A program made the translations under genes and the position numbers. DNA of 64,000 nt, from assembly GCF_001887775.1 (NCBI RefSeq), contig NZ_CP015519.1:2542001-2606000 (forward strand), given 5' to 3'. Numbering within the stretch: position 1 is the stretch's first letter; every line of letters begins with the position of its first letter. Below, in pieces: positions 1 to 64,000 of the stretch. This stretch comes from Syntrophotalea acetylenivorans. Its GTDB lineage: Bacteria; Desulfobacterota; Desulfuromonadia; Desulfuromonadales; Syntrophotaleaceae. The notes under the pieces are model-generated. The model was not told the DNA's origin and searched no databases. It worked only from the letters and a program-made list of their open reading frames with translations.

Positions 1-2
1 AT

Positions 3-446
3 GCGCTGCTAGGTCAGATCGTCGACTTTGCCGCCAACCATACTTCCATGCACAATGTCGTGATCAATACGGATTTTGCTGCCGATCTGCCCACCCTGCT
101 GGTAGATGGTGACCAGATGCGGCAGGTCGCGATCAACATCATGCTCAACGCGGGGTCTGCCATGTCCGAAGGGGGAGTCCTTACGGTCCGGTCCGAGAGG
201 GTGGGAGAAAAGGTGGTGTTGAGCTTTGCCGATACCGGCGAGGGTATCGAGAGTGAAAATCTCGATAAGATTTTTGAGCCGTTTTTCACTACCAAGAAGA
301 AAGGTACTGGTTTGGGACTGGCGATAACCCGCCAGATTGTTCGCCATCACCAAGGCAATATGGAGGTTGATAGCCAGCTGGGCCAGGGGACCACAATGCG
401 CGTATGGCTTCCGGTGCCGAAGGAGGAAGAAGGACAGGATGGATAA
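3..446 (+). CDS. Sensor histidine kinase, C-terminal ATPase part (truncated by window edge)
   Basis: The frame is open from the first bases of the window, so the N-terminal sensor and dimerisation parts lie outside. What is visible is a HATPase_c domain: an N-box-like segment (INIMLNAGSAM), the G1 box DTGEGIE and the G2 box GTGLGLAI, ending in a typical kinase C-terminus (MRVWLPVP). This domain binds ATP and phosphorylates a conserved histidine upstream. Its stop codon overlaps the start of the response-regulator gene by 8 nt, so the two are almost certainly co-translated partners. What it senses cannot be read from this fragment. The downstream transporters suggest a carboxylate or energy-status signal (inference). 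Confidence 0.93.
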   Translation, partial: ALLGQIVDFAANHTSMHNVVINTDFAADLPTLLVDGDQMRQVAINIMLNAGSAMSEGGVLTVRSERVGEKVVLSFADTGEGIESENLDKIFEPFFTTKKKGTGLGLAITRQIVRHHQGNMEVDSQLGQGTTMRVWLPVPKEEEGQDG

Positions 447-1830
447 AAAGCGGATATTGCTCATTGATGACGAGGAAGGCATGTGTCGAATGATGGAAGC
501 GGTCCTGCTCGACAGCGGCTACGCGGTCAAGTCGTATACCCGCTCCGTCGAGGCTGTGGACGCTTTCCAGGCCGGTCTGTTCGATCTTGCCGTGACGGAC
601 ATCAAGATGCCCGAGATGGATGGATTGACGGTGTTGCAGAGACTCAAGGAAAAAGATCCCGGTCTGCCGGTCATTGTCATATCGGCCTTTGCAACCTTGG
701 ACACCTCGATTCAAGCTCTGAGGCGCGGTGCTCACGATATGGTGACCAAGCCCTTTGAGCCGGATGAACTTCTCTATCGGGTCAAGAACGCTCTGCATCA
801 CAATCAGCTGCTTGCCGAAAACCGCGAATTGCGTGAAGAGTTGGCCGGCCGTTTTGATTTTTCAAAAATCGTCGGTAGCTCCAAGGCCTTGATGAATGTG
901 CTCGAGACGGTAAAAAAAATTGCCATTCGAGATACCTCGGTGTTGATTACGGGAGATTCGGGAACAGGCAAGGAGCTGATCGCCCAGGCTTTGCACTACA
1001 ACTCGCCCCGTAGGGATAAGAAATATCTGGCTATCAATTGCGGTGCTCTTCCGGAGTCGGTGCTGGAGGGCGAATTGTTCGGGTACAAAAAAGGCGCCTT
1101 TACCGGCGCCAACGAGAGTCGCAAGGGATTACTTGAAGAAGCCGATGGCGGTACGCTGTTTCTCGACGAGGTCGGCAATCTGCCTCTCAACGTACAAAAA
1201 TTGCTGTTGCGCTTTCTGCAAGAGCAGGAGTTCCGGCGTATTGGCGACAATACCTCCATCAAGGTCAATGTGCGCATCGTTTCAGCCACCAATGCCGACT
1301 TGCTGGAAGGGTGTCGGAGCGGTGAATTTCGCGAAGATCTCTATTACCGGCTCAACGTACTCAATATTCATCTGCCGCCTTTGCGCGAACGTCCCGAAGA
1401 TATTTCTCTGCTGGCGGCCCATTTTATTAAGCTGCAAAATGAGAAATTCGCAACTCAAATCAAGGGATTAACTCCCGAGGCGGCTCACGCTCTGGCAAGT
1501 TATGACTGGCCTGGAAATATTCGTCAGTTGCGCAATGTGATCGAAGCTTCCATGGCGATGGAAGACAGCGATTACCTGACATTGCCAGTATTGAGTCAGT
1601 TTATCGATATACAATCGGGGGCGTCGGGGCAGGATGCTGTGCCGGTCACCGCGGTTCCCTGGGCAGAAGATTACGCCGAGTCCCTGGCGCGCTTTGAAAT
1701 GGAGTATCTCAAACAGCTTTTGCAAAAGGCTAAGGGTAATATTGAGGCTGCCGCAAAATCCGCTGGCATGAACATGGCGACCATTTACCGTAAAATAAAA
1801 AAATACGATCTCAACAAAGAAGATTACTGA
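439..1830 (+). CDS. NtrC-family sigma-54-dependent response regulator
   Basis: 463-residue three-domain activator. The receiver domain (about 1-120) has the acidic pair in LLIDDEEG and phospho-acceptor Asp54 in VTDIKMP. The AAA+ domain (about 140-375) has Walker A GDSGTGKE, the sigma-54 contact loop GAFTGA and Walker B-like GGTLFLDEVG. A Fis-type helix-turn-helix forms the C-terminus (AAKSAGMNMATIYRKIKK). I chose ATG 439, which follows AGGAGG and overlaps the kinase stop; an upstream in-frame extension would run deep into the kinase gene. Once phosphorylated by its partner kinase it should activate sigma-54 promoters. Such promoters with repeated palindromes lie just downstream at about 2123, 5450 and 6673, making the adjacent transporter genes its most likely targets (inference). 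Confidence 0.95.
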   Translation: MDKKRILLIDDEEGMCRMMEAVLLDSGYAVKSYTRSVEAVDAFQAGLFDLAVTDIKMPEMDGLTVLQRLKEKDPGLPVIVISAFATLDTSIQALRRGAHDMVTKPFEPDELLYRVKNALHHNQLLAENRELREELAGRFDFSKIVGSSKALMNVLETVKKIAIRDTSVLITGDSGTGKELIAQALHYNSPRRDKKYLAINCGALPESVLEGELFGYKKGAFTGANESRKGLLEEADGGTLFLDEVGNLPLNVQKLLLRFLQEQEFRRIGDNTSIKVNVRIVSATNADLLEGCRSGEFREDLYYRLNVLNIHLPPLRERPEDISLLAAHFIKLQNEKFATQIKGLTPEAAHALASYDWPGNIRQLRNVIEASMAMEDSDYLTLPVLSQFIDIQSGASGQDAVPVTAVPWAEDYAESLARFEMEYLKQLLQKAKGNIEAAAKSAGMNMATIYRKIKKYDLNKEDY

Positions 1831-1842
1831 TTCGCTGCGCCT

Positions 1843-2027
1843 TTTTGCAATCATGCAAAAAAAAGCCGAGTCTTTGCATCCGTGCAAATGAGTTTTACGC
1901 TTATTGCGAGACATGGCAGCTGACTATCAGAAATGAACAAGGGCCCAGTATCAGGGCCATAGGCGGGCTTCCGGCAACGGGAAGCCCGTTTTTTTCTTGG
2001 TTTCGGGGCTTTTGCAACCTTGCAAAA
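1843..2027. promoter_or_regulatory. Three TTTTGCA-N4-TGCAAAA palindromes (putative UAS)
   Basis: Three inverted repeats with a constant 4-bp spacer lie between the activator gene and the first sigma-54 promoter: 1843-1860 (TTTTGCA-ATCA-TGCAAAA), 1873-1888 (TTTGCA-TCCG-TGCAAA) and 2010-2027 (TTTTGCA-ACCT-TGCAAAA). The same palindrome recurs before the promoters at 5450 and 6673. The nearest copy ends about 100 bp before the -24 element, a normal distance for an enhancer bound by an NtrC-type activator. Binding by the product of the gene at 439-1830 is inferred. Confidence 0.8.
1963..1997 (+). terminator. Rho-independent terminator of the kinase/regulator operon
   Basis: Stem GGGCTTCC (1965-1972) pairs with GGAAGCCC (1980-1987) and is followed by a run of T. 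It lies about 130 bp after the regulator stop codon and separates that operon from the transporter unit. Confidence 0.85.
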
Positions 2028-2122
2028 GAATTAATCACAATTTCTGGATGGACACCCTCCTGCTTTTTTTAAATATTTGAAAATACATCGGTTTTTGGTC
2101 TTTTTCTGAGGTCTTGTGCGTC

Positions 2123-2140
2123 TTGGTATGGGCCTTGCTC
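2123..2140 (+). promoter_or_regulatory. Sigma-54 (-24/-12) promoter for the OFA transporter
   Basis: TTGGTATGGGCCTTGCTC has GG at 2125-2126 and GC at 2137-2138, the exact 12-bp offset of sigma-54 promoters. Transcription should start near 2150, giving a leader of about 300 nt. Enhancer-like palindromes lie upstream. Confidence 0.85.
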
Positions 2141-2144
2141 AATC

Positions 2145-2312
2145 CCTGTCTTGAAAGCTACTCCTTGATGGCATAGGGCCGTGGGGGTTCTAGTTGAGGG
2201 ACAGGAGATTCTCGCGCCATGATACTTTTAACCTTTGGTTTCTTTGGTAGTGTGACATCCCTGCTCCTTCTGTTTGCCGTTTGGATGAGGTCTTAAGGGC
2301 CTCTAGATATTC
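2145..2312 (+). promoter_or_regulatory. Leader RNA similar to the one at 5475-5602
   Basis: This transcribed, non-coding stretch aligns with the leader downstream of the second sigma-54 promoter, almost without gaps for about 115 nt. Shared blocks are GAAAG-Y-TACTCCTT, GGCAT, TTGAGGGACA, a small AACC/GGTT-type hairpin near 2230, and TTAAGGGC...GGCCTCTA near 2294. The genes that follow (MFS carrier versus SatP permease) are unrelated in sequence, so the similarity belongs to the promoter/leader cassette. The CTCCT in the conserved block is complementary to the AGGAG ribosome-binding sites of both genes, so translational control is possible but unproven. Confidence 0.55.
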
Positions 2313-2450
2313 TTTAGGCTGCTTGCTGTTGAACTGACCGGTATTTCGTTCCATAGATTCATGATCGTACTAGCGAGTTGTCTAACCTGATGAAATTGGC
2401 TGCGGATTGCCCAGTCATAACAGACACTGAAGGAAGAGGAGAAAACTGTC

Positions 2451-3725
2451 ATGCAACCCGAAAAGAACACAATCAAAAGCAAAGGCATGCAGGTTGTCGT
2501 TGCCGGCCTGGGCATCAACCTGGCGCTGGGAATCATTTACGCTTACAGCATGCTCAAAGGTGAAATTGGCCAACTGTTTGAGGGTGCCGGCGACCCCTAT
2601 GCCACCGCTTGTCTCGTTTTTGCCGTGGCGATGGTTTTCGGTGGCAAAATGCAGGATAAGGTTGGTCCGCGCCTGACAGCTATTATGGGTGGCCTGTTGG
2701 TGGGTGCCGGCTTCCTGGTCTGCTCTCAGACTTCCGATTACTGGGGCTGGATTCTGGGCTTCGGTGTTCTGGCGGGCAGTGGCATCGGTTTCGCTTATTC
2801 TGCTGCGACTCCTCCGGCTCTGAAATGGTTCCCGCCCGCGAAGACCGGTTTGATCGTCGGTCTCGTTGTCTCCGGCTTTGGTATCGCTCCCGTCTACCTG
2901 GCTCCGGTCGCTAAACATCTCCTGGCTCAGCATGGCCTGCACACCACCATGATGATTCTGGGCATTGCGTTTATCGCCATTGTCTGCGGCATGGCCATGT
3001 TGTTGACCAATCCGCCCGCAGGTTTTTCCCCGGCTGAAAAAGCTTCTGCCGGCCCTGCTAAGGCGAAGACCAAAGATGTCGGTCCTATGCAGATGCTTAA
3101 AGACGGTCGTTTCTACACCCTGTGGTTGAGCTTTTTCATCGGTGCCGGTGCCGGCCTGATGGTAATCGGCAGTATTAAAGGGATCGCCAAGCAGAGCTTG
3201 GGTGAAATGGCCTTTGTCGCCGTTGCGGTAATGGCCGTTGGTAATGCCTCCGGACGGATTGTCGCCGGTATCCTGTCCGACAAGATCGGTCGTGTTGCAA
3301 CCCTGACCACTATGTTGCTCTTCCAGGCGGGCCTCATGTTTACCGCTATGAAAGTTGTGTCCACCCCGGACGCTGGACCTGTTGTTATCACTCTGCTGGC
3401 CGCTTTCATGGGCTTTAACTACGGCTCCAACCTGTCCCTGTTCCCTGCCTTTTCCAAGGATTTCTGGGGTGCCAAAAACTACGGAACCAACTTCGGTCTC
3501 CTGTTTTCCGCCTGGGGCGTCGGCGCCTTTGTACTGGTAAAGGTTTCGGCTGCTCTTTCCGCTAAGTACGGTGGTATGGAAACTTCCTTCATGGTGGCCG
3601 GTGTTATGCTCCTGGTCGGTGCCATGATGGCTCTGTCCCTGCGTTCCAAAAAAGCTGCAGTGCCGGTTTCCGAGCCGATCCTTGCCGAAGAAGAGGATCT
3701 GGTTCTGCAGGAAGTCAGCGAATAA
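2451..3725 (+). CDS. OFA-family MFS transporter (oxalate/formate antiporter-like)
   Basis: 424-residue protein of the major facilitator superfamily with about 12 hydrophobic segments in two halves joined by a hydrophilic loop near residues 185-210. The opening (GLGINLALGIIYAYSML) and the segment YSAATPPALKWFPPAKTGL are typical of the OFA branch, whose members move small mono- or dicarboxylates such as oxalate and formate. The C-terminus is an acidic cytoplasmic tail. The start follows GGAAGAGGAG. It lies behind a sigma-54 promoter with enhancer palindromes and is followed by acetate-family permeases, so it probably handles a short organic acid. The exact substrate cannot be read from sequence. 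Confidence 0.9.
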   Translation: MQPEKNTIKSKGMQVVVAGLGINLALGIIYAYSMLKGEIGQLFEGAGDPYATACLVFAVAMVFGGKMQDKVGPRLTAIMGGLLVGAGFLVCSQTSDYWGWILGFGVLAGSGIGFAYSAATPPALKWFPPAKTGLIVGLVVSGFGIAPVYLAPVAKHLLAQHGLHTTMMILGIAFIAIVCGMAMLLTNPPAGFSPAEKASAGPAKAKTKDVGPMQMLKDGRFYTLWLSFFIGAGAGLMVIGSIKGIAKQSLGEMAFVAVAVMAVGNASGRIVAGILSDKIGRVATLTTMLLFQAGLMFTAMKVVSTPDAGPVVITLLAAFMGFNYGSNLSLFPAFSKDFWGAKNYGTNFGLLFSAWGVGAFVLVKVSAALSAKYGGMETSFMVAGVMLLVGAMMALSLRSKKAAVPVSEPILAEEEDLVLQEVSE

Positions 3726-3752
3726 TCCTTTCAGATTCTGTTGTTTCTTCAA

Positions 3753-3787
3753 CCACTGTCAGCCCGCCTAAGGTGGGCTGACAGTGG
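3753..3787 (+). repeat. Intercistronic hairpin
   Basis: A perfect 13-bp inverted repeat, CCACTGTCAGCCC (3753-3765) and GGGCTGACAGTGG (3775-3787), lies between the MFS gene and the next permease. No T run follows, so it is more likely an mRNA-stabilising or attenuating hairpin than a full terminator. Confidence 0.75.
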
Positions 3788-3803
3788 TGTTGCGGGAGGT
3801 CTC

Positions 3804-4406
3804 ATGTCTGGTTCTTCATCTTCCGTGTCTTCTCTGGAATTCCCCAGTCCGCCACTTGTGGCTCTCGCACTATCCCTGACCGTTTACCTTCTCAGTTTGC
3901 TGGGTCCCTATCGTCCGCCGGTTTTGCTGACCGGCATCATCCTTGTCTGTGGCGCGGTGGTGCAGTTGATGTACGCCCTCTACAGTCAGCAACGGGGAGA
4001 TTCACGGACGGCGGCGGTCTTGCTACCCTTCGGCATTTTCTGGTTGTCACTGGTCAGCTATAATGTGTTTCCCGAGCTCGGACTGGGCCGCCACCCCAAT
4101 TCCATCACCATGTTCTCCTACCTGAGTCTCTGGGGCTTTTTTGTTGCCATTCTGTTTCTGGGAAGTTTCCGCAGAAGTCTTGCTGTGCAGATTCTTTTTG
4201 GAACGCTGTTGTTCTCTCTGCTGTCCTTATCGATGAATTACCTTCGCGATGATCAGGTCTTTCTGATCATTGGATGTTCCTGCGGATTTTTTTCCGCTTT
4301 GACTGCGATTTATATTGCTGTAGCGCAAACAGTCAACCAGCGGCTGCAGCGTTATCTTGTACCTCTTGGCCGCCGGTTCGGGATGGTCGTAGGGGATAGT
4401 GATTGA
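3804..4406 (+). CDS. Divergent AceTr/SatP-type (GPR1/FUN34/YaaH) permease
   Basis: 200 residues with six predicted membrane helices in the arrangement of the acetate/succinate permease family; the segments SLWGFFVAILFLGSFRRSL and CGFFSALTAIYIAVAQTVN match the family's later helices. The N-terminal NPAPLG signature of the family is degenerate here (FPSPPLVAL). I chose ATG 3804 because GGGAGG sits just before it; an earlier in-frame ATG at 3741 would start inside the intercistronic hairpin. It follows the OFA transporter in the same direction and is probably read through from the same sigma-54 promoter. The lost signature makes its substrate uncertain. Confidence 0.8.
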   Translation: MSGSSSSVSSLEFPSPPLVALALSLTVYLLSLLGPYRPPVLLTGIILVCGAVVQLMYALYSQQRGDSRTAAVLLPFGIFWLSLVSYNVFPELGLGRHPNSITMFSYLSLWGFFVAILFLGSFRRSLAVQILFGTLLFSLLSLSMNYLRDDQVFLIIGCSCGFFSALTAIYIAVAQTVNQRLQRYLVPLGRRFGMVVGDSD

Positions 4407-4515
4407 TAGGCTTGCCAATGGAGGCCTTTTCAGTTACTTTTCAAGGAAGGTCAGGCGGTAGCTGCCAATCTTGGTGTTACCAGAGGTGTCTGTCTTTTAA
4501 AGGGGACGAAGAAGG

Positions 4516-4848
4516 ATGAGTCCTGGTCAACAGATGACAATATTAGGGCTGGCCGCCCTATGTTATTATGCTGTTTTGTTGGCATTAGGTGTTGTCGACA
4601 CAGAGGTTATGCCCCAGTTTGTGGTTTCGGCGGTGATTTTTCTCTCTTCCGGGCGAATGCTTCGTGGCATGACCCGTCGTAGAACCAAAAAAAAGCGAGA
4701 GGATGAAAAGCCGCGGAAGGAACCGAACTGGGCGCTGCGCGCTCAGATTTTGAACTGGGTGATGGCTTTGTTGATTCTCGGTGCCCTTGGTTTGTGGGTT
4801 ATGAAACCGGTGGGTGTCTCCTTTTTAGAGATGTTCGGTTTAAAATAA
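4516..4848 (+). CDS. Small membrane protein of unknown function
   Basis: 110 residues with three hydrophobic segments (about 7-26, 33-45 and 83-103) and a strongly charged Lys/Arg/Glu stretch around residues 51-72. I do not recognise a family. It lies 109 bp after the permease gene, same strand, within the same sigma-54-driven stretch, with purine-rich sequence before the ATG. It may be an accessory of the transporters (inference from position only). The next 860 bp are non-coding. Confidence 0.6.
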   Translation: MSPGQQMTILGLAALCYYAVLLALGVVDTEVMPQFVVSAVIFLSSGRMLRGMTRRRTKKKREDEKPRKEPNWALRAQILNWVMALLILGALGLWVMKPVGVSFLEMFGLK

Positions 4849-5180
4849 GCCTCGTTGTAGGGTCGCTCCCGTTCAAACATGTCCTCTTTGTGCAGGCCAT
4901 GTTTTCTTTTCTGAAAAACTTTCGTTGCGCTCATTCCAGTCTGTAAAGTTTTTTCTCAATGTTTCCTCGGGTCCTTTCTTCCTGCCTTGTTCTTCTCCCG
5001 TCCTGATTTTGAAATAGAAAAACCATCGAAGGTCAACCGCCTGCTGTAGGTTCGAGTCTCGGAAATTCTTGCCTCCACCAAGATAAGTTTGATTCGGGAT
5101 TCAACCCCTTTAGATAAACTCCATTGATTCATGAGTTGATTCATAAATAGCAAGTGTGCTTTGTTCCGTGTTTCTGCAAG

Positions 5181-5366
5181 TTTTGCAAATTTGCGAAAAA
5201 AACCTCTGTGTTTGCATAATTGCAAATGGTGTTTGCGGCAGCGAATAGACATTAATTTGAGTCTCTGAAATGAACAAATGCTTTGCTTCTGGGCGCTGGG
5301 CCGGGTTCTGCCGATAAGGAAGTATTGCTTTTATGGTCCTCCGGTTTTTTGCAACACTGCAAAAAA
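5181..5366. promoter_or_regulatory. Three TTTTGCA-N4-TGCAAAA palindromes (putative UAS)
   Basis: Copies at 5181-5198 (TTTTGCA-AATT-TGCGAAA), 5211-5226 (TTTGCA-TAAT-TGCAAA) and 5347-5364 (TTTTGCA-ACAC-TGCAAAA, with flanking T and A runs). The last ends about 88 bp before the -24 element of the promoter at 5450. Spacer length and half-sites match the cluster at 1843-2027. The preceding stretch from 4849 shows no gene. Confidence 0.8.
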
Positions 5367-5449
5367 AACAATAAGAACGGTTTTGCGTTGTGGCCGGCGG
5401 TTTATTGTAACTAATTGAAAAAACAGGATAGCTTAACTTTCATTGAGTC

Positions 5450-5467
5450 TTGGTATAGGCCTTGCTA
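5450..5467 (+). promoter_or_regulatory. Sigma-54 promoter for the SatP-type permease
   Basis: TTGGTATAGGCCTTGCTA has GG at 5452-5453 and GC at 5464-5465 with correct spacing. It is nearly identical to the promoter at 2123. The predicted start near 5477 gives a leader of about 235 nt. Confidence 0.85.
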
Positions 5468-5474
5468 AATGCCT

Positions 5475-5602
5475 AGCCCGAAAGTTACTCCTTTCAGGCA
5501 TGGAGTTGCGGCAGACATTGTTGAGGGACAAGGACTACTTCGCTCCATGCCACTTTTTAAACTTTGGTTTTTGCGCCTTTAAGGGCTAAGGCCTCTACAA
5601 AT
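5475..5602 (+). promoter_or_regulatory. Leader RNA with strong stem, similar to 2145-2312
   Basis: Contains a perfect 9-bp stem, GGCATGGAG (about 5497-5505) with CTCCATGCC (about 5543-5551), enclosing the block TTGAGGGACA, then an AAAC/GTTT hairpin near 5560 and TTTAAGGGC...GGCCTCTA. The order of blocks is the same as in the leader upstream of the OFA gene. The equivalent outer stem there is weaker and partly mismatched, so covariation support is incomplete. Candidate cis-regulatory RNA. Confidence 0.55.
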
Positions 5603-5711
5603 ATCAAAAATAAGTGAGCGGCAGGCAGAAGATGTGGCTTACCCCCGTGCCAGCTGAACCGTCGGTCCGCTCAATGGCATTCAAACCCGGATGAATAGGA
5701 GAACCAACGTT

Positions 5712-6302
5712 ATGGCAGATCAACGCACTCTGGTAGACAATACGGCCAATCCCGCTCCTCTTGGCCTGCTCGGTTTCGGCATGACCACCGTACTTCTCAA
5801 CCTGCACAATGCCGGTTTCTTCCCCCTCGACACCATGATTCTCGCTATGGGTATTTTCTACGGTGGTGCCGCTCAGATTCTGGCTGGTCTCATGGAATGG
5901 CGTAAGGGCAATACCTTCGCTACTACTGCTTTTATCAGTTATGGTTCTTTCTGGTTGACTCTGGTGGCTCTGGTGCTGATCCCCAAGGCCAACCTCGCTG
6001 GTATTGCCGGTCCCGATAAGGCCACCGCAATGGCCGCTTACCTGACCATGTGGGGTTTCTTCACCGCCATCATGTTCCTCGGCACTTTCCGTCTCAGCCG
6101 CGCTCTGCAGGTCGTTTTCGGTTCCTTGACCCTGCTTTTCTTCCTGCTGGCCGCCGGCGACTTTACCGGTAACCATACCCTCACCGTCATTGCCGGTTAC
6201 GAAGGTATCTTCTGTGGCTTCTCCGCTATCTACACCGCGCTGGCCCAGGTACTGAACGAAGTCAATGGTCGCAATGTTCTGCCCCTGGGTGCTATAGCCT
6301 AA
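5712..6302 (+). CDS. Acetate permease, SatP/AceTr (GPR1/FUN34/YaaH) family
   Basis: 196 residues, six membrane helices, full family length. The family signature [11 protein letters not shown] occurs near residue 14, and the segment [21 protein letters not shown] matches the conserved second/third-helix region. Family members form channels or proton-coupled carriers for acetate and succinate in the inner membrane. ATG 5712 follows AGGAG with a 10-nt gap; an in-frame ATG at 5691 lacks such a site. It is the only canonical one of three paralogues in this cluster, with its own sigma-54 promoter, enhancer palindromes and terminator, so it is a monocistronic, activator-controlled uptake gene. Confidence 0.93.
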
Positions 6303-6332
6303 TCCGCCGGACACTGCTTCAATTGAAACGCC

Positions 6333-6367
6333 AATGGCGGGACCTTACGGTCCCGCCATTTTTTTTG
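6333..6367 (+). terminator. Rho-independent terminator after the SatP gene
   Basis: AATGGCGGGACC (6333-6344) pairs perfectly with GGTCCCGCCATT (6349-6360) and is followed by a T run. Confidence 0.92.
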
Positions 6368-6396
6368 AAACGGGAGTGAGCGGATTGAAGGGTTGC

Positions 6397-6442
6397 TTTT
6401 GCAATAATGCAAAAAGAGATTACTGCTTTGCAATCTTGCAAA
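6397..6442. promoter_or_regulatory. Two TTTTGCA-N4-TGCAAAA palindromes (putative UAS)
   Basis: 6397-6414 (TTTTGCA-ATAA-TGCAAAA) and 6427-6442 (TTTGCA-ATCT-TGCAAA), centres 29 bp apart, about three helical turns. They lie about 230 bp before the -24 element at 6675, farther than in the other two clusters but still feasible for DNA looping. Confidence 0.78.
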
Positions 6443-6672
6443 TAAGCAGGTTTTTAGAGCTGCAATCCGTAACCTGTTGAATAGAAAAGGAAAGTTTCTA
6501 GAGGTTGGCTGGTCTTGGGTAGCCGGGGACAATTTTGCCCGGTTTGTTTCTCTTTCTGTTTCTTGCATGGCTGCGAAATCAAGGTTGGGTTGTGAGGTCT
6601 TAATGTGCCGGAAAGGTCTGTAAGTAGTTGAGATTTTTATATAAATAAATATTGAGTGAATTGTGCCATGTA

Positions 6673-6690
6673 TTGGTATGACGCTTGCTA
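6673..6690 (+). promoter_or_regulatory. Sigma-54 promoter for the Cys-rich permease gene
   Basis: TTGGTATGACGCTTGCTA has GG at 6675-6676 and GC at 6687-6688. The leader to ATG 6810 is about 110 nt and does not resemble the two leaders upstream. Confidence 0.82.
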
Positions 6691-6809
6691 TTTAAGAAGA
6701 AAGTCAAGAAACAACAGCTGTTTAGGCCTGCTAGCTAAGTGATAGGCAGATACGAATTGCAGCCGTCGCGATCCAAATAATACTCCAACCCCAAAGAAAG
6801 GAACTGGTC

Positions 6810-7799
6810 ATGAACGACGGAATTCTCTGTTCCTTTTACGGCAAGGATGACGATTGTTGTGATGTGGGCTGCGATTATATTTCATCGTCAGACGTGCCGA
6901 CTATTATCCGTTACTGCAGTGCCGATTTCCGTTCGTGTCATCGGTACCAGGAATTAGCTCATCGCTTTTCGATCAGCCCCCAAGTCAAACAGAAAGTTGT
7001 GGGTGATGCGGCTGTTCTCCGTCAATCGCGACCATCCATTCAGTTCGAAAAGCCACTAATCAAGCCTTTCAAGGTCAAATGGTCCTTGCCCTCTTTATGG
7101 CACCAGGTGGCTACCCGCTCCATGCTGGAGCCGACTCCCTTAGTCCGACAAAGGCGAATTGCGCGCCCCGTCGGCTCTCAAAAGCTTCGCCAGGTTTCGG
7201 CGGCTCCCGTTTCCGTGCCGGCCCAGGGTTCGGTCTCTGTGGGTTTTTTGGGATTTGGTGTTGCGACGGTGCTGCTCAGTATTCAGATAGCGAACTTTTT
7301 CCCCCTGGCAACCTTGCTGACGACGATGAGCATTTTCTATGCGGGACTTGCGCAGGTCATCAGCGGGGCTCTGGAGTGGCGAAAAAATAATGCCTTTGGT
7401 GCTACCGCATTTCTGTCTTACGGCTTTTTTTGCCTCGCCTTTGTATCGGTTGCGGTTATGACTCACACCGGTATGGCACCAGCGCCTTCAGGCTCTGCCA
7501 CAGCCGCCTGCCTCGGGTTGTTGGGTCTGGTATCGGCAACTTTATTTTTCGGGGCCCTGCGTCTCGAAAAGATTTGGCGCCTCTTTTCTGCTTTGTTGAC
7601 TCTCTCCCTTGTCCTGCTGGCTTTTGGACATGCCACGGATATTGCTGGTATCAAGCCGGTAGCAGGCTTCGGAGGAGTAGTCACTGGTACTCTCGCGATT
7701 TGTACTGGTTTGGTGCATTCTTTTAAGACCGTGTACAGCCGTCGTGGTCTCGTGCCGGTTCCTGCTTTACAGGAATTGGCTAAGTCATCGATGGTGTAA
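6810..7799 (+). CDS. AceTr-family permease with Cys-rich N-terminal extension
   Basis: 329 residues. Residues from about 135 to 315 form a six-helix AceTr/SatP-type permease (GFLGFGVATVLL; MSIFYAGLAQVISGALEWRK). Ahead of it is a soluble extension of about 130 residues whose first 50 hold six cysteines (DDDCCDVGC ... IIRYC ... RSCHRY), resembling small metal-binding or redox modules of this bacterial group. The ATG follows AAAGGAA. A fused regulatory or metal/redox-sensing domain is plausible but not shown. The family's NPAPLG motif is missing. It has its own sigma-54 promoter and enhancer palindromes and is followed after 34 bp by a small HTH gene. Confidence 0.82.
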   Translation: MNDGILCSFYGKDDDCCDVGCDYISSSDVPTIIRYCSADFRSCHRYQELAHRFSISPQVKQKVVGDAAVLRQSRPSIQFEKPLIKPFKVKWSLPSLWHQVATRSMLEPTPLVRQRRIARPVGSQKLRQVSAAPVSVPAQGSVSVGFLGFGVATVLLSIQIANFFPLATLLTTMSIFYAGLAQVISGALEWRKNNAFGATAFLSYGFFCLAFVSVAVMTHTGMAPAPSGSATAACLGLLGLVSATLFFGALRLEKIWRLFSALLTLSLVLLAFGHATDIAGIKPVAGFGGVVTGTLAICTGLVHSFKTVYSRRGLVPVPALQELAKSSMV

Positions 7800-7833
7800 T
7801 CTATAACCTTCTTTTCCTGAATGTTGTGACCCT

Positions 7834-8091
7834 ATGAAACTATCAGCACGTGTTCGACTTACCCCTGAGGATCGCCAGGAAATCTGGCATATCTATCAAA
7901 CCGGCGGAGCAAATATTACCGATATTGCAGAGCGGTTCAATGTTTCGAGGCCGACTATTTACAAGGTGATCGAGCGGGCCCGAAAGCATGAATTTGCCCC
8001 TCGCAAAAGCACCAACCTGCGCTATCGCAACCTGCGGTACGGTCTCAAACGCCTTGCCAAGGTCGAGCGCAACCTGGAAGGTAGCTGCTAG
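7834..8091 (+). CDS. Small helix-turn-helix protein
   Basis: 85 residues. Residues 10-50 form a homeodomain-like HTH (LTPEDRQEIWHIYQTGGANITDIAERFNVSRPTIYKVI, read in segments), like the N-terminal DNA-binding part of IS481-type transposases or Hin-type recombinases, but with no catalytic domain after it. The C-terminal tail is Arg/Lys-rich. It starts 34 bp after the Cys-rich permease stop and is probably co-transcribed with it. It could be a domesticated transposase HTH acting as a local regulator, or a remnant; the sequence does not decide. Confidence 0.7.
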   Translation: MKLSARVRLTPEDRQEIWHIYQTGGANITDIAERFNVSRPTIYKVIERARKHEFAPRKSTNLRYRNLRYGLKRLAKVERNLEGSC

Positions 8092-8478
8092 GAGGGTGTC
8101 GGACTTGCCGGGAACCGACTGCTAAATCGTATGGTCGGCCATGTTTCCGATAACTTTCGACAAATAGCCCTGCTGTTCGCTCTCAAATTCTCGAAATCTG
8201 GCCTCGAACAGTCAGTTTTTCGTTTCGGTCCGTTAAGCCCAACACCTCCCTGGCTAGGTCCTTTTCCGTCTCGATTTTGACCCGCCTGTAGGTCGGCGAT
8301 GGTTTTTGACCTGTTTCCTTGCAGAAGCTGTTCAGGCTTTATCGCATTGCGTCAAGCTGTGTTTTCCGTGATCCAGTTGCCAAGTGCCCTGTTTTCCTTT
8401 AAGATTAGGCCATAGATCGATTGTGGCAAAAGAGTATCGATCGCCCGGTGTTTTGACTATTGGGCAAAGGAGTCGGCA
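8092..8478. other. Non-coding gap
   Basis: No convincing gene. The only recognisable element is the sigma-70-like promoter near the right end (8377-8405). Confidence 0.5.
8377..8405 (+). promoter_or_regulatory. Sigma-70-like promoter
   Basis: TTGCCA (8377-8382), 17-bp spacer, TAAGAT (8400-8405), about 74 bp upstream of the Cache-HAMP gene. Confidence 0.5.
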
Positions 8479-9282
8479 ATGAAGGATCTGAAGATCTCCC
8501 ATAAGATCTTCCTGCTGAGCGGGTCTATCCTGATTGTTTTTTCGTTGGTGGTCGCCTGGATGTATCTGGACGCCAAGCGTAATTACGTGCAGGCTCGCCG
8601 CAATGAGATTAAACATGTTGTCGAATCAGCTTGGGGTGTTCTCGATTATTACGCCGGTTTGGCTGAAAGTAAGCAACTCGATTCTGAAGCAGCCAAAAAA
8701 CAGGCGATTGAGGCGGTTCGTTCCCTGCGTTTCGATGTGGATAACTATTACTGGATCAATGATTTCCAGCCACGCATGGTCATGCATCCCTTCAGTCAGG
8801 AGTTGGTGGGGCAAGACCTGAGTGAATATCGGGACCCGCAGGGCAAGGCTCTGTTCGTGGAAATGGCCGAACTGTGCCGTCGTCAGGGGCAGGGTTTTAT
8901 CGAGTATGTCTGGCATAAGCCTGGTAGCACCATGCCGGTCGGCAAGGTCTCTTTTGTTAAGCGATTACCCCAGTGGAACTGGATTGTCGGCGCTGGAGTT
9001 TATACCGACGATATCGAGCGTAACCTGGCCAAGGTTTTTTATACCACCCTCGGCATTTTCTGTGCGTTATTGTTGGGTGTGATTGTGGTTACCCTGATTG
9101 TCTCCCGTCAAATAGCTGTTCCCCTGGGACAGGCGGTTGAGGCGATGGAAAGGCTCGGTAACGGTAATTTCGATGTTCATCTCGGCATGACACGCAGAGA
9201 CGAAATCGGCCGAATGGCTAACGCCATTGATGCTTGTGTCGGTAATCTAAGAAAACTATTTGAAACCATTCGTTCCATGTAA
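8479..9282 (+). CDS. Cache-HAMP membrane sensor without output domain
   Basis: 267 residues. An N-terminal membrane helix (about 11-30) is followed by a single periplasmic Cache domain (about 35-180) with the typical DNYYWINDFQPRMVMHP and WNWIVGAGVYTDDI segments, a second helix (about 190-212) and a HAMP domain (about 213-265; RDEIGRMANAID). Proteins of this build normally continue into a chemotaxis signalling, kinase or cyclase domain; here the stop follows HAMP directly and a strong terminator follows. Cache domains of this type often bind small carboxylates, which would fit the neighbourhood. It may signal through a partner, or be a truncated chemoreceptor whose remainder was lost. Confidence 0.85.
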   Translation: MKDLKISHKIFLLSGSILIVFSLVVAWMYLDAKRNYVQARRNEIKHVVESAWGVLDYYAGLAESKQLDSEAAKKQAIEAVRSLRFDVDNYYWINDFQPRMVMHPFSQELVGQDLSEYRDPQGKALFVEMAELCRRQGQGFIEYVWHKPGSTMPVGKVSFVKRLPQWNWIVGAGVYTDDIERNLAKVFYTTLGIFCALLLGVIVVTLIVSRQIAVPLGQAVEAMERLGNGNFDVHLGMTRRDEIGRMANAIDACVGNLRKLFETIRSM

Positions 9283-9316
9283 TGTTCGGTAGCGTTCGGA
9301 TTCGGTTGACTGAAAC

Positions 9317-9348
9317 AAAAAGCCCCGCCTTTAAGGCGGGGCTTTTTG
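9317..9348. terminator. Bidirectional terminator
   Basis: AAAAAGCCCCGCC and GGCGGGGCTTTTT flank a short loop between two convergent genes, so it can end transcription from both sides. Confidence 0.92.
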
Positions 9349-9392
9349 TCTTTATGATTCACGCAAATTTATAGACTGGTTCGGTTTCGCTG

Positions 9393-11522
9393 TTAATAAA
9401 TATCGAGATGTGCAAAGGGGGCTTTCATCGAGGCTTCCATGGCTTGCTCAAGCGTATGTACTCCCTTTGCTGCCAGCAGGGGGATCAGCTTGCACAATAC
9501 TTCCGCGGTGACCATGGCGTCGCCAAGGGCCGTATGGCGGCCGACTATGGGGACACCGAGCCTTCTGGCCACTTCTTCAAGTTGGTGGCTCTGCTGGTTA
9601 GGATGGACAACCCAGGACAAGAGCAAGGTGTCGAGTACCGGTTGATTGAAGTGGACGCCGCTCGATTGTTCCTTGAGTTTGAGGAACTTCATGTCGAAGG
9701 CTGCGTTGTGGGCCACCAGCACCGAACCCTCGGTAAATTGGTGCAGTTGGGGCAAGGCCTGGTCGATGGTCGGCTGACCCAGCAGCAGCTCTGGAGCAAT
9801 TCCATGAATTTCGATGGATTCCTCAGGTACCGGTCGCCGTGGGTCGATCAGCTGGTCGAGGGTTTCTTCGTAAAGAATCCGGCCGTTGACAATCCGAACC
9901 GCACCGATCTGGATAATCTCGTCCCCTTGCGACGGTTTGAGACCGGTGGTTTCGGTGTCGAATACGGCGTAGGTCAGCTGGGCAAGGGATTGTTGGCAGA
10001 TGTCGTCCTTGCACACCTGGTGCAGCAGGCCGAATTCATAGTGAATGGGACAGTATTCACCCACCGAGCTCTCGCTGAAATGCTCATCCGTTTCGGCTAT
10101 GGGCAGGAGAATGCGTAGCTGATTGATCTGCTGATCCTTGTTCTGGGTCAGGTCAAAAATTCCTCCGATACGCTGAATCAGGTCCCCAAAGGATACCAGG
10201 CGATCCTGGGCGTCTCGAATCAGCGGGCGGTTTTGCCAGCCGTCCAACTCTTCTTTGCTGACTGTGCAGCCGGGCCAGGCGATTTCAAACATCGCCCTGT
10301 CGGCACTGGTGCGGTGAAGTTCAATGGTCAGCGCCGCAAAATTTTCGGCGTGGAGCAAAGCGTTGACCAGCTGGGCCAGGCACTGCACCATGGCATAGCT
10401 GTCTACCTGCAGCCAAAGGTCTTTGTCGGCGCAATGGGTTACAGAGATGCCTGAAAAGTGCCGCAGGTGGTGCTCGATGATATTCAGGAGATGTTCACCA
10501 AGAATGTTTTCCCGGTGACCAATATCGACCACTTGTTGTTTGTAGGATTGCTCTGCCTGTTGAAGTTTCTCGGTCAAGCTGCCGATGGCCCGGTCAATGC
10601 TCTGCAGTGATGCTTGGTGCTCGGTTTCCTGCAGTGTCGGCGACTGGGCCAGGGTTTCCAGGGCCTGGCTGAGCTGTTCAAGGGGAGAGTGCAAGGCGGC
10701 AGTCAGGCCGTAAAAAATCTGTTCCCGCTCCAAGCCGTTCTGCATCTGCTGGCTCAGGTCTTCCATGGCCAGAACGAAGCCGGAAACAGACTTCTCACTG
10801 TCGCCGTTTTTGAACACCGGGGCCATATGAATCCGCAGAACATGGGATTCGCCTACGGTCATCACAAAGTTGGAGGTCGGTGATTTCTGGCCCCGGTTGG
10901 TCGCCTCGTGCAGCATGTCGATGGCGTGGACAATGGGACCGCGTTCGAGCACGCTGAACAGCGAGCGGCCGAGGCCGATAAGCTTGCGGGGTTTTTGCAG
11001 AAGTTTCTGCGCCGCCTGGTTGTAGAGCAATATTTGGCCGCTCACGTTGCAGGCCAAGACTCCGGTGGGCAAGTCGGACATCAAGGCTGCCAGCAGATTG
11101 CGTTCGTGCTGTAGGTCCGACCGGGCCTGGTTGATCTTTTCCTTGACTTCGGCTTGCAGGGTTTCAAATGCATCGGCCGATTCATTGATGATGCCTGCCA
11201 GGTTGACCAGCTCCGGAGCTCCTTTGGGCTTGATGCGGTGGCTGGGATTGACGGCAGAGATGAGCTTGGTTTCTTCGCCGAGTCTCAGGATCGGCACCAC
11301 GTAAAAGTAAAACAGCAGACTGACCAGGCCGCCGATAATAAGAAACAGGAAGGTTGCGCCGATCAGCGGAAAGGGAATCAGGCGGTGGGCGATACGGGCG
11401 ATGAAGTCCTGCTCTGCAAGGGTAATCTGATGCCATGCGGCAGCCAGGCTCCCGAGGATGACGCCGAACACGGCGAACAGGATGATGAGCAGGAAAACCC
11501 AGTATTTAACAGTAGGACGCAT
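9393..11522 (-). CDS. Membrane PAS/kinase-like protein fused to DnaQ-type 3'-5' exonuclease
   Basis: 709 residues. Order: two membrane helices (about 8-30, 50-76), HAMP-like region to about 125, PAS domain (about 145-255; LPTGVLACNVSGQILLYNQ), a degenerate histidine-kinase-like region (about 265-480; the usual phospho-acceptor SHELRTPL reads TAALHSPL and the ATP boxes are not clear), then a DEDDh exonuclease (518-690). The exonuclease keeps FDTETTG (Asp522, Glu524), VAHNAAFD and the His/Asp pair of GRHTALGDA. A gene of this kind often neighbours the CBS/DUF294 protein and acetate symporter found divergently here, so a role in controlling that transport system rather than DNA replication is likely (inference). 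Confidence 0.85.
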   Translation of the reverse strand: MRPTVKYWVFLLIILFAVFGVILGSLAAAWHQITLAEQDFIARIAHRLIPFPLIGATFLFLIIGGLVSLLFYFYVVPILRLGEETKLISAVNPSHRIKPKGAPELVNLAGIINESADAFETLQAEVKEKINQARSDLQHERNLLAALMSDLPTGVLACNVSGQILLYNQAAQKLLQKPRKLIGLGRSLFSVLERGPIVHAIDMLHEATNRGQKSPTSNFVMTVGESHVLRIHMAPVFKNGDSEKSVSGFVLAMEDLSQQMQNGLEREQIFYGLTAALHSPLEQLSQALETLAQSPTLQETEHQASLQSIDRAIGSLTEKLQQAEQSYKQQVVDIGHRENILGEHLLNIIEHHLRHFSGISVTHCADKDLWLQVDSYAMVQCLAQLVNALLHAENFAALTIELHRTSADRAMFEIAWPGCTVSKEELDGWQNRPLIRDAQDRLVSFGDLIQRIGGIFDLTQNKDQQINQLRILLPIAETDEHFSESSVGEYCPIHYEFGLLHQVCKDDICQQSLAQLTYAVFDTETTGLKPSQGDEIIQIGAVRIVNGRILYEETLDQLIDPRRPVPEESIEIHGIAPELLLGQPTIDQALPQLHQFTEGSVLVAHNAAFDMKFLKLKEQSSGVHFNQPVLDTLLLSWVVHPNQQSHQLEEVARRLGVPIVGRHTALGDAMVTAEVLCKLIPLLAAKGVHTLEQAMEASMKAPFAHLDIY

Positions 11523-11839
11523 TGTTGCCCTCGGATTGGACTTGGCGGTCGCTTGAACGACTCATCGTTACCCGAACGATATGATACACAAGATAAGCCT
11601 TCGTGACAATCAACAGCACTGCAAGAAGTTGGCTTTTGCCTGCCGTAAAAGTGTCGGGGCTTTGTTGACTAAAAGGATAGGGCTTGTCTGTTTCGTTGAG
11701 AGCCGCTAACATGTTAGGACTCTGTTGGTCTTACTATGAGCCGCTTGTAAGATTCTGTAGAGTGGTGCGGCAGAGTCCGGTTCAATGTCGTGACCGCGAT
11801 GAACGGTTTAACCGTTGCCTGAGTAAAGGGAAGGCGCCC
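11523..11839. other. Divergent intergenic region
   Basis: Lies between the minus-strand exonuclease fusion and the plus-strand DUF294 gene, so it must carry both promoters. I could not assign convincing -35/-10 pairs. Confidence 0.4.
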
Positions 11840-13753
11840 ATGAGTTTATCAAAACATTTGCGAGACGTGGAACCTTTCAATCAGTTGCCGGAGGCTGTGG
11901 TGCAGGATCTGCTCGCAGCGGCCCGGATTAATATTTATCCTGCCGGAACCTGTATCTTTGCCCAGAACGATCCCCCCAGCGGTTTTCTGTTTGTGGTTAA
12001 AGAGGGGTTGGTTGAGATAACGGTGCTTGCCTCCTCGGGCGAGGATATGGTCGTCGACTATCTGCAGGAAGGGCAGTTTTTGGGGGATACGGCTCTGTTT
12101 GGGGATGATCCCTATTCGGTCGGTGCCCGGGCTGCCAACGATGTTCAATGTTACTTATTGCCCTTTGAGTTGTTGCATCAGCTTGAAAGGCGCTACCCGC
12201 AATTGCGGGACTATTTTGCCGGAGTGCTTGTCTCAAGGGTTCGACAGCTCTACAGCGAAATGGTCGCCGACCATACGCTGAGCGCTCTGGGGCAGATGGA
12301 AGCCTATCCCTTTAAAAAGCGGCTTTCCGAGATCATGTCCTCGCCCATCGAGATGTGCGACGGGGGGGAAACGGCACGGCAGGTCGCTCGGCGTATGGCC
12401 GATAAACGCATTAGTTCGGTGCTGGTTGCCGGGCAAGACGGGTCGCCTGCCGGTCTGATTACAGAAAAGGACCTGGTAACCAAGGTGATTGCCGCCGAGG
12501 TTGACGATCCGCAAAAAGTCACCGCTGAGCAGTTGATGACGCCCCATCCGCATGTCATGCCTCCCGATACCTACATGTATGAGGCCATGGCTTATATGCT
12601 TGGGCATCAGATCAGACATATGCCCGTTATCGACCGTGGCGAGCCGGTCGGCATGGTTACGTTGCGTGACCTGATGCGCTATCGGAGTCAGAAGGCTATG
12701 CTGCTGCTGGGCAGTATCGAGGAGGAAGAGTCTCTCGCCGGTTTGTCTCGCATGCGTCAGGAAATCGTCAATGTGGTACGGGCGCTGTTGACCGAAACGC
12801 GTAATATCCATGAAGTCACGGAGGTCATCTCCCATCTGCATCATGCCATCATCAAGCGGGTCTATGCCATTTGTGAACAGCAAATGGCTGCCGCCGGCCA
12901 TCAGAAACCGGCAGTGCGGCACTGTTTTCTGATTATGGGCAGCGGCGGTCGTCGCGAGATGCTGCTTGGGCCCGATCAGGATAATGGATTTATCTACGAG
13001 GACATGTCTGAGGAAAAGCTGGCCGAGGTTGAGAGCTATTTTGTGCCTTTTGCCGAAAAGCTGGTGGCGGCATTGGCCGAGGTCGGCTATCCCTTGTGCG
13101 ACGGCAAGGTCATGGCCAACAATCCGGCCTGGCGCGGTCGTCTGAGCGATTGGCGGGCACGTCTGCGAGAGTGGTTCAACGACCCGGAGCCCCAGAATGT
13201 CAGGGATTCATCGATCTTTTTCGACTTTACCACCCTGGTTGGCGATCCGAGCCTAGCCCAGGAATTGCACGGTATAGTGCAGCAGGGCATTCGCGAATTT
13301 CCCGGGTTTCTTTTTCACATGATGTCTCTGGATCTGCAGTGCAAGGCTCCTATAGGCTTTATGGGACGTTTCCTGCTGGAGAAGAGTGGTGAACAGGCCG
13401 GCCTGCTTTCCCTCAAGAATGGTGGAAGCATTTTTATCGTCGATTGCGTGCGCATGTTCTGCCTGGAACTGGAGCGATCGGAGCTGCCTACTCTCGAGCG
13501 CCTTAAGGTGCTGGTCGAGTTGAATGTCTTTGATGTCGAGACTGCCGACCATGTGCGGGCGGCCTTTGAGGCTCTGGTGTATCTGCGCCTGCGTAATGAA
13601 ATTGCCCTGGTTGAGGCGGGTCGGGAGCCAAGCCATTACCTCGATCCCCAGGCCTTGCCCAAAAATGAACAGGAGCTGCTCAAGGGAGCGTTGCATGCGG
13701 TTAAGAAACTGCAGGACTCCGCTCGCCGGCACTTTGCAAAAACCCCCTTTTAG
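11840..13753 (+). CDS. cNMP-binding / CBS-pair / DUF294 nucleotidyltransferase-like regulator
   Basis: 637 residues: cyclic-nucleotide-binding-type beta barrel (about 15-130; GTCIFAQNDPPSGFLFVVKEG), two CBS domains (about 160-280; ISSVLVAGQDGSPAGLITEKDL, HMPVID), a DUF294 nucleotidyltransferase-like domain (about 300-440) with GSGGRREMLLGPDQDNG resembling GlnD/GlnE-type catalytic loops, and a DUF294 C-terminal helical domain. I chose ATG 11840 with AAGGGAAGG before it; an earlier in-frame start at 11684 adds 52 residues without domain support. It is divergent from the exonuclease fusion and upstream of the DUF485/ActP pair. The domain set suggests a protein-modifying regulator sensing nucleotides; its target is unknown. 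Confidence 0.9.
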   Translation: MSLSKHLRDVEPFNQLPEAVVQDLLAAARINIYPAGTCIFAQNDPPSGFLFVVKEGLVEITVLASSGEDMVVDYLQEGQFLGDTALFGDDPYSVGARAANDVQCYLLPFELLHQLERRYPQLRDYFAGVLVSRVRQLYSEMVADHTLSALGQMEAYPFKKRLSEIMSSPIEMCDGGETARQVARRMADKRISSVLVAGQDGSPAGLITEKDLVTKVIAAEVDDPQKVTAEQLMTPHPHVMPPDTYMYEAMAYMLGHQIRHMPVIDRGEPVGMVTLRDLMRYRSQKAMLLLGSIEEEESLAGLSRMRQEIVNVVRALLTETRNIHEVTEVISHLHHAIIKRVYAICEQQMAAAGHQKPAVRHCFLIMGSGGRREMLLGPDQDNGFIYEDMSEEKLAEVESYFVPFAEKLVAALAEVGYPLCDGKVMANNPAWRGRLSDWRARLREWFNDPEPQNVRDSSIFFDFTTLVGDPSLAQELHGIVQQGIREFPGFLFHMMSLDLQCKAPIGFMGRFLLEKSGEQAGLLSLKNGGSIFIVDCVRMFCLELERSELPTLERLKVLVELNVFDVETADHVRAAFEALVYLRLRNEIALVEAGREPSHYLDPQALPKNEQELLKGALHAVKKLQDSARRHFAKTPF

Positions 13754-13821
13754 TCCCTATCTCTGCCGTCTTTCCCCGTTTGTTCCGGTATTTTGTCGTC
13801 TGCACATAAAAAAGTTTTTTA

Positions 13822-13849
13822 TTGACTTCTATGGCCAAGGCCGTATCAT
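13822..13849 (+). promoter_or_regulatory. Sigma-70-like promoter of the DUF485/ActP operon
   Basis: TTGACT (13822-13827), 16-bp spacer, TATCAT (13844-13849). A leader of about 315 nt follows before the first gene. Three TTTACAG motifs occur within 60 bp downstream (about 13860, 13875 and 13909), possible operator sites. Confidence 0.55.
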
Positions 13850-14171
13850 GTCCGGGTTATTTACAGTCGGGTTGTTTACAGACAATTGGGTTATTTCGGC
13901 TATAATTGTTTACAGCCCGCTGCAAAGGCCGCCTTGGTCGGCCTTGCATAGCGTAGCATGCAGCACCTTGTTTCACTGATCGCGCAGCAGTGTTGTTATC
14001 CGCAAAGCGGCTCTCCCTCGGGCCGTAAACCAGGATGAGAGGAGGTGAATAGCAGAACCCCTTTTCAGGGAACCATGCGGAACGTCACTTGGTGCGCGCC
14101 GCCATTTTTTTGAGCTCGTTCTACCGCTCTTTGTTTTTTGGAGAGAAAAGACTAGTAAAGGAGTAGCAACT

Positions 14172-14438
14172 ATGGGACACGGACCCGCAGTAAAACTGGG
14201 CAAGGATTATGCGTCCGGTTATAAGACTAAACTCGGCATTTCGATGTTCATCGTTTACACCCTCGTTTATGCCATTTTTGTAGGTGTCAATATCACGAAT
14301 CCGGCAGCGATGGAGACCATCGTCATGGGCCAGACCCTGGCTGTCGTTTACGGTTTCGGTTTAATCTTTTTGGCTTTCGTCATGGCGATCGTCTACAACC
14401 ACTTCTGCACCGCTGCAGAAAAACGGCTGAATAAATAG
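14172..14438 (+). CDS. DUF485 small membrane protein, symporter partner
   Basis: 88 residues with two membrane helices (about 22-45, 57-82) and a basic cytoplasmic N-terminus, the DUF485 (YjcH-like) pattern; KLGISMFIVYTLVYAIFVG and VYGFGLIFLAFVMAIVYN match its two helices. In many proteobacteria this protein is encoded directly before the cation/acetate symporter ActP and is thought to be an auxiliary subunit. Here the symporter starts 12 bp after its stop. AAAGGAG stands before the ATG. Confidence 0.92.
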   Translation: MGHGPAVKLGKDYASGYKTKLGISMFIVYTLVYAIFVGVNITNPAAMETIVMGQTLAVVYGFGLIFLAFVMAIVYNHFCTAAEKRLNK

Positions 14439-14450
14439 GGGGCGCCACCA

Positions 14451-16388
14451 ATGATTTATACTCAATCTCCGTTGGCAATCGCCCTGTTCGTCGCTTTCGT
14501 CCTCTTTGTGCTGGGCCTCTCCTTCTACCTGGCCCGTCGCACCACCTCCTCCGAAGGCTACTACGCCGCCGGCGGTAACATTCACTGGTTTGTTAACGGT
14601 ATAGCCTTTGCCGGCGATTACCTCTCGGCTGCTTCCTTCCTCGGTATTTGCGGCATGATCGCGACCGCCGGTTACGACGGCTTCCTCTACTCCATCGGCT
14701 ATCTGGCCGGTTGGATGGTAGCCCTGTTCCTGGTCGCCGAGCCGATGAAGCGCCTCGGTAAGTACACCTTTACCGATGCTCTGGACTCCAAGTTCAACTC
14801 TAAAGGCATTCAGCTCGCCGCCGCCATTTCTACCCTGGTGGTATCGGTCTTCTACCTGATCCCGCAGATGGTTGGTGCTGGCGTTCTGGTACAGCCCCTG
14901 CTCGGTCTGCCCCACTACGTGGGCGTTATCATCGTCGGCATCGTCGTTACTCTGATCGTTGCCACCGCCGGTATGGCCTCCACCACCTATGTTCAGTTCA
15001 TGAAGGGTGGCCTGCTGCTGATCTGCTCCCTCATTCTGTGTTTCGGTATTTTGGGTCGCGGCCTCTCCACCAACCCTGATCAGGGCGGCAAAAAAGCCTA
15101 CCACGACTTCCAGACCATCCAGGCCAATGTGGCTGCTGATGGTTCTCTGCTGCTTTCTGACGCTGCTTACGCTGCTCCTGCTGACTGGAAGTCCGGTAGC
15201 CTGGGCGAAGCCGGTTTTGTCAAGCTGAGCAAAGAAGGCGTCGATACCATCTGGCAGGTCAAGCAAGCTGCTACCGGTTTCGAACTGGAAGAGACCCTGT
15301 TCGTCACCACCCTTGAAGACGGCACTAAGCTTTACAACGGCTCTCCCAAAGAAGAAGGCAAGTTCTTCCCCGTCGGTCATATCAAAGAACTCAAGGTCGA
15401 CGGCGTTGAAGTTGCAGAAACCGGCGCCATCGGTCCTTTCTCCTTTCTGAAGACCATCGGAGACTCCACCGTCGTTCTGTGGGGCAAGAAGTACGTCAAG
15501 AACGATGACGGCAGCAAAACCCTCATCTACTATCAGAAGCCGACCAGCGGTGCTCGCATCCTGCGTCCCGGTCTGAAGTTCAAGGTCGACAATGCTTCCG
15601 GTACCGACAAGTTTAACTTCATCTCCCTGATGCTGGCCCTGTTCTGCGGTACTGCGGCACTGCCCCACATCCTGATTCGTTACTACACTGTACCGAGCCA
15701 GGCTGCGGCCCGTAAGTCGACCCTGGTGGCTATCGCCTCCATCGGTTTCTTCTACATGATGACCCTGTTCATGGGTATCGGCGCTATGACCAACGGCGTT
15801 ATTAACCTTACCGATAACAACATGTCGGCACCTCTGGTGGCTCTGTCCTTCGGCGTTATCCTGTTCTCGATCATTTCGTCGATTGCTTTTGCTACCGTAC
15901 TCGGTACCGTTTCCGGTCTGATCGTTGCCGCGTCCGGCGCCGTTGCTCACGACTTGATGTCCAACTTCCTCGGCATCAAGATGACCGACAGCGGCATGGT
16001 TATGGCCGGTAAGATCTCCGCGGTTGTGGTCGGAATCGTCGCCATTTATCTCGGTATCGTCTTCGAAGGCATGAACGTTTCCTTCCTGGTCGGTTGGGCC
16101 TTTGCCGTAGCTGCTTCGGCTAACCTGCCGGCGATTCTCATGCTGTTGTTCTGGAAGAAGACCACTGCACAGGGCATCACCGCATCGATCCTTGTCGGTC
16201 TGGTATCGGCCCTGGGCCTGATCCTGCTCTCCCCCGACATGTGGGTTCGTTACGGCCTGCTGCCCCAGGATGCGCCGATTACCTTTAACAGCCCGGCGCT
16301 GGTCTCCGTTCCTCTGAGCTTTATCGCTCTGGTTGTGGTTTCCCTGATGACTCAGGGCTCGGCGGTTGCAGCGCCTGCTGAGGACTGA
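14451..16388 (+). CDS. Sodium:solute symporter, cation/acetate type (ActP-like)
   Basis: 645-residue SSS-family carrier. The start (YLARRTTSSEGYYAAGG, NGIAFAGDYLSAASFLGI) is characteristic of ActP-type acetate symporters, which couple acetate entry to a cation gradient. It is about 95 residues longer than the E. coli protein because of a hydrophilic insert around residues 208-385 between membrane helices, rich in Lys, Asp and Gly, probably extracytoplasmic. Similar long forms are known among Geobacter-type acetate permeases. It forms an operon with the DUF485 gene and ends in a strong terminator. Uptake of acetate as electron donor and carbon source is the likely role. Confidence 0.92.
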   Translation: MIYTQSPLAIALFVAFVLFVLGLSFYLARRTTSSEGYYAAGGNIHWFVNGIAFAGDYLSAASFLGICGMIATAGYDGFLYSIGYLAGWMVALFLVAEPMKRLGKYTFTDALDSKFNSKGIQLAAAISTLVVSVFYLIPQMVGAGVLVQPLLGLPHYVGVIIVGIVVTLIVATAGMASTTYVQFMKGGLLLICSLILCFGILGRGLSTNPDQGGKKAYHDFQTIQANVAADGSLLLSDAAYAAPADWKSGSLGEAGFVKLSKEGVDTIWQVKQAATGFELEETLFVTTLEDGTKLYNGSPKEEGKFFPVGHIKELKVDGVEVAETGAIGPFSFLKTIGDSTVVLWGKKYVKNDDGSKTLIYYQKPTSGARILRPGLKFKVDNASGTDKFNFISLMLALFCGTAALPHILIRYYTVPSQAAARKSTLVAIASIGFFYMMTLFMGIGAMTNGVINLTDNNMSAPLVALSFGVILFSIISSIAFATVLGTVSGLIVAASGAVAHDLMSNFLGIKMTDSGMVMAGKISAVVVGIVAIYLGIVFEGMNVSFLVGWAFAVAASANLPAILMLLFWKKTTAQGITASILVGLVSALGLILLSPDMWVRYGLLPQDAPITFNSPALVSVPLSFIALVVVSLMTQGSAVAAPAED

Positions 16389-16426
16389 TTAGTCTGAAAC
16401 CCGATATTGCTTGAAATGTATAACTT

Positions 16427-16457
16427 GCGGGGTCGCCTTCTGGCGACCCCGCCTTTT
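16427..16457 (+). terminator. Rho-independent terminator of the symporter operon
   Basis: GCGGGGTCGCC (16427-16437) pairs with GGCGACCCCGC (16442-16452), followed by CTTTT. Confidence 0.88.
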
Positions 16458-16561
16458 AGTAATTAAGGAGGGGTTCGATAGCCTTCTGAAATAAATTTCT
16501 TATCGGGTTTGATGGGAGATCTATGGTATATTGCTCATCAAACTTTAGGTTTAGGAGAAAC

Positions 16562-17179
16562 ATGAGACGATATCGCGTTACTTTGTTGGTCGTTTGTCTG
16601 GTGCTGCTTTTTCTCGGCGGTTCCGACCTGAATGCCCTGCGTCGCAATTACCAGATCCAGCCGATTTCCATTGCCGAACTGGAGAGAAGCGGACCGCCGC
16701 AGGAGTGGTTAGCCATTGAAGGCGGCCATGTCAATCTGTTGGAAGCTATTTCCACCTCCGGTTCTGTCGAGGTCAGCGCTTTTTTGGTGCCGTTGAAGAT
16801 CAGCCGCGACGCTCAGGAGTACCGGGTGCTGTTGGAAACCCGTGCGCCGGCCATTGTCGATGCTTTGAAGACCTACCATTTCAAGCTTGACAGCGAACAG
16901 GATCAGCAACGCTATGTGCAGGAGCATCAAGAGTTGTTTTTCGGCCGTCGCGATGTATCCGGCATGGTCATGAGCGGCTTGATTAACATCAACAACAAAA
17001 ATCGCCTGGCGAAGATGGAAAAGGATTACGGCATCGATCTGCCGGAAGAGGTAATCTTTTTCAGCGAAGACAAGGAGCCGGCGAAGATTCGCGGTTTTCT
17101 CTTCGTTGGCGTTGCTTTGCTCGGAATGGTTAAACTTTTTTCCCGTTGGAAAAAGCCTGCTGCACCGGCAGCGGAATAA
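16562..17179 (+). CDS. Membrane-anchored protein of unknown function
   Basis: 205 residues with an N-terminal signal-anchor helix (about 5-22), a central soluble domain and a second helix near 178-195 followed by a short basic tail (SRWKKP). I do not recognise the family. AGGAG lies six bases before ATG 16562; an earlier in-frame start at 16523 lacks this site. It is a single gene between two terminators, so its context says little. Topology suggests a periplasmic loop domain held by two helices. Confidence 0.75.
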   Translation: MRRYRVTLLVVCLVLLFLGGSDLNALRRNYQIQPISIAELERSGPPQEWLAIEGGHVNLLEAISTSGSVEVSAFLVPLKISRDAQEYRVLLETRAPAIVDALKTYHFKLDSEQDQQRYVQEHQELFFGRRDVSGMVMSGLININNKNRLAKMEKDYGIDLPEEVIFFSEDKEPAKIRGFLFVGVALLGMVKLFSRWKKPAAPAAE

Positions 17180-17254
17180 AGTTTGTTGAGCCTGTCTTGA
17201 CAGCCGACAAAGGGCGTTGCTAATCTCGCAACAGTCCGATAGTTTTTAACCGAG

Positions 17255-17285
17255 GCCAGGGACGCGTTCCCTGGCTTTTTATTTA
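17255..17285 (+). terminator. Rho-independent terminator
   Basis: GCCAGGGA (17255-17262) pairs with TCCCTGGC (17268-17275), followed by TTTTTATTT. It ends the preceding unknown gene. Confidence 0.9.
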
Positions 17286-17308
17286 TTAAGCGTTTGAAAG
17301 CCTGGCCT

Positions 17309-19150
17309 ATGCTCGATGTCGACCTTAAAAAATTTCCCGCCCTGCCCGGCGTCTACCTGATGAAGGGGGCGCAGGGCGAGGTGCTGTACGTCGGCAAAGC
17401 CAAGCATCTGCGTAATCGGCTGCGTAGCTATTTTTCCGTTACCGGAGACGGTCGGGCCCACATCCGCTTTCTCATGAACCGGGTGGAGACTATAGAGACC
17501 ATCGTCACCGATACGGAGAAAGAAGCCCTGATCCTTGAGAATACCCTGATCAAAAAATATCGTCCTCGCTACAACATCAATCTGCGGGACGATAAAACCT
17601 ATGTTTCGCTGCGTATCGATATGCGCGAAGAATTTCCCACCTTGCAACTGGTGCGTCGCGTTAAAAAGGATGGCGCCCGCTACTTCGGTCCCTATTCCTC
17701 GTCGACGGCAGTGAAGGAAACCCTAAAACTTATCTATCGTATCTTTCCCCTACGCCATCATCCCCTGGAAGCCTGCCGCCGCCGGGATCGCCCCTGCCTT
17801 TATCATCAGATAGAGCAATGCAGCGCACCCTGCCATGGATTGATCAGTCCCTCGGAGTACGCTGCTCTGGTCGACGGAGCTGTGAAGTTGCTGGCCGGTC
17901 GCGAAAAGGAAGTGGTCACTTTGTTGCAGCAGCGTATGGGGGCCGCAGCCGAAAAACTGGATTACGAACAGGCGGCCCGGCTGCGCGATCAGGTTCAGGC
18001 CATCGAGCAGACGGTTGAGAAACAAAAAGTGGCCGATGCCGGCGGTGGTGATCAGGACGTGGTTGGTCTGCATCGCGAAGGCGGCGAGGTAGAGCTGGCG
18101 ATCCTCTTTGTCCGGGAGGGCAAGGTCATCGGTCGCCGAAGCTATAGCCTTGAATGGCGGTTGGCCGAGGACGAACTGTTGTCATCCTTTCTACAGGAAT
18201 TTTACAGTCGAGATGTGGTTATTCCTGATCGTCTGTTGCTGCCTTTGGTTCTCGAAGATAGCGAAACATTGGCCGATTGGCTGAGCGAGCGCAAAGGGAA
18301 AAGGATGCAATTGCTGGTGCCGCAACGGGGAGGGGGGCGACAACTGGTCGAGATGGCCCGACGCAACGCCGAGGAATCCTTTCGCGAAAAGGGCAGCCGT
18401 CGGGAAGCCCGGCAGCAGGTGTTGCAGGATATCGCCACTCGATTACAGTTGGGTCGTCTGCCGCAAAGGATCGAATGCTTCGACATTTCCAATGTGCAGG
18501 GGCGCTTCAGTGTGGCCAGTATGGCGGTCTTGAGTGACGGGGAACCGGACAAGGGGGCTTATCGGCATTTTCGAATTCGTACGGTGACCGGATCGGACGA
18601 TTACGCTTCTCTCTATGAGGTGCTGAAGAGGCGCCTGACCAGGGGCATGGAAGAGGAGGTCCTGCCCGATTTCATCCTGATCGATGGCGGTAAAGGGCAG
18701 TTGTCGGTATTGAACGCGGTCTTGGAAGAATTGGCCTTGAGCGATCGCATCGACGCCGTGGGCATAGCCAAAAGCCGGGTGCGCAGCAATGTTCGTGGCA
18801 AGGTGGTGGAGCGCAGCGAGGAGCGGTTTTTTCTGCCCGGCCGCAAGAACCCGGTGGTGCTGCGCCAGGGATCGCCAGCCCTCTTTATGTTGGAGCGGTT
18901 GCGTGACGAGGCTCACCGTTTTGCTATCACCTATCACCGCAAGCTGCGCCGGCAATCGACCCTGCATTCGGCCCTCGAGGACATTCCCGGTGTCGGAGCG
19001 CAGCGTCGCAAGGCTTTGTTGCGCCATTTCGGCAGTCTGAAAAAGATCAAACAGGCCAGCCTGGAGCAACTAAAAGACATGCCCGGCTTACCAAGTACCT
19101 TGGCCGAGCGTATTTTCGACACCTTTCATAAATCGGGTTCCTCAGAATAA
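17309..19150 (+). CDS. uvrC: UvrABC system protein C (excinuclease subunit C)
   Basis: 613 residues. The N-terminal GIY-YIG nuclease (about 10-90; PGVYLMKG, VLYVGKAKHLRNRLRSYF) makes the 3' incision at DNA lesions. A UVR motif for UvrB binding follows (about 200-235), then the UvrC RNase H-like endonuclease (DISNVQG, FILIDGGKGQL) for the 5' incision, and a tandem helix-hairpin-helix at the end (IPGVGAQRRKALLRHFGS). Length is normal. ATG 17309 fits the family's N-terminus; a TTG at 17294 is possible and neither has a strong ribosome-binding site. It works with UvrA and UvrB, which are not in this window. Confidence 0.97.
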   Translation: MLDVDLKKFPALPGVYLMKGAQGEVLYVGKAKHLRNRLRSYFSVTGDGRAHIRFLMNRVETIETIVTDTEKEALILENTLIKKYRPRYNINLRDDKTYVSLRIDMREEFPTLQLVRRVKKDGARYFGPYSSSTAVKETLKLIYRIFPLRHHPLEACRRRDRPCLYHQIEQCSAPCHGLISPSEYAALVDGAVKLLAGREKEVVTLLQQRMGAAAEKLDYEQAARLRDQVQAIEQTVEKQKVADAGGGDQDVVGLHREGGEVELAILFVREGKVIGRRSYSLEWRLAEDELLSSFLQEFYSRDVVIPDRLLLPLVLEDSETLADWLSERKGKRMQLLVPQRGGGRQLVEMARRNAEESFREKGSRREARQQVLQDIATRLQLGRLPQRIECFDISNVQGRFSVASMAVLSDGEPDKGAYRHFRIRTVTGSDDYASLYEVLKRRLTRGMEEEVLPDFILIDGGKGQLSVLNAVLEELALSDRIDAVGIAKSRVRSNVRGKVVERSEERFFLPGRKNPVVLRQGSPALFMLERLRDEAHRFAITYHRKLRRQSTLHSALEDIPGVGAQRRKALLRHFGSLKKIKQASLEQLKDMPGLPSTLAERIFDTFHKSGSSE

Positions 19151-19191
19151 TATCCAAATCCCTTTTTTCGCGGGTGCAACCTTCGAACAGT

Positions 19192-20694
19192 TTACTTGTC
19201 CCTTGCCTGGGCTCGGCCGCTCAGTTCGTTCAATACCTTCATCCGCTGCTGCAATTCATCGCTCAAGGCATTGGGGACATATCGCCAGCACCAGTTGTGC
19301 TCCGGTTGGCCGGGGCGGTTCATGCGGGCCCTGTCATCCAGGCCTAAAAGGTCCTGCAAGGGTAGGATGCAGGTATCGGCCACGCTGGTCATGGCCGCAT
19401 GAATCAGGCTCCAGGGCATCTCGGGGGTGGGGTTTCCCAGGTAGGCAGAAACTTGCTTTTTCGCTGCGGCGGACAGGTTTTGCCACCAGCCGAGGGTGGT
19501 GTCGTTGTCGTGGGTGCCGGTATAGACGACACAGCACCGTGTGAGGTTGTGCGGCAGATACGGGTTGTCCGGACCGGAATCGAAGGCGAACTGAAGAATT
19601 TTCATGCCCGGTAAGCCGAATTGATCGCGCAGGGCCTCTACTTCTGGAGTGATGATTCCCAGGTCCTCGGCGATCAGGGGCAGTTGGCCGAATTCGGCGA
19701 GCAGGCTTTTGAAGAGCTCTGATCCGGGGACTGGTTGCCAGGTGCCGTTAATGGCCGTTTTTTCGTCGGCAGGAATGGCCCAGCAGGCTTCAAAGCCGCG
19801 AAAATGGTCGATACGCAGCAAGTCGGTTTGTTCCAATGCCCAGCGCAGTCGGGACTTCCACCAGTTGAAATTATCCTCTTTCATATGCTCCCAGCGGTAC
19901 AGGGGATTGCCCCAGCGTTGGCCTGTTGCGCTGAAATAATCGGGAGGAACGCCGGCTACCAGGGTCGGTTGCATCTCCTGGTCAAGCTGGAAGAGTTCCG
20001 GATGGCTCCAGACATCGGCGGAATCGAGGGCGACAAAGATGGGCATATCACCGAGCAGTCGAATCCCCCGCTGATCGGCATAGCATTTCAAAGCAAACCA
20101 CTGTTCATAAAAAACAAATTGGGCATATTGCTGCTCAAACAGGTCGTTGGCCAGTTCTTCTTTCCAGAAAGACAAGGCCCCTGATTGGCGTTGTCGAATT
20201 TCCAACGGCCAGGTGTTCCAACTGGCTTCTTTGAACTTACGGCGTAAGGCTTGAAACAAAGAATAGTCATCGAGCCAATCGGCTTGCTCATGACAAAATT
20301 TATCAAACGCCTGCTGCCGCTGCCGATCTTCGCCATTGCGAAAGACTTGTGAGGCTTTGCGCAAAAGCCGGGTTTTCAGGCTGTGTACGAAACGAAAATG
20401 AACCCGCCCCTCCTCCATGGCGATCCCGGCAATGTCGGCCGGTTCAAGGTCGCCGGCCTCCACCAGGCGTTCCAGGCAGATCAGCAAGGGATTGCCGGCA
20501 AAGGCAGACAAGGCGCTGTAGGGGGAGTCACCGTATCCCGTCGGGCCCAGAGGCAGGATTTGCCATAGGCTGTGGCCGCTGGCCGCTAGAAAATCGATGA
20601 AACGGTAGGCTTCACTTCCGAGGCTTCCGATGCCGTGGGGTCCGGGAAGGGAGGTGGGGTGAAGCAGGATACCGCTGGTGCGCTGTTGGGACAT
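19192..20694 (-). CDS. malQ: 4-alpha-glucanotransferase (amylomaltase)
   Basis: 500-residue GH77 enzyme. The start SGILLHPTSLPGPHGIGSLG and the segments LGDMPIFV, VAGVPPDYFSATGQRWGNPLY, LLRIDHFRGFEACWAIP (catalytic nucleophile Asp in RIDHFRG), LIAEDLGIITPEV and YTGTHDNDT are those of amylomaltases. It transfers alpha-1,4-glucan segments between maltodextrins in the cytoplasm, in glycogen or starch turnover. AGGAG precedes the start. No other glycogen genes adjoin it, though a phosphoglucomutase is encoded at 44 kb. Confidence 0.96.
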   Translation of the reverse strand: MSQQRTSGILLHPTSLPGPHGIGSLGSEAYRFIDFLAASGHSLWQILPLGPTGYGDSPYSALSAFAGNPLLICLERLVEAGDLEPADIAGIAMEEGRVHFRFVHSLKTRLLRKASQVFRNGEDRQRQQAFDKFCHEQADWLDDYSLFQALRRKFKEASWNTWPLEIRQRQSGALSFWKEELANDLFEQQYAQFVFYEQWFALKCYADQRGIRLLGDMPIFVALDSADVWSHPELFQLDQEMQPTLVAGVPPDYFSATGQRWGNPLYRWEHMKEDNFNWWKSRLRWALEQTDLLRIDHFRGFEACWAIPADEKTAINGTWQPVPGSELFKSLLAEFGQLPLIAEDLGIITPEVEALRDQFGLPGMKILQFAFDSGPDNPYLPHNLTRCCVVYTGTHDNDTTLGWWQNLSAAAKKQVSAYLGNPTPEMPWSLIHAAMTSVADTCILPLQDLLGLDDRARMNRPGQPEHNWCWRYVPNALSDELQQRMKVLNELSGRAQARDK

Positions 20695-20908
20695 GACGGA
20701 AGCTCCTGATGAAAAATCCGCTGCGCTTTTTCGCTGCGGAAAGGCATGGTTTCGATGTCAGCCCCTATTCTAACCGAAATTGAATGATTTGTTACGGCTG
20801 TTGGGCGAATCAGATTGCTTCGCACCTATTTTCCCCGGATCTCGCATGTCCCGGTCCAGGAAAAATACCGCAACGCCGTAGGGCGGACTTTTTGCGACGC
20901 CATCAAGC

Positions 20909-20937
20909 TTGACAGTTCCGCGTAAAATAGCTATAAA
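20909..20937 (+). promoter_or_regulatory. Sigma-70 promoter for tadA
   Basis: TTGACA (20909-20914), exactly 17 bp, TATAAA (20932-20937). Nearly consensus, 60 bp before the gene. Confidence 0.85.
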
Positions 20938-20996
20938 TTGCCTTCTCTCAAGACCGTAAAAGCACTATTTTGCGCAAATTTCCAAATTGAACGCCT

Positions 20997-21497
20997 GTGG
21001 ACATCGCTGACCAAAAAGATCGGGACTGGATGCAAGTCAGTCTGCAGGAAGCGGCGGCAGCAGCTGCGCTGGGCGAGGTTCCGGTCGGTGCTATTGTCGT
21101 TCATGACGGTGTCATTATCGGTCGGGGATATAATTTACGGGAAAGCAGCAACGATCCGACTTCCCATGCCGAGATGATCGCTATTCGGCAGGCGGCCGAG
21201 ACCCTAGGTTCCTGGCGTTTGCTCGACTGCACGCTATACGTAACCCTGGAACCTTGCGTCATGTGCATGGGGGCCATCATTCTGGCCCGGATTCCGCGGC
21301 TGGTCTTCGGCTGCCGTGACCCCAGGGTCGGAGCCGTCGGTTCCATCTATGATCTTTCCAAGGATGATCGTTTCAATCATCGGGTAGCGGTCACCGAAGG
21401 GGTGCTCGGCGATATCTGCAGCGAGATGTTGAGCGATTTCTTTCGCCAACTGCGGGCAAAACGTAAAAAAGGTTCAGAATCAATCGACAATAAATAA
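20997..21497 (+). CDS. tadA: tRNA-specific adenosine deaminase
   Basis: 166 residues of the cytidine deaminase-like fold. Zinc-binding and catalytic motifs are HAEMIAIRQAA (His and proton-shuttling Glu) and the PCVMC pair of cysteines. The enzyme converts A34 to inosine in tRNA-Arg(ACG). A GTG start at 20997 gives the DRDWMQ segment that corresponds to the usual N-terminus; ATG 21030 is an alternative but would remove part of the first helix. It lies directly before tRNA-Ser and behind a near-consensus promoter, so the tRNA may be co-transcribed. Confidence 0.95.
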   Translation: MDIADQKDRDWMQVSLQEAAAAAALGEVPVGAIVVHDGVIIGRGYNLRESSNDPTSHAEMIAIRQAAETLGSWRLLDCTLYVTLEPCVMCMGAIILARIPRLVFGCRDPRVGAVGSIYDLSKDDRFNHRVAVTEGVLGDICSEMLSDFFRQLRAKRKKGSESIDNK

Positions 21498-21501
21498 AAA
21501 C

Positions 21502-21589
21502 GGAGGGGTGTCCGAGAGGTCGAAGGTGACAGACTCGAAATCTGTTGTACCGCAAGGTACCGTGGGTTCGAATCCCACCCCCTCCGCCA
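21502..21589 (+). tRNA. tRNA-Ser(CGA)
   Basis: Acceptor GGAGGGG pairs with CCCCTCC, the anticodon stem ACAGA/TCTGT encloses loop CTCGAAA (anticodon CGA at 21536-21538), a long variable arm (TACCGCAAGGTA) marks a class II tRNA, the T arm has GGTTCGAATCC, and CCA is encoded at 21587-21589. It decodes UCG. Its 3' side is the insertion site of the genomic island that follows. Confidence 0.97.
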
Positions 21590-21591
21590 GT

Positions 21592-21636
21592 AAAAACAAG
21601 GGCTTAGCCGATTTCGGCTAAGCCCTTGTTTTTGAA
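21592..21636 (+). terminator. Terminator after tRNA-Ser, perfect 20-bp stem
   Basis: AAAAACAAGGGCTTAGCCGA (21592-21611) pairs perfectly with its complement at 21614-21633, ending in T5. The left arm is repeated at the right end of the island (30118-30135). Confidence 0.9.
21595..21612 (+). repeat. Left att-like direct repeat (attL side)
   Basis: AACAAGGGCTTAGCCGAT, identical at 30118-30135, just after the tRNA CCA end. Confidence 0.75.
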
Positions 21637-21655
21637 AAATGGCCTTGTGCTGCAC

Positions 21656-22783
21656 TTATGCTGCACTTCGCCACAAAACCTCACCGCACGTGGCAACGGA
21701 TTCAGGCTCATCCTCTTCCTCCTCGGTTTCGAACATCCTTTCGTTCATGCTCTCCACTACGCTCCGGGTGTGGGCTTCTGAGAGGTGGGCATATCGTTTC
21801 ACCATCTGGAAGGTTTTATGCCCCAGTACCGCGGCGATCTCCGAGACGGTGGCTTTGTTCATGGCCATGTGTGATGCGGCAGTGTGCCGGAGGTCATGGA
21901 AGCGGAAGTCTCTGATATCGGCTTCCCTTAGAGCCTTTTCCCAGGATTTGCGGAAATTGGCAGGTCGGTCAGCTTTCTCTTCGGCGAACACCAGCCCATG
22001 TTCAGGATGGCTTTCTGCCGCTAACTCTCTCAGCACTTGCTGCGTCATGCTGGCAAGAGGCACGGTGCGGCGCTCTTTGTTCTTGGTTTTATGGAGCACC
22101 AACTGTTTGCGGTTGAAATCGATGTCTTTCCAGCGCAGGTTCAAGATCTCGCCTTGGCGCATACCGGTAGACAAGGCTAGGGCAACGGCTGTATAGAGAA
22201 ACCTATTGGGTTGGCAGTGACAGGCATTAAGCAGTCTCTGTATCTCCTGTTTGTCCAGAAAGCGGATCCGGCCCTGTGGTTCCTTCGGCTTTCGTATCTT
22301 GGCGACTGGGTTGTCCGAGATCCACTCCCATTCCTTGATCGCAATGGAGAACGCATGTGACAGGGCGGCCAAGTACCGATTAACCGTAGATGGCGACCGT
22401 TTGCGTTTGCGGTAGGTGACTTCGGCCTGCAACTTGTCCCGGCATGTTGTGATCATGGCCGCAGTGAGGTCGCAAAGCAGGTAGGGGCCAAGTTCAGTTT
22501 TCCACCACATCAACTGTGTCTGTTGGGCTTTGCCATGGCGGCCTTTGGTCGGCAGAACTTCCTCTGTGTAACGGTCAATCAATTCCTCTAAAGTATGCTT
22601 ACGGGACTGAGCAGTTTTGAAATGCCTGTTTTCAATCATGGCGGCTTCGATTGTCTTAGCCCACCTTTTCGCATCGGTCTTTCTTGGAAAACTAGCCGTT
22701 TCTGTGGGATAGCCCTTTCGGCGGATAATTACCTGGTAGCGTTTCTCTCCAGAAGCTAACGTTCTCTCGATAATACTGGCCAT
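21656..22783 (-). CDS. Tyrosine-type site-specific integrase
   Basis: 375 residues. The N-terminal arm-binding region (VIIRRKGYPTETASFPRKTDAKRWA) precedes a SAM-like core-binding domain (about 60-165) and the catalytic domain (about 180-355), with Arg in STGMRQGEILNLRW, HDLRHTAASH and the His/Tyr region LGHKTFQMVKRYAHLS (catalytic Tyr). Start 22783 is chosen for the AAGGAC before it; a longer form from 22810 is possible. It converges on the tRNA-Ser, the usual arrangement for an integrase that recombines the tRNA 3' end. Two 11-bp repeats (TGCTGCACTT) at 21648-21669 lie over its 3' end. Confidence 0.95.
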   Translation of the reverse strand: MASIIERTLASGEKRYQVIIRRKGYPTETASFPRKTDAKRWAKTIEAAMIENRHFKTAQSRKHTLEELIDRYTEEVLPTKGRHGKAQQTQLMWWKTELGPYLLCDLTAAMITTCRDKLQAEVTYRKRKRSPSTVNRYLAALSHAFSIAIKEWEWISDNPVAKIRKPKEPQGRIRFLDKQEIQRLLNACHCQPNRFLYTAVALALSTGMRQGEILNLRWKDIDFNRKQLVLHKTKNKERRTVPLASMTQQVLRELAAESHPEHGLVFAEEKADRPANFRKSWEKALREADIRDFRFHDLRHTAASHMAMNKATVSEIAAVLGHKTFQMVKRYAHLSEAHTRSVVESMNERMFETEEEEDEPESVATCGEVLWRSAA

Positions 22784-22845
22784 TGAAATGTCCTTTTCTC
22801 CGGCCGGCAACGCTGGTATAGACGTGCCGGCCGGTATTTTTCTGG

Positions 22846-23157
22846 TTAGTGGGTCTGCATACCATTCCTTTTCTCAACCCACCGGAAGAACTTGTCCTCG
22901 TCGATCAGTACTCGCCGACCGACCCTGACAATGCATTCAGAGAACCCGTTGGTCTGCTCGTAAAAGATCAGGTGGCGCAGACCTCCAATGGGTGGCCATT
23001 GGTGGTGGTCGTTCCATCTGGTTACCGGTATGAGCCTGCTTTTCTTTTGAGGGGTTTCCGACAGTTCTGTAGGTGGTCTTTCTACCTCAGAACTGTCTGG
23101 GTTTTTTGCGTGCAGTTTTTGCGGATTACTCGTTGCTGCCAACTTTTCTTCGGTCAT
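22846..23157 (-). CDS. AlpA/excisionase-like DNA-binding protein
   Basis: 103 residues. The C-terminal 60 (GGLRHLIFYEQTNGFSECIVRVGRRVLIDEDKFFRWVEKRN, read in parts) match the winged-helix Xis/AlpA type found next to integrases. The first 40 residues are polar and low in complexity. It is upstream of the integrase in the same direction, 62 bp away, so the two form an integration/excision module. It probably bends att DNA for excision or regulates the integrase (inference). Confidence 0.8.
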   Translation of the reverse strand: MTEEKLAATSNPQKLHAKNPDSSEVERPPTELSETPQKKSRLIPVTRWNDHHQWPPIGGLRHLIFYEQTNGFSECIVRVGRRVLIDEDKFFRWVEKRNGMQTH

Positions 23158-23440
23158 TAACTGACTCCTTTAGTGAGTGTGTGAATCGGGCTGGGTCCGA
23201 ACAAAACATTGATTCCAGCTATTAAATAGTTGGCAGCTGCGGTGTGGTTTTGTAGTTTTTTGTTTGGGGTAAGGATGGTCGGTTTTGGTTGCGTTGAGAG
23301 AGCGGGTATTGCTTGTAGGAATTAACCTGAGGTGGGGAGAGTAATGAGAGATTTTCACGGGCATGTCGGACGAGAAAGCTGGCATGCAATGCAGGAGGAG
23401 GATAGCGATGCGGCTAGCTGTAATCAATGAACCTGTTGGA

Positions 23441-23923
23441 TTACGACTCTCCTCTTTGCTTTTTTACCTTTGCGATCATTTTCTTCTTAATATCGGTAGG
23501 GACGAAAATATGCTTCCAGTGCCGCAGGTTACGGCCCAGGATGTAGAGTTCGTTCTGGTCAGCGTGCATCAGGTCGAAGCGCAATGCAAATTGCCTGTCG
23601 CTCTGGCCGGCCATAAACAGGGCCGCTTCCTTGAACCATTCCAGGTGCGCGGCCAGTTTTTCCAATTCGGGTAGCAGGTTTACCTGTTGGGCTTCTTGCG
23701 AAAAAGGCGCTTTTCCAGCAAGGGATTCTATGATTTCTCGACCAGTTGTTTTCTGGGTCTGCTTCTTGAGCACGGCTTTGTTGCGCTTGATCTCTATTTC
23801 GAGCTGCTGTGCTGCAAGTTTGCCATCGAGATCGTTGTCGAAACTTTTTGAGCGGTGCCGACCGTCCGGATCGCGCCAGCGCATCTGGAGCTTTCGGCCA
23901 TTTTTGGTGATGTGGATGGACAT
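23441..23923 (-). CDS. Island protein with integrase-arm-like N-terminus
   Basis: 160 residues from ATG 23923. The first 35 residues (KNGRKLQMRWRDPDGRHRSKSF) resemble the AP2-like arm-binding domain of tyrosine integrases, but no catalytic domain follows. The remainder is mostly charged helix, including KRNKAVLKKQTQK. The frame stays open upstream to 24013 and an AAGGAGG lies about 24 nt before the chosen ATG, so the true start is uncertain. Function unknown; possibly an island DNA-binding or accessory protein. Confidence 0.55.
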   Translation of the reverse strand: MSIHITKNGRKLQMRWRDPDGRHRSKSFDNDLDGKLAAQQLEIEIKRNKAVLKKQTQKTTGREIIESLAGKAPFSQEAQQVNLLPELEKLAAHLEWFKEAALFMAGQSDRQFALRFDLMHADQNELYILGRNLRHWKHIFVPTDIKKKMIAKVKKQRGES

Positions 23924-24831
23924 AGATATTTTACGGGCTGTCGCCTGCCTCCTTTTGTAGAATTGATTTGTACGTGGGGTTCTCCGAGGACTGGATTGTG
24001 CTTGAGCAGCCATTGAGTTTTTTCGGTGGTCGTCGGGTTTTTAAAAAATTGGCCGCTGCGCCCTTAATAGAGTCCTAGAAAAGCGGGGGAGGGATTCCCG
24101 CTTTTGGCATGAGCAACAAGGGCGCAGCAGCCCATGGTGGGAGGGTTGTAATGCATGTTCTTATAACGAAGCTGGTATGGTTTTTTTAAGGGGTGTTGGG
24201 GTTATTCGGTCGATTATGTTGTTCATAGCGGAAGGGGGACAATCCTCTAAGTCATTGTTTTAAAGTGCCTATTGAGGAAAATGTAGGATTTTTATAATGT
24301 CGCTGCACGTAGTTGCCCTTCTAATTCCTTCAGCCACGATGTCACCACAGTAGAGCAGGCGGCTTAGCGGACTATCTTTTGTCTCCAGTTGAATATGTTT
24401 GCGGTGTAGATTCCCTTCATCTCTGATCGGGCAAGATTCAGACAAGCCATAACCAGTCAGACGCGAAAGGCCCGCCAAGAGAAACGACAGTCTTTCCAAT
24501 ATGTCAGGAGTTGTTGGAATGCCACTGCCAATTCACATTTTGATTACCAAACAATTCGACAGAACTCATAATACGATCGAATTTCCTGCCCGAAAATATT
24601 ACTGAAACTGGTTAGTTGGGTGCCCTTCTTGTAGATTTATAGGAAAATAGGTATGATCCGATCTGGAAAGTGCCTAGGCTAAATTAACCCAATCAGAACC
24701 AAAACGCTTAATCGGCTTAAAATTGCCTAGCATGTTTTTTCCACCTTGGATTTTAAACGGAAACCAAGTAAAAAGTGGTTTTATAGAAAGACAAATCGAG
24801 AACAGGAAATGAGTGTTTATTTTATTTTGGA
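23924..24831. other. AT-rich island stretch without a clear gene
   Basis: Contains one weak reading frame on the minus strand, 24269-24499, with a TTG start and no ribosome-binding site (LSFLLAGLSRLTGYGLSE ... CGDIVAEGIRRATT). Its composition is protein-like, so it may be a fragment or small gene, but I cannot assign a family. No other structure seen. Confidence 0.4.
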
Positions 24832-24891
24832 TGAATCGCCCCTAGTTTTGTAGACACTCCTGGGTTATAAAAAATGACTCAGGAGGAACCC

Positions 24892-25167
24892 ATGAGCAGC
24901 AAGCGTTACACCGAAGAGTTCAAGATCGAAGCCGTCAAGCAAATCACCGAGCGCGGCTACTCCGTTTACGATGTCGCTCAGCGTCTGGGAGTGACCACCC
25001 ACAGCCTATATGCCTGGCGCAAGAAATACGCTTCAGGTCCCCAGCACGACCCGAGTCTCGACCAGGATGCCGAGATCAAGCGGCTTCGTGCCGAACTGAA
25101 ACGGGTTACCGAAGAGCGAGATATTCTAAAAAAGGCCACCGCATACTTCGCCAAAGAGTCCCGGTGA
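24892..25167 (+). CDS. IS3 transposase OrfA (copy 1)
   Basis: 91 residues: HTH_8/HTH_Tnp_1 domain (YTEEFKIEAVKQITERGYSV, then VAQRLGVTTHSLYAWRKKY) and a C-terminal coiled-coil/leucine-zipper region (IKRLRAELKRVTEERDILKK). ATG 24892 follows AGGAGG. A slippery A-AAA-AAG heptamer at 25128-25134, in the right phase for a -1 shift into OrfB, fits the known IS3 mechanism for making the OrfAB transposase. Confidence 0.93.
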   Translation: MSSKRYTEEFKIEAVKQITERGYSVYDVAQRLGVTTHSLYAWRKKYASGPQHDPSLDQDAEIKRLRAELKRVTEERDILKKATAYFAKESR

Positions 25168-26036
25168 GGTATGCCTTTATCCGGGCACACCTAGGGCAGT
25201 TCGCTATTCGCAACCTGTGCCGGATGATGCAGGTTCACCGCAGCGGCTACTACGCCTGGATCAAGCAACCCAAGTCGGGCTGGCAGAAGGACGACGAGAG
25301 GTTGTCGGGACTCATCAAACAACTCTGGCTGGAGAGTGGCTGTGTCTATGGTTATCGCAAGGCCTATAAAGATCTGCGTGAAATCGGCGAGACCTGTGGT
25401 CCGAACCGGGTGGCCCGCCTGATGAAACAGGCCGGGTTGAAAGCCCAGGTAGGCTACAACAAGCCCCGGCATAAAGGCGGTAAGGTCTCTGTCTTGGCCG
25501 ACAACCATCTCAATCAGGACTTCGATGTCCAACAACCCAATCAGGCCTGGGCCACCGACATCACCTATATTCGCACCTATGAAGGGTGGTTGTTCCTGGC
25601 CGTCGTCATAGACCTGTTTTCCCGTCAGGTCGTGGGCTGGTCAATGCAACCCAAGATGCAGGTCGATCTCGTACTCAACGCGTTGCTCATGGCGGTGTGG
25701 CGGCGCAAACCAAAGAACCCGGTGTTGGTCCACTCCGACCAAGGAACCCAGTACACGAGTAGCGACTGGCAGAATTTCCTAAAGACGCAAAATCTGCTGT
25801 GCAGCATGAGCCGCCGTGGTAATTGCTACGACAACGCTGTCGCCGAGAGCTTCTTCCAACTCTTAAAACGAGAGCGAATCAGACGCAAGACCTACAAGGA
25901 CCGAGAAGAGGCCCGGCGCGATATCTTCAACTACATCGAAATGTTCTACAACCCGGTTCGCCGTCACGGTTACAATGACAACCTGTCGCCAATGGAGTTC
26001 GAAAGGCGCCATTTCAGCAAAACCCAGAGTGTCTAG
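25164..26036 (+). CDS. IS3 transposase OrfB (copy 1)
   Basis: 290 residues with HTH_21 and rve integrase core. DDE residues are in WATDITYI (Asp), VHSDQGTQYTS (Asp) and NAVAESFFQLLKRE (Glu). It starts with GTG overlapping the OrfA stop by 4 nt, but is probably expressed mainly by -1 frameshifting from OrfA. It differs from copy 2 at two positions: Trp/Arg in KSG-W/R-QKDD and Ala/Val in GYRK-A/V-YKD. Confidence 0.95.
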   Translation: MRYAFIRAHLGQFAIRNLCRMMQVHRSGYYAWIKQPKSGWQKDDERLSGLIKQLWLESGCVYGYRKAYKDLREIGETCGPNRVARLMKQAGLKAQVGYNKPRHKGGKVSVLADNHLNQDFDVQQPNQAWATDITYIRTYEGWLFLAVVIDLFSRQVVGWSMQPKMQVDLVLNALLMAVWRRKPKNPVLVHSDQGTQYTSSDWQNFLKTQNLLCSMSRRGNCYDNAVAESFFQLLKRERIRRKTYKDREEARRDIFNYIEMFYNPVRRHGYNDNLSPMEFERRHFSKTQSV

Positions 26037-26312
26037 CATTCTGGTGGCGATTCAGTTGGTTCCCAAGTGCCAACCCTTTTGTTGTGTCGTGTGGCAACGT
26101 CAATTCGAAGAAGATGAGTCCGGCCGAATAGCTGGGCGAAGCAACTGTATAATCCCTGAACCCGCCTTTTTGTTGCCATCTAAGATAATTACAGTCCTTT
26201 TTTTGTTAAATGATGCTGTTTCAACCAACGAAACAATGGAAGTTTGTTTTTTGTTGAGTTAATATCTCATAATTCATTTTTTACCACGTGCTCGAAGGGG
26301 GGACAGAAAGCA

Positions 26313-26963
26313 ATGTCTATTAAAACTCGCCTAACGTTAGAGCTTGCGAAGAGGGTGCTCCCGAAAGAGCGGTTTGCGGTAAACTTGAGGGAAAGAAAAG
26401 TAAGCAAGAATGCCGCGCCGGTATATCTTACCTTCGACGATGGTCCTCATCCTGATTTCACACCGAGGCTTCTTGACGAGATTACTAAATTAAAAGCCAA
26501 GGCAACTTTTTTTGTTCTTGGGAAACGGGCACAACTTTACCCGAATTTAGTTCGCCGTATACTCGCTGAAGGGCATTCGGTTGGAACTCACACCTGGAGC
26601 CACTGGAGTGCACGGAAGGTGTCTGTCGCAACTTGGATCAAAGACGTACAATGCGCTCGTCATGAAGTGGAAGACATCACAGGGAAACCGTGCAAGCTTT
26701 TCCGCCCCCCCTACGGCGAACTAACGCCATTATCTCTTCTTGCTCTTATGCGAGAAGGTATCCGCACCATTCACTGGTCACAAGATACAAAGGATTTTGC
26801 CTGTACCTCTAAATCAAAGTTCTGTCAGTGGTTTGCTGACAACACACCTACGCCTGGCACAATCGTTCTTATGCATGACCTGACCGCCCTAACGCACGAA
26901 AACTTACTCGAAGGTTGCTCACATTGGCAGGAAAACACCGAGTTTTTGTCAATCCCGGAGTAA
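26313..26963 (+). CDS. Polysaccharide deacetylase (NodB homology domain)
   Basis: 216 residues, a nearly bare CE4 domain. Motif 1 TFDDGPHPDFTP has the catalytic base and metal Asp, motif 2 GTHTWSH the two metal-binding histidines, motif 3 FRPPYGE, and motif 5 IVLMHD. Such enzymes remove N-acetyl groups from chitin-like or cell-wall/exopolysaccharide amino sugars. No signal peptide is visible, so it may act in the cytoplasm on a precursor. AAGGGGGG stands before ATG 26313. It lies between two inverted IS3 copies and is AT-richer than the flanking chromosome, suggesting acquisition by transfer. Confidence 0.88.
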   Translation: MSIKTRLTLELAKRVLPKERFAVNLRERKVSKNAAPVYLTFDDGPHPDFTPRLLDEITKLKAKATFFVLGKRAQLYPNLVRRILAEGHSVGTHTWSHWSARKVSVATWIKDVQCARHEVEDITGKPCKLFRPPYGELTPLSLLALMREGIRTIHWSQDTKDFACTSKSKFCQWFADNTPTPGTIVLMHDLTALTHENLLEGCSHWQENTEFLSIPE

Positions 26964-27089
26964 GGGGAGATAGGCCGCCCTCAGTTGCGTTAGAATATTT
27001 CTCCCGCCCTTTCGTCGCAAGAGGCGTATCATAAAAGCATGAACCTCCCATTTCACTTCTGGTGCTAGACCTATATCTTTTCCACTAAA

Positions 27090-28004
27090 CTACACAGATT
27101 TAGCCCATGAGATCAGTTCCTTTCGTCCCCAAATCATTGAATACATAGTGGGCACATATTTCCCCTCCTCGTATAGACGACGTCGTGTGCCCGAGGTTCT
27201 TGTAGCAAATTCTAGATCTTTTTCTGACCCCCTGTGCCGCATAAGGTAGGCGCCCCGCTCTAAAGGACGCGTTTGCAGGAAAGAAAGCCTAGGACTTATC
27301 TCTAACAGTTGAGGATCGTGAAACCAGCTTGATGAAACTAAACCTCGGACATGTTTGCGACGGATCAACAGTTCAGCAATTCGCAGGTAATAACGATCAA
27401 AACCTTCCTCATTGAACTCATCTAGGTATTCAGTATTAGTGTGACTACGCAACCAAACCCCTTTTCCTCTACAGCGAACATAGTTAAATAACGATTGAAC
27501 ACTACGCTCCCTGGCAACCGCAAGAATACAGCTTGACAACGGTATGCGATCGTTCAAATCAAAATCCTCAGCTCCGCAAGGAACGGTCAATGCAAAAACA
27601 AAACGCGCATATTTCACAAGGGGTGACTTAGGCTGGTTGGGCAAATTTTCACTCATATCTTTCAGGCCGTTAGCCATCCGTTCGAATGCAGCTGGGTAAA
27701 ATGCCAAAATGCTATCAGGTAAGTTTTCACTCTCCACTAACTTTGGAGTTTTTAGTGCTAACAATGCTGCTAGAGATATTTTTAAACTACAGCGTTCTTC
27801 TTTTGACAAATGTGATAGTTTCTCTTCGAATACTTGTTCGGTGTATTTTTCCGGCACCTGGTTAGCAGTAGTATGGATCCAGCGACTAGACTCTAATTCA
27901 ATGAGTGAATATATGTTAGAAACAGCTTTTTCGTGAGGTCCTTGCACCGATTTAGCCAGTTGAACGAAGATCTCATGCGCTTGAGCAGACATTAAGGTTT
28001 TCAT
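27090..28004 (-). CDS. Protein of unknown function (IS-bracketed cargo)
   Basis: 304 residues, soluble, with no membrane helix or signal peptide. The first 140 residues look helical; the C-terminal part is basic and aromatic (LERGAYLMRHRGSEKDLEFA, RRRLYEEGKYVPTMYSM). I do not recognise a family. It converges with the polysaccharide deacetylase (126 bp between stops) and shares the same IS3-flanked segment with lower GC, so the two may have arrived together. No function is proposed. Confidence 0.7.
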   Translation of the reverse strand: MKTLMSAQAHEIFVQLAKSVQGPHEKAVSNIYSLIELESSRWIHTTANQVPEKYTEQVFEEKLSHLSKEERCSLKISLAALLALKTPKLVESENLPDSILAFYPAAFERMANGLKDMSENLPNQPKSPLVKYARFVFALTVPCGAEDFDLNDRIPLSSCILAVARERSVQSLFNYVRCRGKGVWLRSHTNTEYLDEFNEEGFDRYYLRIAELLIRRKHVRGLVSSSWFHDPQLLEISPRLSFLQTRPLERGAYLMRHRGSEKDLEFATRTSGTRRRLYEEGKYVPTMYSMIWGRKELISWAKSV

Positions 28005-28436
28005 ACGATACCCTCCTGTTTTGTAAATATTTGGAGATTGATAGGAAATTGCATTGACTGGTCTACCCTACGACGCTTGAGGCACCCTTCTCTGGCCATA
28101 AAATGAGCCCCCCCCAACTCAACAAAAATTAATAAATACTAGACCTTCACTTAACTACTAGTCAACTTCAATAAAGGTTATTGTTCACTATCCAGCCCAA
28201 AGGTCTCGAATAGAGAACGGGTAATATGTGCTGCGCCTACCAAAGTTACCCCGTAATGTTTTTGTGTTTTTGTTCCGAAAAGCAAAACAGTCAGCAAACC
28301 GCCGTTTCAAATCTAAGCAATTACGTCCGATTTCAGTCTCTTTCAGCGCCGAACTACGCTGTGCCGGCGGGTGTCAATATAGTTGTCGCCTCAGTCTCGT
28401 TATGCTGCTTCGCTACTTAGGTCCTCTTCGGGGGAC
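28005..28436. other. Non-coding gap
   Basis: AT-rich to position 28200, then more mixed. Probably holds the promoter of the minus-strand unknown gene, but I see no convincing element or gene. Confidence 0.4.
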
Positions 28437-28454
28437 TGAATCGCCACCAGAATG

Positions 28455-29327
28455 CTAGACACTCTGGGTTTTGCTGAAATGGCGCCTTTCGAACTCCATT
28501 GGCGACAGGTTGTCATTGTAACCGTGACGGCGAACCGGGTTGTAGAACATTTCGATGTAGTTGAAGATATCGCGCCGGGCCTCTTCTCGGTCCTTGTAGG
28601 TCTTGCGTCTGATTCGCTCTCGTTTTAAGAGTTGGAAGAAGCTCTCTGCGACAGCGTTGTCGTAGCAATTACCACGGCGGCTCATGCTGCACAGCAGATT
28701 TTGCGTCTTTAGGAAATTCTGCCAGTCGCTACTCGTGTACTGGGTTCCTTGGTCGGAGTGGACCAACACCGGGTTCTTTGGTTTGCGCCGCCACACCGCC
28801 ATGAGCAACGCGTTGAGTACGAGATCGACCTGCATCTTGGGTTGCATTGACCAGCCCACGACCTGACGGGAAAACAGGTCTATGACGACGGCCAGGAACA
28901 ACCACCCTTCATAGGTGCGAATATAGGTGATGTCGGTGGCCCAGGCCTGATTGGGTTGTTGGACATCGAAGTCCTGATTGAGATGGTTGTCGGCCAAGAC
29001 AGAAACCTTACCGCCTTTATGCCGGGGCTTGTTGTAGCCTACCTGGGCTTTCAGCCCGGCCTGTTTCATCAGGCGGGCCACCCGGTTCGGACCACAGGTC
29101 TCGCCGATTTCACGCAGATCTTTATAGACCTTGCGATAACCATAGACACAGCCACTCTCCAGCCAGAGTTGTTTGATGAGTCCCGACAACCTCTCGTCGT
29201 CCTTCTGCCGGCCCGACTTGGGTTGCTTGATCCAGGCGTAGTAGCCGCTGCGGTGAACCTGCATCATCCGGCACAGGTTGCGAATAGCGAACTGCCCTAG
29301 GTGTGCCCGGATAAAGGCATACCTCAC
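28455..29327 (-). CDS. IS3 transposase OrfB (copy 2)
   Basis: 290 residues, the same DDE transposase as copy 1 with two residue changes. The catalytic motifs are intact, so the copy may be functional. Confidence 0.95.
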   Translation of the reverse strand: MRYAFIRAHLGQFAIRNLCRMMQVHRSGYYAWIKQPKSGRQKDDERLSGLIKQLWLESGCVYGYRKVYKDLREIGETCGPNRVARLMKQAGLKAQVGYNKPRHKGGKVSVLADNHLNQDFDVQQPNQAWATDITYIRTYEGWLFLAVVIDLFSRQVVGWSMQPKMQVDLVLNALLMAVWRRKPKNPVLVHSDQGTQYTSSDWQNFLKTQNLLCSMSRRGNCYDNAVAESFFQLLKRERIRRKTYKDREEARRDIFNYIEMFYNPVRRHGYNDNLSPMEFERRHFSKTQSV

Positions 29328-29599
29328 CGGGACTCTTTGGCGAAGTATGCGGTGGCCTTTTTTAAAATATCTCGCTCTTCGGTAACCCGTTTCAGTTCGG
29401 CACGAAGCCGCTTGATCTCGGCATCCTGGTCGAGACTCGGGTCGTGCTGGGGACCTGAAGCGTATTTCTTGCGCCAGGCATATAGGCTGTGGGTGGTCAC
29501 TCCCAGACGCTGAGCGACATCGTAAACGGAGTAGCCGCGCTCGGTGATTTGCTTGACGGCTTCGATCTTGAACTCTTCAGTGTAACGCTTGCTGCTCAT
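29324..29599 (-). CDS. IS3 transposase OrfA (copy 2)
   Basis: 91 residues, identical in protein sequence to the copy 1 OrfA. The A6G slippery heptamer is retained. Confidence 0.93.
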   Translation of the reverse strand: MSSKRYTEEFKIEAVKQITERGYSVYDVAQRLGVTTHSLYAWRKKYASGPQHDPSLDQDAEIKRLRAELKRVTEERDILKKATAYFAKESR

Positions 29600-29734
29600 G
29601 GGTTCCTCCTGAGTCATTTTTTATAACCCAGGAGTGTCTACAAAACTAGGGGCGATTCAAAGGGACTCGGGAGTTTTCTCAATCAGTCTTACGTGGGGGA
29701 GTTATGTGACTCCATAAAGAAGGGAGCAATCCAC

Positions 29735-29816
29735 GGCAAGATTACGGCAAGGCTTCATTGTTGTGGCCGAATAGCACCACAAGATTACCGCAAGGTTACA
29801 GCAAGATTGCAAAAAG
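29735..29816 (+). repeat. Iteron-like 11-bp direct repeats
   Basis: Units of the form GCAAGATTAC plus one base: GCAAGATTAC-G-GCAAGGCTTC near 29737, then ACAAGATTAC-C-GCAAGGTTAC-A-GCAAGATTGC near 29780. Spacing is 11 bp within each group. They lie near the right end of the island and may be arm-type binding sites for the integrase or Xis (inference). Confidence 0.6.
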
Positions 29817-30101
29817 GCGGACGGTCATCGTTGAAGGTTATGATTTTCCCCTGCCACAAAAGGCCGAGTCCGCCTGGAATGGTTCTGAGGCTGTCCATGG
29901 GTCCTTCTGGGCGATTATCTGCGGGTAACGACAACCTCGGAGCCATTTCTAGCGCCAGCATTCACCAAAGATGTCCTTCCTTTGTGGGTGGCAGCATGAA
30001 GTTATAACGGAAACTTTTGGTGGTATTTTTTACGGTATCCGATTTTTGTCATTGTGGCCAGAGGGCGAAAAAACAGCTGCTTAGGCAGTCTGTTTGATGG
30101 A

Positions 30102-30153
30102 CACCCCCCGCCATTAATAACAAGGGCTTAGCCGATAGTGGCTGAGCCCTTGT
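30102..30153 (+). repeat. Right att-like repeat with degenerate tRNA end and terminator
   Basis: ACCCCCCGCCA resembles the tRNA-Ser 3' end. AACAAGGGCTTAGCCGAT (30118-30135) is identical to 21595-21612, and the following GGCTGAGCCCTTGTT completes a hairpin with one G-T wobble. Marks the right border of the island; it also serves as a terminator facing the minus-strand permease. Confidence 0.75.
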
Positions 30154-30195
30154 TTTGTTTATGGATCGGCTTTGGGTGTTTGGGCTGCCGGTTTC

Positions 30196-31251
30196 TTAAT
30201 GGTGGCCTGGGTTTTTCCACAGGCTGCGAACGATAAGAACTAAAAGCAGCAGGGTCCAGAATATAGCCAGTGGTGAATCTGTGTGTTCTTCCCCTTTAGA
30301 GACCCAGTCGCTGATGCTGGCACCGGTCCAGGCGTAAATACGATTGAGCAACCAACCCGCAAACAGTGAGCAGCCGGCGATGGCAGCCAGGTAGATGACC
30401 GTTACCTTTTTGCCCCAGAACCGGCCGATTACGGTCAGGGTGGCAGCATTGGTGGCCGGCCCTGCAAGGAGAAATACCAGCGCCGCACCGGGAGAGAGGC
30501 CTTTGAGTACCAGGGCCGCAGCGATCGGGGTGGAGGCACTGGCGCAGATGTAGATAGGGATGCCGATCAGCAGCATGGCCAACAGCGAGGTGTATTCCCC
30601 GCTGAGATAGCGCAGGAAGAAGGTCTCCGGGACAAAGAAGCTGATGATGCCGCTGATCAGAATACCGATTAACAGCCATTTGCCGATATCGCCCAGCAGA
30701 TCGCCGAAAGCGAATTTCAGACCGGCGCCAAGTTTTTGCCGCAGGTTTTCCGGGTGGTGGTGATGCTCTTCACAGCAGTTGCTCTTGCAGCAGCTGTCGG
30801 CTTCTTCCTCATCAATAGCTTCTTCGGTGGCCTGATCGGCTGGCAATAGGTTGATGCAGAGCCCTGTTACGGTGGCGGTAAAAAAAGCCGCGAGAGGTCG
30901 CAATACCGTCATAATGGGATCGAGCAGGGCATAGGTAATGGCGATGGAATCGACTCCCGTTTCGGGTGTCGAGATCAGAAAGGCTGCCGAGGCACCGTTG
31001 CTGGCTCCGTGTTTACGTAGCCCGACGGCCGCAGGGATGACACCGCAGGAACAGAGGGGCAGCGGGACGCCGAACAGGGAGGCTTTGATGACTGAGCCGA
31101 CGCTGCTGTGGCCAAGGTGTCGGGCGACAAAGTCTTCAGGGACAAAGGCTTTGAGCAGGCCCGCGGCAAAAAATCCGAACAGCACGAAGGGGGCGGCCTC
31201 GACGAGCAAGCGCCAGCTAGCCAATAAAATTCCGATGATCATATCGAACAT
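30196..31251 (-). CDS. DUF318/ArsP-like permease (SO_0444 type, putative metal efflux)
   Basis: 351 residues in two homologous membrane halves, each with the conserved permease motif (PLPLCSCGVIPAAVGLRKHGAS in the first, CASASTPIAAALVLKGLS in the second; the long one lies near residues 60-81). Between them is a cytoplasmic loop rich in Cys and His (DSCCKSNCCEEHHHHPE, about 152-168), a likely metal-binding site. Relatives annotated SO_0444 are proposed Cu/Zn exporters and ArsP relatives export organoarsenicals; the His/Cys loop favours a transition metal. It is a lone gene just outside the island. Confidence 0.85.
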   Translation of the reverse strand: MFDMIIGILLASWRLLVEAAPFVLFGFFAAGLLKAFVPEDFVARHLGHSSVGSVIKASLFGVPLPLCSCGVIPAAVGLRKHGASNGASAAFLISTPETGVDSIAITYALLDPIMTVLRPLAAFFTATVTGLCINLLPADQATEEAIDEEEADSCCKSNCCEEHHHHPENLRQKLGAGLKFAFGDLLGDIGKWLLIGILISGIISFFVPETFFLRYLSGEYTSLLAMLLIGIPIYICASASTPIAAALVLKGLSPGAALVFLLAGPATNAATLTVIGRFWGKKVTVIYLAAIAGCSLFAGWLLNRIYAWTGASISDWVSKGEEHTDSPLAIFWTLLLLVLIVRSLWKNPGHH

Positions 31252-31650
31252 GAGGGGAGGAGCCTTTCTTGTTTAAGGTAATGTATGGCGTCAGCAGCTT
31301 GCCGGAATTCTGCCCGGTCACCTGCTCTCGGTCTCTTTGTTCGGAGTGCCCTTTGAAACGCATTTCGCAGATTTGTTTGGATATTATAGTACGATTAGTG
31401 ACTAGACGCCAAAGGTGCCGTCGGTTTGTGCTGAAATTGATCGATTGGGATTCGCTGGACTTCTCTCCAGCGTTTTTTTCTATGGGATATTGAATCTATT
31501 TAGTCTGTTGGCTGTTTTGCGGCTGCCAGGGCTTGAACAATGGCTCGGGCCGAATTACATTGCTAAGAGTCTGTCGAGCTTGGGGGATGAAAGTAGATCC
31601 ATTCCGATGTTCGACGTTCTCCTGGTTAACCACTATTTCGGGATTGATTC
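31252..31650. other. Divergent intergenic region
   Basis: Between the minus-strand permease and the plus-strand activator. It should hold both promoters; I see no convincing pair and no gene. Confidence 0.4.
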
Positions 31651-33120
31651 ATGGCGGAGGGTGATCAGACATATACGGAGAGTTGCCTGCCGGTGGCGGC
31701 GCCCGACCTGGTCGTTGCAGAAACGGTTGATGGGAGATGGCAGGTAGTTTCCGTCTCCGAGCAATTGGCGGCGTTTTTTGGTCTGACCGTTAAGGAGATG
31801 CAGCATCGCCTTTTGGGCTCTTCTTTGGCCGACACGGAGCCCTCTTTGTTGGGGTTGGCACGGGAGGTGGCAGCCGGTGATGTTCCGTTAAGGGATGTGC
31901 GCGTCCGCTTTCCCGGAGGCGGCCGGCCGGTAATGGTTGCCGAGGCGGCCAGTGGTTTAAGTGAGGACTTTAGTCGCCGAAGGGTGTATTTCCATTTTCG
32001 CCCCTTGTCTTCTAGTGAAAAGGATCAAGCGCTTGTTCAGCACGGCATGGTCGGCGTCAGTCCCATCATGCGTGAGGTTTTTCGTAAGATCGCTCTCTAT
32101 GCGCCTGTCGATGCTTCTGCCGTGGTGACCGGTGAGACCGGTACGGGCAAAGAACTGGTAGCCCGAGCTCTGCACGACAGCAGTTTGCGACGGGACGGAC
32201 CCTATGTGGCGGTCAACTGCTCAGCTATTTCCGAAGAGTTGCTTGAGTCGGAACTGTTCGGCCATGAAAAGGGGGCTTTTACAGGGGCTTTGCGCACTCA
32301 TCGCGGGCGTTTTGAGAGGGCCGATGGCGGCACCTTGTTTCTGGATGAAATTGGTGACATGCCGTTGCACACCCAGACCAAATTGTTGCGGGTTCTGGAG
32401 GAAGGAGTTGTTGAGCGAGTCGGAGCGGAACGGGAGCGATGCGTCGACGTGCGTATCGTGGCGGCGACCAACGTGCCCCTGGAGAAGGCGGTTGGCCGGG
32501 GTCGCTTTCGGGCCGATCTCTATCATCGTCTGTCGGTGTTGCGGATTCATTTGCCGGCTCTGCGCGAGCGTCCTGAAGATATCCCGGCCCTGGTCGACCA
32601 CTTTCTACGCCAGTTCAGTCGCAAGTACCGGCGTACTATCCATCGCCTTACCCCTGAAGCTATCACCCTTTTGCAGTCCTATCTGTGGCCCGGCAATATA
32701 CGGGAGCTGCGCAACGTGCTCGAGCGGGTTTTTATCGAAACCCGTTCTGAAGCCATTGGCGCCAGGGCTTTTCGGGAATGGGTTCGGGAACGCCAGGATT
32801 TTTCACCTGGTCAGTGGGATAATAAGGAGAGCGGTTCAATTCCCAGTCCCGCGGTCATGCTGCCTCACCCCCTGGCTTCGTCGCAGGCCGAATCGATTGG
32901 GTCCGGTGACAAGGTGCTCGAGGCCGAATACGCATCCGATCGCACCCCTTCTCGCCGATCAACACGTCCGGCCAATTTGAGCGAAACGGCTATACGCCGT
33001 GCCTACCAAGCTGCAGAGGGCAATCTTGCTGCGGCTGCCCGCCTGCTTGGCATTCATCGCGCCACCCTTTATCGCTATCTGAAAAAACTGGATATTTCTC
33101 GAGAGGATTTGCAGGGCTAA
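31651..33120 (+). CDS. Sigma-54-dependent activator with PAS-like sensor, next to hsp20 genes
   Basis: 489 residues. The N-terminal 115 form a PAS-like domain (VVAETVDGRWQVVSVSEQLA). The AAA+ domain (about 130-370) has Walker A GETGTGKE, ESELFGHEKGAFTGA and GGTLFLDEIGD, and a Fis-type HTH ends the protein (AAARLLGIHRATLYRYLKKL). There is no receiver domain, so it responds to a ligand, redox signal or partner rather than phosphorylation. It lies directly before a sigma-54 promoter with paired palindromes that drives two Hsp20 genes. Control of that heat- or stress-induced operon is the simplest reading (inference). The ribosome-binding site at 31651 is weak. Confidence 0.93.
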   Translation: MAEGDQTYTESCLPVAAPDLVVAETVDGRWQVVSVSEQLAAFFGLTVKEMQHRLLGSSLADTEPSLLGLAREVAAGDVPLRDVRVRFPGGGRPVMVAEAASGLSEDFSRRRVYFHFRPLSSSEKDQALVQHGMVGVSPIMREVFRKIALYAPVDASAVVTGETGTGKELVARALHDSSLRRDGPYVAVNCSAISEELLESELFGHEKGAFTGALRTHRGRFERADGGTLFLDEIGDMPLHTQTKLLRVLEEGVVERVGAERERCVDVRIVAATNVPLEKAVGRGRFRADLYHRLSVLRIHLPALRERPEDIPALVDHFLRQFSRKYRRTIHRLTPEAITLLQSYLWPGNIRELRNVLERVFIETRSEAIGARAFREWVRERQDFSPGQWDNKESGSIPSPAVMLPHPLASSQAESIGSGDKVLEAEYASDRTPSRRSTRPANLSETAIRRAYQAAEGNLAAAARLLGIHRATLYRYLKKLDISREDLQG

Positions 33121-33154
33121 GTGACGCACCGTCAAGCCCGCCCCGCTCCCCATG

Positions 33155-33216
33155 TGTCGCAAGCTGTCCTGTCTGCAACGTTGCAAGGTTCTTGCGACAC
33201 TGTGTGCGACGTCGCA
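33155..33216. promoter_or_regulatory. Paired palindromes, putative enhancer of the hsp20 operon
   Basis: TGCAACGTTGCA (33174-33185) and TGCGACGTCGCA (33205-33216) have centres 31 bp apart, three helical turns. TGTCGCAAG (33155-33163) and CTTGCGACA (33191-33199) form an outer inverted repeat. They lie 75-135 bp upstream of the sigma-54 promoter and differ from the TTTTGCA palindromes near the left end of the window. Confidence 0.75.
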
Positions 33217-33288
33217 ACCTTTCTGCGGCTTTTCCTGATAAACGTTGTAAGCTATTGAAACTAAACGGTTGTGGCTGTTTTTTTGAAG

Positions 33289-33306
33289 TTGGCACGGGCC
33301 TTGTTA
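33289..33306 (+). promoter_or_regulatory. Sigma-54 promoter of the hsp20 operon
   Basis: TTGGCACGGGCCTTGTTA has a consensus -24 half (TGGCACG) with GG at 33291-33292; the -12 half reads TTGT instead of TTGC at the right spacing. The leader to ATG 33366 is about 50 nt. Confidence 0.8.
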
Positions 33307-33365
33307 AGTAAGTGGATGAAAGCTGAATAAAACCTTTCAGACTTATTCACAACAAGGAGGCCAGT

Positions 33366-33815
33366 ATGTTCAGTAAAGATCTTTTTAGAGAAATGGAACT
33401 CTTGCGGCGGGAAATCGACGATGTCTTTCGTGGCAGTGCCGGGCGGCGAATGTTCGATTCGGTGTTCATGCCCGGCATCGGCCAGAGAGGTTACCCGTTA
33501 ATCAACCTGCACAACGACGAGGATAATTTGTACGTTGAAACGTTGCTTCCCGGGGTCGATCCTTCCGAGCTAGAGATGACTGTTCAGCAAAATACTCTGA
33601 CCATCTCCGGTGAACGCCACAAAGCTGAAACGCCGGAAAAGGTCGTATGGCATCGCCGCGAACGAGGCGCTGGAAAATTCCTGCGAACCGTCGAACTGCC
33701 ACTCGATGTGAAAACCGATGAGGTCCGGGCCGAATACAAGGACGGTTTGCTGAGGGTGACTCTGCCAAAGGCTGAAGCTGCCAAACCGACCCGGGTGGCG
33801 ATTGAAGCGTCCTGA
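33366..33815 (+). CDS. Hsp20/alpha-crystallin family small heat shock protein (first copy)
   Basis: 149 residues. The N-terminal arm (about 1-45) precedes an alpha-crystallin domain (about 45-140) with NLHNDEDNLYVETLLPGVDP, NTLTISGERH and the conserved A-x-x-x-n-G-L-x-v-x-l-P motif (AEYKDGLLRVTLPK). It holds unfolding proteins in a refoldable state. AAGGAGG precedes the ATG. It is the first gene of a two-gene sigma-54 operon, 47 bp before the second copy; ClpB, encoded just downstream, would rescue the clients. Confidence 0.95.
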   Translation: MFSKDLFREMELLRREIDDVFRGSAGRRMFDSVFMPGIGQRGYPLINLHNDEDNLYVETLLPGVDPSELEMTVQQNTLTISGERHKAETPEKVVWHRRERGAGKFLRTVELPLDVKTDEVRAEYKDGLLRVTLPKAEAAKPTRVAIEAS

Positions 33816-33862
33816 GGTAAAAACAGATTTCTCTTCACGCATTACATCAAAGGAGTGACGCC

Positions 33863-34264
33863 ATGGCTGAGAACAAAATGAGCGTATATAACGACGAAAA
33901 AGAAAAAGCTTTGACCCGCGAAGAAACCCGTGCCCAGAACAACTACCTGTCACCGGCAGTCGATATATATGAAACCGAAGACGGTCTGGTCGTAATGGCT
34001 GACCTGCCGGGTGTCGACAAAAGCGGTCTTGAAATCAATGTCGAACAGGGGGTGTTGACGCTCGAGGCCCATGCCAGTGCGGATGTTGCCGCCGACGAGA
34101 TCAGCAGGGAGTTTGCCTTGCGAAACTTTTACCGGCAATTCCGCCTGCCTGACAGCATCGACGCGAACGCCTCAAACGCAGTGCTGAAAAATGGTGTGTT
34201 GACCCTGAGCCTGCCTCGGGCTGCCGCTGCAAAGCCTCGTCGCATTGAGGTGACGACTCACTGA
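33863..34264 (+). CDS. Hsp20/alpha-crystallin family small heat shock protein (second copy)
   Basis: 133 residues with a shorter, charged N-terminus (NDEKEKALTREETRAQN) and an alpha-crystallin domain ending in LKNGVLTLSLPRAAAAKPRRIEV. It is clearly divergent from the first copy, so the two may form hetero-oligomers, as known for other Class A/B pairs (inference). AAAGGAGTG lies before the ATG. Confidence 0.95.
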   Translation: MAENKMSVYNDEKEKALTREETRAQNNYLSPAVDIYETEDGLVVMADLPGVDKSGLEINVEQGVLTLEAHASADVAADEISREFALRNFYRQFRLPDSIDANASNAVLKNGVLTLSLPRAAAAKPRRIEVTTH

Positions 34265-34297
34265 CGGCCTTTGCCTCGCAGGAGGCGACATCGGTTT

Positions 34298-34332
34298 CGG
34301 CCCTGCCGGTTGTTGGCCGCCGGGCAGGGCCG
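34298..34332 (+). terminator. GC-rich hairpin after the hsp20 pair
   Basis: CGGCCCTGCC (34298-34307) pairs with GGCAGGGCCG (34323-34332). No T run follows, so termination may be partial, allowing some read-through into clpB. Confidence 0.6.
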
Positions 34333-34576
34333 GTACGGAAAAATCCCCGAAGTTGACGAGTATCCTGTAACCCATAAAATGACGTGATATTGCACAGGAG
34401 TTTGGTGGGCCAACAAGGCCTGACCATCGCTGCCTAGCCGGTGCTAATCAGCGTTGGTCGTACCGCAGTTGACCCGACAAATAACCAGCAAGATGCGATA
34501 GATTATGGGTTGCTGGATGCTAGTATTAATTGCAGAGCCGGTTGCCCTATATCGCAGTCAAGGAGAAATACACTTT
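34333..34576 (+). other. Gap before clpB
   Basis: No gene and no convincing promoter seen; only the ribosome-binding site AAGGAGAAA at 34559-34567. Confidence 0.35.
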
Positions 34577-37210
34577 ATGGATACCAACAAGCTCACCCAA
34601 AAAACCCAGGAAGCTCTTCAGGCTGCGCAAGATGAGGCTGTGAAGCGCGGCCATATCGAGGTCGACGGAGAACATCTGCTGATGGCTCTGCTGCAGCAGC
34701 AAGGCGGCCTGGTGCCACGACTGCTGCAGAAAGTCGATGTCCCGGTGGATAACCTGGCCAATGAGCTGCGCAAGGAACTGGAGCGTCGCCCGAGCGTATC
34801 CGGTCCCGGCACCGAGGCCGGTAAGGTCTATGTCACTCAGCGCCTCAACCGGCTGTTGCTGAAGGCCGAGGAAGAAGCCAAGCAGCTGCGCGACGATTAC
34901 ATTTCGGTGGAGCATGTGTTGCTGGCTATTGCCGAGGAAGGCGAGGCCACCGCCGCCGGAAAGCTCTTCAAGCAGTTCAATATCAACCGTGACCGGATTT
35001 TACAGGCCCTGACCGCAGTGCGCGGCCATCAGCGGGTGACCACCCCCGATCCGGAGAGCACCTACGAAGCGTTGGAAAAGTACGGTCGCGATCTGGTTAA
35101 GGAAGTGGAAAAGGGCAAGCTCGATCCGGTCATCGGCCGCGACAGTGAAATCCGCCGGGTGATCCGTATTCTGTCCCGTAAAACAAAGAATAATCCGGTC
35201 CTCATCGGTGAGCCGGGGGTGGGCAAGACCGCTATCGTCGAGGGTTTGGCCCACCGTATCGTTCGTGGTGACGTTCCCGAAGGGCTCAAGCACAAGACCA
35301 TCTTTGCCCTCGACATGGGCTCGCTGGTGGCGGGGGCCAAATATCGCGGCGAATTCGAAGAACGCCTCAAAGCGGTACTCAATGAGATCCATGCCAGCGA
35401 GGGGCGCATCCTGCTCTTTATCGACGAGTTGCACACCATCGTCGGCGCCGGCAAGGCCGAAGGTTCCATGGACGCCGGTAACATGCTCAAGCCGATGCTG
35501 GCCCGTGGTGAACTGCACTGTATCGGCGCCACCACCCTCGATGAATATCGGCAATACATCGAGAAGGACGCTGCTCTGGAGCGGCGCTTTCAACCGGTGC
35601 TGGTCGATCAGCCCCAGGTGGAGGACACCATCTCCATTCTGCGGGGACTCAAGGAGCGCTTCGAGGTTTTTCATGGGGTGCGGATTCAGGACAATGCTCT
35701 GGTGGCGGCGGCCACCCTGAGCAACCGCTATATCAGCGACCGTTTTCTGCCGGACAAGGCCATCGACCTCGTCGACGAGGCCTGCGCCATGATCCGCACC
35801 GAGATCGACAGTCTGCCTGCGGAACTCGATGAGGTGACCCGCCGGGTCATGCAGTTGGAGATCGAGGAAGCGGCGCTGAAGAAAGAGAAGGACATCGCTA
35901 GTCAGGAACGCCTGAAGGCCCTGCGCAAGGAGCTGGCCGATCTTAAGCACCAGGCCGACACCTTGCGGGCTCAGTGGGACAGTGAAAAAGGAGGTATCAA
36001 AAAACTCCAGGGACTGCGCGAGGAGATCGAACGGGTGCGGCAGGAGATCGAGGTGGCGGAACGCGATTACGACCTCAATCGGGCCGCCGAGTTGCGCCAC
36101 GGTCGTCTGCCGGAACTGGAGCGTGCCCTGCAGGAGCAGGAACAGGCCACGGCCGGCGAACAGGGCGGCTCGCGACTGCTGCGGGAGGAAGTCACCGAAG
36201 AAGAGATTGCCGACATCATCTCTCGCTGGACGGGCATTCCGGTGACCCGCCTGGTGGAAGGGGAGCGGGAGAAGCTGCTTAAACTCGACCAGATTCTGCA
36301 TAAGCGGGTCATTGGACAGAACGAGGCGGTGCAACTGGTGGCCGATGCGGTGATCCGCGCCCGCAGCGGCATCAAGGATCCCAAGAGGCCCATCGGCTCC
36401 TTTATCTTCCTCGGTCCGACGGGGGTCGGCAAGACCGAACTTGCTCGCACTCTGGCCGAGGCTTTGTTTGACAGCGAAGACAATATGGTGCGTATCGACA
36501 TGTCCGAATACATGGAGAAACACACCGTCAGTCGACTGATCGGAGCACCTCCCGGGTATGTCGGTTACGAGGAAGGGGGGCAGCTCACCGAAGCGGTTCG
36601 GCGCAAGCCCTACTCTGTGATTCTTTTCGACGAAATCGAAAAGGCCCATCACGACGTCTTCAATGTGCTGTTGCAGATCCTGGATGATGGCCGGGTCACC
36701 GATGCCCAGGGCAGAACCGTCGATTTCAAGAATACGGTGATCATTTTGACCTCCAATATCGGCTCGCCGCTGCTTCTCGAAGGGGTGGGAGAAGACGGCA
36801 CCATCCGCGAGGAGACCAGCAAAGCGGTCATGGGCGATCTGCGCCGGCATTTCCGTCCCGAGTTTCTTAATCGGGTAGACGATATTGTGTTGTTCAAGCC
36901 CCTCACCCGCGAGGAGATTAAATCGATTATCGACCTTCTGGTCGCCGAATTGCGCCGGCGCTTGAGCGATCGCCAGATTGATTTACAGATTAGCGAGGAG
37001 GCTCGGGAATTTATCGCCAGGGAGGCTTACGACCCCGTATACGGTGCCCGCCCGCTTAAGCGCTATCTGCAGCACGAACTGGAAACCCGTATCGGTCGGG
37101 CATTGCTTTCCGGCGAGATTGGCCACGGTGCTTTGGTTACGGTGGAAGTTGTCGATCAGCAGTTGCAAGTGAAGGTTGCCGGACAAGGGCCTAAAGATCC
37201 CGAAGTTTGA
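34577..37210 (+). CDS. clpB: ClpB disaggregase (Hsp100 AAA+ chaperone)
   Basis: 877 residues. Double Clp N domain (about 1-145), first AAA+ with Walker [14 protein letters not shown] (about 206-218) and [17 protein letters not shown], the ClpB-specific coiled-coil M domain (about 400-525), second AAA+ with Walker [11 protein letters not shown] (about 612) and [14 protein letters not shown], and the C-terminal D2-small domain. ATG 34577 is preceded by AAGGAG. It pulls polypeptides out of aggregates together with DnaK. The location behind the Hsp20 operon makes a functional stress cluster; the 310-bp gap before it holds only a hairpin and no clear promoter. Confidence 0.97.
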
Positions 37211-37298
37211 TCCAGTGGTCGGATTTATTTGAATAATTACCAATTTTTATGATAGCATCGCCGAGAACCGAAAGTATAAATCTTTAGGGAAGAGAACG

Positions 37299-38150
37299 AT
37301 GCCACGACGCAAACGGTTTGGTGAAATTCTGGTAGATGCAAAGGTTCTGGACGAGATTACTCTGAGCAAGGCCTTGGAGAAGCAGAAGATCTCCGATATG
37401 CGCCTCGGAGAAGTGCTCGAGGAAATGGGAATCATCAGTGATCGGGATGTGGTGCTGATTCTGGCCCGGCAGTTCAATTGCAAAACGGTCAGCAATATCA
37501 GCAAGCACCCTTTCCCGGAAGACGTGCTTGGTCTGGTCGATTGCGATACGGCCCTTGAAAAGGGCATTTTCCCCCTCAAAACTGAAGGAAAGTCCCTTTA
37601 CCTGGCCATCACCAATCCTCTAGACCTGGAAACTCTCGACAATGTCTCCTTTCAGACCGGCATGCGGGTGGTACCTTTTTTGACCACTCCCCATGAGGTT
37701 CAGGACGCTATTCGCAAGCATTATATCAAAGCCACCGAAGGTGAACCATCGGAAGAACTGACGGTTATGGTGGTCGATGACCAGGAGCTGTGGCGATCCG
37801 CCTTCCAGGGAAACCTGAAAAAGGAAGGTTTGCGCAGCGTCCAATTCGATAGTGGCTCCGCGGCTCTTAAGGCAGTGCTTAAGGAACGGCCGCACCTGAT
37901 TCTGGTGGATGCGGGTATGGCCGGCATGACAGGCATCGAATTCTTTCGGGTGCTGCAGTCCAACAGCGTGACCCGGGATATACCGGTTATCGCTCTTTCT
38001 ACTAAGGCTTCGCCGGAAGAAGAGGCCCGTTTGTTAGAGATGGGCTTTTTCGATTTCGTGGCCAAGCCAGCCAATTTGACCCGCCTTATGGCCCGGGTTA
38101 AGCGGGCCCTCAAAATTACTTACGGTGCAGATCGCCTGCCGGTGGTCTGA
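37299..38150 (+). CDS. MshEN domain fused to a response-regulator receiver
   Basis: 283 residues. Residues 1-135 resemble the N-terminal domain of type II secretion/type IV pilus ATPases (MshEN: RRKRFGEILVDAKVLDE, LGEVLEEMGIISDRDVVLILARQF), a fold that binds c-di-GMP in some members. Residues 150-270 form a receiver domain (VMVVDDQELW; phospho-acceptor Asp204 in ILVDAGMAG). No ATPase or other output follows. It could link c-di-GMP or nucleotide sensing to phosphorelay, perhaps for motility or secretion. The gene stands alone before a terminator. Confidence 0.85.
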   Translation: MPRRKRFGEILVDAKVLDEITLSKALEKQKISDMRLGEVLEEMGIISDRDVVLILARQFNCKTVSNISKHPFPEDVLGLVDCDTALEKGIFPLKTEGKSLYLAITNPLDLETLDNVSFQTGMRVVPFLTTPHEVQDAIRKHYIKATEGEPSEELTVMVVDDQELWRSAFQGNLKKEGLRSVQFDSGSAALKAVLKERPHLILVDAGMAGMTGIEFFRVLQSNSVTRDIPVIALSTKASPEEEARLLEMGFFDFVAKPANLTRLMARVKRALKITYGADRLPVV

Positions 38151-38178
38151 AACCGCAACCATATCGGTCAATCCTTCG

Positions 38179-38210
38179 ATAGCCGCCCTTCAGGGGCGGC
38201 TATTGTCGTT
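38179..38210 (+). terminator. Rho-independent terminator
   Basis: ATAGCCGCCC pairs with GGGCGGCTAT across a 4-base loop, followed by a short T-rich run. Confidence 0.8.
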
Positions 38211-38412
38211 TTGGCCTGGTAATTTATTTCGTTTTTTTGGAACGCCTCTAGGAACGGTCGGTTATTACTCTAATCGGCGCTGTGTTTTGAGAAAAATAGT
38301 TGCTGTATAGGCAAAAAAACAGTTGTGAAGCCTGACCAAGTGAGTATAATAATAACGAAAAAGGTCATCATTTGTTGACAACAGTGGTTCCCTGGAGATA
38401 GCCGGAGGAATT

Positions 38413-38688
38413 ATGCGTATCGATATCATCTGTAAGCCAGAGTGTGGCGGAAGCTGTGAACGGACCCTGGAAAATGTGCGTGCTGCCTTGTCGCAGTTGG
38501 GAGTTAAGGCGGAGGTCCATCTCTATCGCGATGTGCGTAAGATGATTGACAACCGGGTATATGTCTCCCCGGCCCTGATGGTCGATGATCTTTTGCGGGT
38601 CGCTGGACGCATCCCAGATGTCCATGAAATCAAAGGGTTTATCTGTGAGCGCCCCCGCTATCAAGCGCGGGAAAAAGAGGTTGCCTAG
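38413..38688 (+). CDS. Small thioredoxin-like protein
   Basis: 91 residues, all of it a compact thioredoxin-like fold: beta strand MRIDIIC, cysteines 7, 11 and 15 (CKPECGGSC), a helix, then VYVSPALMVDDLLRVAGRIP where the cis-Pro loop (SPALMVDD) is typical of the family. It is probably a redox or metal carrier protein, but partner and substrate are unknown. CGGAGGA precedes the ATG. Its TAG stop lies inside the 6-bp target duplication (CCTAGG) of an IS481 element; restoring the site gives the same stop, so the protein is not altered. Confidence 0.8.
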   Translation: MRIDIICKPECGGSCERTLENVRAALSQLGVKAEVHLYRDVRKMIDNRVYVSPALMVDDLLRVAGRIPDVHEIKGFICERPRYQAREKEVA

Positions 38689-38689
38689 G

Positions 38690-39766
38690 TGTCGGGTCCC
38701 AGATGATTCCATCAGCAGAAAAAGCTTCCCGTTGTTCCTAGCTCGGGATATGCTTTTTGACATTCTCTGCTGTGAAATCTGAAGGAGTCCGACATGACGA
38801 TTCGGTTACACGCGAACGCAACGACAACACCTAGGATACGACGCTATATCCAACAGTCCCAAAAGACGGATAAAGCCTTGGCCAAAGAGCTGGGTATCTC
38901 TATTGATACGGTTCGTCGTTGGCGAAAGCGCGACGACGTTCATGACCGTTCTCATACGGCTCACAGGCTGAATACGACTCTGAGCAAAGCCCAGGAAGCT
39001 GTTGTTGTCGAACTGCGGCGATCTTTGCTCCTATCCCTGGATGATCTGCTGGTGGTCACCCGGGAATTTATCAATGCCGACGTTTCCCGCGCAGGACTGG
39101 ACCGCTGTCTACGCCGGCATGGTATTTCTCGATTGGCCGATCTGATCCCCCAAGAGGAAACGGCCAAAGACAAACCCAAGACTTTTAAAAACTACGACCC
39201 GGGTTTCGTTCATGTCGACATCAAGTACCTGCCGCAAATGCCGGATGAAACTTCACGGCGGTACCTGTTTGTGGCCATCGACCGCGCCAGCCGCTGGGTC
39301 TACTTGGAGCTGCGCAAAAGCAAGTCGTCCCAAGCCGCTACGGGTTTTCTAAACCGTCTGGTAAACAAAGCTCCGTTTGTGATCCGCAAACTGCTGACCG
39401 ACAACGATAAGGCCTTCACGGATCGTTTTAGCACTGCCGGCGAGCGAAAGCCGACGGGAAAGCATATATTTGACCAAGCCTGTGTGCGACACGGTATCGA
39501 GCATCGGCTGATTCCACCCCGTCGCCCTCAGACCAATGGCATGGTGGAGCGTTTCAATGGCCGCATCAGCGAGGTGCTGGCAACGACCAGGTTCAATTCC
39601 GCTGAAGACCTGGAACAAACCATGCTGCGTTATGGGTATTTATACAATCAGCATATCCCCCAGCGGGCCTTGGAACATAAAACCCCGGTAGAGGCTCTAA
39701 AACAGTGGCAAAAAAGGAAGCCGGAACTTTTCCATAAACAGGTCAGGAATCATGCGGGACCTGACA
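38690..39766 (+). mobile_element. IS481-family element (1077 bp) with palindromic target duplication
   Basis: Ends TGTCGGGTCCC (38690) and, at the right, GGGACCTGACA (to 39766), inverted with one mismatch. CCTAGG is present at both flanks (38684-38689 and 39767-39772), a 6-bp target duplication. One transposase gene fills it. Confidence 0.92.
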
Positions 39767-39771
39767 CCTAG
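38794..39771 (+). CDS. IS481-family transposase
   Basis: 325 residues. N-terminal HTH (TDKALAKELGISIDTVRRWRKRDDV), then an rve core with Asp in HVDIKYLP, Asp in LLTDNDKAFTD, and Glu in PQTNGMVERFNGRISE. It reads to the last bases of the element; its TAG stop is formed with the target duplication. Appears intact. Confidence 0.95.
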   Translation: MTIRLHANATTTPRIRRYIQQSQKTDKALAKELGISIDTVRRWRKRDDVHDRSHTAHRLNTTLSKAQEAVVVELRRSLLLSLDDLLVVTREFINADVSRAGLDRCLRRHGISRLADLIPQEETAKDKPKTFKNYDPGFVHVDIKYLPQMPDETSRRYLFVAIDRASRWVYLELRKSKSSQAATGFLNRLVNKAPFVIRKLLTDNDKAFTDRFSTAGERKPTGKHIFDQACVRHGIEHRLIPPRRPQTNGMVERFNGRISEVLATTRFNSAEDLEQTMLRYGYLYNQHIPQRALEHKTPVEALKQWQKRKPELFHKQVRNHAGPDT

Positions 39772-39789
39772 GAGGCAGTGGGGTTGATT

Positions 39790-40347
39790 TCAATTTGCGG
39801 TAGGGGCTTTTTTTGGACGGGCCGTGATCTTCGGTTTGCCTTTTTCAGTGACGACACGAAACTCTATTTCATGGCTGCCGAACTTTTTTGCCAGTGATGA
39901 GCGCTGTTTCTCAAGGTATGCGTCGAATTGCTTGCGGCTTGGAGCCGGCCGGTCCAGGGCGCATTCCTTATGGGCCTTAAGCATCTGCTGGTAGGCCGAT
40001 TCATTATCATTTTTCGGGCCGCTCTTGTCCTGGTCTACCAGGGGGGCAGGGCGGTTACCGCCCGTGTGTCGCTCGTACTTTCCCTCATCCATCAATCTCA
40101 AAATACGGTCCCAGTACCCCGCATAGGTGTGGTAGCGGGCCGCCAGGCTTTCGTAACGGAAGCGAAGGTCCGTCTTCATGATGCGCCGGTTGATGAACTG
40201 GCGTAGACGCTTCTGTAGCGCTTCCCGCTTTTGTAACGGCTCCCGTTTTTCCTCTCCGGAAAAATACCGTTCATAGAGAATTTCCAATTCCCGTAAATCT
40301 TCCCCGATCGTATCCAGGGCGCGTAGTAGTATCTGGCGTTCCGGCAT
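39790..40347 (-). CDS. Conserved hypothetical protein, helical and charged
   Basis: 185 residues from ATG 40347 (AGGAGAG just before it). Mostly charged helix in the first 110 residues (ERQILLRALDTIGEDLRELE, FRYESLAARYHTYAGYWDRI), then a basic C-terminus (KPKITARPKKAP). The frame is open far upstream through glmU, but that part is antisense and not coding. Resembles proteins called MXAN_5187-like in delta-proteobacteria (weak recollection). Function unknown; the right flank of the IS481 element lies 18 bp from its stop. Confidence 0.7.
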   Translation of the reverse strand: MPERQILLRALDTIGEDLRELEILYERYFSGEEKREPLQKREALQKRLRQFINRRIMKTDLRFRYESLAARYHTYAGYWDRILRLMDEGKYERHTGGNRPAPLVDQDKSGPKNDNESAYQQMLKAHKECALDRPAPSRKQFDAYLEKQRSSLAKKFGSHEIEFRVVTEKGKPKITARPKKAPTAN

Positions 40348-40437
40348 AGACTCTCCTGTTCCGATTTGCAATTCTAAACCAAAGTACATTGTTTTTCCAG
40401 AGGCAAATGGGCGTCGTCTAACTAAGTTAAATCGGTC

Positions 40438-40466
40438 TTGACTGGGGTCGATCTTTTCGGGATACT
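40438..40466 (+). promoter_or_regulatory. Sigma-70-like promoter for glmU
   Basis: TTGACT (40438-40443), 17-bp spacer, GATACT (40461-40466), 35 bp upstream of the glmU start. Confidence 0.6.
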
Positions 40467-40500
40467 TCAACATTGAAATATTTCTAAGGAAGGTGAAGCT

Positions 40501-41883
40501 ATGGATGCAAAGGGACTCGCCGCCGTTGTGTTGGCAGCCGGTAAGGGAACACGTATGAAGTCGGCACTGCCCAAAGTGCTGCATGAACTTAACGGACAGC
40601 CGATGGTGCACTATCCGGTGCAGCAGGCCGCTTGCCTCGGGTGCCGGCCGACGGTGCTGGTGGTCGGTCATGGCGCTGAAGAGGTCAGGGAGTGTCTGGC
40701 GGACCATAAGGTCGATTTTGCCGTACAGGAACAACAACTCGGCACCGGTCATGCTTTGCTGAGCGCCCGGGAAGCGTTGACTGATTTCTCCGGTTCTCTG
40801 CTGTTGCTTTGCGGCGATGTACCGTTGTTGCGCCAGGAGACTCTGCAGCGGTTGCTGGACTATCATCGCAACGAGGGGGCGGCGGCCACCGTACTGACCG
40901 CTAATATGAGTGATCCTTTTGGCTATGGCCGTATTTTGCGTGACGGTAGCGAAGTGTTGGGTATTGTCGAAGAAAAGGACGCTACCGACGAGCAGCGGAC
41001 CATTTGTGAAATCAATACCGGTATCTATATTTTTGAAGCGCCCCTGGTTTTTGAAATCCTGAACGGTTTGGGATGCGACAATGCACAGGGGGAGTATTAT
41101 CTGACCGATGTGCTGGCTAAACTGCGGAGCGGCGGTGGTAAGGTCCGGGCCCTGGTAATGGATGATCCCGCTGAAGCCATGGGTATCAACAGCCGGGTGC
41201 AGTTGGCCGAGGCTGCCAGCCTTATGCGACAGCGCATCAATGAAGGTCACATGTTGGGCGGAGTCACTCTGATCGATCCGGCCGCAATCTATATCGACGC
41301 ACAGGTTGAAATCGGCGCCGATACGGTAATTCATCCCGGAGTTTGCCTGTGGGGTACAACCCGCATTGGCGAGGGTTGCACCATTGAACCCCAGGTGACC
41401 GTTGACAATTGTCAGGTTAGCGATGGGGTACGCCTCAAGGCCGGTTCGGTCCTTGAAGGATCGCAGATCGGGCCTCAGAGTGATGTTGGTCCCATGGCTC
41501 ATCTGCGGCCCGGTACGGTCCTGGCCGGCCATAACAAGGTTGGCAACTTCGTTGAAACAAAAAAAGCCTTTATCGGCGAAGGCTCCAAGGCCAGTCATCT
41601 GACCTATATCGGTGACGCCGAACTGGGAGCCCGGGTTAATATCGGCTGCGGGACGATCACCTGCAACTACGACGGGGTCAACAAACACAAGACGATTATC
41701 GAAGATGATGTTTTCGTCGGCAGTGATACCCAGTTCGTGGCGCCGGTGCAAATCGGCCGCAATAGCCTGATCGGTGCCGGTTCGACGATTACCAAGGATG
41801 TGCCGGCCGATTCCCTGGCGCTGTCCCGTAGTCCGCAAAAGACCATTGAAGGCTGGGTTCTGCGTAAAAAGAAGCAAAAGTGA
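40501..41883 (+). CDS. glmU: Bifunctional UDP-GlcNAc pyrophosphorylase / glucosamine-1-phosphate N-acetyltransferase
   Basis: 460 residues. The N-terminal nucleotidyltransferase has AAGKGTRMKSALPKVLHELNG and LLCGDVPLL; the C-terminal half is a left-handed beta helix of hexapeptide repeats carrying the acetyltransferase site (NFVETKKAFIGEGSKASHLTYIGDAELG, about 345-372; NIGCGTITCNYDGVNKHKT follows). It makes UDP-GlcNAc for peptidoglycan and lipopolysaccharide. AAGGAAGG precedes the ATG. Next gene glmS, 120 bp on, supplies its substrate pathway. Confidence 0.97.
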   Translation: MDAKGLAAVVLAAGKGTRMKSALPKVLHELNGQPMVHYPVQQAACLGCRPTVLVVGHGAEEVRECLADHKVDFAVQEQQLGTGHALLSAREALTDFSGSLLLLCGDVPLLRQETLQRLLDYHRNEGAAATVLTANMSDPFGYGRILRDGSEVLGIVEEKDATDEQRTICEINTGIYIFEAPLVFEILNGLGCDNAQGEYYLTDVLAKLRSGGGKVRALVMDDPAEAMGINSRVQLAEAASLMRQRINEGHMLGGVTLIDPAAIYIDAQVEIGADTVIHPGVCLWGTTRIGEGCTIEPQVTVDNCQVSDGVRLKAGSVLEGSQIGPQSDVGPMAHLRPGTVLAGHNKVGNFVETKKAFIGEGSKASHLTYIGDAELGARVNIGCGTITCNYDGVNKHKTIIEDDVFVGSDTQFVAPVQIGRNSLIGAGSTITKDVPADSLALSRSPQKTIEGWVLRKKKQK

Positions 41884-42002
41884 TGGCGTTGCAAGTTTAG
41901 CCATCTCATGACTTTTTGAAAAAGCATCAAAGTTAGTTAATTATTAGCGACCGGGGACTTTTACATCACCCGGCTCACTGCAGTACAGGAGATGAAGCGC
42001 TT

Positions 42003-43832
42003 ATGTGCGGTATTGTAGGTTATTTCGGCCAGCAGCAGGCTACACCCATCATTATCGACGGCCTGCGCCGGCTGGAGTACCGTGGTTATGACTCGGCCGG
42101 CGTCGCCATTCTCAACGGCGGTAAGATTGAGGTTCGGCGCGCCAAGGGTAAGTTGGCTGAACTCGAAACCCTGCTGGGTCAGAGTCCCTTGGCGGGTGTG
42201 CGGGGAATCGGCCATACCCGCTGGGCAACCCATGGCCGTCCTTCAGAGACCAATGCACATCCCCATTGCGCCGGTGAGGTGGCGGTGGTGCACAATGGCA
42301 TCATCGAAAACTATCTTGAACTCAAGGACCGGCTGATAGCCCAGGGGCACGAATTCAGTTCCGAAACCGATACCGAAATCATCGCCCACCTGGTGGACCA
42401 GCATCTGAGCCAATGCGGCGATTTTGAAACAGCTGTGCGTCAGGCGCTGGGTGAGGTACGTGGTGCTTACGCAGTGGCCATTCTTTGTCAAAGCGAGCCG
42501 GACAAGATGATCGCCGCCAAGCTCGGCTCACCGCTGGTGGTCGGTCAGGGCCAAGGCGAGTTCTTTGTCGCCTCGGATATCCCGGCTATGCTCTCCCATA
42601 CCCGGGAGATGATTTTTCTCGAAGAGGGAGAGCTGGTCGTTTATCACGATGGCGACCTGCGTTTCAGCGATTTGGCCGGTACCCCGGTGACCAAGACCGC
42701 CAAGACCATCACCTGGAGTCCGCTGATGGCGGAAAAGGGTGGCTACCGCCACTTTATGCTTAAGGAGATTTACGAGCAGCCTAGGGCCATTGCAGATACT
42801 GTGGCCAGCCGGGTTAAGGACGGTCACAGCGATGTCTATCTGGAAGGTTTGCAGCTCGATGATGAGCAGTTGCGCCAGTTTGACCGTCTGTATGTTGTCG
42901 CCTGCGGGACCTCCTGGCATGCCGGATTGACCGGCAAGTTTCTTATTGAAAAACTGGCCCGCGTGCCGGTTGAGGTCGATATTGCCAGCGAATTTCGCTA
43001 TCGCGATCCTCTGGTCACCGACCGTACCTTGATCATTCTTATCAGTCAGAGCGGCGAAACCGCCGATACCCTGGCGGCACTGCGGGAAGCGAGGGGCAAG
43101 GGCGGCAAAGCCCTGGCCATCTGCAACGTGGTTGAATCGTCTATCGCCCGGGAGAGCGACGGGGTTATTTATACCCATGCCGGGCCGGAGATCGGCGTGG
43201 CTTCGACCAAGGCGTTCACCACCCAGTTGGTGGCTCTTTATCTCCTCGCCTTACGTCTTGGCCGAGCGCGGGGGACCCTCGACGCTCAACGCTGTATCGA
43301 GCTGACCGAGGCCCTGCTGACCTTGCCCCGTAAGATCGAAGAGGTGTTGGAGCTGGATGAGCAGATCGAGGCCATTGCCAAGACCTTTATGTCCGCCAGC
43401 GATTTCCTCTATCTCGGCCGCGGCAACCAGTACCCCATTGCCCTGGAGGGGGCGCTCAAGCTTAAGGAGATCTCTTATATTCACGCCGAAGGCTATCCCG
43501 CCGGTGAAATGAAGCATGGCCCCATTGCTCTCATCGACGAACAACTGCCGGTGGTCTTTCTCTGCCCCCGCAATGAGACACTGGAAAAGGTGGTATCTAA
43601 TCTCGAAGAGGTGCGGGCCCGCGATGGCCGAGTCATTGCTGTGGTGACCGAAGGGCAAGAGAATCTACTCGGCGAGGTCGATGCCCTGATTACCGTACCG
43701 GATATTATCGATGAATTGGCACCGGTGCTTATGTCCATTCCCATGCAATTGTTGGCCTACCACGTGGCGGTCTTTAAGGGTACCGATGTCGACCAGCCCC
43801 GTAACCTGGCCAAGAGCGTGACGGTTGAATAG
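42003..43832 (+). CDS. glmS: Glutamine--fructose-6-phosphate aminotransferase (isomerizing)
   Basis: 609 residues. After Met removal Cys1 (MCGIVGYFG) is the glutamine-amidotransferase nucleophile, with HTRWATHG and HNGIIENY in the class II domain (about 1-240). Two SIS sugar-isomerase domains follow ([36 protein letters not shown]) and the usual end [13 protein letters not shown]. Produces glucosamine-6-phosphate, the first step to UDP-GlcNAc. No ribozyme-like leader of the Gram-positive kind is seen in the 120 bp before it. Confidence 0.98.
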
Positions 43833-43894
43833 ATTGGCGTGGCTCGCACAGGACTGGATCGTCAGGAATGTGTTGAAACGTTGACTGCAAATTA

Positions 43895-43940
43895 CAAGAG
43901 CCTTCAGGTCGCCATGACTTGGAGGCTCTTGTCGTTTCGG
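43895..43940 (+). terminator. Possible terminator after glmS
   Basis: CAAGAGCCT (43895-43903) pairs with AGGCTCTTG (43923-43931) around a 19-base loop, followed by a weak T-rich stretch. Confidence 0.5.
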
Positions 43941-44020
43941 CTTACTTTCTGGGAGGAGCAAGGCCCGGGTGTATTGAGCTGCTCCGTTAATATTGACTTC
44001 GGAAAGAAAAATAGGCTGAC

Positions 44021-44048
44021 TTGACAGTATTCTCAAGGCCGTTAAAAT
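44021..44048 (+). promoter_or_regulatory. Sigma-70 promoter for pgm
   Basis: TTGACA (44021-44026), 16-bp spacer, TAAAAT (44043-44048), about 63 bp upstream of the gene. Confidence 0.78.
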
Positions 44049-44110
44049 CTCTAGCTTGATGGCGCAAGAGCCCATCGGTAATGAATCATATATTTTGAGG
44101 AGAATATAGT

Positions 44111-45763
44111 ATGGCGCTTCACCCCTTGGCAGGTCTTCCGGCACCGAAATCGATCCTCTCCAATATCCCCAGACTTGTAAGCGATTACTACACGCGGCAC
44201 CCCGACCTGAGTGACGCAACAAATCTGGTATCTTTCGGTACTTCTGGCCACCGGGGTTCTTCGGTTAAAGGCACTTTTAACGAGGACCATATTCTCGCCA
44301 TCGTGCAGGCGATTTGCGATTATCGCAAAGATGCCGGAATCGACGGACCCCTTTTTTTGGGGATGGATACTCATGCCCTTTCCGAGCCGGCACACGCTAC
44401 CGCCCTGGAAATATTGGCGGCTAACGGCGTGGAGGTACGCATCGCCAAGGACTTCGGCTATACCCCCACGCCGGTCATCTCCCATGCCATCCTCACTTAC
44501 AACCGGGACCGGCAGGAGCGCCTTGCCGACGGGATTGTTGTCACCCCTTCCCACAATCCACCGGACAATGGCGGTATCAAGTATAATCCGCCCAATGGCG
44601 GCCCGGCCGATACCGACGTCACCTCGAGGATCGCTGACCTGGCCAACACCTGTCTGCGTCAGGGGCTGAAGGAGATCAAGCGCCTCCCCTATGAGCAGGC
44701 GCTTGCCGCACCGTCAACGATTTTCTACGACTATGTCACTCCTTACGTTGATGACCTGAGCAATGTTATCGACATGGAAGCGATCAAAAAGGCCGGTCTG
44801 CGTATCGCCGCCGATGCCTTGGGCGGCTCCGGCCTCGGCTTCTGGCAACCGATCGCGGAAAAATACGGCCTGAATATCGAGCTGATCAACGGCCACCCCG
44901 ACCCTACCTTCAGTTTCATGTGCGTCGACAAGGACGGCAAAATTCGTATGGACTGTTCCTCCGCCAGCGCCATGGCGGGCCTGATCAAGCTCAAGGACAA
45001 ATACGACATCGCCTTCGGCAACGACCCCGACTTCGATCGGCACGGCATCGTCACCCCGTCGGCAGGGCTGATGAATCCAAATCACTATCTGGCCGTGGCC
45101 ATCAGTTACCTTTTCAGTCATCGCAGCGGATGGTCCAAGGATGCTGCAGTAGGCAAGACCCTGGTCTCTTCATCGATGATCGACCGCGTAGCCGCTGACC
45201 TGGGACGCACCCTTTCGGAGGTTCCGGTGGGGTTCAAGTGGTTCGTCGACGGGCTGGTGGACGGTTCCTACGGGTTCGGCGGCGAAGAAAGCGCCGGTGC
45301 TTCTTTTCTGCGAAAGGACGGCACCGTCTGGTCTACCGACAAGGACGGAATCATCCTTTGCTTGTTGGCCGCCGAGATCACCGCCGTGACGGGTCGCGAC
45401 CCGTCACGGCACTATCAGGACCTGGTGCAGAAGTTTGGCGACCCCGTTTACGCTCGTATCGATGCCGAAGCGACTCCCGCACAAAAGGCTGTTCTCGGCA
45501 AACTTTCTCCTGACCAGATTACCGCGGACACTCTCGCCGGCGAAGCGATTACCGCCAAGCTCACCAACGCTCCCGGTAACGGCGCCGGGATCGGCGGGCT
45601 CAAGGTCACCAGCAAAAACGGTTGGTTCGCTGCCCGTCCCTCGGGTACCGAGGATATTTACAAAATCTACGCGGAATCGTTCAAAGGTGAGGAACATTTG
45701 AGGCAAATTCAGGATCAGGCCAAGACGATCGTTAGTGAAGCGTTCAAGGCTGCAGGGGCTTAG
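44111..45763 (+). CDS. pgm: Phosphoglucomutase (alpha-D-glucose phosphate-specific)
   Basis: 550 residues, the length of the E. coli Pgm type. Active-site serine in [19 protein letters not shown], metal-binding loop [10 protein letters not shown], sugar-binding [15 protein letters not shown], and C-terminal phosphate-binding [12 protein letters not shown]. Interconverts glucose-1- and glucose-6-phosphate, feeding glycogen and surface-sugar synthesis alongside the upstream glmU/glmS and malQ at 19-20 kb. It has its own promoter and terminator. Confidence 0.97.
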
Positions 45764-45796
45764 TCCTGCGGTAAATTTTACGAATGAATCATATTT

Positions 45797-45835
45797 CCCC
45801 CCCTATTGGCCCTTACCGGTGGGGGGTTTTCTTTC
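45797..45835 (+). terminator. Rho-independent terminator after pgm
   Basis: CCCCCC(C)TATTGG... pairs with CCGGT-GGGGGG followed by TTTTCTTT. Confidence 0.75.
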
Positions 45836-45979
45836 CGCCTAAGCTCCATCGTTCAACGATTGGAAATTGTTAGGTTTAAAAAGAGAAAAGAGTCCTTTGC
45901 AATTGCTTGCCAAGCAAGCCCAACTGGATAAAATTAATTACCACAGTGTTTCCCTTTACTTAACTGATGGAGGTGGGCA

Positions 45980-46384
45980 ATGAATGTAAGGTGTTCTCGA
46001 ATTCTTGATCTGCGTATCTGCTGGATGGTGTTGTTGACCTTCTGCGTGTTCTCCCTGATCCCCTCTAATGGCAGCGCCTCGTTGGTGGAGAGCCGCCTTT
46101 CCAGTGGAGAAACCCTTAGCCAAAGGAGTATAGAACTAAACAAGATTCGCCAGGCTCTGGAAACGGATGTCGTAGCGCAACGCCTCGCCGATTTCGGCTT
46201 ATCCCAAGAGGAGGTGGCGGCTAAGCTGCCGACTTTGAGCGACGATCAGCTTCACCAGCTCGCCGGTCTGTCCGACAGTCTCGCCGAAGGGGGAGTGTTG
46301 GGGACGGTTATCGCTGTGCTGCTGATCGTGTTGCTGGTGGTTGTGATCCTCAAGCTGGCCAATAAGGAAATCATCATTCGATGA
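45980..46384 (+). CDS. PA2779-family protein
   Basis: 134 residues. Signal peptide or anchor at the N-terminus (about 12-34), a helical periplasmic part containing the family pattern of LADFGLSQEEVAAKLPTLSD and LHQLAGLSD, and a C-terminal membrane helix (about 105-126) with a short tail. PA2779-type proteins are regularly encoded next to PA2778-type peptidases, as here (4-nt overlap, stop/start ATGA-like). The biochemical role is unknown. Confidence 0.82.
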   Translation: MNVRCSRILDLRICWMVLLTFCVFSLIPSNGSASLVESRLSSGETLSQRSIELNKIRQALETDVVAQRLADFGLSQEEVAAKLPTLSDDQLHQLAGLSDSLAEGGVLGTVIAVLLIVLLVVVILKLANKEIIIR

Positions 46385-46944
46385 GGGGTTTGAGTGGTTG
46401 CAAAGGGTTTCTGCGGTGGCGGTTGGGAGGGCTGCTGCTGATCTGTTTGACCTCTGCTTGTAGTCCTTTGAAGGTTTCTCCGATCAGGACAGATTCCGCG
46501 GCCGGTCGGATCATCGAAGGGGTCTCCTTTTATGCCCAGGAGGGGCGATACGATTGCGGTCCGGCCGCCTTGGCTTCATTGTTGGGTCAGCGGGGAGAAA
46601 GTGTGTCCCTGGAAGAAATTCGTGCGGCGACTTATACCCCTGGTTTGCAAGGCAGTCTGTTGCCTGATCTGGAAAACTATGCCCGCAGTCTCGATTATGG
46701 GACCCGTTCCGGGCGGGGCGATCTGGCTTTACTGAGAAAAGCAGTCGATGCCGATACTCCGGTGCTGATCCCCCTGGAGATGGGCCGCTGGAAGTTGACT
46801 CGGCCCCACTATGTGGTGGTGTATGGGTATGAAGGCAGCGATTTTGTCGTTCATGCCGGGAAGCAAGGAAACATGACCATTGCCGCGGTAGATTTGGAAC
46901 GGCGTTGGCAAAGGTTGAATCGCCTGTATCTGTATCTGGAGTAA
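46381..46944 (+). CDS. PA2778-type C39-like cysteine peptidase, lipoprotein
   Basis: 187 residues. A lipoprotein signal (LLLICLTSACS) anchors it to a membrane. The papain-like C39 domain has the catalytic Cys in RYDCGPAALASLLG and His in RPHYVVVYGY, and FVVHAG follows. PA2778-type proteins elsewhere carry TPR repeats at the C-terminus; here those are in the next gene, so the protein is a split form. It overlaps PA2779 by 4 nt and the TPR gene begins 5 bp after its stop. Confidence 0.85.
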   Translation: MRGLSGCKGFLRWRLGGLLLICLTSACSPLKVSPIRTDSAAGRIIEGVSFYAQEGRYDCGPAALASLLGQRGESVSLEEIRAATYTPGLQGSLLPDLENYARSLDYGTRSGRGDLALLRKAVDADTPVLIPLEMGRWKLTRPHYVVVYGYEGSDFVVHAGKQGNMTIAAVDLERRWQRLNRLYLYLE

Positions 46945-46949
46945 TTGCG

Positions 46950-47411
46950 ATGCTGCGTTGTTGTTTTTTGGTTGTGTTGACCCTGTTGCTGGCCGGATGC
47001 AGCCTGCCGAGGGTTGTCGTGCTGCACGACCCTCTCGACGCTCAGGAGCATAACGACCTGGGCGTAAGTTATCAGGCCAATGGGGAGTTTGACCTGGCTC
47101 TGCGCGAATACCGGCGGGCCGCAGAACTCAATGGTGACTGGGCCAAGCCGCTGATCAACGGGGGGAATTCTCTGGCGGCGCTAGAGCAATGGTCTCAGGC
47201 CGCCGAACTCTACCGGAGCGCACTACAACGACAACCCGAACAGACCGAAGCGATGAACAATCTTGCCTGGGTTCTGTTGCAGCAAGGGGACTTGGTGCAG
47301 GCCCGTCAATGGGCGGAAAGAGCGGTGGAAAATAGCCCCCACACGGCAGCTTTCATCGATACACTGGCGGCTGTTAAGGCCCGTCAGGAGCAGACGTCCC
47401 CACCGCGTTGA
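46950..47411 (+). CDS. TPR-repeat lipoprotein
   Basis: 153 residues. Lipobox LLLAGCS, then about three tetratricopeptide repeats (HNDLGVSYQANGEFDLALREYRRA near 36-59, a second from about 70, and AMNNLAWVLLQQGDLVQARQWAERAV near 100-125). ATG 46950 is chosen because it gives a proper signal peptide. It appears to be the detached TPR half of a PA2778 protein and probably binds it at the membrane (inference). Confidence 0.85.
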   Translation: MLRCCFLVVLTLLLAGCSLPRVVVLHDPLDAQEHNDLGVSYQANGEFDLALREYRRAAELNGDWAKPLINGGNSLAALEQWSQAAELYRSALQRQPEQTEAMNNLAWVLLQQGDLVQARQWAERAVENSPHTAAFIDTLAAVKARQEQTSPPR

Positions 47412-47575
47412 TTTCCGGTCTTTTCTTTGTCTCCTTTGCTACCATTCCATCTCAAAATCTGCTATGTTCGGCAGCGTTGACCTGCTTTTGATTGCATTTG
47501 CGTGGGTGGGCGTCCAAGATTCCATATCCGGGCCGACTCTGGTCCGATGAGCTTGCTTAGAAGGATAAGACACAC

Positions 47576-48886
47576 ATGTACTGGGAACCGGAGATCGAAC
47601 AGCTGCCGTCGACGCGTCTGCAGCAATTGCAGCTCGAAAGGTTGCGCAAGACCATCGACCGCGCCGGGCGTTCACCTTTTTATCGTCAGCAGTTCGCTGC
47701 CGCCGGTGTCGCTTCGGGGAAGTTGCAGCATATTGATGATATTCGCAGCCTGCCTTTTACCACCAAGGACGATCTGCGCAACCATTTCCCCTACGGTTTC
47801 CTGACCGTTCCCAAGGACGGCCCGGTGCGTTTGCACTGTTCAAGCGGCACCACCGGTAATCCCACAGTGATTTTCCACGATCAGCACGATCTGGCTTCTT
47901 GGGCCAACCTGGTGGCCCGATCCCTTTATTGTGCCGGTGTGCGGCCGACGGACGTGTTTCAGAATATCTGCGGTTACGGCCTGTTTACTGGCGGCCTCGG
48001 TTTTCAATACGGTGCCGAGCATCTTGGCGCCCTGGTGATTCCTGCTGCTGCCGGCAATAGCCGCCGTCAGATCAAGTTGATGCAGGATTTTGGTACTACG
48101 GCGGTGCATACTATCCCCAGTTATCTGCTGCGCCTTCACAATGTTTTCACGGAACTCGGCCTCGATCCCCGCCGGGACACCGACCTGCGAATGTTTGTCA
48201 TTGGAGCCGAGCCTCATAGCGAGGGGCAACGGCGCCGTATCGAGGAATTGTTCGGTGTCAGCGCCTATAATTCCTACGGCCTGTCGGAGATGAACGGCCC
48301 GGGGGTGGCCTTTGAATGCCGGGAGCAGAACGGACTGCATATCTGGGAGGATTGCTTCGTGGTCGAAATCATCGATCCGGAAACCCTTCAGCCGCTGCCC
48401 GATGGCGAACAGGGCGAACTGGTGTTGACCACCCTCGACCGCCAAGCCATGCCTTTGCTGCGCTATCGGACCCGGGATTTGACCCGCATTCTTCCCGAAC
48501 CTTGCCCTTGCGGGCGGACGCATCGCCGTCTTGATCGTATCAGCGGCCGCAGTGATGATATGCTTATTCTCAAGGGGTGTAATATTTTCCCCATGCAGAT
48601 CGAAAAAGTTCTGATGCGTTTTGCCGAGGTTGGCAGTGACTATTTGATCGTTGTGGAGAACTGCAACGGCAGCGATGAGATGCAGATTCAGGTCGAGGTA
48701 CAGAAAGAATGGTTCACCGGCAATATGGAGGCCTTGGAGAATCTTTCCCGCAAGATCAGCCATGCCGTTCGCGATGAAATTCTTGTGACCCCTGCCATTC
48801 GCCTGGTCGAGCCGGGCAGTCTGCCCAAAAGTGAGGGGAAGGCGGTACGGGTTCAGGATTTGCGCAAGCCACAGGAGTCAGTATGA
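47576..48886 (+). CDS. Phenylacetate-CoA ligase-type AMP-forming acyl-CoA synthetase
   Basis: 436 residues, the full PaaK length. Adenylate-forming motifs are CSSGTTGNPTVIFHD (P-loop-like), NSYGLSEMNGPGVAFEC and YRTRDLTRIL, and the C-terminal AMP-binding extension carries the lysine near SLPKSEGKAVRV. It activates an aryl- or other carboxylate with ATP and CoA. In anaerobes such enzymes paired with an ACT protein are often labelled indolepyruvate/phenylacetate pathway genes. The neighbour here is an ACT protein overlapping by 4 nt. Confidence 0.9.
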   Translation: MYWEPEIEQLPSTRLQQLQLERLRKTIDRAGRSPFYRQQFAAAGVASGKLQHIDDIRSLPFTTKDDLRNHFPYGFLTVPKDGPVRLHCSSGTTGNPTVIFHDQHDLASWANLVARSLYCAGVRPTDVFQNICGYGLFTGGLGFQYGAEHLGALVIPAAAGNSRRQIKLMQDFGTTAVHTIPSYLLRLHNVFTELGLDPRRDTDLRMFVIGAEPHSEGQRRRIEELFGVSAYNSYGLSEMNGPGVAFECREQNGLHIWEDCFVVEIIDPETLQPLPDGEQGELVLTTLDRQAMPLLRYRTRDLTRILPEPCPCGRTHRRLDRISGRSDDMLILKGCNIFPMQIEKVLMRFAEVGSDYLIVVENCNGSDEMQIQVEVQKEWFTGNMEALENLSRKISHAVRDEILVTPAIRLVEPGSLPKSEGKAVRVQDLRKPQESV

Positions 48887-49317
48887 TCGCTCATCAGGTA
48901 TCCGTGTTTTTGGAAAACAAGCCGGGCCGGCTGGAGAAGATTACCGCAGTTCTCAAAGAACAACAGCTCAACATCCGTGCCATGACCCTGTCGACGAGTA
49001 CTGCCGGCTGGGGGATTCTCAATCTGCTGGTCGATCAGCCTGAGAGAGCCTGCCAGGTTCTTACAGAAACCGGCCATCCGGCAGCGCTCAGGGAGATAGT
49101 GGTAGCGAAAATGGCCGATGTGCCTGGCACCTTGCACGATATGTTGTTGTTGCTGGCCAAGGCAGGTCTCAACGTTCAGAATGCCTATGGTACGGTGCTC
49201 GGCGACCAGCGTAGCGCCATTCTGGTTATCGATGTTGAGGATGCCGAATCGGTTCAGCATATTTTTAGCGAGGCCGGAGTGGAAACCCTCAGTACAGAAC
49301 AGGTCTATCGTATCTGA
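48883..49317 (+). CDS. Tandem ACT-domain protein
   Basis: 144 residues containing two ACT domains (QVSVFLENKPGRLEKITAVL, about 5-70; MADVPGTLHDMLLLLAKAGL, about 72-140). ACT domains bind amino acids and regulate enzymes of their metabolism. Its ATG overlaps the stop of the CoA ligase, so the pair is translationally coupled; it may sense an aromatic amino acid and control that ligase (inference). Confidence 0.9.
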   Translation: MIAHQVSVFLENKPGRLEKITAVLKEQQLNIRAMTLSTSTAGWGILNLLVDQPERACQVLTETGHPAALREIVVAKMADVPGTLHDMLLLLAKAGLNVQNAYGTVLGDQRSAILVIDVEDAESVQHIFSEAGVETLSTEQVYRI

Positions 49318-49454
49318 TGCGATCTAGATAGTTGCTCCGGCGACTTTTGCTGTTGCGTTCCCGGCCGAGACATTTTAAGGTTAAAAATTGTTCCATCCGC
49401 CGGCTTTCGCCGGCGTCTTTGTTCCCTTCCAGCAAACAGAAAGCCTGTCCTGCC

Positions 49455-51266
49455 ATGAGCAAATCACATCATATTTCTCCCTTGGATGCCCTTTCCTGGC
49501 TGCGTCATCGCAGTCCGGCCCTTTTCAGCCGCCTTGGTATTACCGAAAATACTTTCATGGTCATGCTGGCCTTGGCTATCGGTATTTTGGCCGGGCTAGG
49601 CAACTTTGTTTTTCGCCAGACCATTGAGCTGATCCATTGGGCGGTGATCGAGCAGGGCAAGGAATTTTTTGCTATTTCCTTTGAACACTGGAGCATGGCC
49701 CGCTGTTGGGCTCTGTTCTTCCCCGTTATTGGCGGTTTGCTGATGATTCCTTTCGGGGTCTTTTTTGCCAAAGACCTCAAGTTCGGGTTCCCTGATTTTC
49801 TTGAGCGTGCCAATTTGCGCGGCGCCAAATTCCCCGGCCGAACCATCTTGACCCGGGGCCTGGCCAGCGCTATCACCCTCGGTACCGGTGGTTCTGCGGG
49901 CCAGGAAGGACCCATCGCCCAGATCGGCGGCGCCATCGGCAGTCAGGCCGGTCAGGTGTTCAAGATGAGCGGCGAACGGCTCAAGGTGCTTGTCGCCTGC
50001 GGCGTGGCCGGTGGCATTGCCGCCACCTTCAATGCGCCCATCGCCGGGGTCTTTTTTGCCCACGAAATCGTCTTGCTGGCCGCCTTTGAGCTGAGCAGCT
50101 TTACCGCCATCGTCATCAGCAGCGGTATCGCTACGGTGGTCTCCCGGGCTTTGCTTGGGGATGTGCCGGCACTGCGGGCGCCGTCCTATTCGGTGGCCCA
50201 TCCCTGGGAGCTGATCTTTTACGTGGTGCTCGGCATGTTGGTAGGGCTGTTGGCGGTAGGTTTTATCGATTTTCACTATCGGGTCAAGGATCGTTTTACC
50301 GCCCTGAAGCTGCATCCTTTGGCCAAGCCGGTTCTCGGCGGTGCCCTGGTCGGCGTCATCGGTATTGTTTTTCCGCAGATCTTCGGCAACGGTTATGAAT
50401 TCATGGAAACGGTGCTGCGGGGCGAGGGTATCTTCTGGATGCTGGCGGCGCTGGTTCTGGTCAAGGCATTGGCGACTTCTCTGACCCTCGGGTCGGGGCT
50501 TCCCGGCGGGCTTTTCGCTCCTTCCATGTATATCGGTGCGGTAACCGGCGGTGCCTTCGGTAAACTCTTGCAGGGGCTGTTTCCCGGCGTGGTTACTTTG
50601 CCGGGAACCTATGCCCTGGTCGGCATGGGAGCGTTTCTGGCGGCTGCTACCCATGCACCCATGACCGCCATCTTTCTGCTCTTCGAGATGACCGGGTCCT
50701 ACGACATCATTATCCCCATTATGCTCTCCTGTGTGATCGGTACCGCCATCAGTCGTCGTTTCAAGGACGACAGCCTTGATACGGTGGAGCTGTCCCGGGC
50801 CGGTATCGACCTGGAGGCCGGCAAAGAGCGCAATATCATGAAATCCCTGAAAGTCGGTGAGGTCATGACCCGCGATCCCGAGTCGATTCCCGAGAACATG
50901 ACTCTGCGTCAGTTCAACAAATTCATGGCCAGTACCCGGCACACCAATTTTCCTCTGATCAACAGCAGTGGCGCGCTGACAGGCATCATTTCAGTGCAGG
51001 ATTTTATGGGCGTGGTTTTTGAACCCGACCTGCTTGACCTGGTCGTTGTCAAAGAGCTGGCGACTCTCGATGTGATCACTGTTAACCAGGACGAAAATCT
51101 CGACAGCGCCATGCGCAAGATAGGGTATCGCAATATCGAGCAGCTTCCGGTGGTAGATTGGAATAACGGCAACAAGTTGCTCGGCATCGTCTCCCGCCGG
51201 GACATGGTGTCGGCCTACAACCGGGCCTTGATGGTTCGTCAGCTTGAAGAGGTCGGCGATGAGTGA
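49455..51266 (+). CDS. CLC-type chloride channel/transporter with CBS domains
   Basis: 604 residues. Membrane core of about 10 helices with the CLC selectivity motifs GTGGSAGQEGPIAQIG (the usual GREGP has Gln) and GSGLPGGLFAPSMYIGA, and two CBS domains (about 470-595; VGEVMTRDPESIPENMTL, LLGIVSRRDMVSAY) on the cytoplasmic tail. I chose ATG 49455; earlier in-frame starts to 49332 are not membrane-like. It moves chloride, with or without proton exchange. It overlaps the helicase gene by 8 nt, an unexpected pairing of functions. Confidence 0.92.
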   Translation: MSKSHHISPLDALSWLRHRSPALFSRLGITENTFMVMLALAIGILAGLGNFVFRQTIELIHWAVIEQGKEFFAISFEHWSMARCWALFFPVIGGLLMIPFGVFFAKDLKFGFPDFLERANLRGAKFPGRTILTRGLASAITLGTGGSAGQEGPIAQIGGAIGSQAGQVFKMSGERLKVLVACGVAGGIAATFNAPIAGVFFAHEIVLLAAFELSSFTAIVISSGIATVVSRALLGDVPALRAPSYSVAHPWELIFYVVLGMLVGLLAVGFIDFHYRVKDRFTALKLHPLAKPVLGGALVGVIGIVFPQIFGNGYEFMETVLRGEGIFWMLAALVLVKALATSLTLGSGLPGGLFAPSMYIGAVTGGAFGKLLQGLFPGVVTLPGTYALVGMGAFLAAATHAPMTAIFLLFEMTGSYDIIIPIMLSCVIGTAISRRFKDDSLDTVELSRAGIDLEAGKERNIMKSLKVGEVMTRDPESIPENMTLRQFNKFMASTRHTNFPLINSSGALTGIISVQDFMGVVFEPDLLDLVVVKELATLDVITVNQDENLDSAMRKIGYRNIEQLPVVDWNNGNKLLGIVSRRDMVSAYNRALMVRQLEEVGDE

Positions 51267-53574
51267 TTTGCTCACATCCCTCAATGAGATGCAGCAACAG
51301 GCGGTTTTGCACCAGGATGGTCCCCTGTTGATTCTGGCCGGAGCCGGGTCGGGTAAGACTCGCACCCTGACTCACCGGGTGGCCCACTTGATCCGGGAAG
51401 GGGGGGTAGCTCCCTGGCAGATTCTGGCCGTGACCTTTACCAATAAGGCGGCTGCCGAGATGCGCGAGCGGCTCGAAAACTTGCTCGGTTCGAGCGAGTT
51501 GCCCTGGGTGAGCACCTTTCATGCGGCCTGCGTACGGATTTTACGGCGGGACATTGAATCCCTCGGCTATACCGGCGATTTCACCATTTACGACGATCAG
51601 GATCAGCAGCGACTGCTGCGGGACTGTCTCAAGGAACTCAATATTCCGGAGAAGACCCTCAAGCCCCGCTCGGCGGCAGCCGCCATAGACAGCGCCAAAA
51701 ATAGCGGCCTGTTGCCTGACCAGCTCGATCGCAGCGATTACTACGGCGAGATGACGGCCCGGGTCTACGAACTCTATCAGCACCGCTTGCAAAGGGCCAA
51801 CGCTCTCGATTTCGGTGACCTGCTGCTCTGTGCGGTACGTTTGTTCGAGGAGCATCCAGAGGTGTTGGCCCGATATGCGAATCGCTTCCACCATCTGCTG
51901 GTCGACGAATTTCAGGACACCAACCAGGTGCAGTATCGCTTGGTCAAAATGCTGGCCGCCGGCCACGGAAATTTGTGTGTGGTCGGGGACGATGACCAGT
52001 CCATCTATGCCTGGCGCGGTGCCGAGATCAGCAATATCCTCAACTTCGAAAGGGACTTTACCGGTACCAAAGTGATTCGCCTGGAGCAGAGCTACCGTTC
52101 GTCGTCGACAATTCTTGAAGCGGCGGGCGAGGTGGTGGCCCGCAATGTCGGCCGTAAGGGGAAAACGCTGTGGACCGACAACCCCGCCGGGGAGCCCATT
52201 ACACTCAAGGACTGTAGTGATGACCTGACCGAGGCACGGTTTGTCGCTGCCGAAGTCGCAAAATTGAAGTTGTCCGGGCGTCATTTGCGCGACGTGGCGG
52301 TATTCTATCGCACCAACGCCCAGTCTCGCTCTCTGGAGGAGGCTCTGGTGGCCGAGCGGCTCCCCTACGTGATGGTTGGTGGGGTCAAGTTTTTTGCCCG
52401 TATGGAAGTCAAGGACGTACTGGCCTATCTGCGCACCCTGGTCAATCCGGCCGATGCGTTGTCTGCCAAGCGTATCGTCAACGTGCCTGCCCGGGGAATC
52501 GGCGCCAAAACGGTGGAACGTATCGCCGTTCTGGAACAGGAGGCGGGCGGCTTTTTGCCGGCCTGCCGCCTGGCGCTACAGCGTGGCCTCCTTAAGGGGG
52601 CTGCGGCCAATAAAGTGAGCAAATTCGTTGCGCTGATGGACGATTTTCAAGGTCGGCTGGCTCAGCTGCCTTTTCCTCAATTGACCGCTGAACTCATCGA
52701 AGAAACGGGTTACGGGCCGCTCCTTAGAGAAGAGGCCCGGGGAGCTATGACCGAAGGGGAGCGCCAGGAAGCCAAAGGGCGACTGGAGAACCTTGAACAG
52801 TTGCTGGCGGGCATGGAGGAACATCAGTCCACGGATCGTACCTTGCAGGATTTTCTCGAGCAGGTGGCCCTGGTTGCCGATCTTGACGCCTACGACGGCA
52901 GCCATGACCGGGTGACTCTCATGACCCTGCATGCCGCCAAGGGCCTTGAATTCCCGGTGGTGTTCATGACCGGCATGGAAGAGGGACTGTTTCCCCACAG
53001 CCGCAGTGGCGACGAGGGCGATGATATAGAGGAGGAGCGCAGGTTGTGTTATGTCGGCATGACCCGGGCTATGGACAAACTGTACCTCAGTCACGCCCGA
53101 CGGCGACGTATCTACGGCGACTTTCAGTACAACCCGCCGAGTCGTTTTCTGGTCGAATTTCCCTCTCGGCTTCTGGAGGATAGCGAGCAACCGACTTTGC
53201 GTCACGCCGCCAGCCACAACCTGGCTTCGGTTTTCGATGAAGCCGGCACAAGTCAGGAAACCAACCACAACCTGGCTGCGGTGTTTGATCAATCGGAGCC
53301 AAAATCCGCTGCCAGCCACAATCTGGCTTCCGTGTTTGAGGATCTGGCCCCGGAACCGATGGCTGCGGACGATTTTTTTGAAGATGAGGTGCGTCAGGTG
53401 CCCGAGGCGGAGCTGGGACCACGCCTGGGTCAGCAGGTACGGCACGCCAAATTTGGAGTGGGTACCATCCGCCGCCTTGAGGGTAAGGGAGACAACCAGA
53501 AGGTTAGCATCTACTTCCGTACCGTCGGCCTGAAGAAGCTGTTGCTCAAGTTCGCCGGCTTGGAGCCGGCTTAA
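51259..53574 (+). CDS. UvrD/PcrA-type 3'-5' DNA helicase
   Basis: 771 residues of superfamily 1A. Q motif LNEMQQQAV, Walker A LAGAGSGKTRTL (about 28-39), Ia VTFTNKAAAEM, Walker B HLLVDEFQDTNQVQY (about 213-227), III GDDDQSIYAWRGA (about 242-254), IV LEQSYRSSSTILEA, V TLMTLHAAKGLEFPVVF and VI RRLCYVGMTRAMDKLYL. ATG 51259 overlaps the CLC stop. A C-terminal Tudor-like segment (GQQVRHAKFGVGTIRRLEGKG) interacts with RNA polymerase in PcrA. Between it and the helicase core are three copies of an HNLASVF motif. Acts in nucleotide-excision and replication repair with UvrC (17 kb). Confidence 0.95.
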   Translation: MSDLLTSLNEMQQQAVLHQDGPLLILAGAGSGKTRTLTHRVAHLIREGGVAPWQILAVTFTNKAAAEMRERLENLLGSSELPWVSTFHAACVRILRRDIESLGYTGDFTIYDDQDQQRLLRDCLKELNIPEKTLKPRSAAAAIDSAKNSGLLPDQLDRSDYYGEMTARVYELYQHRLQRANALDFGDLLLCAVRLFEEHPEVLARYANRFHHLLVDEFQDTNQVQYRLVKMLAAGHGNLCVVGDDDQSIYAWRGAEISNILNFERDFTGTKVIRLEQSYRSSSTILEAAGEVVARNVGRKGKTLWTDNPAGEPITLKDCSDDLTEARFVAAEVAKLKLSGRHLRDVAVFYRTNAQSRSLEEALVAERLPYVMVGGVKFFARMEVKDVLAYLRTLVNPADALSAKRIVNVPARGIGAKTVERIAVLEQEAGGFLPACRLALQRGLLKGAAANKVSKFVALMDDFQGRLAQLPFPQLTAELIEETGYGPLLREEARGAMTEGERQEAKGRLENLEQLLAGMEEHQSTDRTLQDFLEQVALVADLDAYDGSHDRVTLMTLHAAKGLEFPVVFMTGMEEGLFPHSRSGDEGDDIEEERRLCYVGMTRAMDKLYLSHARRRRIYGDFQYNPPSRFLVEFPSRLLEDSEQPTLRHAASHNLASVFDEAGTSQETNHNLAAVFDQSEPKSAASHNLASVFEDLAPEPMAADDFFEDEVRQVPEAELGPRLGQQVRHAKFGVGTIRRLEGKGDNQKVSIYFRTVGLKKLLLKFAGLEPA

Positions 53575-53656
53575 GATCGGTTGGCTGATATTTTCACATC
53601 CTTCCCCAGTCATTTTGTTCTTCACAAATCTCGCTATCAGCCTTTGAAATAAAATC

Positions 53657-53790
53657 AAAACCATTCTCACGCTCGTTCGCTTTGCTCACTAAAGCCGCAA
53701 AGTCGCAAAGAAAGTCAAAGGAATGGTTTAGTTTCTCTTGGCGTCTTTGCGGCTTGAGCGACTGCAGGGAGCGGGCGTGAGAATGGTTTT
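53657..53790. repeat. 134-bp MITE-like hairpin
   Basis: Outer arms AAAACCATTCTCACGC (53657-53672) and GCGTGAGAATGGTTTT (53775-53790) are inverted and perfect for 16 bp. Inner arms AGCCGCAAAG and CTTTGCGGCT lie around 53692 and 53748. No gene inside. The inner motif resembles the GCCGCAAAGACGCCAAGA repeats scattered in many bacterial genomes. It probably folds as a long stem in transcripts. Confidence 0.8.
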
Positions 53791-53958
53791 ACGCCTTTAT
53801 GGGCCTGCTGCCTGCCATTCGAAATTATCCAACTTTCCTATGGATCGACCTCTCGGATTTTTTACGGACCGACTCTTGTCGGTTAGTCTGTTATAATGAC
53901 CGGCAAGGCTGTTCACTTTCGCTTTATCCTCAACGGGGGTTTTTCAAAGGGGGAAGAG

Positions 53959-55422
53959 ATGCGGAGAAAATTCGGATTATATGTAACGTTCGCTTTGGCG
54001 CTGACTTATGGTCTCGGCAGTTGGGCCTTGATCGTCGGTGCGGAACAAGATTCCAAAGAATTGCGAAGCACCTTGGAGGATCAGCAGTCGGTCGCGGTGA
54101 CCATCTACAACAGGGATCTGGCCCTGATCAAGGATCGCCGGCAGGTGGAGTTGCCGGCAGGCGAAAGCTTGCTGGCGCTGCGGGAAGTGAGCGGAGGCAT
54201 GATGGCAGAAACCGCCCTGCTGCGTCAGTTGGGCGGCAAGGGCCGGTTGCGGGTGGTGGAGCAGAGTTTCGATTACGACCTGCTGACTCCGCAGAAGCTG
54301 CTGGAAAAGTATGTTGGCAAGACGGTTCAGGTGGTACGGGTACATCCCCAAAGCGGCGCTGAAACCCTGGAAGCGGCAACGGTTCTTGCGGCCAACGGCG
54401 GGGTGGTGTTGCGCATGGGTGATCGCATCGAGACCGGCGTTCCAGGCCGGCTGGTCTATCCCGATGTGCCGGCCAACCTGCGGGACCGCCCGACCCTGGT
54501 GGTGCAGCTGGCCAGCGACAAGGCCGGGCCGAAGGAGCTGGAGCTCAGCTACCTGACCAGCGGCCTGTCCTGGAAGGCCGACTACGTGGCCGAACTCAGT
54601 GCCGATGATGATTTCATCGACCTGTCCGGCTGGGTGACACTCAATAATCGCAGCGGAAGCAGCTATCGCAACGCCCGTTTGCAGCTGGTAGCCGGCGACG
54701 TCCATCGGGTTCCGCCGGTGGTTCTGGAGCGCGCCGCTTTTGAAGACAGGATGGTCAAGACCATGGCTGCGGCCCCGGCCATGGTTGAAGAGAGCCTGCT
54801 CGATTATCATCTCTATACCCTCGAGCGTCCCACTACCATTCGTCAGAACCAGGTCAAGCAGGTCGCCCTGCTCACCGCGTCGTCGATACCGGTGCGCAAA
54901 GAATACCTCATCCACGGCAGCGAGTATTACTACCGCGGTCTGTACGGCAAGTTGGGCGAGAAGATCAAGGCGTCCGTGTTTCTAGAATTCGACAACCGGC
55001 GGGAAAACAGCCTTGGCATGCCGCTGCCGAAGGGCATTCTGCGGGTCTATAAGAACGACAAGGCCGGTAATGCTCAGTTCGTCGGTGAGGACAGTATTGA
55101 CCACACCGGAAAAAACCAGACCGTGCGTCTGCGCCTCGGGGCCGCCTTCGACGTCACCGCCGAACGGACCCAGACCGATTTCAAAAAGCTGGCTTCCGGT
55201 CGGCGGGAGAACCTGGTTGAGAGTGCCTATCTTGTCGAGTTGAACAATGGCAGCGACAAACCGGTGACGGTCAAGCTGGCCGAACCGCTGCCCGGCGACT
55301 GGGAAATTATCGACGAGAGCCTGCCGCATAAGAAGCAGGATGCCCGCACTGCGGTGTGGCAGGTCGAGGTGCCGGCGGAAGGAAAGGTGTTGTTGACCTA
55401 TCGGGCGCGGGTGCGGTATTGA
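53959..55422 (+). CDS. DUF4139 domain-containing secreted/surface protein
   Basis: 487 residues. N-terminal signal peptide (about 6-29, LYVTFALALTYGLGSWALIVGA), a beta-rich domain, then the DUF4139 region (about 180-480; LSYLTSGLSWKADYVAEL, WVTLNNRSGSSYRNARLQLVAGDVHR, KPVTVKLAEPLPGDWEII). Members occur in many bacteria and eukaryotes; function is unknown. AAAGGGGG precedes ATG 53959, which I prefer over 53896 because it gives the signal peptide. Its natural terminator at 56756-56795 is now displaced by an IS3 element. Confidence 0.88.
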   Translation: MRRKFGLYVTFALALTYGLGSWALIVGAEQDSKELRSTLEDQQSVAVTIYNRDLALIKDRRQVELPAGESLLALREVSGGMMAETALLRQLGGKGRLRVVEQSFDYDLLTPQKLLEKYVGKTVQVVRVHPQSGAETLEAATVLAANGGVVLRMGDRIETGVPGRLVYPDVPANLRDRPTLVVQLASDKAGPKELELSYLTSGLSWKADYVAELSADDDFIDLSGWVTLNNRSGSSYRNARLQLVAGDVHRVPPVVLERAAFEDRMVKTMAAAPAMVEESLLDYHLYTLERPTTIRQNQVKQVALLTASSIPVRKEYLIHGSEYYYRGLYGKLGEKIKASVFLEFDNRRENSLGMPLPKGILRVYKNDKAGNAQFVGEDSIDHTGKNQTVRLRLGAAFDVTAERTQTDFKKLASGRRENLVESAYLVELNNGSDKPVTVKLAEPLPGDWEIIDESLPHKKQDARTAVWQVEVPAEGKVLLTYRARVRY

Positions 55423-55471
55423 GCAGGGCTGAATAGATAGTGTCACGTCCTAAAATAGATTGACGGTTTTT

Positions 55472-56218
55472 TCAAGCCACCTCCCTTGCGGAGGTGGCTT
55501 TCTTATGTACTTCTTCTGGTGTTTTCATGTCTAAGCTGAGGTGTGGCCTCAGACGATTGTAGGTATCGACGGATTCCCGCACCAAACCCTTCAACTCACT
55601 CAAAGTCCGGCACTTGGTGATCAGAAACTCCTGCTTCAAAATACCATTTACCCTCTCGGCCAAAGCGTTCTGATAACAATCATAGCCATCTGTCATTGAC
55701 GGCGTCATACCATGACGCTTTAGCTCTTGCTGGTAGATCGCTGAACAATATTGTAGACCTCGGTCTGAATGGTGTATTAACGCTCGGCTTGTCTGTCGTT
55801 GCTTAGCTGCCCGACGTAAAGCTTTTACGACCCTGTCAGCACGCATATTGTCACTGACTTCATAACCCATGATTTTGCGGCTATAGGCATCTGTGACCAA
55901 TGATAGATAGTGAACACCTTCATCCGTTTCAACGTAGGTAATATCGCTCACAAAGGCTTGTTCGGCACAGCTGATCTCTTGACTGCCTAAACGATTCGGG
56001 TATTTCTTCATCCAATGTTTGCTGTGCGTCGTTTTTGTGTAGCGCTTGATCGGTGTCACCAGCAGTTGATGCGCTCTCAAATAGTCAAAAAAAGCGTCAC
56101 GCCCCAACTTTATTCCCTGCTCAACAAACATGGGTTTCAACAAAAAATACAGTTTGCGCGTACCAAGCCGCGGCATAAACCGTCTGACCTCCATCACCAT
56201 TGACTTGACGGGTGCCAA
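55472..56218 (-). CDS. IS3 transposase OrfB (frameshift product)
   Basis: 248 residues from the first ATG, but the frame is open upstream to about 56338 (RRLQKQKGLSLSRACKLLGI...), so the natural product is an OrfAB fusion made by -1 frameshifting. rve core with Asp in VSDITYVETD, IHHSDRGLQYCS, and Glu in NALAERVNGILKQEF. Intact. Confidence 0.92.
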   Translation of the reverse strand: MAPVKSMVMEVRRFMPRLGTRKLYFLLKPMFVEQGIKLGRDAFFDYLRAHQLLVTPIKRYTKTTHSKHWMKKYPNRLGSQEISCAEQAFVSDITYVETDEGVHYLSLVTDAYSRKIMGYEVSDNMRADRVVKALRRAAKQRQTSRALIHHSDRGLQYCSAIYQQELKRHGMTPSMTDGYDCYQNALAERVNGILKQEFLITKCRTLSELKGLVRESVDTYNRLRPHLSLDMKTPEEVHKKATSAREVA

Positions 56219-56304
56219 CTCTATGCTGCGCTGCTCACTGCGTTTTTCTCTTTGATAAACGGCTTGCCGGGTGATGCCAAGGAGCTTACAAGCGCGGCTT
56301 AGAC

Positions 56305-56706
56305 TCAGCCCTTTTTGTTTTTGAAGGCGTCTCGCTCCTTGGCAATATACTTTTTTCGCAGTCCCGTTCCGTGCTCTGCATCCAGGATATCCACCACTTC
56401 ATTCAACAACAGATTGCGAAGACGTTCATCCTCAAGTTCGCGCTCGAGTCGCTTGATTTTCTGTGCGGGACTTTCTTTGGCTTTGGGAGATTTGGGCATG
56501 GTCATCCTCACAGGTTGGGTCCAATCCAGCCTTCCGTGTTTTCGCAACCATTTTAACACTGTCGAGCGGCCCTGGATGCCATAAATCTTCTGAGCCTGCT
56601 TGTAGGTCATGTCGCCTTTTTCTACGGCAGCAACCACCTGCAATTTAAAGCCCATGGTGTAATCACGTTGAGTACGTCTCTTCCGCTTACTTTCTGCTGT
56701 GTCCAT
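56305..56706 (-). CDS. IS3 transposase OrfA
   Basis: 133 residues. Basic N-terminus, HTH (YTMGFKLQVVAAVEKGDMTY, KIYGIQGRSTVLKWLRKHG), then a coiled coil (KIKRLERELEDERLRNLLLN). Start 56706 is preceded by AGGAGG. The C-terminal AAAAAGG sequence near 56310 is a plausible slip site into OrfB. Confidence 0.92.
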   Translation of the reverse strand: MDTAESKRKRRTQRDYTMGFKLQVVAAVEKGDMTYKQAQKIYGIQGRSTVLKWLRKHGRLDWTQPVRMTMPKSPKAKESPAQKIKRLERELEDERLRNLLLNEVVDILDAEHGTGLRKKYIAKERDAFKNKKG

Positions 56707-56755
56707 AAATAAGCCTCCTAGCTGTAAACTTATTTCAGGACGGGACATAGAGAGT

Positions 56756-56795
56756 AAAAAGGCCGGGGGAGCAATGATGCTCCCCCGGCCTTTTT
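56756..56795 (+). terminator. Strong terminator, originally of the DUF4139 gene
   Basis: AAAAAGGCCGGGGGAGC pairs with GCTCCCCCGGCCTTTTT across a 6-base loop. The IS3 insertion separates it from the gene it served. Confidence 0.9.
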
Positions 56796-56984
56796 CTATT
56801 GGTTTCGATGCAGTAATGTGAGGGACGATAATGTAAGGATAAGATACCTCATGGTTTAGTAAGCCAAAGAAGAAGGCCGCGGGGTTTCGTCCTGCGTGGA
56901 GCATGCGTACACGCAGGTAGGAAGAAGACTAAAACTCTTGAGTCATCTTAAGCGGCAACAATACAAATAATGACAATTTCCCTC

Positions 56985-57016
56985 TTGGCAATTTACAAAC
57001 ATTCATGTATGTTTGT
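56985..57016 (+). promoter_or_regulatory. RND operon promoter with TetR-type operator
   Basis: -35 TTGGCA (56985-56990), 17-bp spacer, -10 TATGTT (57008-57013). A 22-bp near-perfect palindrome, ACAAACATTCATGTATGTTTGT (56995-57016, written in two halves: ACAAACATTCA and TGTATGTTTGT), covers spacer and -10. It resembles AcrR-type operators, so a bound TetR repressor would block polymerase. The repressor gene ends the operon. Confidence 0.8.
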
Positions 57017-57050
57017 CGCTAATGTTTCCTGCTAATGTGAGGTTGAAAAG

Positions 57051-58517
57051 ATGATGAGGCAAAGATTTCATGGCAAATTAGGCCGAAGGCTGAGCCTTTT
57101 GCTGGTGGGCCTGTTGATGCTGCTGACAGCTGGCTGTGTATCGGTGGGACCGGACTATGAACTGCCGGAACTGACGGTTCCGACGGTTTGGCAGGAAGGG
57201 GAGGACCCCGCCCTGGTGCCTGCTGAGGACGAAGTGATCTGTTGGTGGACCTTGTTCGATGATTCTCTGCTGGAACAGCTTATCGAGATGGGGAGGCAAA
57301 GTAACCTGGATCTGCGGATTGCTGTGGCGCGGGTCAAGGAAGCCCGTGCCCGCCTCGGAGTCGCGGCCGGTGAAAACTGGCCCGCCGTCGATGCTGCCGG
57401 TACTGCCACTCGCCAGCGCAGCAGCGAGAATGGTCTGTCTGCAGCTTCCGGGAGCGATACGGTTTATAACGTTGGCCTGGATGCCAGTTGGGAGCTTGAT
57501 CTCTTTGGTCGCATCAGTCGTTCGGTTGAGGCCGCCCGGGCCGATTATCAGGCCAGCGAGGAGGATCGGGTGGATGTGCTGATCTCTCTCTATGCCGAGA
57601 TTGCTCGCACCTACTTTAACCTCCGTACTTCGCAGGCGCGCCTGGCCGCCGCCGAAGGTAACCTGGCCTCCCAGAGGCAGGTGTTGGATCTGACCCGCTC
57701 CCGGTTCCGCAACGGTCTGGCCACCGGACTGGATGTCGCCCAGGCCGAGCGGGTACTGGCTGCCTCCGAAGCGGCGGTACCGCCGTTGCGTATCGAACTG
57801 ACCCGGGCTATCAACTCGATTGCCGTGCTTCTCGGGTCTCCGCCCGGAGCCCTGTTTGCCGAGTTGAGCAAGCCGGCACCGATTCCCGTGCCGCCGGCTC
57901 AGGTTACCGTGGGTGTGCCGGCCGATTTGCTGCGCCAGCGTCCGGACATCCGCCGCGCTGAGCGGCAGCTGGCCGCCCAGACGGCCCGTATCGGCATCGC
58001 TACCGCCGAACTCTATCCCCGGCTTTCCCTGTCCGGTTCCTTTGCTTTCGAAGCTCTGGAGGGTGACGACCTGTTTAAGTCGGGCAGCCGCGCGTTATCT
58101 TTTGGCCCCACGGTGCGCTGGTTGCTGTTTGACGGTAAACGAGTGCGAAATCAAATCAAAGTCGAGGATGCCCGCGCCGAGCAAGCGCTCTATCGGTATG
58201 AGCAATCGATGCTCAATGCCCTGAATGAGGCGGAAAACGCCATGACTCAATATCTTCAGCAGCGGGACACTCTGGCGGCTCTGGAGCGCTCGCAGCAGGC
58301 GGGTCGCCGTTCGGTGAAGCTTGCTACCGATCTCTATAAGGACGGCCTGTCCGATTTTCAAAATGTGTTGGATTCCCAACGTGCTCTGTTCGAAATCGAA
58401 AATCAGCTGGCGGCCGCCCGAGGCGATACGGTTATTAACCTGGTTCAGCTCTGCAAAGCAATCGGAGGCGGTTGGAATCCGGCCGGCCCGCAAGATGTAA
58501 GCAAGGAGAATCCCTGA
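57051..58517 (+). CDS. RND efflux outer-membrane channel lipoprotein (NodT/OprM type)
   Basis: 488 residues. Lipobox LLTAGCVS, then two repeated OEP domains of coiled coil and beta strands (WWTLFDDSLLEQLIEMG, LDVAQAERVLAASEAAVPPLR, RPDIRRAERQLAAQTARIGIA, ELYPRLSLSGSFAF). Trimeric tunnel through the outer membrane for the pump encoded next. Its stop overlaps the adaptor start by 1 nt (TGATG). Confidence 0.95.
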   Translation: MMRQRFHGKLGRRLSLLLVGLLMLLTAGCVSVGPDYELPELTVPTVWQEGEDPALVPAEDEVICWWTLFDDSLLEQLIEMGRQSNLDLRIAVARVKEARARLGVAAGENWPAVDAAGTATRQRSSENGLSAASGSDTVYNVGLDASWELDLFGRISRSVEAARADYQASEEDRVDVLISLYAEIARTYFNLRTSQARLAAAEGNLASQRQVLDLTRSRFRNGLATGLDVAQAERVLAASEAAVPPLRIELTRAINSIAVLLGSPPGALFAELSKPAPIPVPPAQVTVGVPADLLRQRPDIRRAERQLAAQTARIGIATAELYPRLSLSGSFAFEALEGDDLFKSGSRALSFGPTVRWLLFDGKRVRNQIKVEDARAEQALYRYEQSMLNALNEAENAMTQYLQQRDTLAALERSQQAGRRSVKLATDLYKDGLSDFQNVLDSQRALFEIENQLAAARGDTVINLVQLCKAIGGGWNPAGPQDVSKENP

Positions 58518-59683
58518 TGCAAAAGATAAAGCGAATGATGCGTAGATGGAGCCCGGCGTTGTTATTAGGATTGCTGGCGGTTGCCGGTTGTAAGGATAAA
58601 AATACCTTCGTGCCCCCCCCACCGCCCACGGTGACCGTTGCTGCGCCCCAAGTGCAGAGCGTGACCCGCTACGCTCAGTTCAGCGGCACTACTGAGGCCG
58701 TAGAGGCGGTGGAACTGCGGGCCCGGGTCGAAGGGTACCTGCAGAGCATCCATTTCGACTCCGGCGGTCAGGTCAAGAAGGGCGACCTGCTGTTCGTTAT
58801 CGATCCTCGCCCTTATCAGGCAAGGCTGGATGAGGCGACGGCTCAGCTGGCCATGCGTCGGGCAGAGATGCGCCTTGCCGAGGCCACCCTCAAGCGGAAA
58901 GAAAGCGCTTTTAAAGACAATGCAGTCAGTGAAGTGGAGGTGATCGCTGCACGGGCCGAGCAGGCCAAGGCGGCAGCGACCATCGATGCGGCGCGGGCGG
59001 CTATCGAGACGGCCCGTCTTCAGCTCTCCTATACCCGTATTCATGCTCCCATCAGCGGTCGTATCGGCCGCCACCTGGTCGATGTCGGCAACCTGGTCGG
59101 CGCCGGCGATCAGACCCTGTTGGCGACGGTAGTCAGCGAAAACCCCGTATATGTCTATTTCAACGTCAACGAGCGGGATCTACTCGAATACCAACAGTAC
59201 GAGCGCCAGCAGACCCCGACCAATAGTAATGGAAACAGTAAGCTGTTTCTCGGCCTGAGCACAGAAGACGACTATCCCCATCCCGGCTACATCGATTACG
59301 TCGATAACCGGGTTGATGCCCAGACCGGCACCATTCAGGTGCGGGGCGTTTTTGAAAATGCAGACGCCAGCTTGCTGCCCGGGCTGTTCGCCCGGCTGCG
59401 GGCTCCTATCAGTGTGCAAGAAGAGGCTCTTGTGGTTCCGCAGCAGGCTTTCGGTATCGATCAGCAGGGATATTATCTGTTGGTAGTCAACGACCAGAAC
59501 CAGGTTGAGTACCGTGGTGTCGAGGTCGGCAGCGCCACGGCCGGTTTGCGGGTGGTACAGAAAGGCATCGCTGCCGGTGAGCGGGTGATCGTCAACGGTC
59601 TGCAGCGGGTCCGCCCCGGCGCCACCGTAAATCCGCTGACAGCCGAGCAGCTGGCGGCAGCTAAACAACCGCAGGCGGGGTAA
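58517..59683 (+). CDS. RND efflux periplasmic adaptor (membrane fusion protein)
   Basis: 388 residues. Lipoprotein signal (LLGLLAVAGC), Pro-rich linker, lipoyl halves (RVEGYLQSIHFDSGGQVKKGD; YTRIHAPISGRIGRHLVDVG), alpha-helical hairpin between them (about 105-160), beta-barrel and membrane-proximal domains (ALVVPQQAFGIDQQG). Connects pump and channel. AAGGAGAA precedes the ATG. Confidence 0.95.
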   Translation: MQKIKRMMRRWSPALLLGLLAVAGCKDKNTFVPPPPPTVTVAAPQVQSVTRYAQFSGTTEAVEAVELRARVEGYLQSIHFDSGGQVKKGDLLFVIDPRPYQARLDEATAQLAMRRAEMRLAEATLKRKESAFKDNAVSEVEVIAARAEQAKAAATIDAARAAIETARLQLSYTRIHAPISGRIGRHLVDVGNLVGAGDQTLLATVVSENPVYVYFNVNERDLLEYQQYERQQTPTNSNGNSKLFLGLSTEDDYPHPGYIDYVDNRVDAQTGTIQVRGVFENADASLLPGLFARLRAPISVQEEALVVPQQAFGIDQQGYYLLVVNDQNQVEYRGVEVGSATAGLRVVQKGIAAGERVIVNGLQRVRPGATVNPLTAEQLAAAKQPQAG

Positions 59684-59693
59684 GGGGGCAGTA

Positions 59694-62600
59694 ATGTTCA
59701 GTCGTTTTTTCATCGACCGGCCGATTTTCGCTTCGGTCATCTCCATCGTTATCGTTATTGCCGGCCTGGTGACCATGCGCACCCTGCCAATAGCCCAATA
59801 TCCTGAAATCTCGCCGCCTACGGTTCAGGTCACGGCCAACTATCCCGGTGCCAATGCCGAAGTGGTGGCGGAAACCGTGGCCCAGCCCATTGAGGAACAG
59901 GTCAATGGCGTCGAAAACATGCTGTACATGTCCTCGACCAGTTCCAACACCGGCAGCTATACCCTGACCGTGACCTTCGAGGTCGGCACCGATCTGGACA
60001 TGGCGGCGGTGCTGGTGCAGAACCGGGTGGCCATCGCCGAACCGACCCTTCCCGAAGAGGTCAAGCGCCTTGGAGTCTCCACCAAAAAACAGTCGACTAA
60101 CATTCTGCTTATTGCCTCTCTGTTTGCTCCCGAGGAAGAATACGACACCCTCTACCTGAGCAACTACGCAACCCTGCGTATCAAGGATGAACTGGCCCGT
60201 ATTAATGGGGTCGGCGATGTGCGTATTTTCGGTGCTCGGGACTACAGTATGCGCATCTGGCTCGACGCCGACCGGCTCAAGGCCAGGCAGCTTACTACCA
60301 GCGACGTGGTCGCTGCTCTGCGTGAACAGAACGTGCAGGTCGCCGCCGGTATGGTTGGCCAGGACCCGGCCCCCAGCGGGCAGAGTTTTCAGTATACGGT
60401 GACCACCCTCGGTCGCCTGAAGAATGTCCAACAGTTCGGCGAAATCATTGTCAAGAATGCAGAGGACGGCCGCCTGACACGGGTTAACGACGTAGCCCGC
60501 ATCGAACTGGGCGCCAAGAATTACGGCGAACGGACCCAGTACAAGGGTAAACCCTCGGTGGCTATCGGTATCTATCAGTTGCCCGGCGCCAACGCTTTGG
60601 ATGTGGCCGACCAGGTACAGGCCAAGTTGGCTAACCTGTCCAAGGATTTTCCGGAGGGTATGGCTTATCATGTGCCTTTCAATACCACCACCTTTGTCGA
60701 TACCGCTATCGAAGAGGTAGTACAGACCCTGCTCATTGCGGTGCTGCTGGTGTTTGTCACCATCTTCGTCTTTTTGCAAGACTGGCGTGCGACCCTGATC
60801 CCGGCCATAACCATTCCGGTGTCGTTGATCGGTACCTTCGCCGTTATGGCCGCTCTCGGCATCGGCATCAACTTGATATCGCTGTTCGGCATTGTTCTGG
60901 CTATCGGCATCGTGGTCGATGACGCTATCGTGGTGGTGGAAAACACCGTCCGTAATATCAACGAGCTGGGATTGTCGGCCCGCGAGGCGACGATTCAAGC
61001 TATGGACGAGGTGACCGGGCCGGTTATTGCCACCACCCTGGTCATGCTGGCGGTGTTTGTGCCCACCGCCTTTCTCGGCGGCATCACCGGCCAGCTCTAC
61101 CGGCAGTTCGCCCTGACTATCTCTGCGGCTACTGTGTTCAGCTCCATCAACGCTCTGACCCTCAGCCCGGCTCTCTGCGCACTAGTGTTGCGGCCCACCC
61201 AGGTCAGTAACAAGGGGTTTTTCCGTCTCTTCAACAACTCTTTTGACTATACGCGCAACATCTACGCCCGGCTGTTGTCCGGCCTGATCCGCCGCGCCGC
61301 ACTGACCCTGGTCCTTTTTCTGATTCTGGCCGGCGGCGCCTTTTGGGGATTCAGCCGACTGCCCACCGGTTTCGTGCCGGCTGAAGATCAGGGCTACGCC
61401 TTCGTCAGCATTCAGTTGCCCGATGCCGCTTCCGTGGAGCGCACTGCCGAGGTGGTCGAAGAGATCAACCGTCGATTTGCCAGGATGGACGGTGTGCGGG
61501 ATTGGGTTTCGATTATCGGCTTCTCCCTCATCGACATGGCCCCAAGCTCCAACATGGCCACCGTCTGGGTGGTATTCGATCCCTGGCAGGAACGCAACGC
61601 CCCCCATCTCAAACAGGATGCTCTGGTCGGCCGTATGTGGAAGGAGTTCGCCGACATTCAAGAAGCACGGATCTTTGCCTTCGTCCCGCCGGCCATTCGC
61701 GGACTCGGTTTTGCCGGCGGTTTTCTCATGGAGTTGCAGGATCGCGGAGGAGTCGGTCTCGATACCCTGCAACAGGTGGCCGGCGGGGTGATTCAATCCG
61801 CCAACAGTCAGTCTCAGTTACAGCGGGTCTACAGCACCTTTCGCGCCAACGTACCGCAGCTCTATGCCGATGTCGATCGTACCCAGGCCAAGACCCTCGA
61901 TATCCCCTTGAATAACGTGTTCGATACTTTGCAGGCTTACCTTGGCTCGGTGTATGTCAATGACTTCAATAAATTCGGTAGAACCTATCAAGTCAAGGTG
62001 CAGGCCGACGCTCCCTTCCGCAGCAGCGCCGAAGATATCCGCCGTCTGGAGTTGCGCAACAATCGCGGCCAGATGATTCCTCTGGGAAGCGTGGTGGATA
62101 TCGATGAAGCGGTCGGGCCGCAGCTGGTCAAACGTTACAACATGTATCCTTCGGCCACCATCAACGGTCGGGCTGGCCCGGGCCACAGCTCCGGCGAGGC
62201 TCTGGCCCTTATGGAACAGCTGGCCGATAGCAATTTGCCGGCCTCTTTTGGCTACGAGTGGACCGGCATGTCCTATCAGGAAAAGATCACCAGCAGCCAG
62301 ACCCTGCTGATCTTCCTGCTGGCGGTGACCTTTGTTTATTTGGTACTCTGTGCCCAGTACGAAAGCTGGTCGAGTCCCCTGATGGTCATTTTGTCGGTGC
62401 CCCTGGCCCTGCTTGGCACCGTCGGCGCGGTTATGGTTCGCGGCATGGACGTCAACGTCTACACTCAGATCGGTATCGTGTTGCTTATTGCCTTGGCCTC
62501 TAAGACCTCGATTCTGATCGTCGAGTTCGCCAAGTCCAAGCGCGAAGAGGGGGAAGAGATCGTCGAAGCCTCCCTTGGGGCGGCAGCGCTGCGCTTTCGT

Positions 62601-62810
62601 CCGGTGCTGATGACCGCTTTCACTTTCATCCTCGGTGTAGCCCCGCTGGTTATCGCCAGTGGCGCAGGTTCCGCCAGCCGCCAGGCACTCGGCACCGCCG
62701 TATTCGGCGGCATGATCGCCGCCACCCTGCTGTTATTGATCTTCGTGCCGGTCTTTTACGTGGTCATCCAGAGGGCCAGTGAAAAGATCCGGTCCCGTTG
62801 GAAAGGATAA
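59694..62810 (+). CDS. RND multidrug efflux pump, HAE1 family (AcrB-like)
   Basis: 1038 residues, family length, 12 membrane helices. FFIDRPIFASVISIVIVIAG starts it; IVVDDAIVVVENTVRN has the two essential Asp of helix 4, and ALASKTSILIVEFAKSKREEG the helix-10 Lys. Large periplasmic loops carry the porter and docking domains. Uses the proton gradient to expel amphiphilic compounds via the adaptor and channel encoded upstream (10-bp gap). Substrates cannot be predicted. Confidence 0.97.
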   Translation: MFSRFFIDRPIFASVISIVIVIAGLVTMRTLPIAQYPEISPPTVQVTANYPGANAEVVAETVAQPIEEQVNGVENMLYMSSTSSNTGSYTLTVTFEVGTDLDMAAVLVQNRVAIAEPTLPEEVKRLGVSTKKQSTNILLIASLFAPEEEYDTLYLSNYATLRIKDELARINGVGDVRIFGARDYSMRIWLDADRLKARQLTTSDVVAALREQNVQVAAGMVGQDPAPSGQSFQYTVTTLGRLKNVQQFGEIIVKNAEDGRLTRVNDVARIELGAKNYGERTQYKGKPSVAIGIYQLPGANALDVADQVQAKLANLSKDFPEGMAYHVPFNTTTFVDTAIEEVVQTLLIAVLLVFVTIFVFLQDWRATLIPAITIPVSLIGTFAVMAALGIGINLISLFGIVLAIGIVVDDAIVVVENTVRNINELGLSAREATIQAMDEVTGPVIATTLVMLAVFVPTAFLGGITGQLYRQFALTISAATVFSSINALTLSPALCALVLRPTQVSNKGFFRLFNNSFDYTRNIYARLLSGLIRRAALTLVLFLILAGGAFWGFSRLPTGFVPAEDQGYAFVSIQLPDAASVERTAEVVEEINRRFARMDGVRDWVSIIGFSLIDMAPSSNMATVWVVFDPWQERNAPHLKQDALVGRMWKEFADIQEARIFAFVPPAIRGLGFAGGFLMELQDRGGVGLDTLQQVAGGVIQSANSQSQLQRVYSTFRANVPQLYADVDRTQAKTLDIPLNNVFDTLQAYLGSVYVNDFNKFGRTYQVKVQADAPFRSSAEDIRRLELRNNRGQMIPLGSVVDIDEAVGPQLVKRYNMYPSATINGRAGPGHSSGEALALMEQLADSNLPASFGYEWTGMSYQEKITSSQTLLIFLLAVTFVYLVLCAQYESWSSPLMVILSVPLALLGTVGAVMVRGMDVNVYTQIGIVLLIALASKTSILIVEFAKSKREEGEEIVEASLGAAALRFRPVLMTAFTFILGVAPLVIASGAGSASRQALGTAVFGGMIAATLLLLIFVPVFYVVIQRASEKIRSRWKG

Positions 62811-62841
62811 TTATTCTGATGTTGCCGAAGGAGATTCGCTG

Positions 62842-63453
62842 ATGGCCCGCAAAACCAAAGCCGAAGCCGAACAAACCCGGCAGGATATTCTGAACGCTGC
62901 GCTGGAGTTGTTCCACGAGCGAGGCTATTCCCGCACTACCCTGGATCAGATCGCCCGCAAGGCCGGGGTGACCCGCGGTGCCATTTACTGGCATTTCAAG
63001 GATAAGGTCGATCTCTTCGTCGGACTCAAGGACGAGATCGAGGGGTCGGCTGGAATACGCCTTGAGGACCTGTTGCAGTTGCAGGTCAATTCCCTGGTCG
63101 ATATACAGGACGGGCTGTTGCGATATTTTCGTCAGCTGGAGCAGGATCAGCGCTTTCGTAAGTATTTCGAAACGGTGATCTTTCGTACCGAGTTTACCGA
63201 TGATCTCTTGCCAGTGCGGGATCAGTACCAGAACAAGCTGCGCCGCCGACAGCAAAAGGACGAGGATGACCTGCGGCATTTGCAGGCTGCCGGTCAGGTA
63301 CGCGCCGATGTCGATTGTGTCCAGGCGGCCCTGGCCCTGCGTGCCCTGATGATCGGCCTGCTGCATACCTGGCTGATGGACAGCGAGGCTTTTTCACTTA
63401 CCGAACAGGGTGGTGCCCTGCTCGGGGATTTTTTAAAAAGTCTGCAGCCCTGA
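62842..63453 (+). CDS. TetR/AcrR-family repressor of the RND operon
   Basis: 203 residues. N-terminal HTH (about 10-56: RQDILNAALELFHERGYSRT, DQIARKAGVTRGAIYWHFKDK) and an AcrR-type C-terminal ligand domain. ATG 62842 follows AAGGAG. It is the last gene of the efflux operon; the palindrome over the promoter is the probable operator, giving autoregulation that pump substrates would relieve (inference). Confidence 0.95.
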   Translation: MARKTKAEAEQTRQDILNAALELFHERGYSRTTLDQIARKAGVTRGAIYWHFKDKVDLFVGLKDEIEGSAGIRLEDLLQLQVNSLVDIQDGLLRYFRQLEQDQRFRKYFETVIFRTEFTDDLLPVRDQYQNKLRRRQQKDEDDLRHLQAAGQVRADVDCVQAALALRALMIGLLHTWLMDSEAFSLTEQGGALLGDFLKSLQP

Positions 63454-63520
63454 ATGGAAACAGGACTGAGCGCCACGCCTGAGTTTATGTCAATTTAATC
63501 CCCGTTATTTGTTGAAAAGA

Positions 63521-63558
63521 AAAAGGCCATCCTGATTTACTAAACCAGGATGGCCTTT
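63521..63558. terminator. Bidirectional terminator
   Basis: AAAGGCCATCCTG pairs with CAGGATGGCCTTT around an 11-base loop, with A and T runs outside, between converging genes. Confidence 0.9.
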
Positions 63559-63588
63559 ATTTATCCTTGATCTGCAGCTGGTCAGAAC

Positions 63589-63999
63589 TCAATCTTCGTA
63601 CTTTTGCCAGCTGTCGTCTGGGTCAAAATCGGTCATGGCCAGGGCCTTGTCGGCGGTCTCTTCCCCGAGGTCCTTCTCATAGATCACTCCTTCCTGATTG
63701 ACGATAAAGGTCATGATCCCCGAAGCCTCGTACTTGGCGGGGTAGGCGACCATGGCAAAACCGAGCACCATCCGTCCCCCGGCCACGTAGTTAAAGGCGC
63801 CGCCCCTGGCATGGGTACCCTGGGCCTTGAGGATTTTGAAGAAATAACCATGAAACGGCTCCGGAGGGTTCTCAGCCAGTCCGTCCTCGTAGCCTTCTTC
63901 GGTGGCCCTTGCGATCAGCAGGCCGAAGGGACTTTCTGTCTCGCCCTCGGCTACCGGCCAATAGAGGCCGTCCCTCTGGCCTTCACTGCTCGTTAGTTT
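63589..63999 (-). CDS. DUF2950 family protein (5' part beyond window edge)
   Basis: The frame is open to the window end, about 136 residues visible. YFFKILKAQG, FNYVAGGRMVLGFAMVAYPAKYEASGIMTFIVN and DLGEETADKALAMTDFDPDDSW (each partly quoted from 63589-63850) are typical of DUF2950 proteins, usually exported and of unknown function. The start codon is outside. No neighbour on its 5' side is visible. Confidence 0.88.
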   Translation of the reverse strand, partial: KLTSSEGQRDGLYWPVAEGETESPFGLLIARATEEGYEDGLAENPPEPFHGYFFKILKAQGTHARGGAFNYVAGGRMVLGFAMVAYPAKYEASGIMTFIVNQEGVIYEKDLGEETADKALAMTDFDPDDSWQKYED

Positions 64000-64000
64000 C

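Follow-up and report, generated by a model that had tools for sequence, protein, structure and literature searches.

What might a leader sequence do that occurs twice in one stretch of a genome, each time behind a sigma-54 promoter and in front of a different transporter gene? This question is raised by a 64,000-nucleotide stretch of the Syntrophotalea acetylenivorans genome (hereafter the window), for which an earlier note had described a duplicated leader downstream of sigma-54 promoters at 2123 and 5450. Both copies and both promoters were recovered here, and the duplication is confirmed as real: a BLAST search of the own genome with positions 2100-2330 returned the second copy (73% identity, E 7e-13), a third one being absent at E 0.001, and a sequence-only model likewise gave two copies in the genome. 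Both copy A and copy B were also found in four other genomes of the genus, i.e., in five genomes in total.

The two leader copies and their surroundings

The features on which the following analysis draws are, in window coordinates:

439..1830, + strand: gene for an NtrC/AtoC-type sigma-54 response regulator (Pfam Response_reg, Sigma54_activat and HTH_8)
1844..1859, no strand: enhancer-like palindrome TTTGCA-N4-TGCAAA, at -279 of the copy A promoter
1873..1888, no strand: enhancer-like palindrome, at -250 of the copy A promoter
2011..2026, no strand: enhancer-like palindrome, at -112 of the copy A promoter
2123..2139, + strand: copy A sigma-54 promoter TTGGTATGGGCCTTGCT (from sequence; conserved in five genomes)
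2157..2166, + strand: tail of copy A, GCUACUCCUU, fully complementary to AAGGAGUAGC, the ribosome-binding site of the ActP operon
2167..2231, + strand: structured region of copy A, its UGAGGG loop at 2195-2200 (weak fold)
2451..3725, + strand: MFS transporter for L-lactate/monocarboxylate (SfMCT), downstream of copy A (NCBIfam NF049980, above cut-off)
5173..5363, no strand: three enhancer-like palindromes at 5173, 5211 and 5348
5450..5466, + strand: copy B sigma-54 promoter TTGGTATAGGCCTTGCT (from sequence; promoter-leader pattern)
5484..5493, + strand: copy B tail GUUACUCCUU, pairing with the same ActP-operon site over 11 nt including one G-U
5497..5551, + strand: long hairpin of copy B, GGCAUGGAG...CUCCAUGCC, with UUGU-UGAGGG-ACAA at its apex (fold; homologous hairpins covary)
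5712..6302, + strand: acetate uptake transporter (AceTr_1/SatP) behind copy B (profile matches)
14157..14171, + strand: ribosome-binding site AAAGGAGTAGCAACT of the putative target operon (comparison of DUF485 sites)
14172..14438, + strand: DUF485 gene, gene 1 of this operon (PF04341 match at G000:C1:2556226-2556408)
14451..16388, + strand: cation/acetate symporter gene, ActP/MctC-like, gene 2 of this operon (NCBIfam MctC and ActP)

As the earlier note had stated, the genes behind the two copies are unrelated, with an SfMCT-type L-lactate MFS transporter at 2451 and an AceTr/SatP acetate transporter at 5712. The conserved blocks TACTCCTT, GGCA and TTGAGGGACA as well as the 9-bp stem GGCATGGAG/CTCCATGCC in copy B were likewise borne out, while neither the small AACC/GGTT hairpin nor the block TTAAGGGC...GGCCTCTA proved to be conserved even within the genus.

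Both promoters show the -24 GG and -12 GC elements, which the search pattern demands by construction, and a regulator gene lies adjacent. The best NCBIfam relative of this regulator is AtoC, below its cut-off, and the C-terminal end of a histidine kinase is found directly upstream of it at the window start. Of 18 homologous loci, 15 have a regulator of similar C-terminus ahead of the leader, and in the one relative whose kinase was examined, this kinase has a dCache sensor. The palindrome at 1844..1859 is inferred to be an activator site. For the product of 14451..16388, all MctC and ActP matches remained below the curated cut-offs, so that its naming holds at the family level only.

Distribution and structure of the leader in Desulfuromonadia

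In total, 30 leaders were accepted in 25 of the 277 genomes of the class, belonging to 15 genera and nine families. Their layout consists of a -24/-12 promoter, followed by GUUACUCCUU near +4 to +13 and a long hairpin. Promoter presence was one criterion for accepting a match; promoters also precede the 11 matches accepted from promoter-free searches, where the promoter itself was again a criterion for acceptance. A loop-blind pattern gave 25 sites in 23 of the 277 genomes versus one match for the reversed pattern. In a sample of the phylum, four of 395 genomes matched, three of them class members already known, and a match in G536 was judged to be due to chance by its spacing. The R2 search matched 68 of the 277 genomes at E 0.1 or better; among 20 loci examined beyond the known ones, 8 were accepted and 12 dropped, partly for a missing promoter, and weaker R2 matches were left out. 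L121, L125 and L127 contain AGTTACTCCTTTCTTGG without a promoter and were rejected. Matches with E 0.01-1 in the first search of relatives, most of the inspected R1 matches and the first-pattern matches in G159 (C11), G188, G196 and G259 were taken as chance, the last group standing outside the count, and three of nine pattern matches in genome contigs (Ignavibacteria, Paenibacillus, Vibrio), by eye without promoter or long hairpin, were dropped. The accepted cassette precedes differing genes for carboxylate uptake or associated functions, namely SatP/AceTr, SfMCT, TctB-like and Cys-rich protein operons.

Across seven leaders from six families, the hairpin reached a covariation score of 0.599 compared with 0.325 in shuffles (none of 500 reached it), and slid versions scored at most 0.183. 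When RNAalifold was applied to ten sequences of the genus alone, changes on both sides were seen in just one of 20 pairs. The z-score of the fold was below -2 in 24 of the 30 leaders. Copy A was no more stable than its shuffles (z 0.18; five A copies, z -1.75 to +0.44); the hairpin region of copy B ranged from z -2.6 to -3.4, with only -1.49 for 5475-5570, where 13 of 200 shuffles were equally good. What the clades share is limited to the tail and the shape of the hairpin; stem and loop sequences vary.

No Rfam family matched the leader: only chance-level matches, below the gathering threshold, occurred at both copies, and the single match in the window was a tRNA elsewhere. Together with the homologues in front of transporter genes and the covarying pairs, this means that none of the three outcomes named as refuting in the earlier note occurred, and its view of a candidate regulatory leader RNA is supported. 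Its further option of a merely duplicated promoter region is very unlikely, because the tail is conserved in nine families and the hairpin covaries in six of them.

Several other roles were considered for the leader. A run of at least five T directly after the hairpin was seen by eye only in three accepted leaders (B_G000, B_G001 and G022) and a scan of 2000-6000 yielded no terminator-like match at either copy; with no consistent terminator behind the hairpin, an intrinsic terminator or attenuator was rejected. A pseudoknot between tail and UGAGGG loop is attractive within the order, but the loops of other families (GGUGACGACC) are non-complementary while the tail is unchanged. A leader peptide starting at the ATG of GGCATGG was also discarded, since the frames differ by eye and stop after seven codons in G157 and two in G200.

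Complementarity between the tail and the DUF485-ActP ribosome-binding site

The leader tail is antisense to the Shine-Dalgarno region of DUF485-ActP, an operon separate from the leader operons (window 14157-16388). Complementarity extends over 17 nt in G056, 15 nt in G184 and 10 of 10 nt for copy A of this genome, whose tail ranks its own target first among 98 DUF485 sites. AAGGAGUAAC stands before the start of 16 of 29 DUF485 genes and of one of seven more, i.e., 17 of the 36 found in 22 leader genomes, and the genes bearing it fall in two paralogue groups. Both sides changed together in G089/G088 (AAGCGUUGUUUC with GGAGCAACGCUU) and in copy A (GCUACUCCUU with AAGGAGUAGC). When own pairs were compared with swapped ones over 15 genera, the Watson-Crick run was 11.1 versus 9.5 nt and the duplex energy -20.9 versus -16.7 kcal/mol, with none of 20,000 permutations reaching the own value in either case; the energy advantage persisted within order (p 0.0001) and within f23/f24 (p 0.0011). 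For 11 genomes, the start regions of three genes of the leader operons (32 genes in all) gave runs of 3-8 nt with one exception. Cofolding, carried out for own pairs only, predicted tail-target pairing in 16 of 16 pairs (P 0.86-1.00). In the leader alone, the unpaired probability of the tail averaged 0.64 (range 0.22-0.97), some tails being only partly free. By these sequence comparisons, the tail would act as a seed that is complementary to a translation-initiation region and predicted to reach it, and seed and target co-vary between species.

Other observations weaken the assignment of ActP as target. Genomes in which no leader was detected often have the site motif as well (62 DUF485 genes, 20 with exact matches and 16 with one mismatch), which implies that it is kept for some further reason or that leaders were missed. 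In genus g65, most ActP sites read AAGGAGUGAC; a leader matching them would consist of a sigma-54 promoter followed by GUCACUCCUU. Two f23 genomes pair poorly (G149, 8 nt; G150, 6 nt), the copy B tail ranks its own site only 56th of 98, and the A-copy tails of G001-G003 are degenerate, their targets not having been seen. By energy alone, two other genes of the window bind the leader better than DUF485 (-17.8) and one ties, with the DUF485 value taken from the own/swapped comparison, as this gene (88 aa) fell under the length cut of the scan. Several unrelated genes carry AAGGAGUAAC at their start; an icd-like gene and a response regulator were also seen in leader genomes as possible further targets. 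In one control comparison, the target filter missed the ActP genes of G021, G032, G149, G150 and G161. Among the 12 control sites with runs of at least 10 nt, two were the leader's own antisense strand, nine came from loci fetched for containing AAGGAGTAAC, and one, a 349-aa gene of G150, was unselected. The predicted structure of a 349-aa membrane protein is of low confidence (pLDDT 41).

Proposed function, alternative explanations and known systems

Taken together, we consider it probable, at roughly two in three, that the leader is a sigma-54-induced antisense regulator of acetate uptake, borne on a 5′-leader and repressing ActP translation in trans. The kinase/regulator pair would switch the sigma-54 promoter on, and the leader, either within the full mRNA or once processed, would pair with the ActP mRNA and hide its Shine-Dalgarno sequence, lowering translation of the symporter. 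A single signal could thereby turn one importer set on and the other off. The probable role of the hairpin is to leave the tail unpaired and to protect or present it, perhaps together with a protein. The "sRNA target" of the earlier note would thus be right as to a base-pairing partner and wrong as to the role, as the leader looks like the antisense RNA and the acetate-symporter mRNA like its target.

The CUCCUU tail could instead pair, by folding back, with the Shine-Dalgarno region of the mRNA that carries it, with the hairpin modulating this cis control. One fold of G040 pairs the tail with GGAG, and in B_G004b 5.9 pairs are expected between the tail and its own Shine-Dalgarno region, versus 2.5 with shuffled tails. 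Over 13 independent leaders, however, pairing between tail and start region did not exceed that of motif shuffles (Fisher p 0.39), nor did the accessibility of the start region change (p 0.74); mean Shine-Dalgarno accessibility in 29 leaders was 0.43 for native tails and 0.44 for shuffled ones. Sequestration in cis is thus unsupported by the motif-shuffle tests and improbable; the CTCCT-AGGAG pairing noted earlier for either gene holds for the letters as such, but does not exceed chance. We regard it as similarly improbable that loop and tail are contacts of a protein such as CsrA or Hfq, with the ActP match as a shared regulatory motif. The UGAGGGA loop contains ANGGA, a motif associated with CsrA, and a CsrA gene is present in this genome. 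CsrA is also described as active in G. sulfurreducens (PMC11934962). Against this stands that GGA occurs in some clades only, with its A paired inside the covarying stem, and that the loop becomes UUGGGAGG or GGUGACGACC, without GGA, in other clades; moreover, the advantage of own over swapped complementarity would be left unexplained.

A riboswitch for acetate, acetyl-CoA or another carboxylate would fit the position before carboxylate transporters of unrelated families, but is very improbable. The metabolite-sensing part of the earlier interpretation is unsupported, given that both stem and loop vary in sequence from clade to clade and that no conserved internal-loop aptamer is seen; a conserved junction, an aptamer core apart from an expression platform and, apart from the three leaders named above, a T run behind the hairpin were likewise not found across the leaders, nor was an Rfam match at the two copies in the window. 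Finally, the pairing may be real with its direction reversed, the ActP mRNA binding the 5′ end of the leader mRNA and controlling or titrating it. The tail lies close to the 5′ end, and conservation of the ActP site extends to genomes in which no leader was detected; yet the pairing covers the Shine-Dalgarno sequence, for which a translation block would be the simplest outcome, and we consider this reversal unlikely.

Many of these bacteria, which respire metals and electrodes, use acetate as their central electron donor, and in the literature consulted we met no explanation of how they choose among several acetate importers. For AplA-C of G. sulfurreducens, high transcription under acetate limitation is described, as is greater abundance when the donor is formate or hydrogen instead of acetate (PMC7894505). 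It seems somewhat more probable than its opposite that Desulfuromonadia carry an undescribed riboregulator built into sigma-54 messages at their 5′ end, whereby a single two-component signal would induce SatP, lactate or Cys-rich transporter operons while a co-evolving 10-17-nt antisense tail would shut off DUF485-ActP translation, forming an RNA-wired transporter switch. If true, a conserved mRNA leader, with trans covariation over 15 genera, would regulate, as an antisense RNA, a transporter of similar function, and switching on one importer set may directly switch off another in sediment bacteria. The candidate RNA, its likely control system and its predicted target are specified to the base pair and thus testable by a few point mutations.

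Recent candidate structured leaders from Geobacter include the yjbM and nifV motifs, which, by their description, belong to other genes and have three and four representatives, respectively (PMC11109978). The small RNA derived from the rhlI 5′ UTR similarly uses a 5′ UTR as regulatory RNA, in what is described as a different organism and system (PMC6786874). GlnZ, from the glnA 3′ UTR, resembles the present leader in being an untranslated part of an mRNA that has a conserved seed and represses an mRNA of metabolism; as described, it stems from a 3′ UTR, depends on Hfq and is released by RNase E, whereas the present leader is a 5′ UTR (PMC9731577). The SAM riboswitches SreA and SreB of Listeria are described as 5′ leaders of transport operons that pair in trans and block translation of another mRNA (PMC8079631). 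According to the same source, SreA is a ligand-binding riboswitch set free by termination, and its pairing site lies about 80 nt upstream of the Shine-Dalgarno sequence; the present leader, in contrast, has no recognisable aptamer, lies behind a sigma-54-type promoter and would cover the Shine-Dalgarno sequence itself.

The leader and its relatives

The leader is duplicated, as the earlier note had claimed, with one copy behind each of the sigma-54 promoters at 2123 (copy A) and 5450 (copy B), and a 231-bp query around the copy A promoter matched only itself and copy B in the 3.22-Mb genome. Both copies are present in all five genomes of the genus examined. In these genomes the first ~80 transcribed bases of copy B are almost invariant and the remainder of the leader drifts; the AACC/GGTT hairpin and the TTAAGGGC...GGCCTCTA block, both put forward as conserved in the earlier note, are unconserved inside the genus. 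The fold stability of copy A was not above that of shuffled sequence, and copy B (5475-5570) reached a fold z of only -1.49.

Homologues were accepted with a -24/-12 promoter as one criterion. A sequence-only model run on 136 genomes of the order Desulfuromonadales found the distant homologues L067 (genome G022) and L062 (G032), a pattern from two invariant blocks gained G040 and G134, and a covariance model of 11 sequences gave a clear match for G032 and new ones in G190, G021, G056, G088, G089, G159, and G161. A loop-blind pattern, consisting of the -24/-12 promoter and TACTCCTT, matched 25 sites in 23 of 277 genomes of the class Desulfuromonadia (reversed control: one match). Together with three diverged A copies and the leaders of G088/G089, the total is 30 leaders, distributed over 25 genomes from 15 genera and 9 families. 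Only four genomes of a phylum sample (n = 395) gave matches, three being class members already known and the fourth looking like a chance hit.

TTGC and the motif are 15–18 nt apart in 17 of the 30 leaders, 19 nt in G032, and 21–22 nt in the Syntrophotalea genus and G088/G089. Since the usual spacing of sigma-54 promoters is 12 nt, the conserved block of about 10 nt near the 5′ end, here called the tail, would span roughly +4 to +13, shifted downstream by a few bases in the Syntrophotalea genus. A long hairpin follows 3′ of the tail, with z < -2 against dinucleotide shuffles in 24/30 leaders, the others being five A copies and G161.

Covarying pairs, a check proposed in the earlier note, were seen in the main set of seven leaders with a UGAGGG loop, which represent six families of the order (family f5 twice); six of these leaders are also matched by the structure-blind pattern and one, from G089, by the structured model only. 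In this set 85.7% of cells are paired in a 12-bp stem (0/500 shuffles), two-sided changes occur at 9 of the 12 pairs (3/500), and the covariation score is 0.599 vs. 0.325 (0/500), with at most 0.183 for a slid partner; the number of pair types was unremarkable (70/500). Support was weaker when A and B copies were added (11 sequences, 13 pairs), with 72.1% paired, a covariation score of 0.312 vs. 0.192 (0/500; slid, 0.236), and a two-sided pair number reached by 107/500 shuffles. Other families carry UUGGGAGG, GGUGACGACC, or yet another sequence as loop. As the loops vary by family, nearly all leaders share a tail plus a hairpin and no hairpin sequence.

Genomic setting of the leaders

In 15/18 loci the promoter is preceded by a response-regulator gene of a common type, whose end lies some 220–410 nt upstream, and the kinase of one relative carries a dCache_2/sCache_2 sensor. 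TTTGCA-N4-TGCAAA-like palindromes, often near -280, -250, and -112, occur within 350 nt upstream of all 20 promoters inspected (raw count, one mismatch allowed). Homologues stand before transporter genes, as the earlier note's check demanded; products encoded downstream of leaders include SatP/AceTr transporters, an SfMCT lactate transporter, and a TctB-like protein.

In families f23/f24 the leader operon has genes for three proteins: one of 63 aa that is Cys-rich, one of 83 aa, and a membrane protein of 349 aa. The membrane protein is strongly conserved (L164 3545-4594; orthologs in L165, L166, L173-L179) and possibly a new transporter; Pfam and NCBIfam gave no matching family, and AlphaFold with 10 close relatives gave no usable model (pLDDT 41). 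The Cys-rich domain of ~60 aa (CPFYGKxDDxCDVGCGYIS...CSCxxxxC; window 6810-6990 and L164 2832-3020) occurs as a separate protein, a form without match in Pfam or NCBIfam, or as a SatP fusion, the fusion being found in G022, G032, and the window gene at 6810. A third sigma-54 promoter (window 6673-6810) with TTTGCA/TGCAAA palindromes upstream precedes this fusion gene. Its leader does not contain GUUACUCCUU; in the four sister genomes it folds into another hairpin and has ATACTCC immediately 5′ of the ribosome-binding site.

Predicted pairing of the tail with the ActP site

Pairing of the tail with its own gene start, as suggested in the earlier note, did not exceed that of shuffled tails, neither for 29 leaders against their Shine-Dalgarno/start regions nor for 13 independent ones (Fisher p 0.39). 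The tail's reverse complement AAGGAGTAAC was found at 35 sites in five genomes, five being the leaders themselves and 30 being readable as loci. Scattered genes carry it at their starts, and the only start region recurring across genomes is that of DUF485 (3/5 genomes); one further homologous pair (L181, L202) lies away from the start codon. In the window, DUF485 belongs to a separate operon:

14172-14438, DUF485 gene, first gene of the putative target operon
14451-16388, ActP-type cation/acetate symporter gene, behind DUF485

A symporter start was also seen behind DUF485 in G022, G040, G056, and G089. Among 36 DUF485 genes from 22 leader genomes, exact AAGGAGUAAC precedes the start in 16/29 and 1/7 genes; of the other 13 of the 29, seven are one base off and six lack the motif (three of these being a different paralog, MSVIIASK). 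Two other gene starts are possible further targets or chance matches: one in L192 (G000:C1:1308589), which we take to be isocitrate-dehydrogenase-like, with 11 nt complementary to the copy B tail, and a response-regulator gene in L206 (G161:C1:2764677) with 13 nt.

The best evidence for the putative pairing in trans is provided by sequence variants of tail and target. In the genome under study (G000) and G004 the ActP site is AAGGAGUAGC, the exact complement of the copy A tail GCUACUCCUU, and the copy B tail pairs with it if one G-U is included. G089/G088 have GGAGCAACGCUU at this site, together with a leader altered to AAGCGUUGUUUC. Matches extend over 17 nt in G056, 15 nt in G184, 12 nt in G022, G134, G021, and G156, and 13 nt including G-U pairs in G032.

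When own and swapped pairs were compared (one leader and one target for each of 15 genera, the ActP-linked paralog having been picked after matches were visible, that of G156 from two of the same group, and copy A representing Syntrophotalea), the mean Watson-Crick run was 11.1 vs. 9.5 nt and the duplex energy -20.9 vs. -16.7 kcal/mol, with 0/20,000 permutations reaching either own value. For energy, p was 0.0001 inside the order (8 genera) and 0.0011 inside f23/f24 (7 genera). Same-genome control starts (Cys-rich, 83-aa, and 349-aa genes; 32 genes, 11 genomes) gave runs of 3–8 nt, with the exception of an 11-nt run in G150. This run lies at the 349-aa gene start of the leader's own operon (L173), and the sole DUF485 gene seen in G150 has no match. 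Among 98 DUF485 sites the own target ranked first for copy A, G089, and G187, and 56–57 for copy B, G149, and G150 (mean normalized rank 0.16, 17 leaders). Cofolding, in which own pairs alone were folded, predicted tail/target pairing with P 0.86–1.00 in 16/16 pairs.

Some results count against this pairing. Tail and ActP site pair poorly in G149 and G150, and the ActP site is surpassed by others in the window when binding energy is the sole criterion. Moreover, in class genomes without detected leader, 20 of 62 DUF485 genes have the exact site and 16 have it with one mismatch, in a non-random set from the best-scoring family matches among those listed; the site is therefore kept for a reason beyond the leaders found, or some leaders escaped detection. 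Most genes read from genus g65 (G163-G181; L266-L278) have AAGGAGUGAC as ActP site, which predicts GUCACUCCUU in a leader, or in a small RNA, outside the pattern's reach.

Candidate mechanism and known systems

The best reading of these sequence comparisons is an mRNA leader that is a candidate repressor of the ActP operon. Upon sigma-54-dependent induction, its 5′ tail would cover the operon's Shine-Dalgarno sequence and may thereby repress the operon, the direction of regulation being our inference. Rfam, a check proposed in the earlier note, and the open-licence literature yielded no described family containing the leader, which may be described in other papers; the words "leader" and "hairpin" are absent from the main text of the G. 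sulfurreducens RpoN regulon study (PMC2725144). The leader is proposed to work like SreA of Listeria (PMC8079631) and like small RNAs derived from UTRs, for example GlnZ (PMC9731577).
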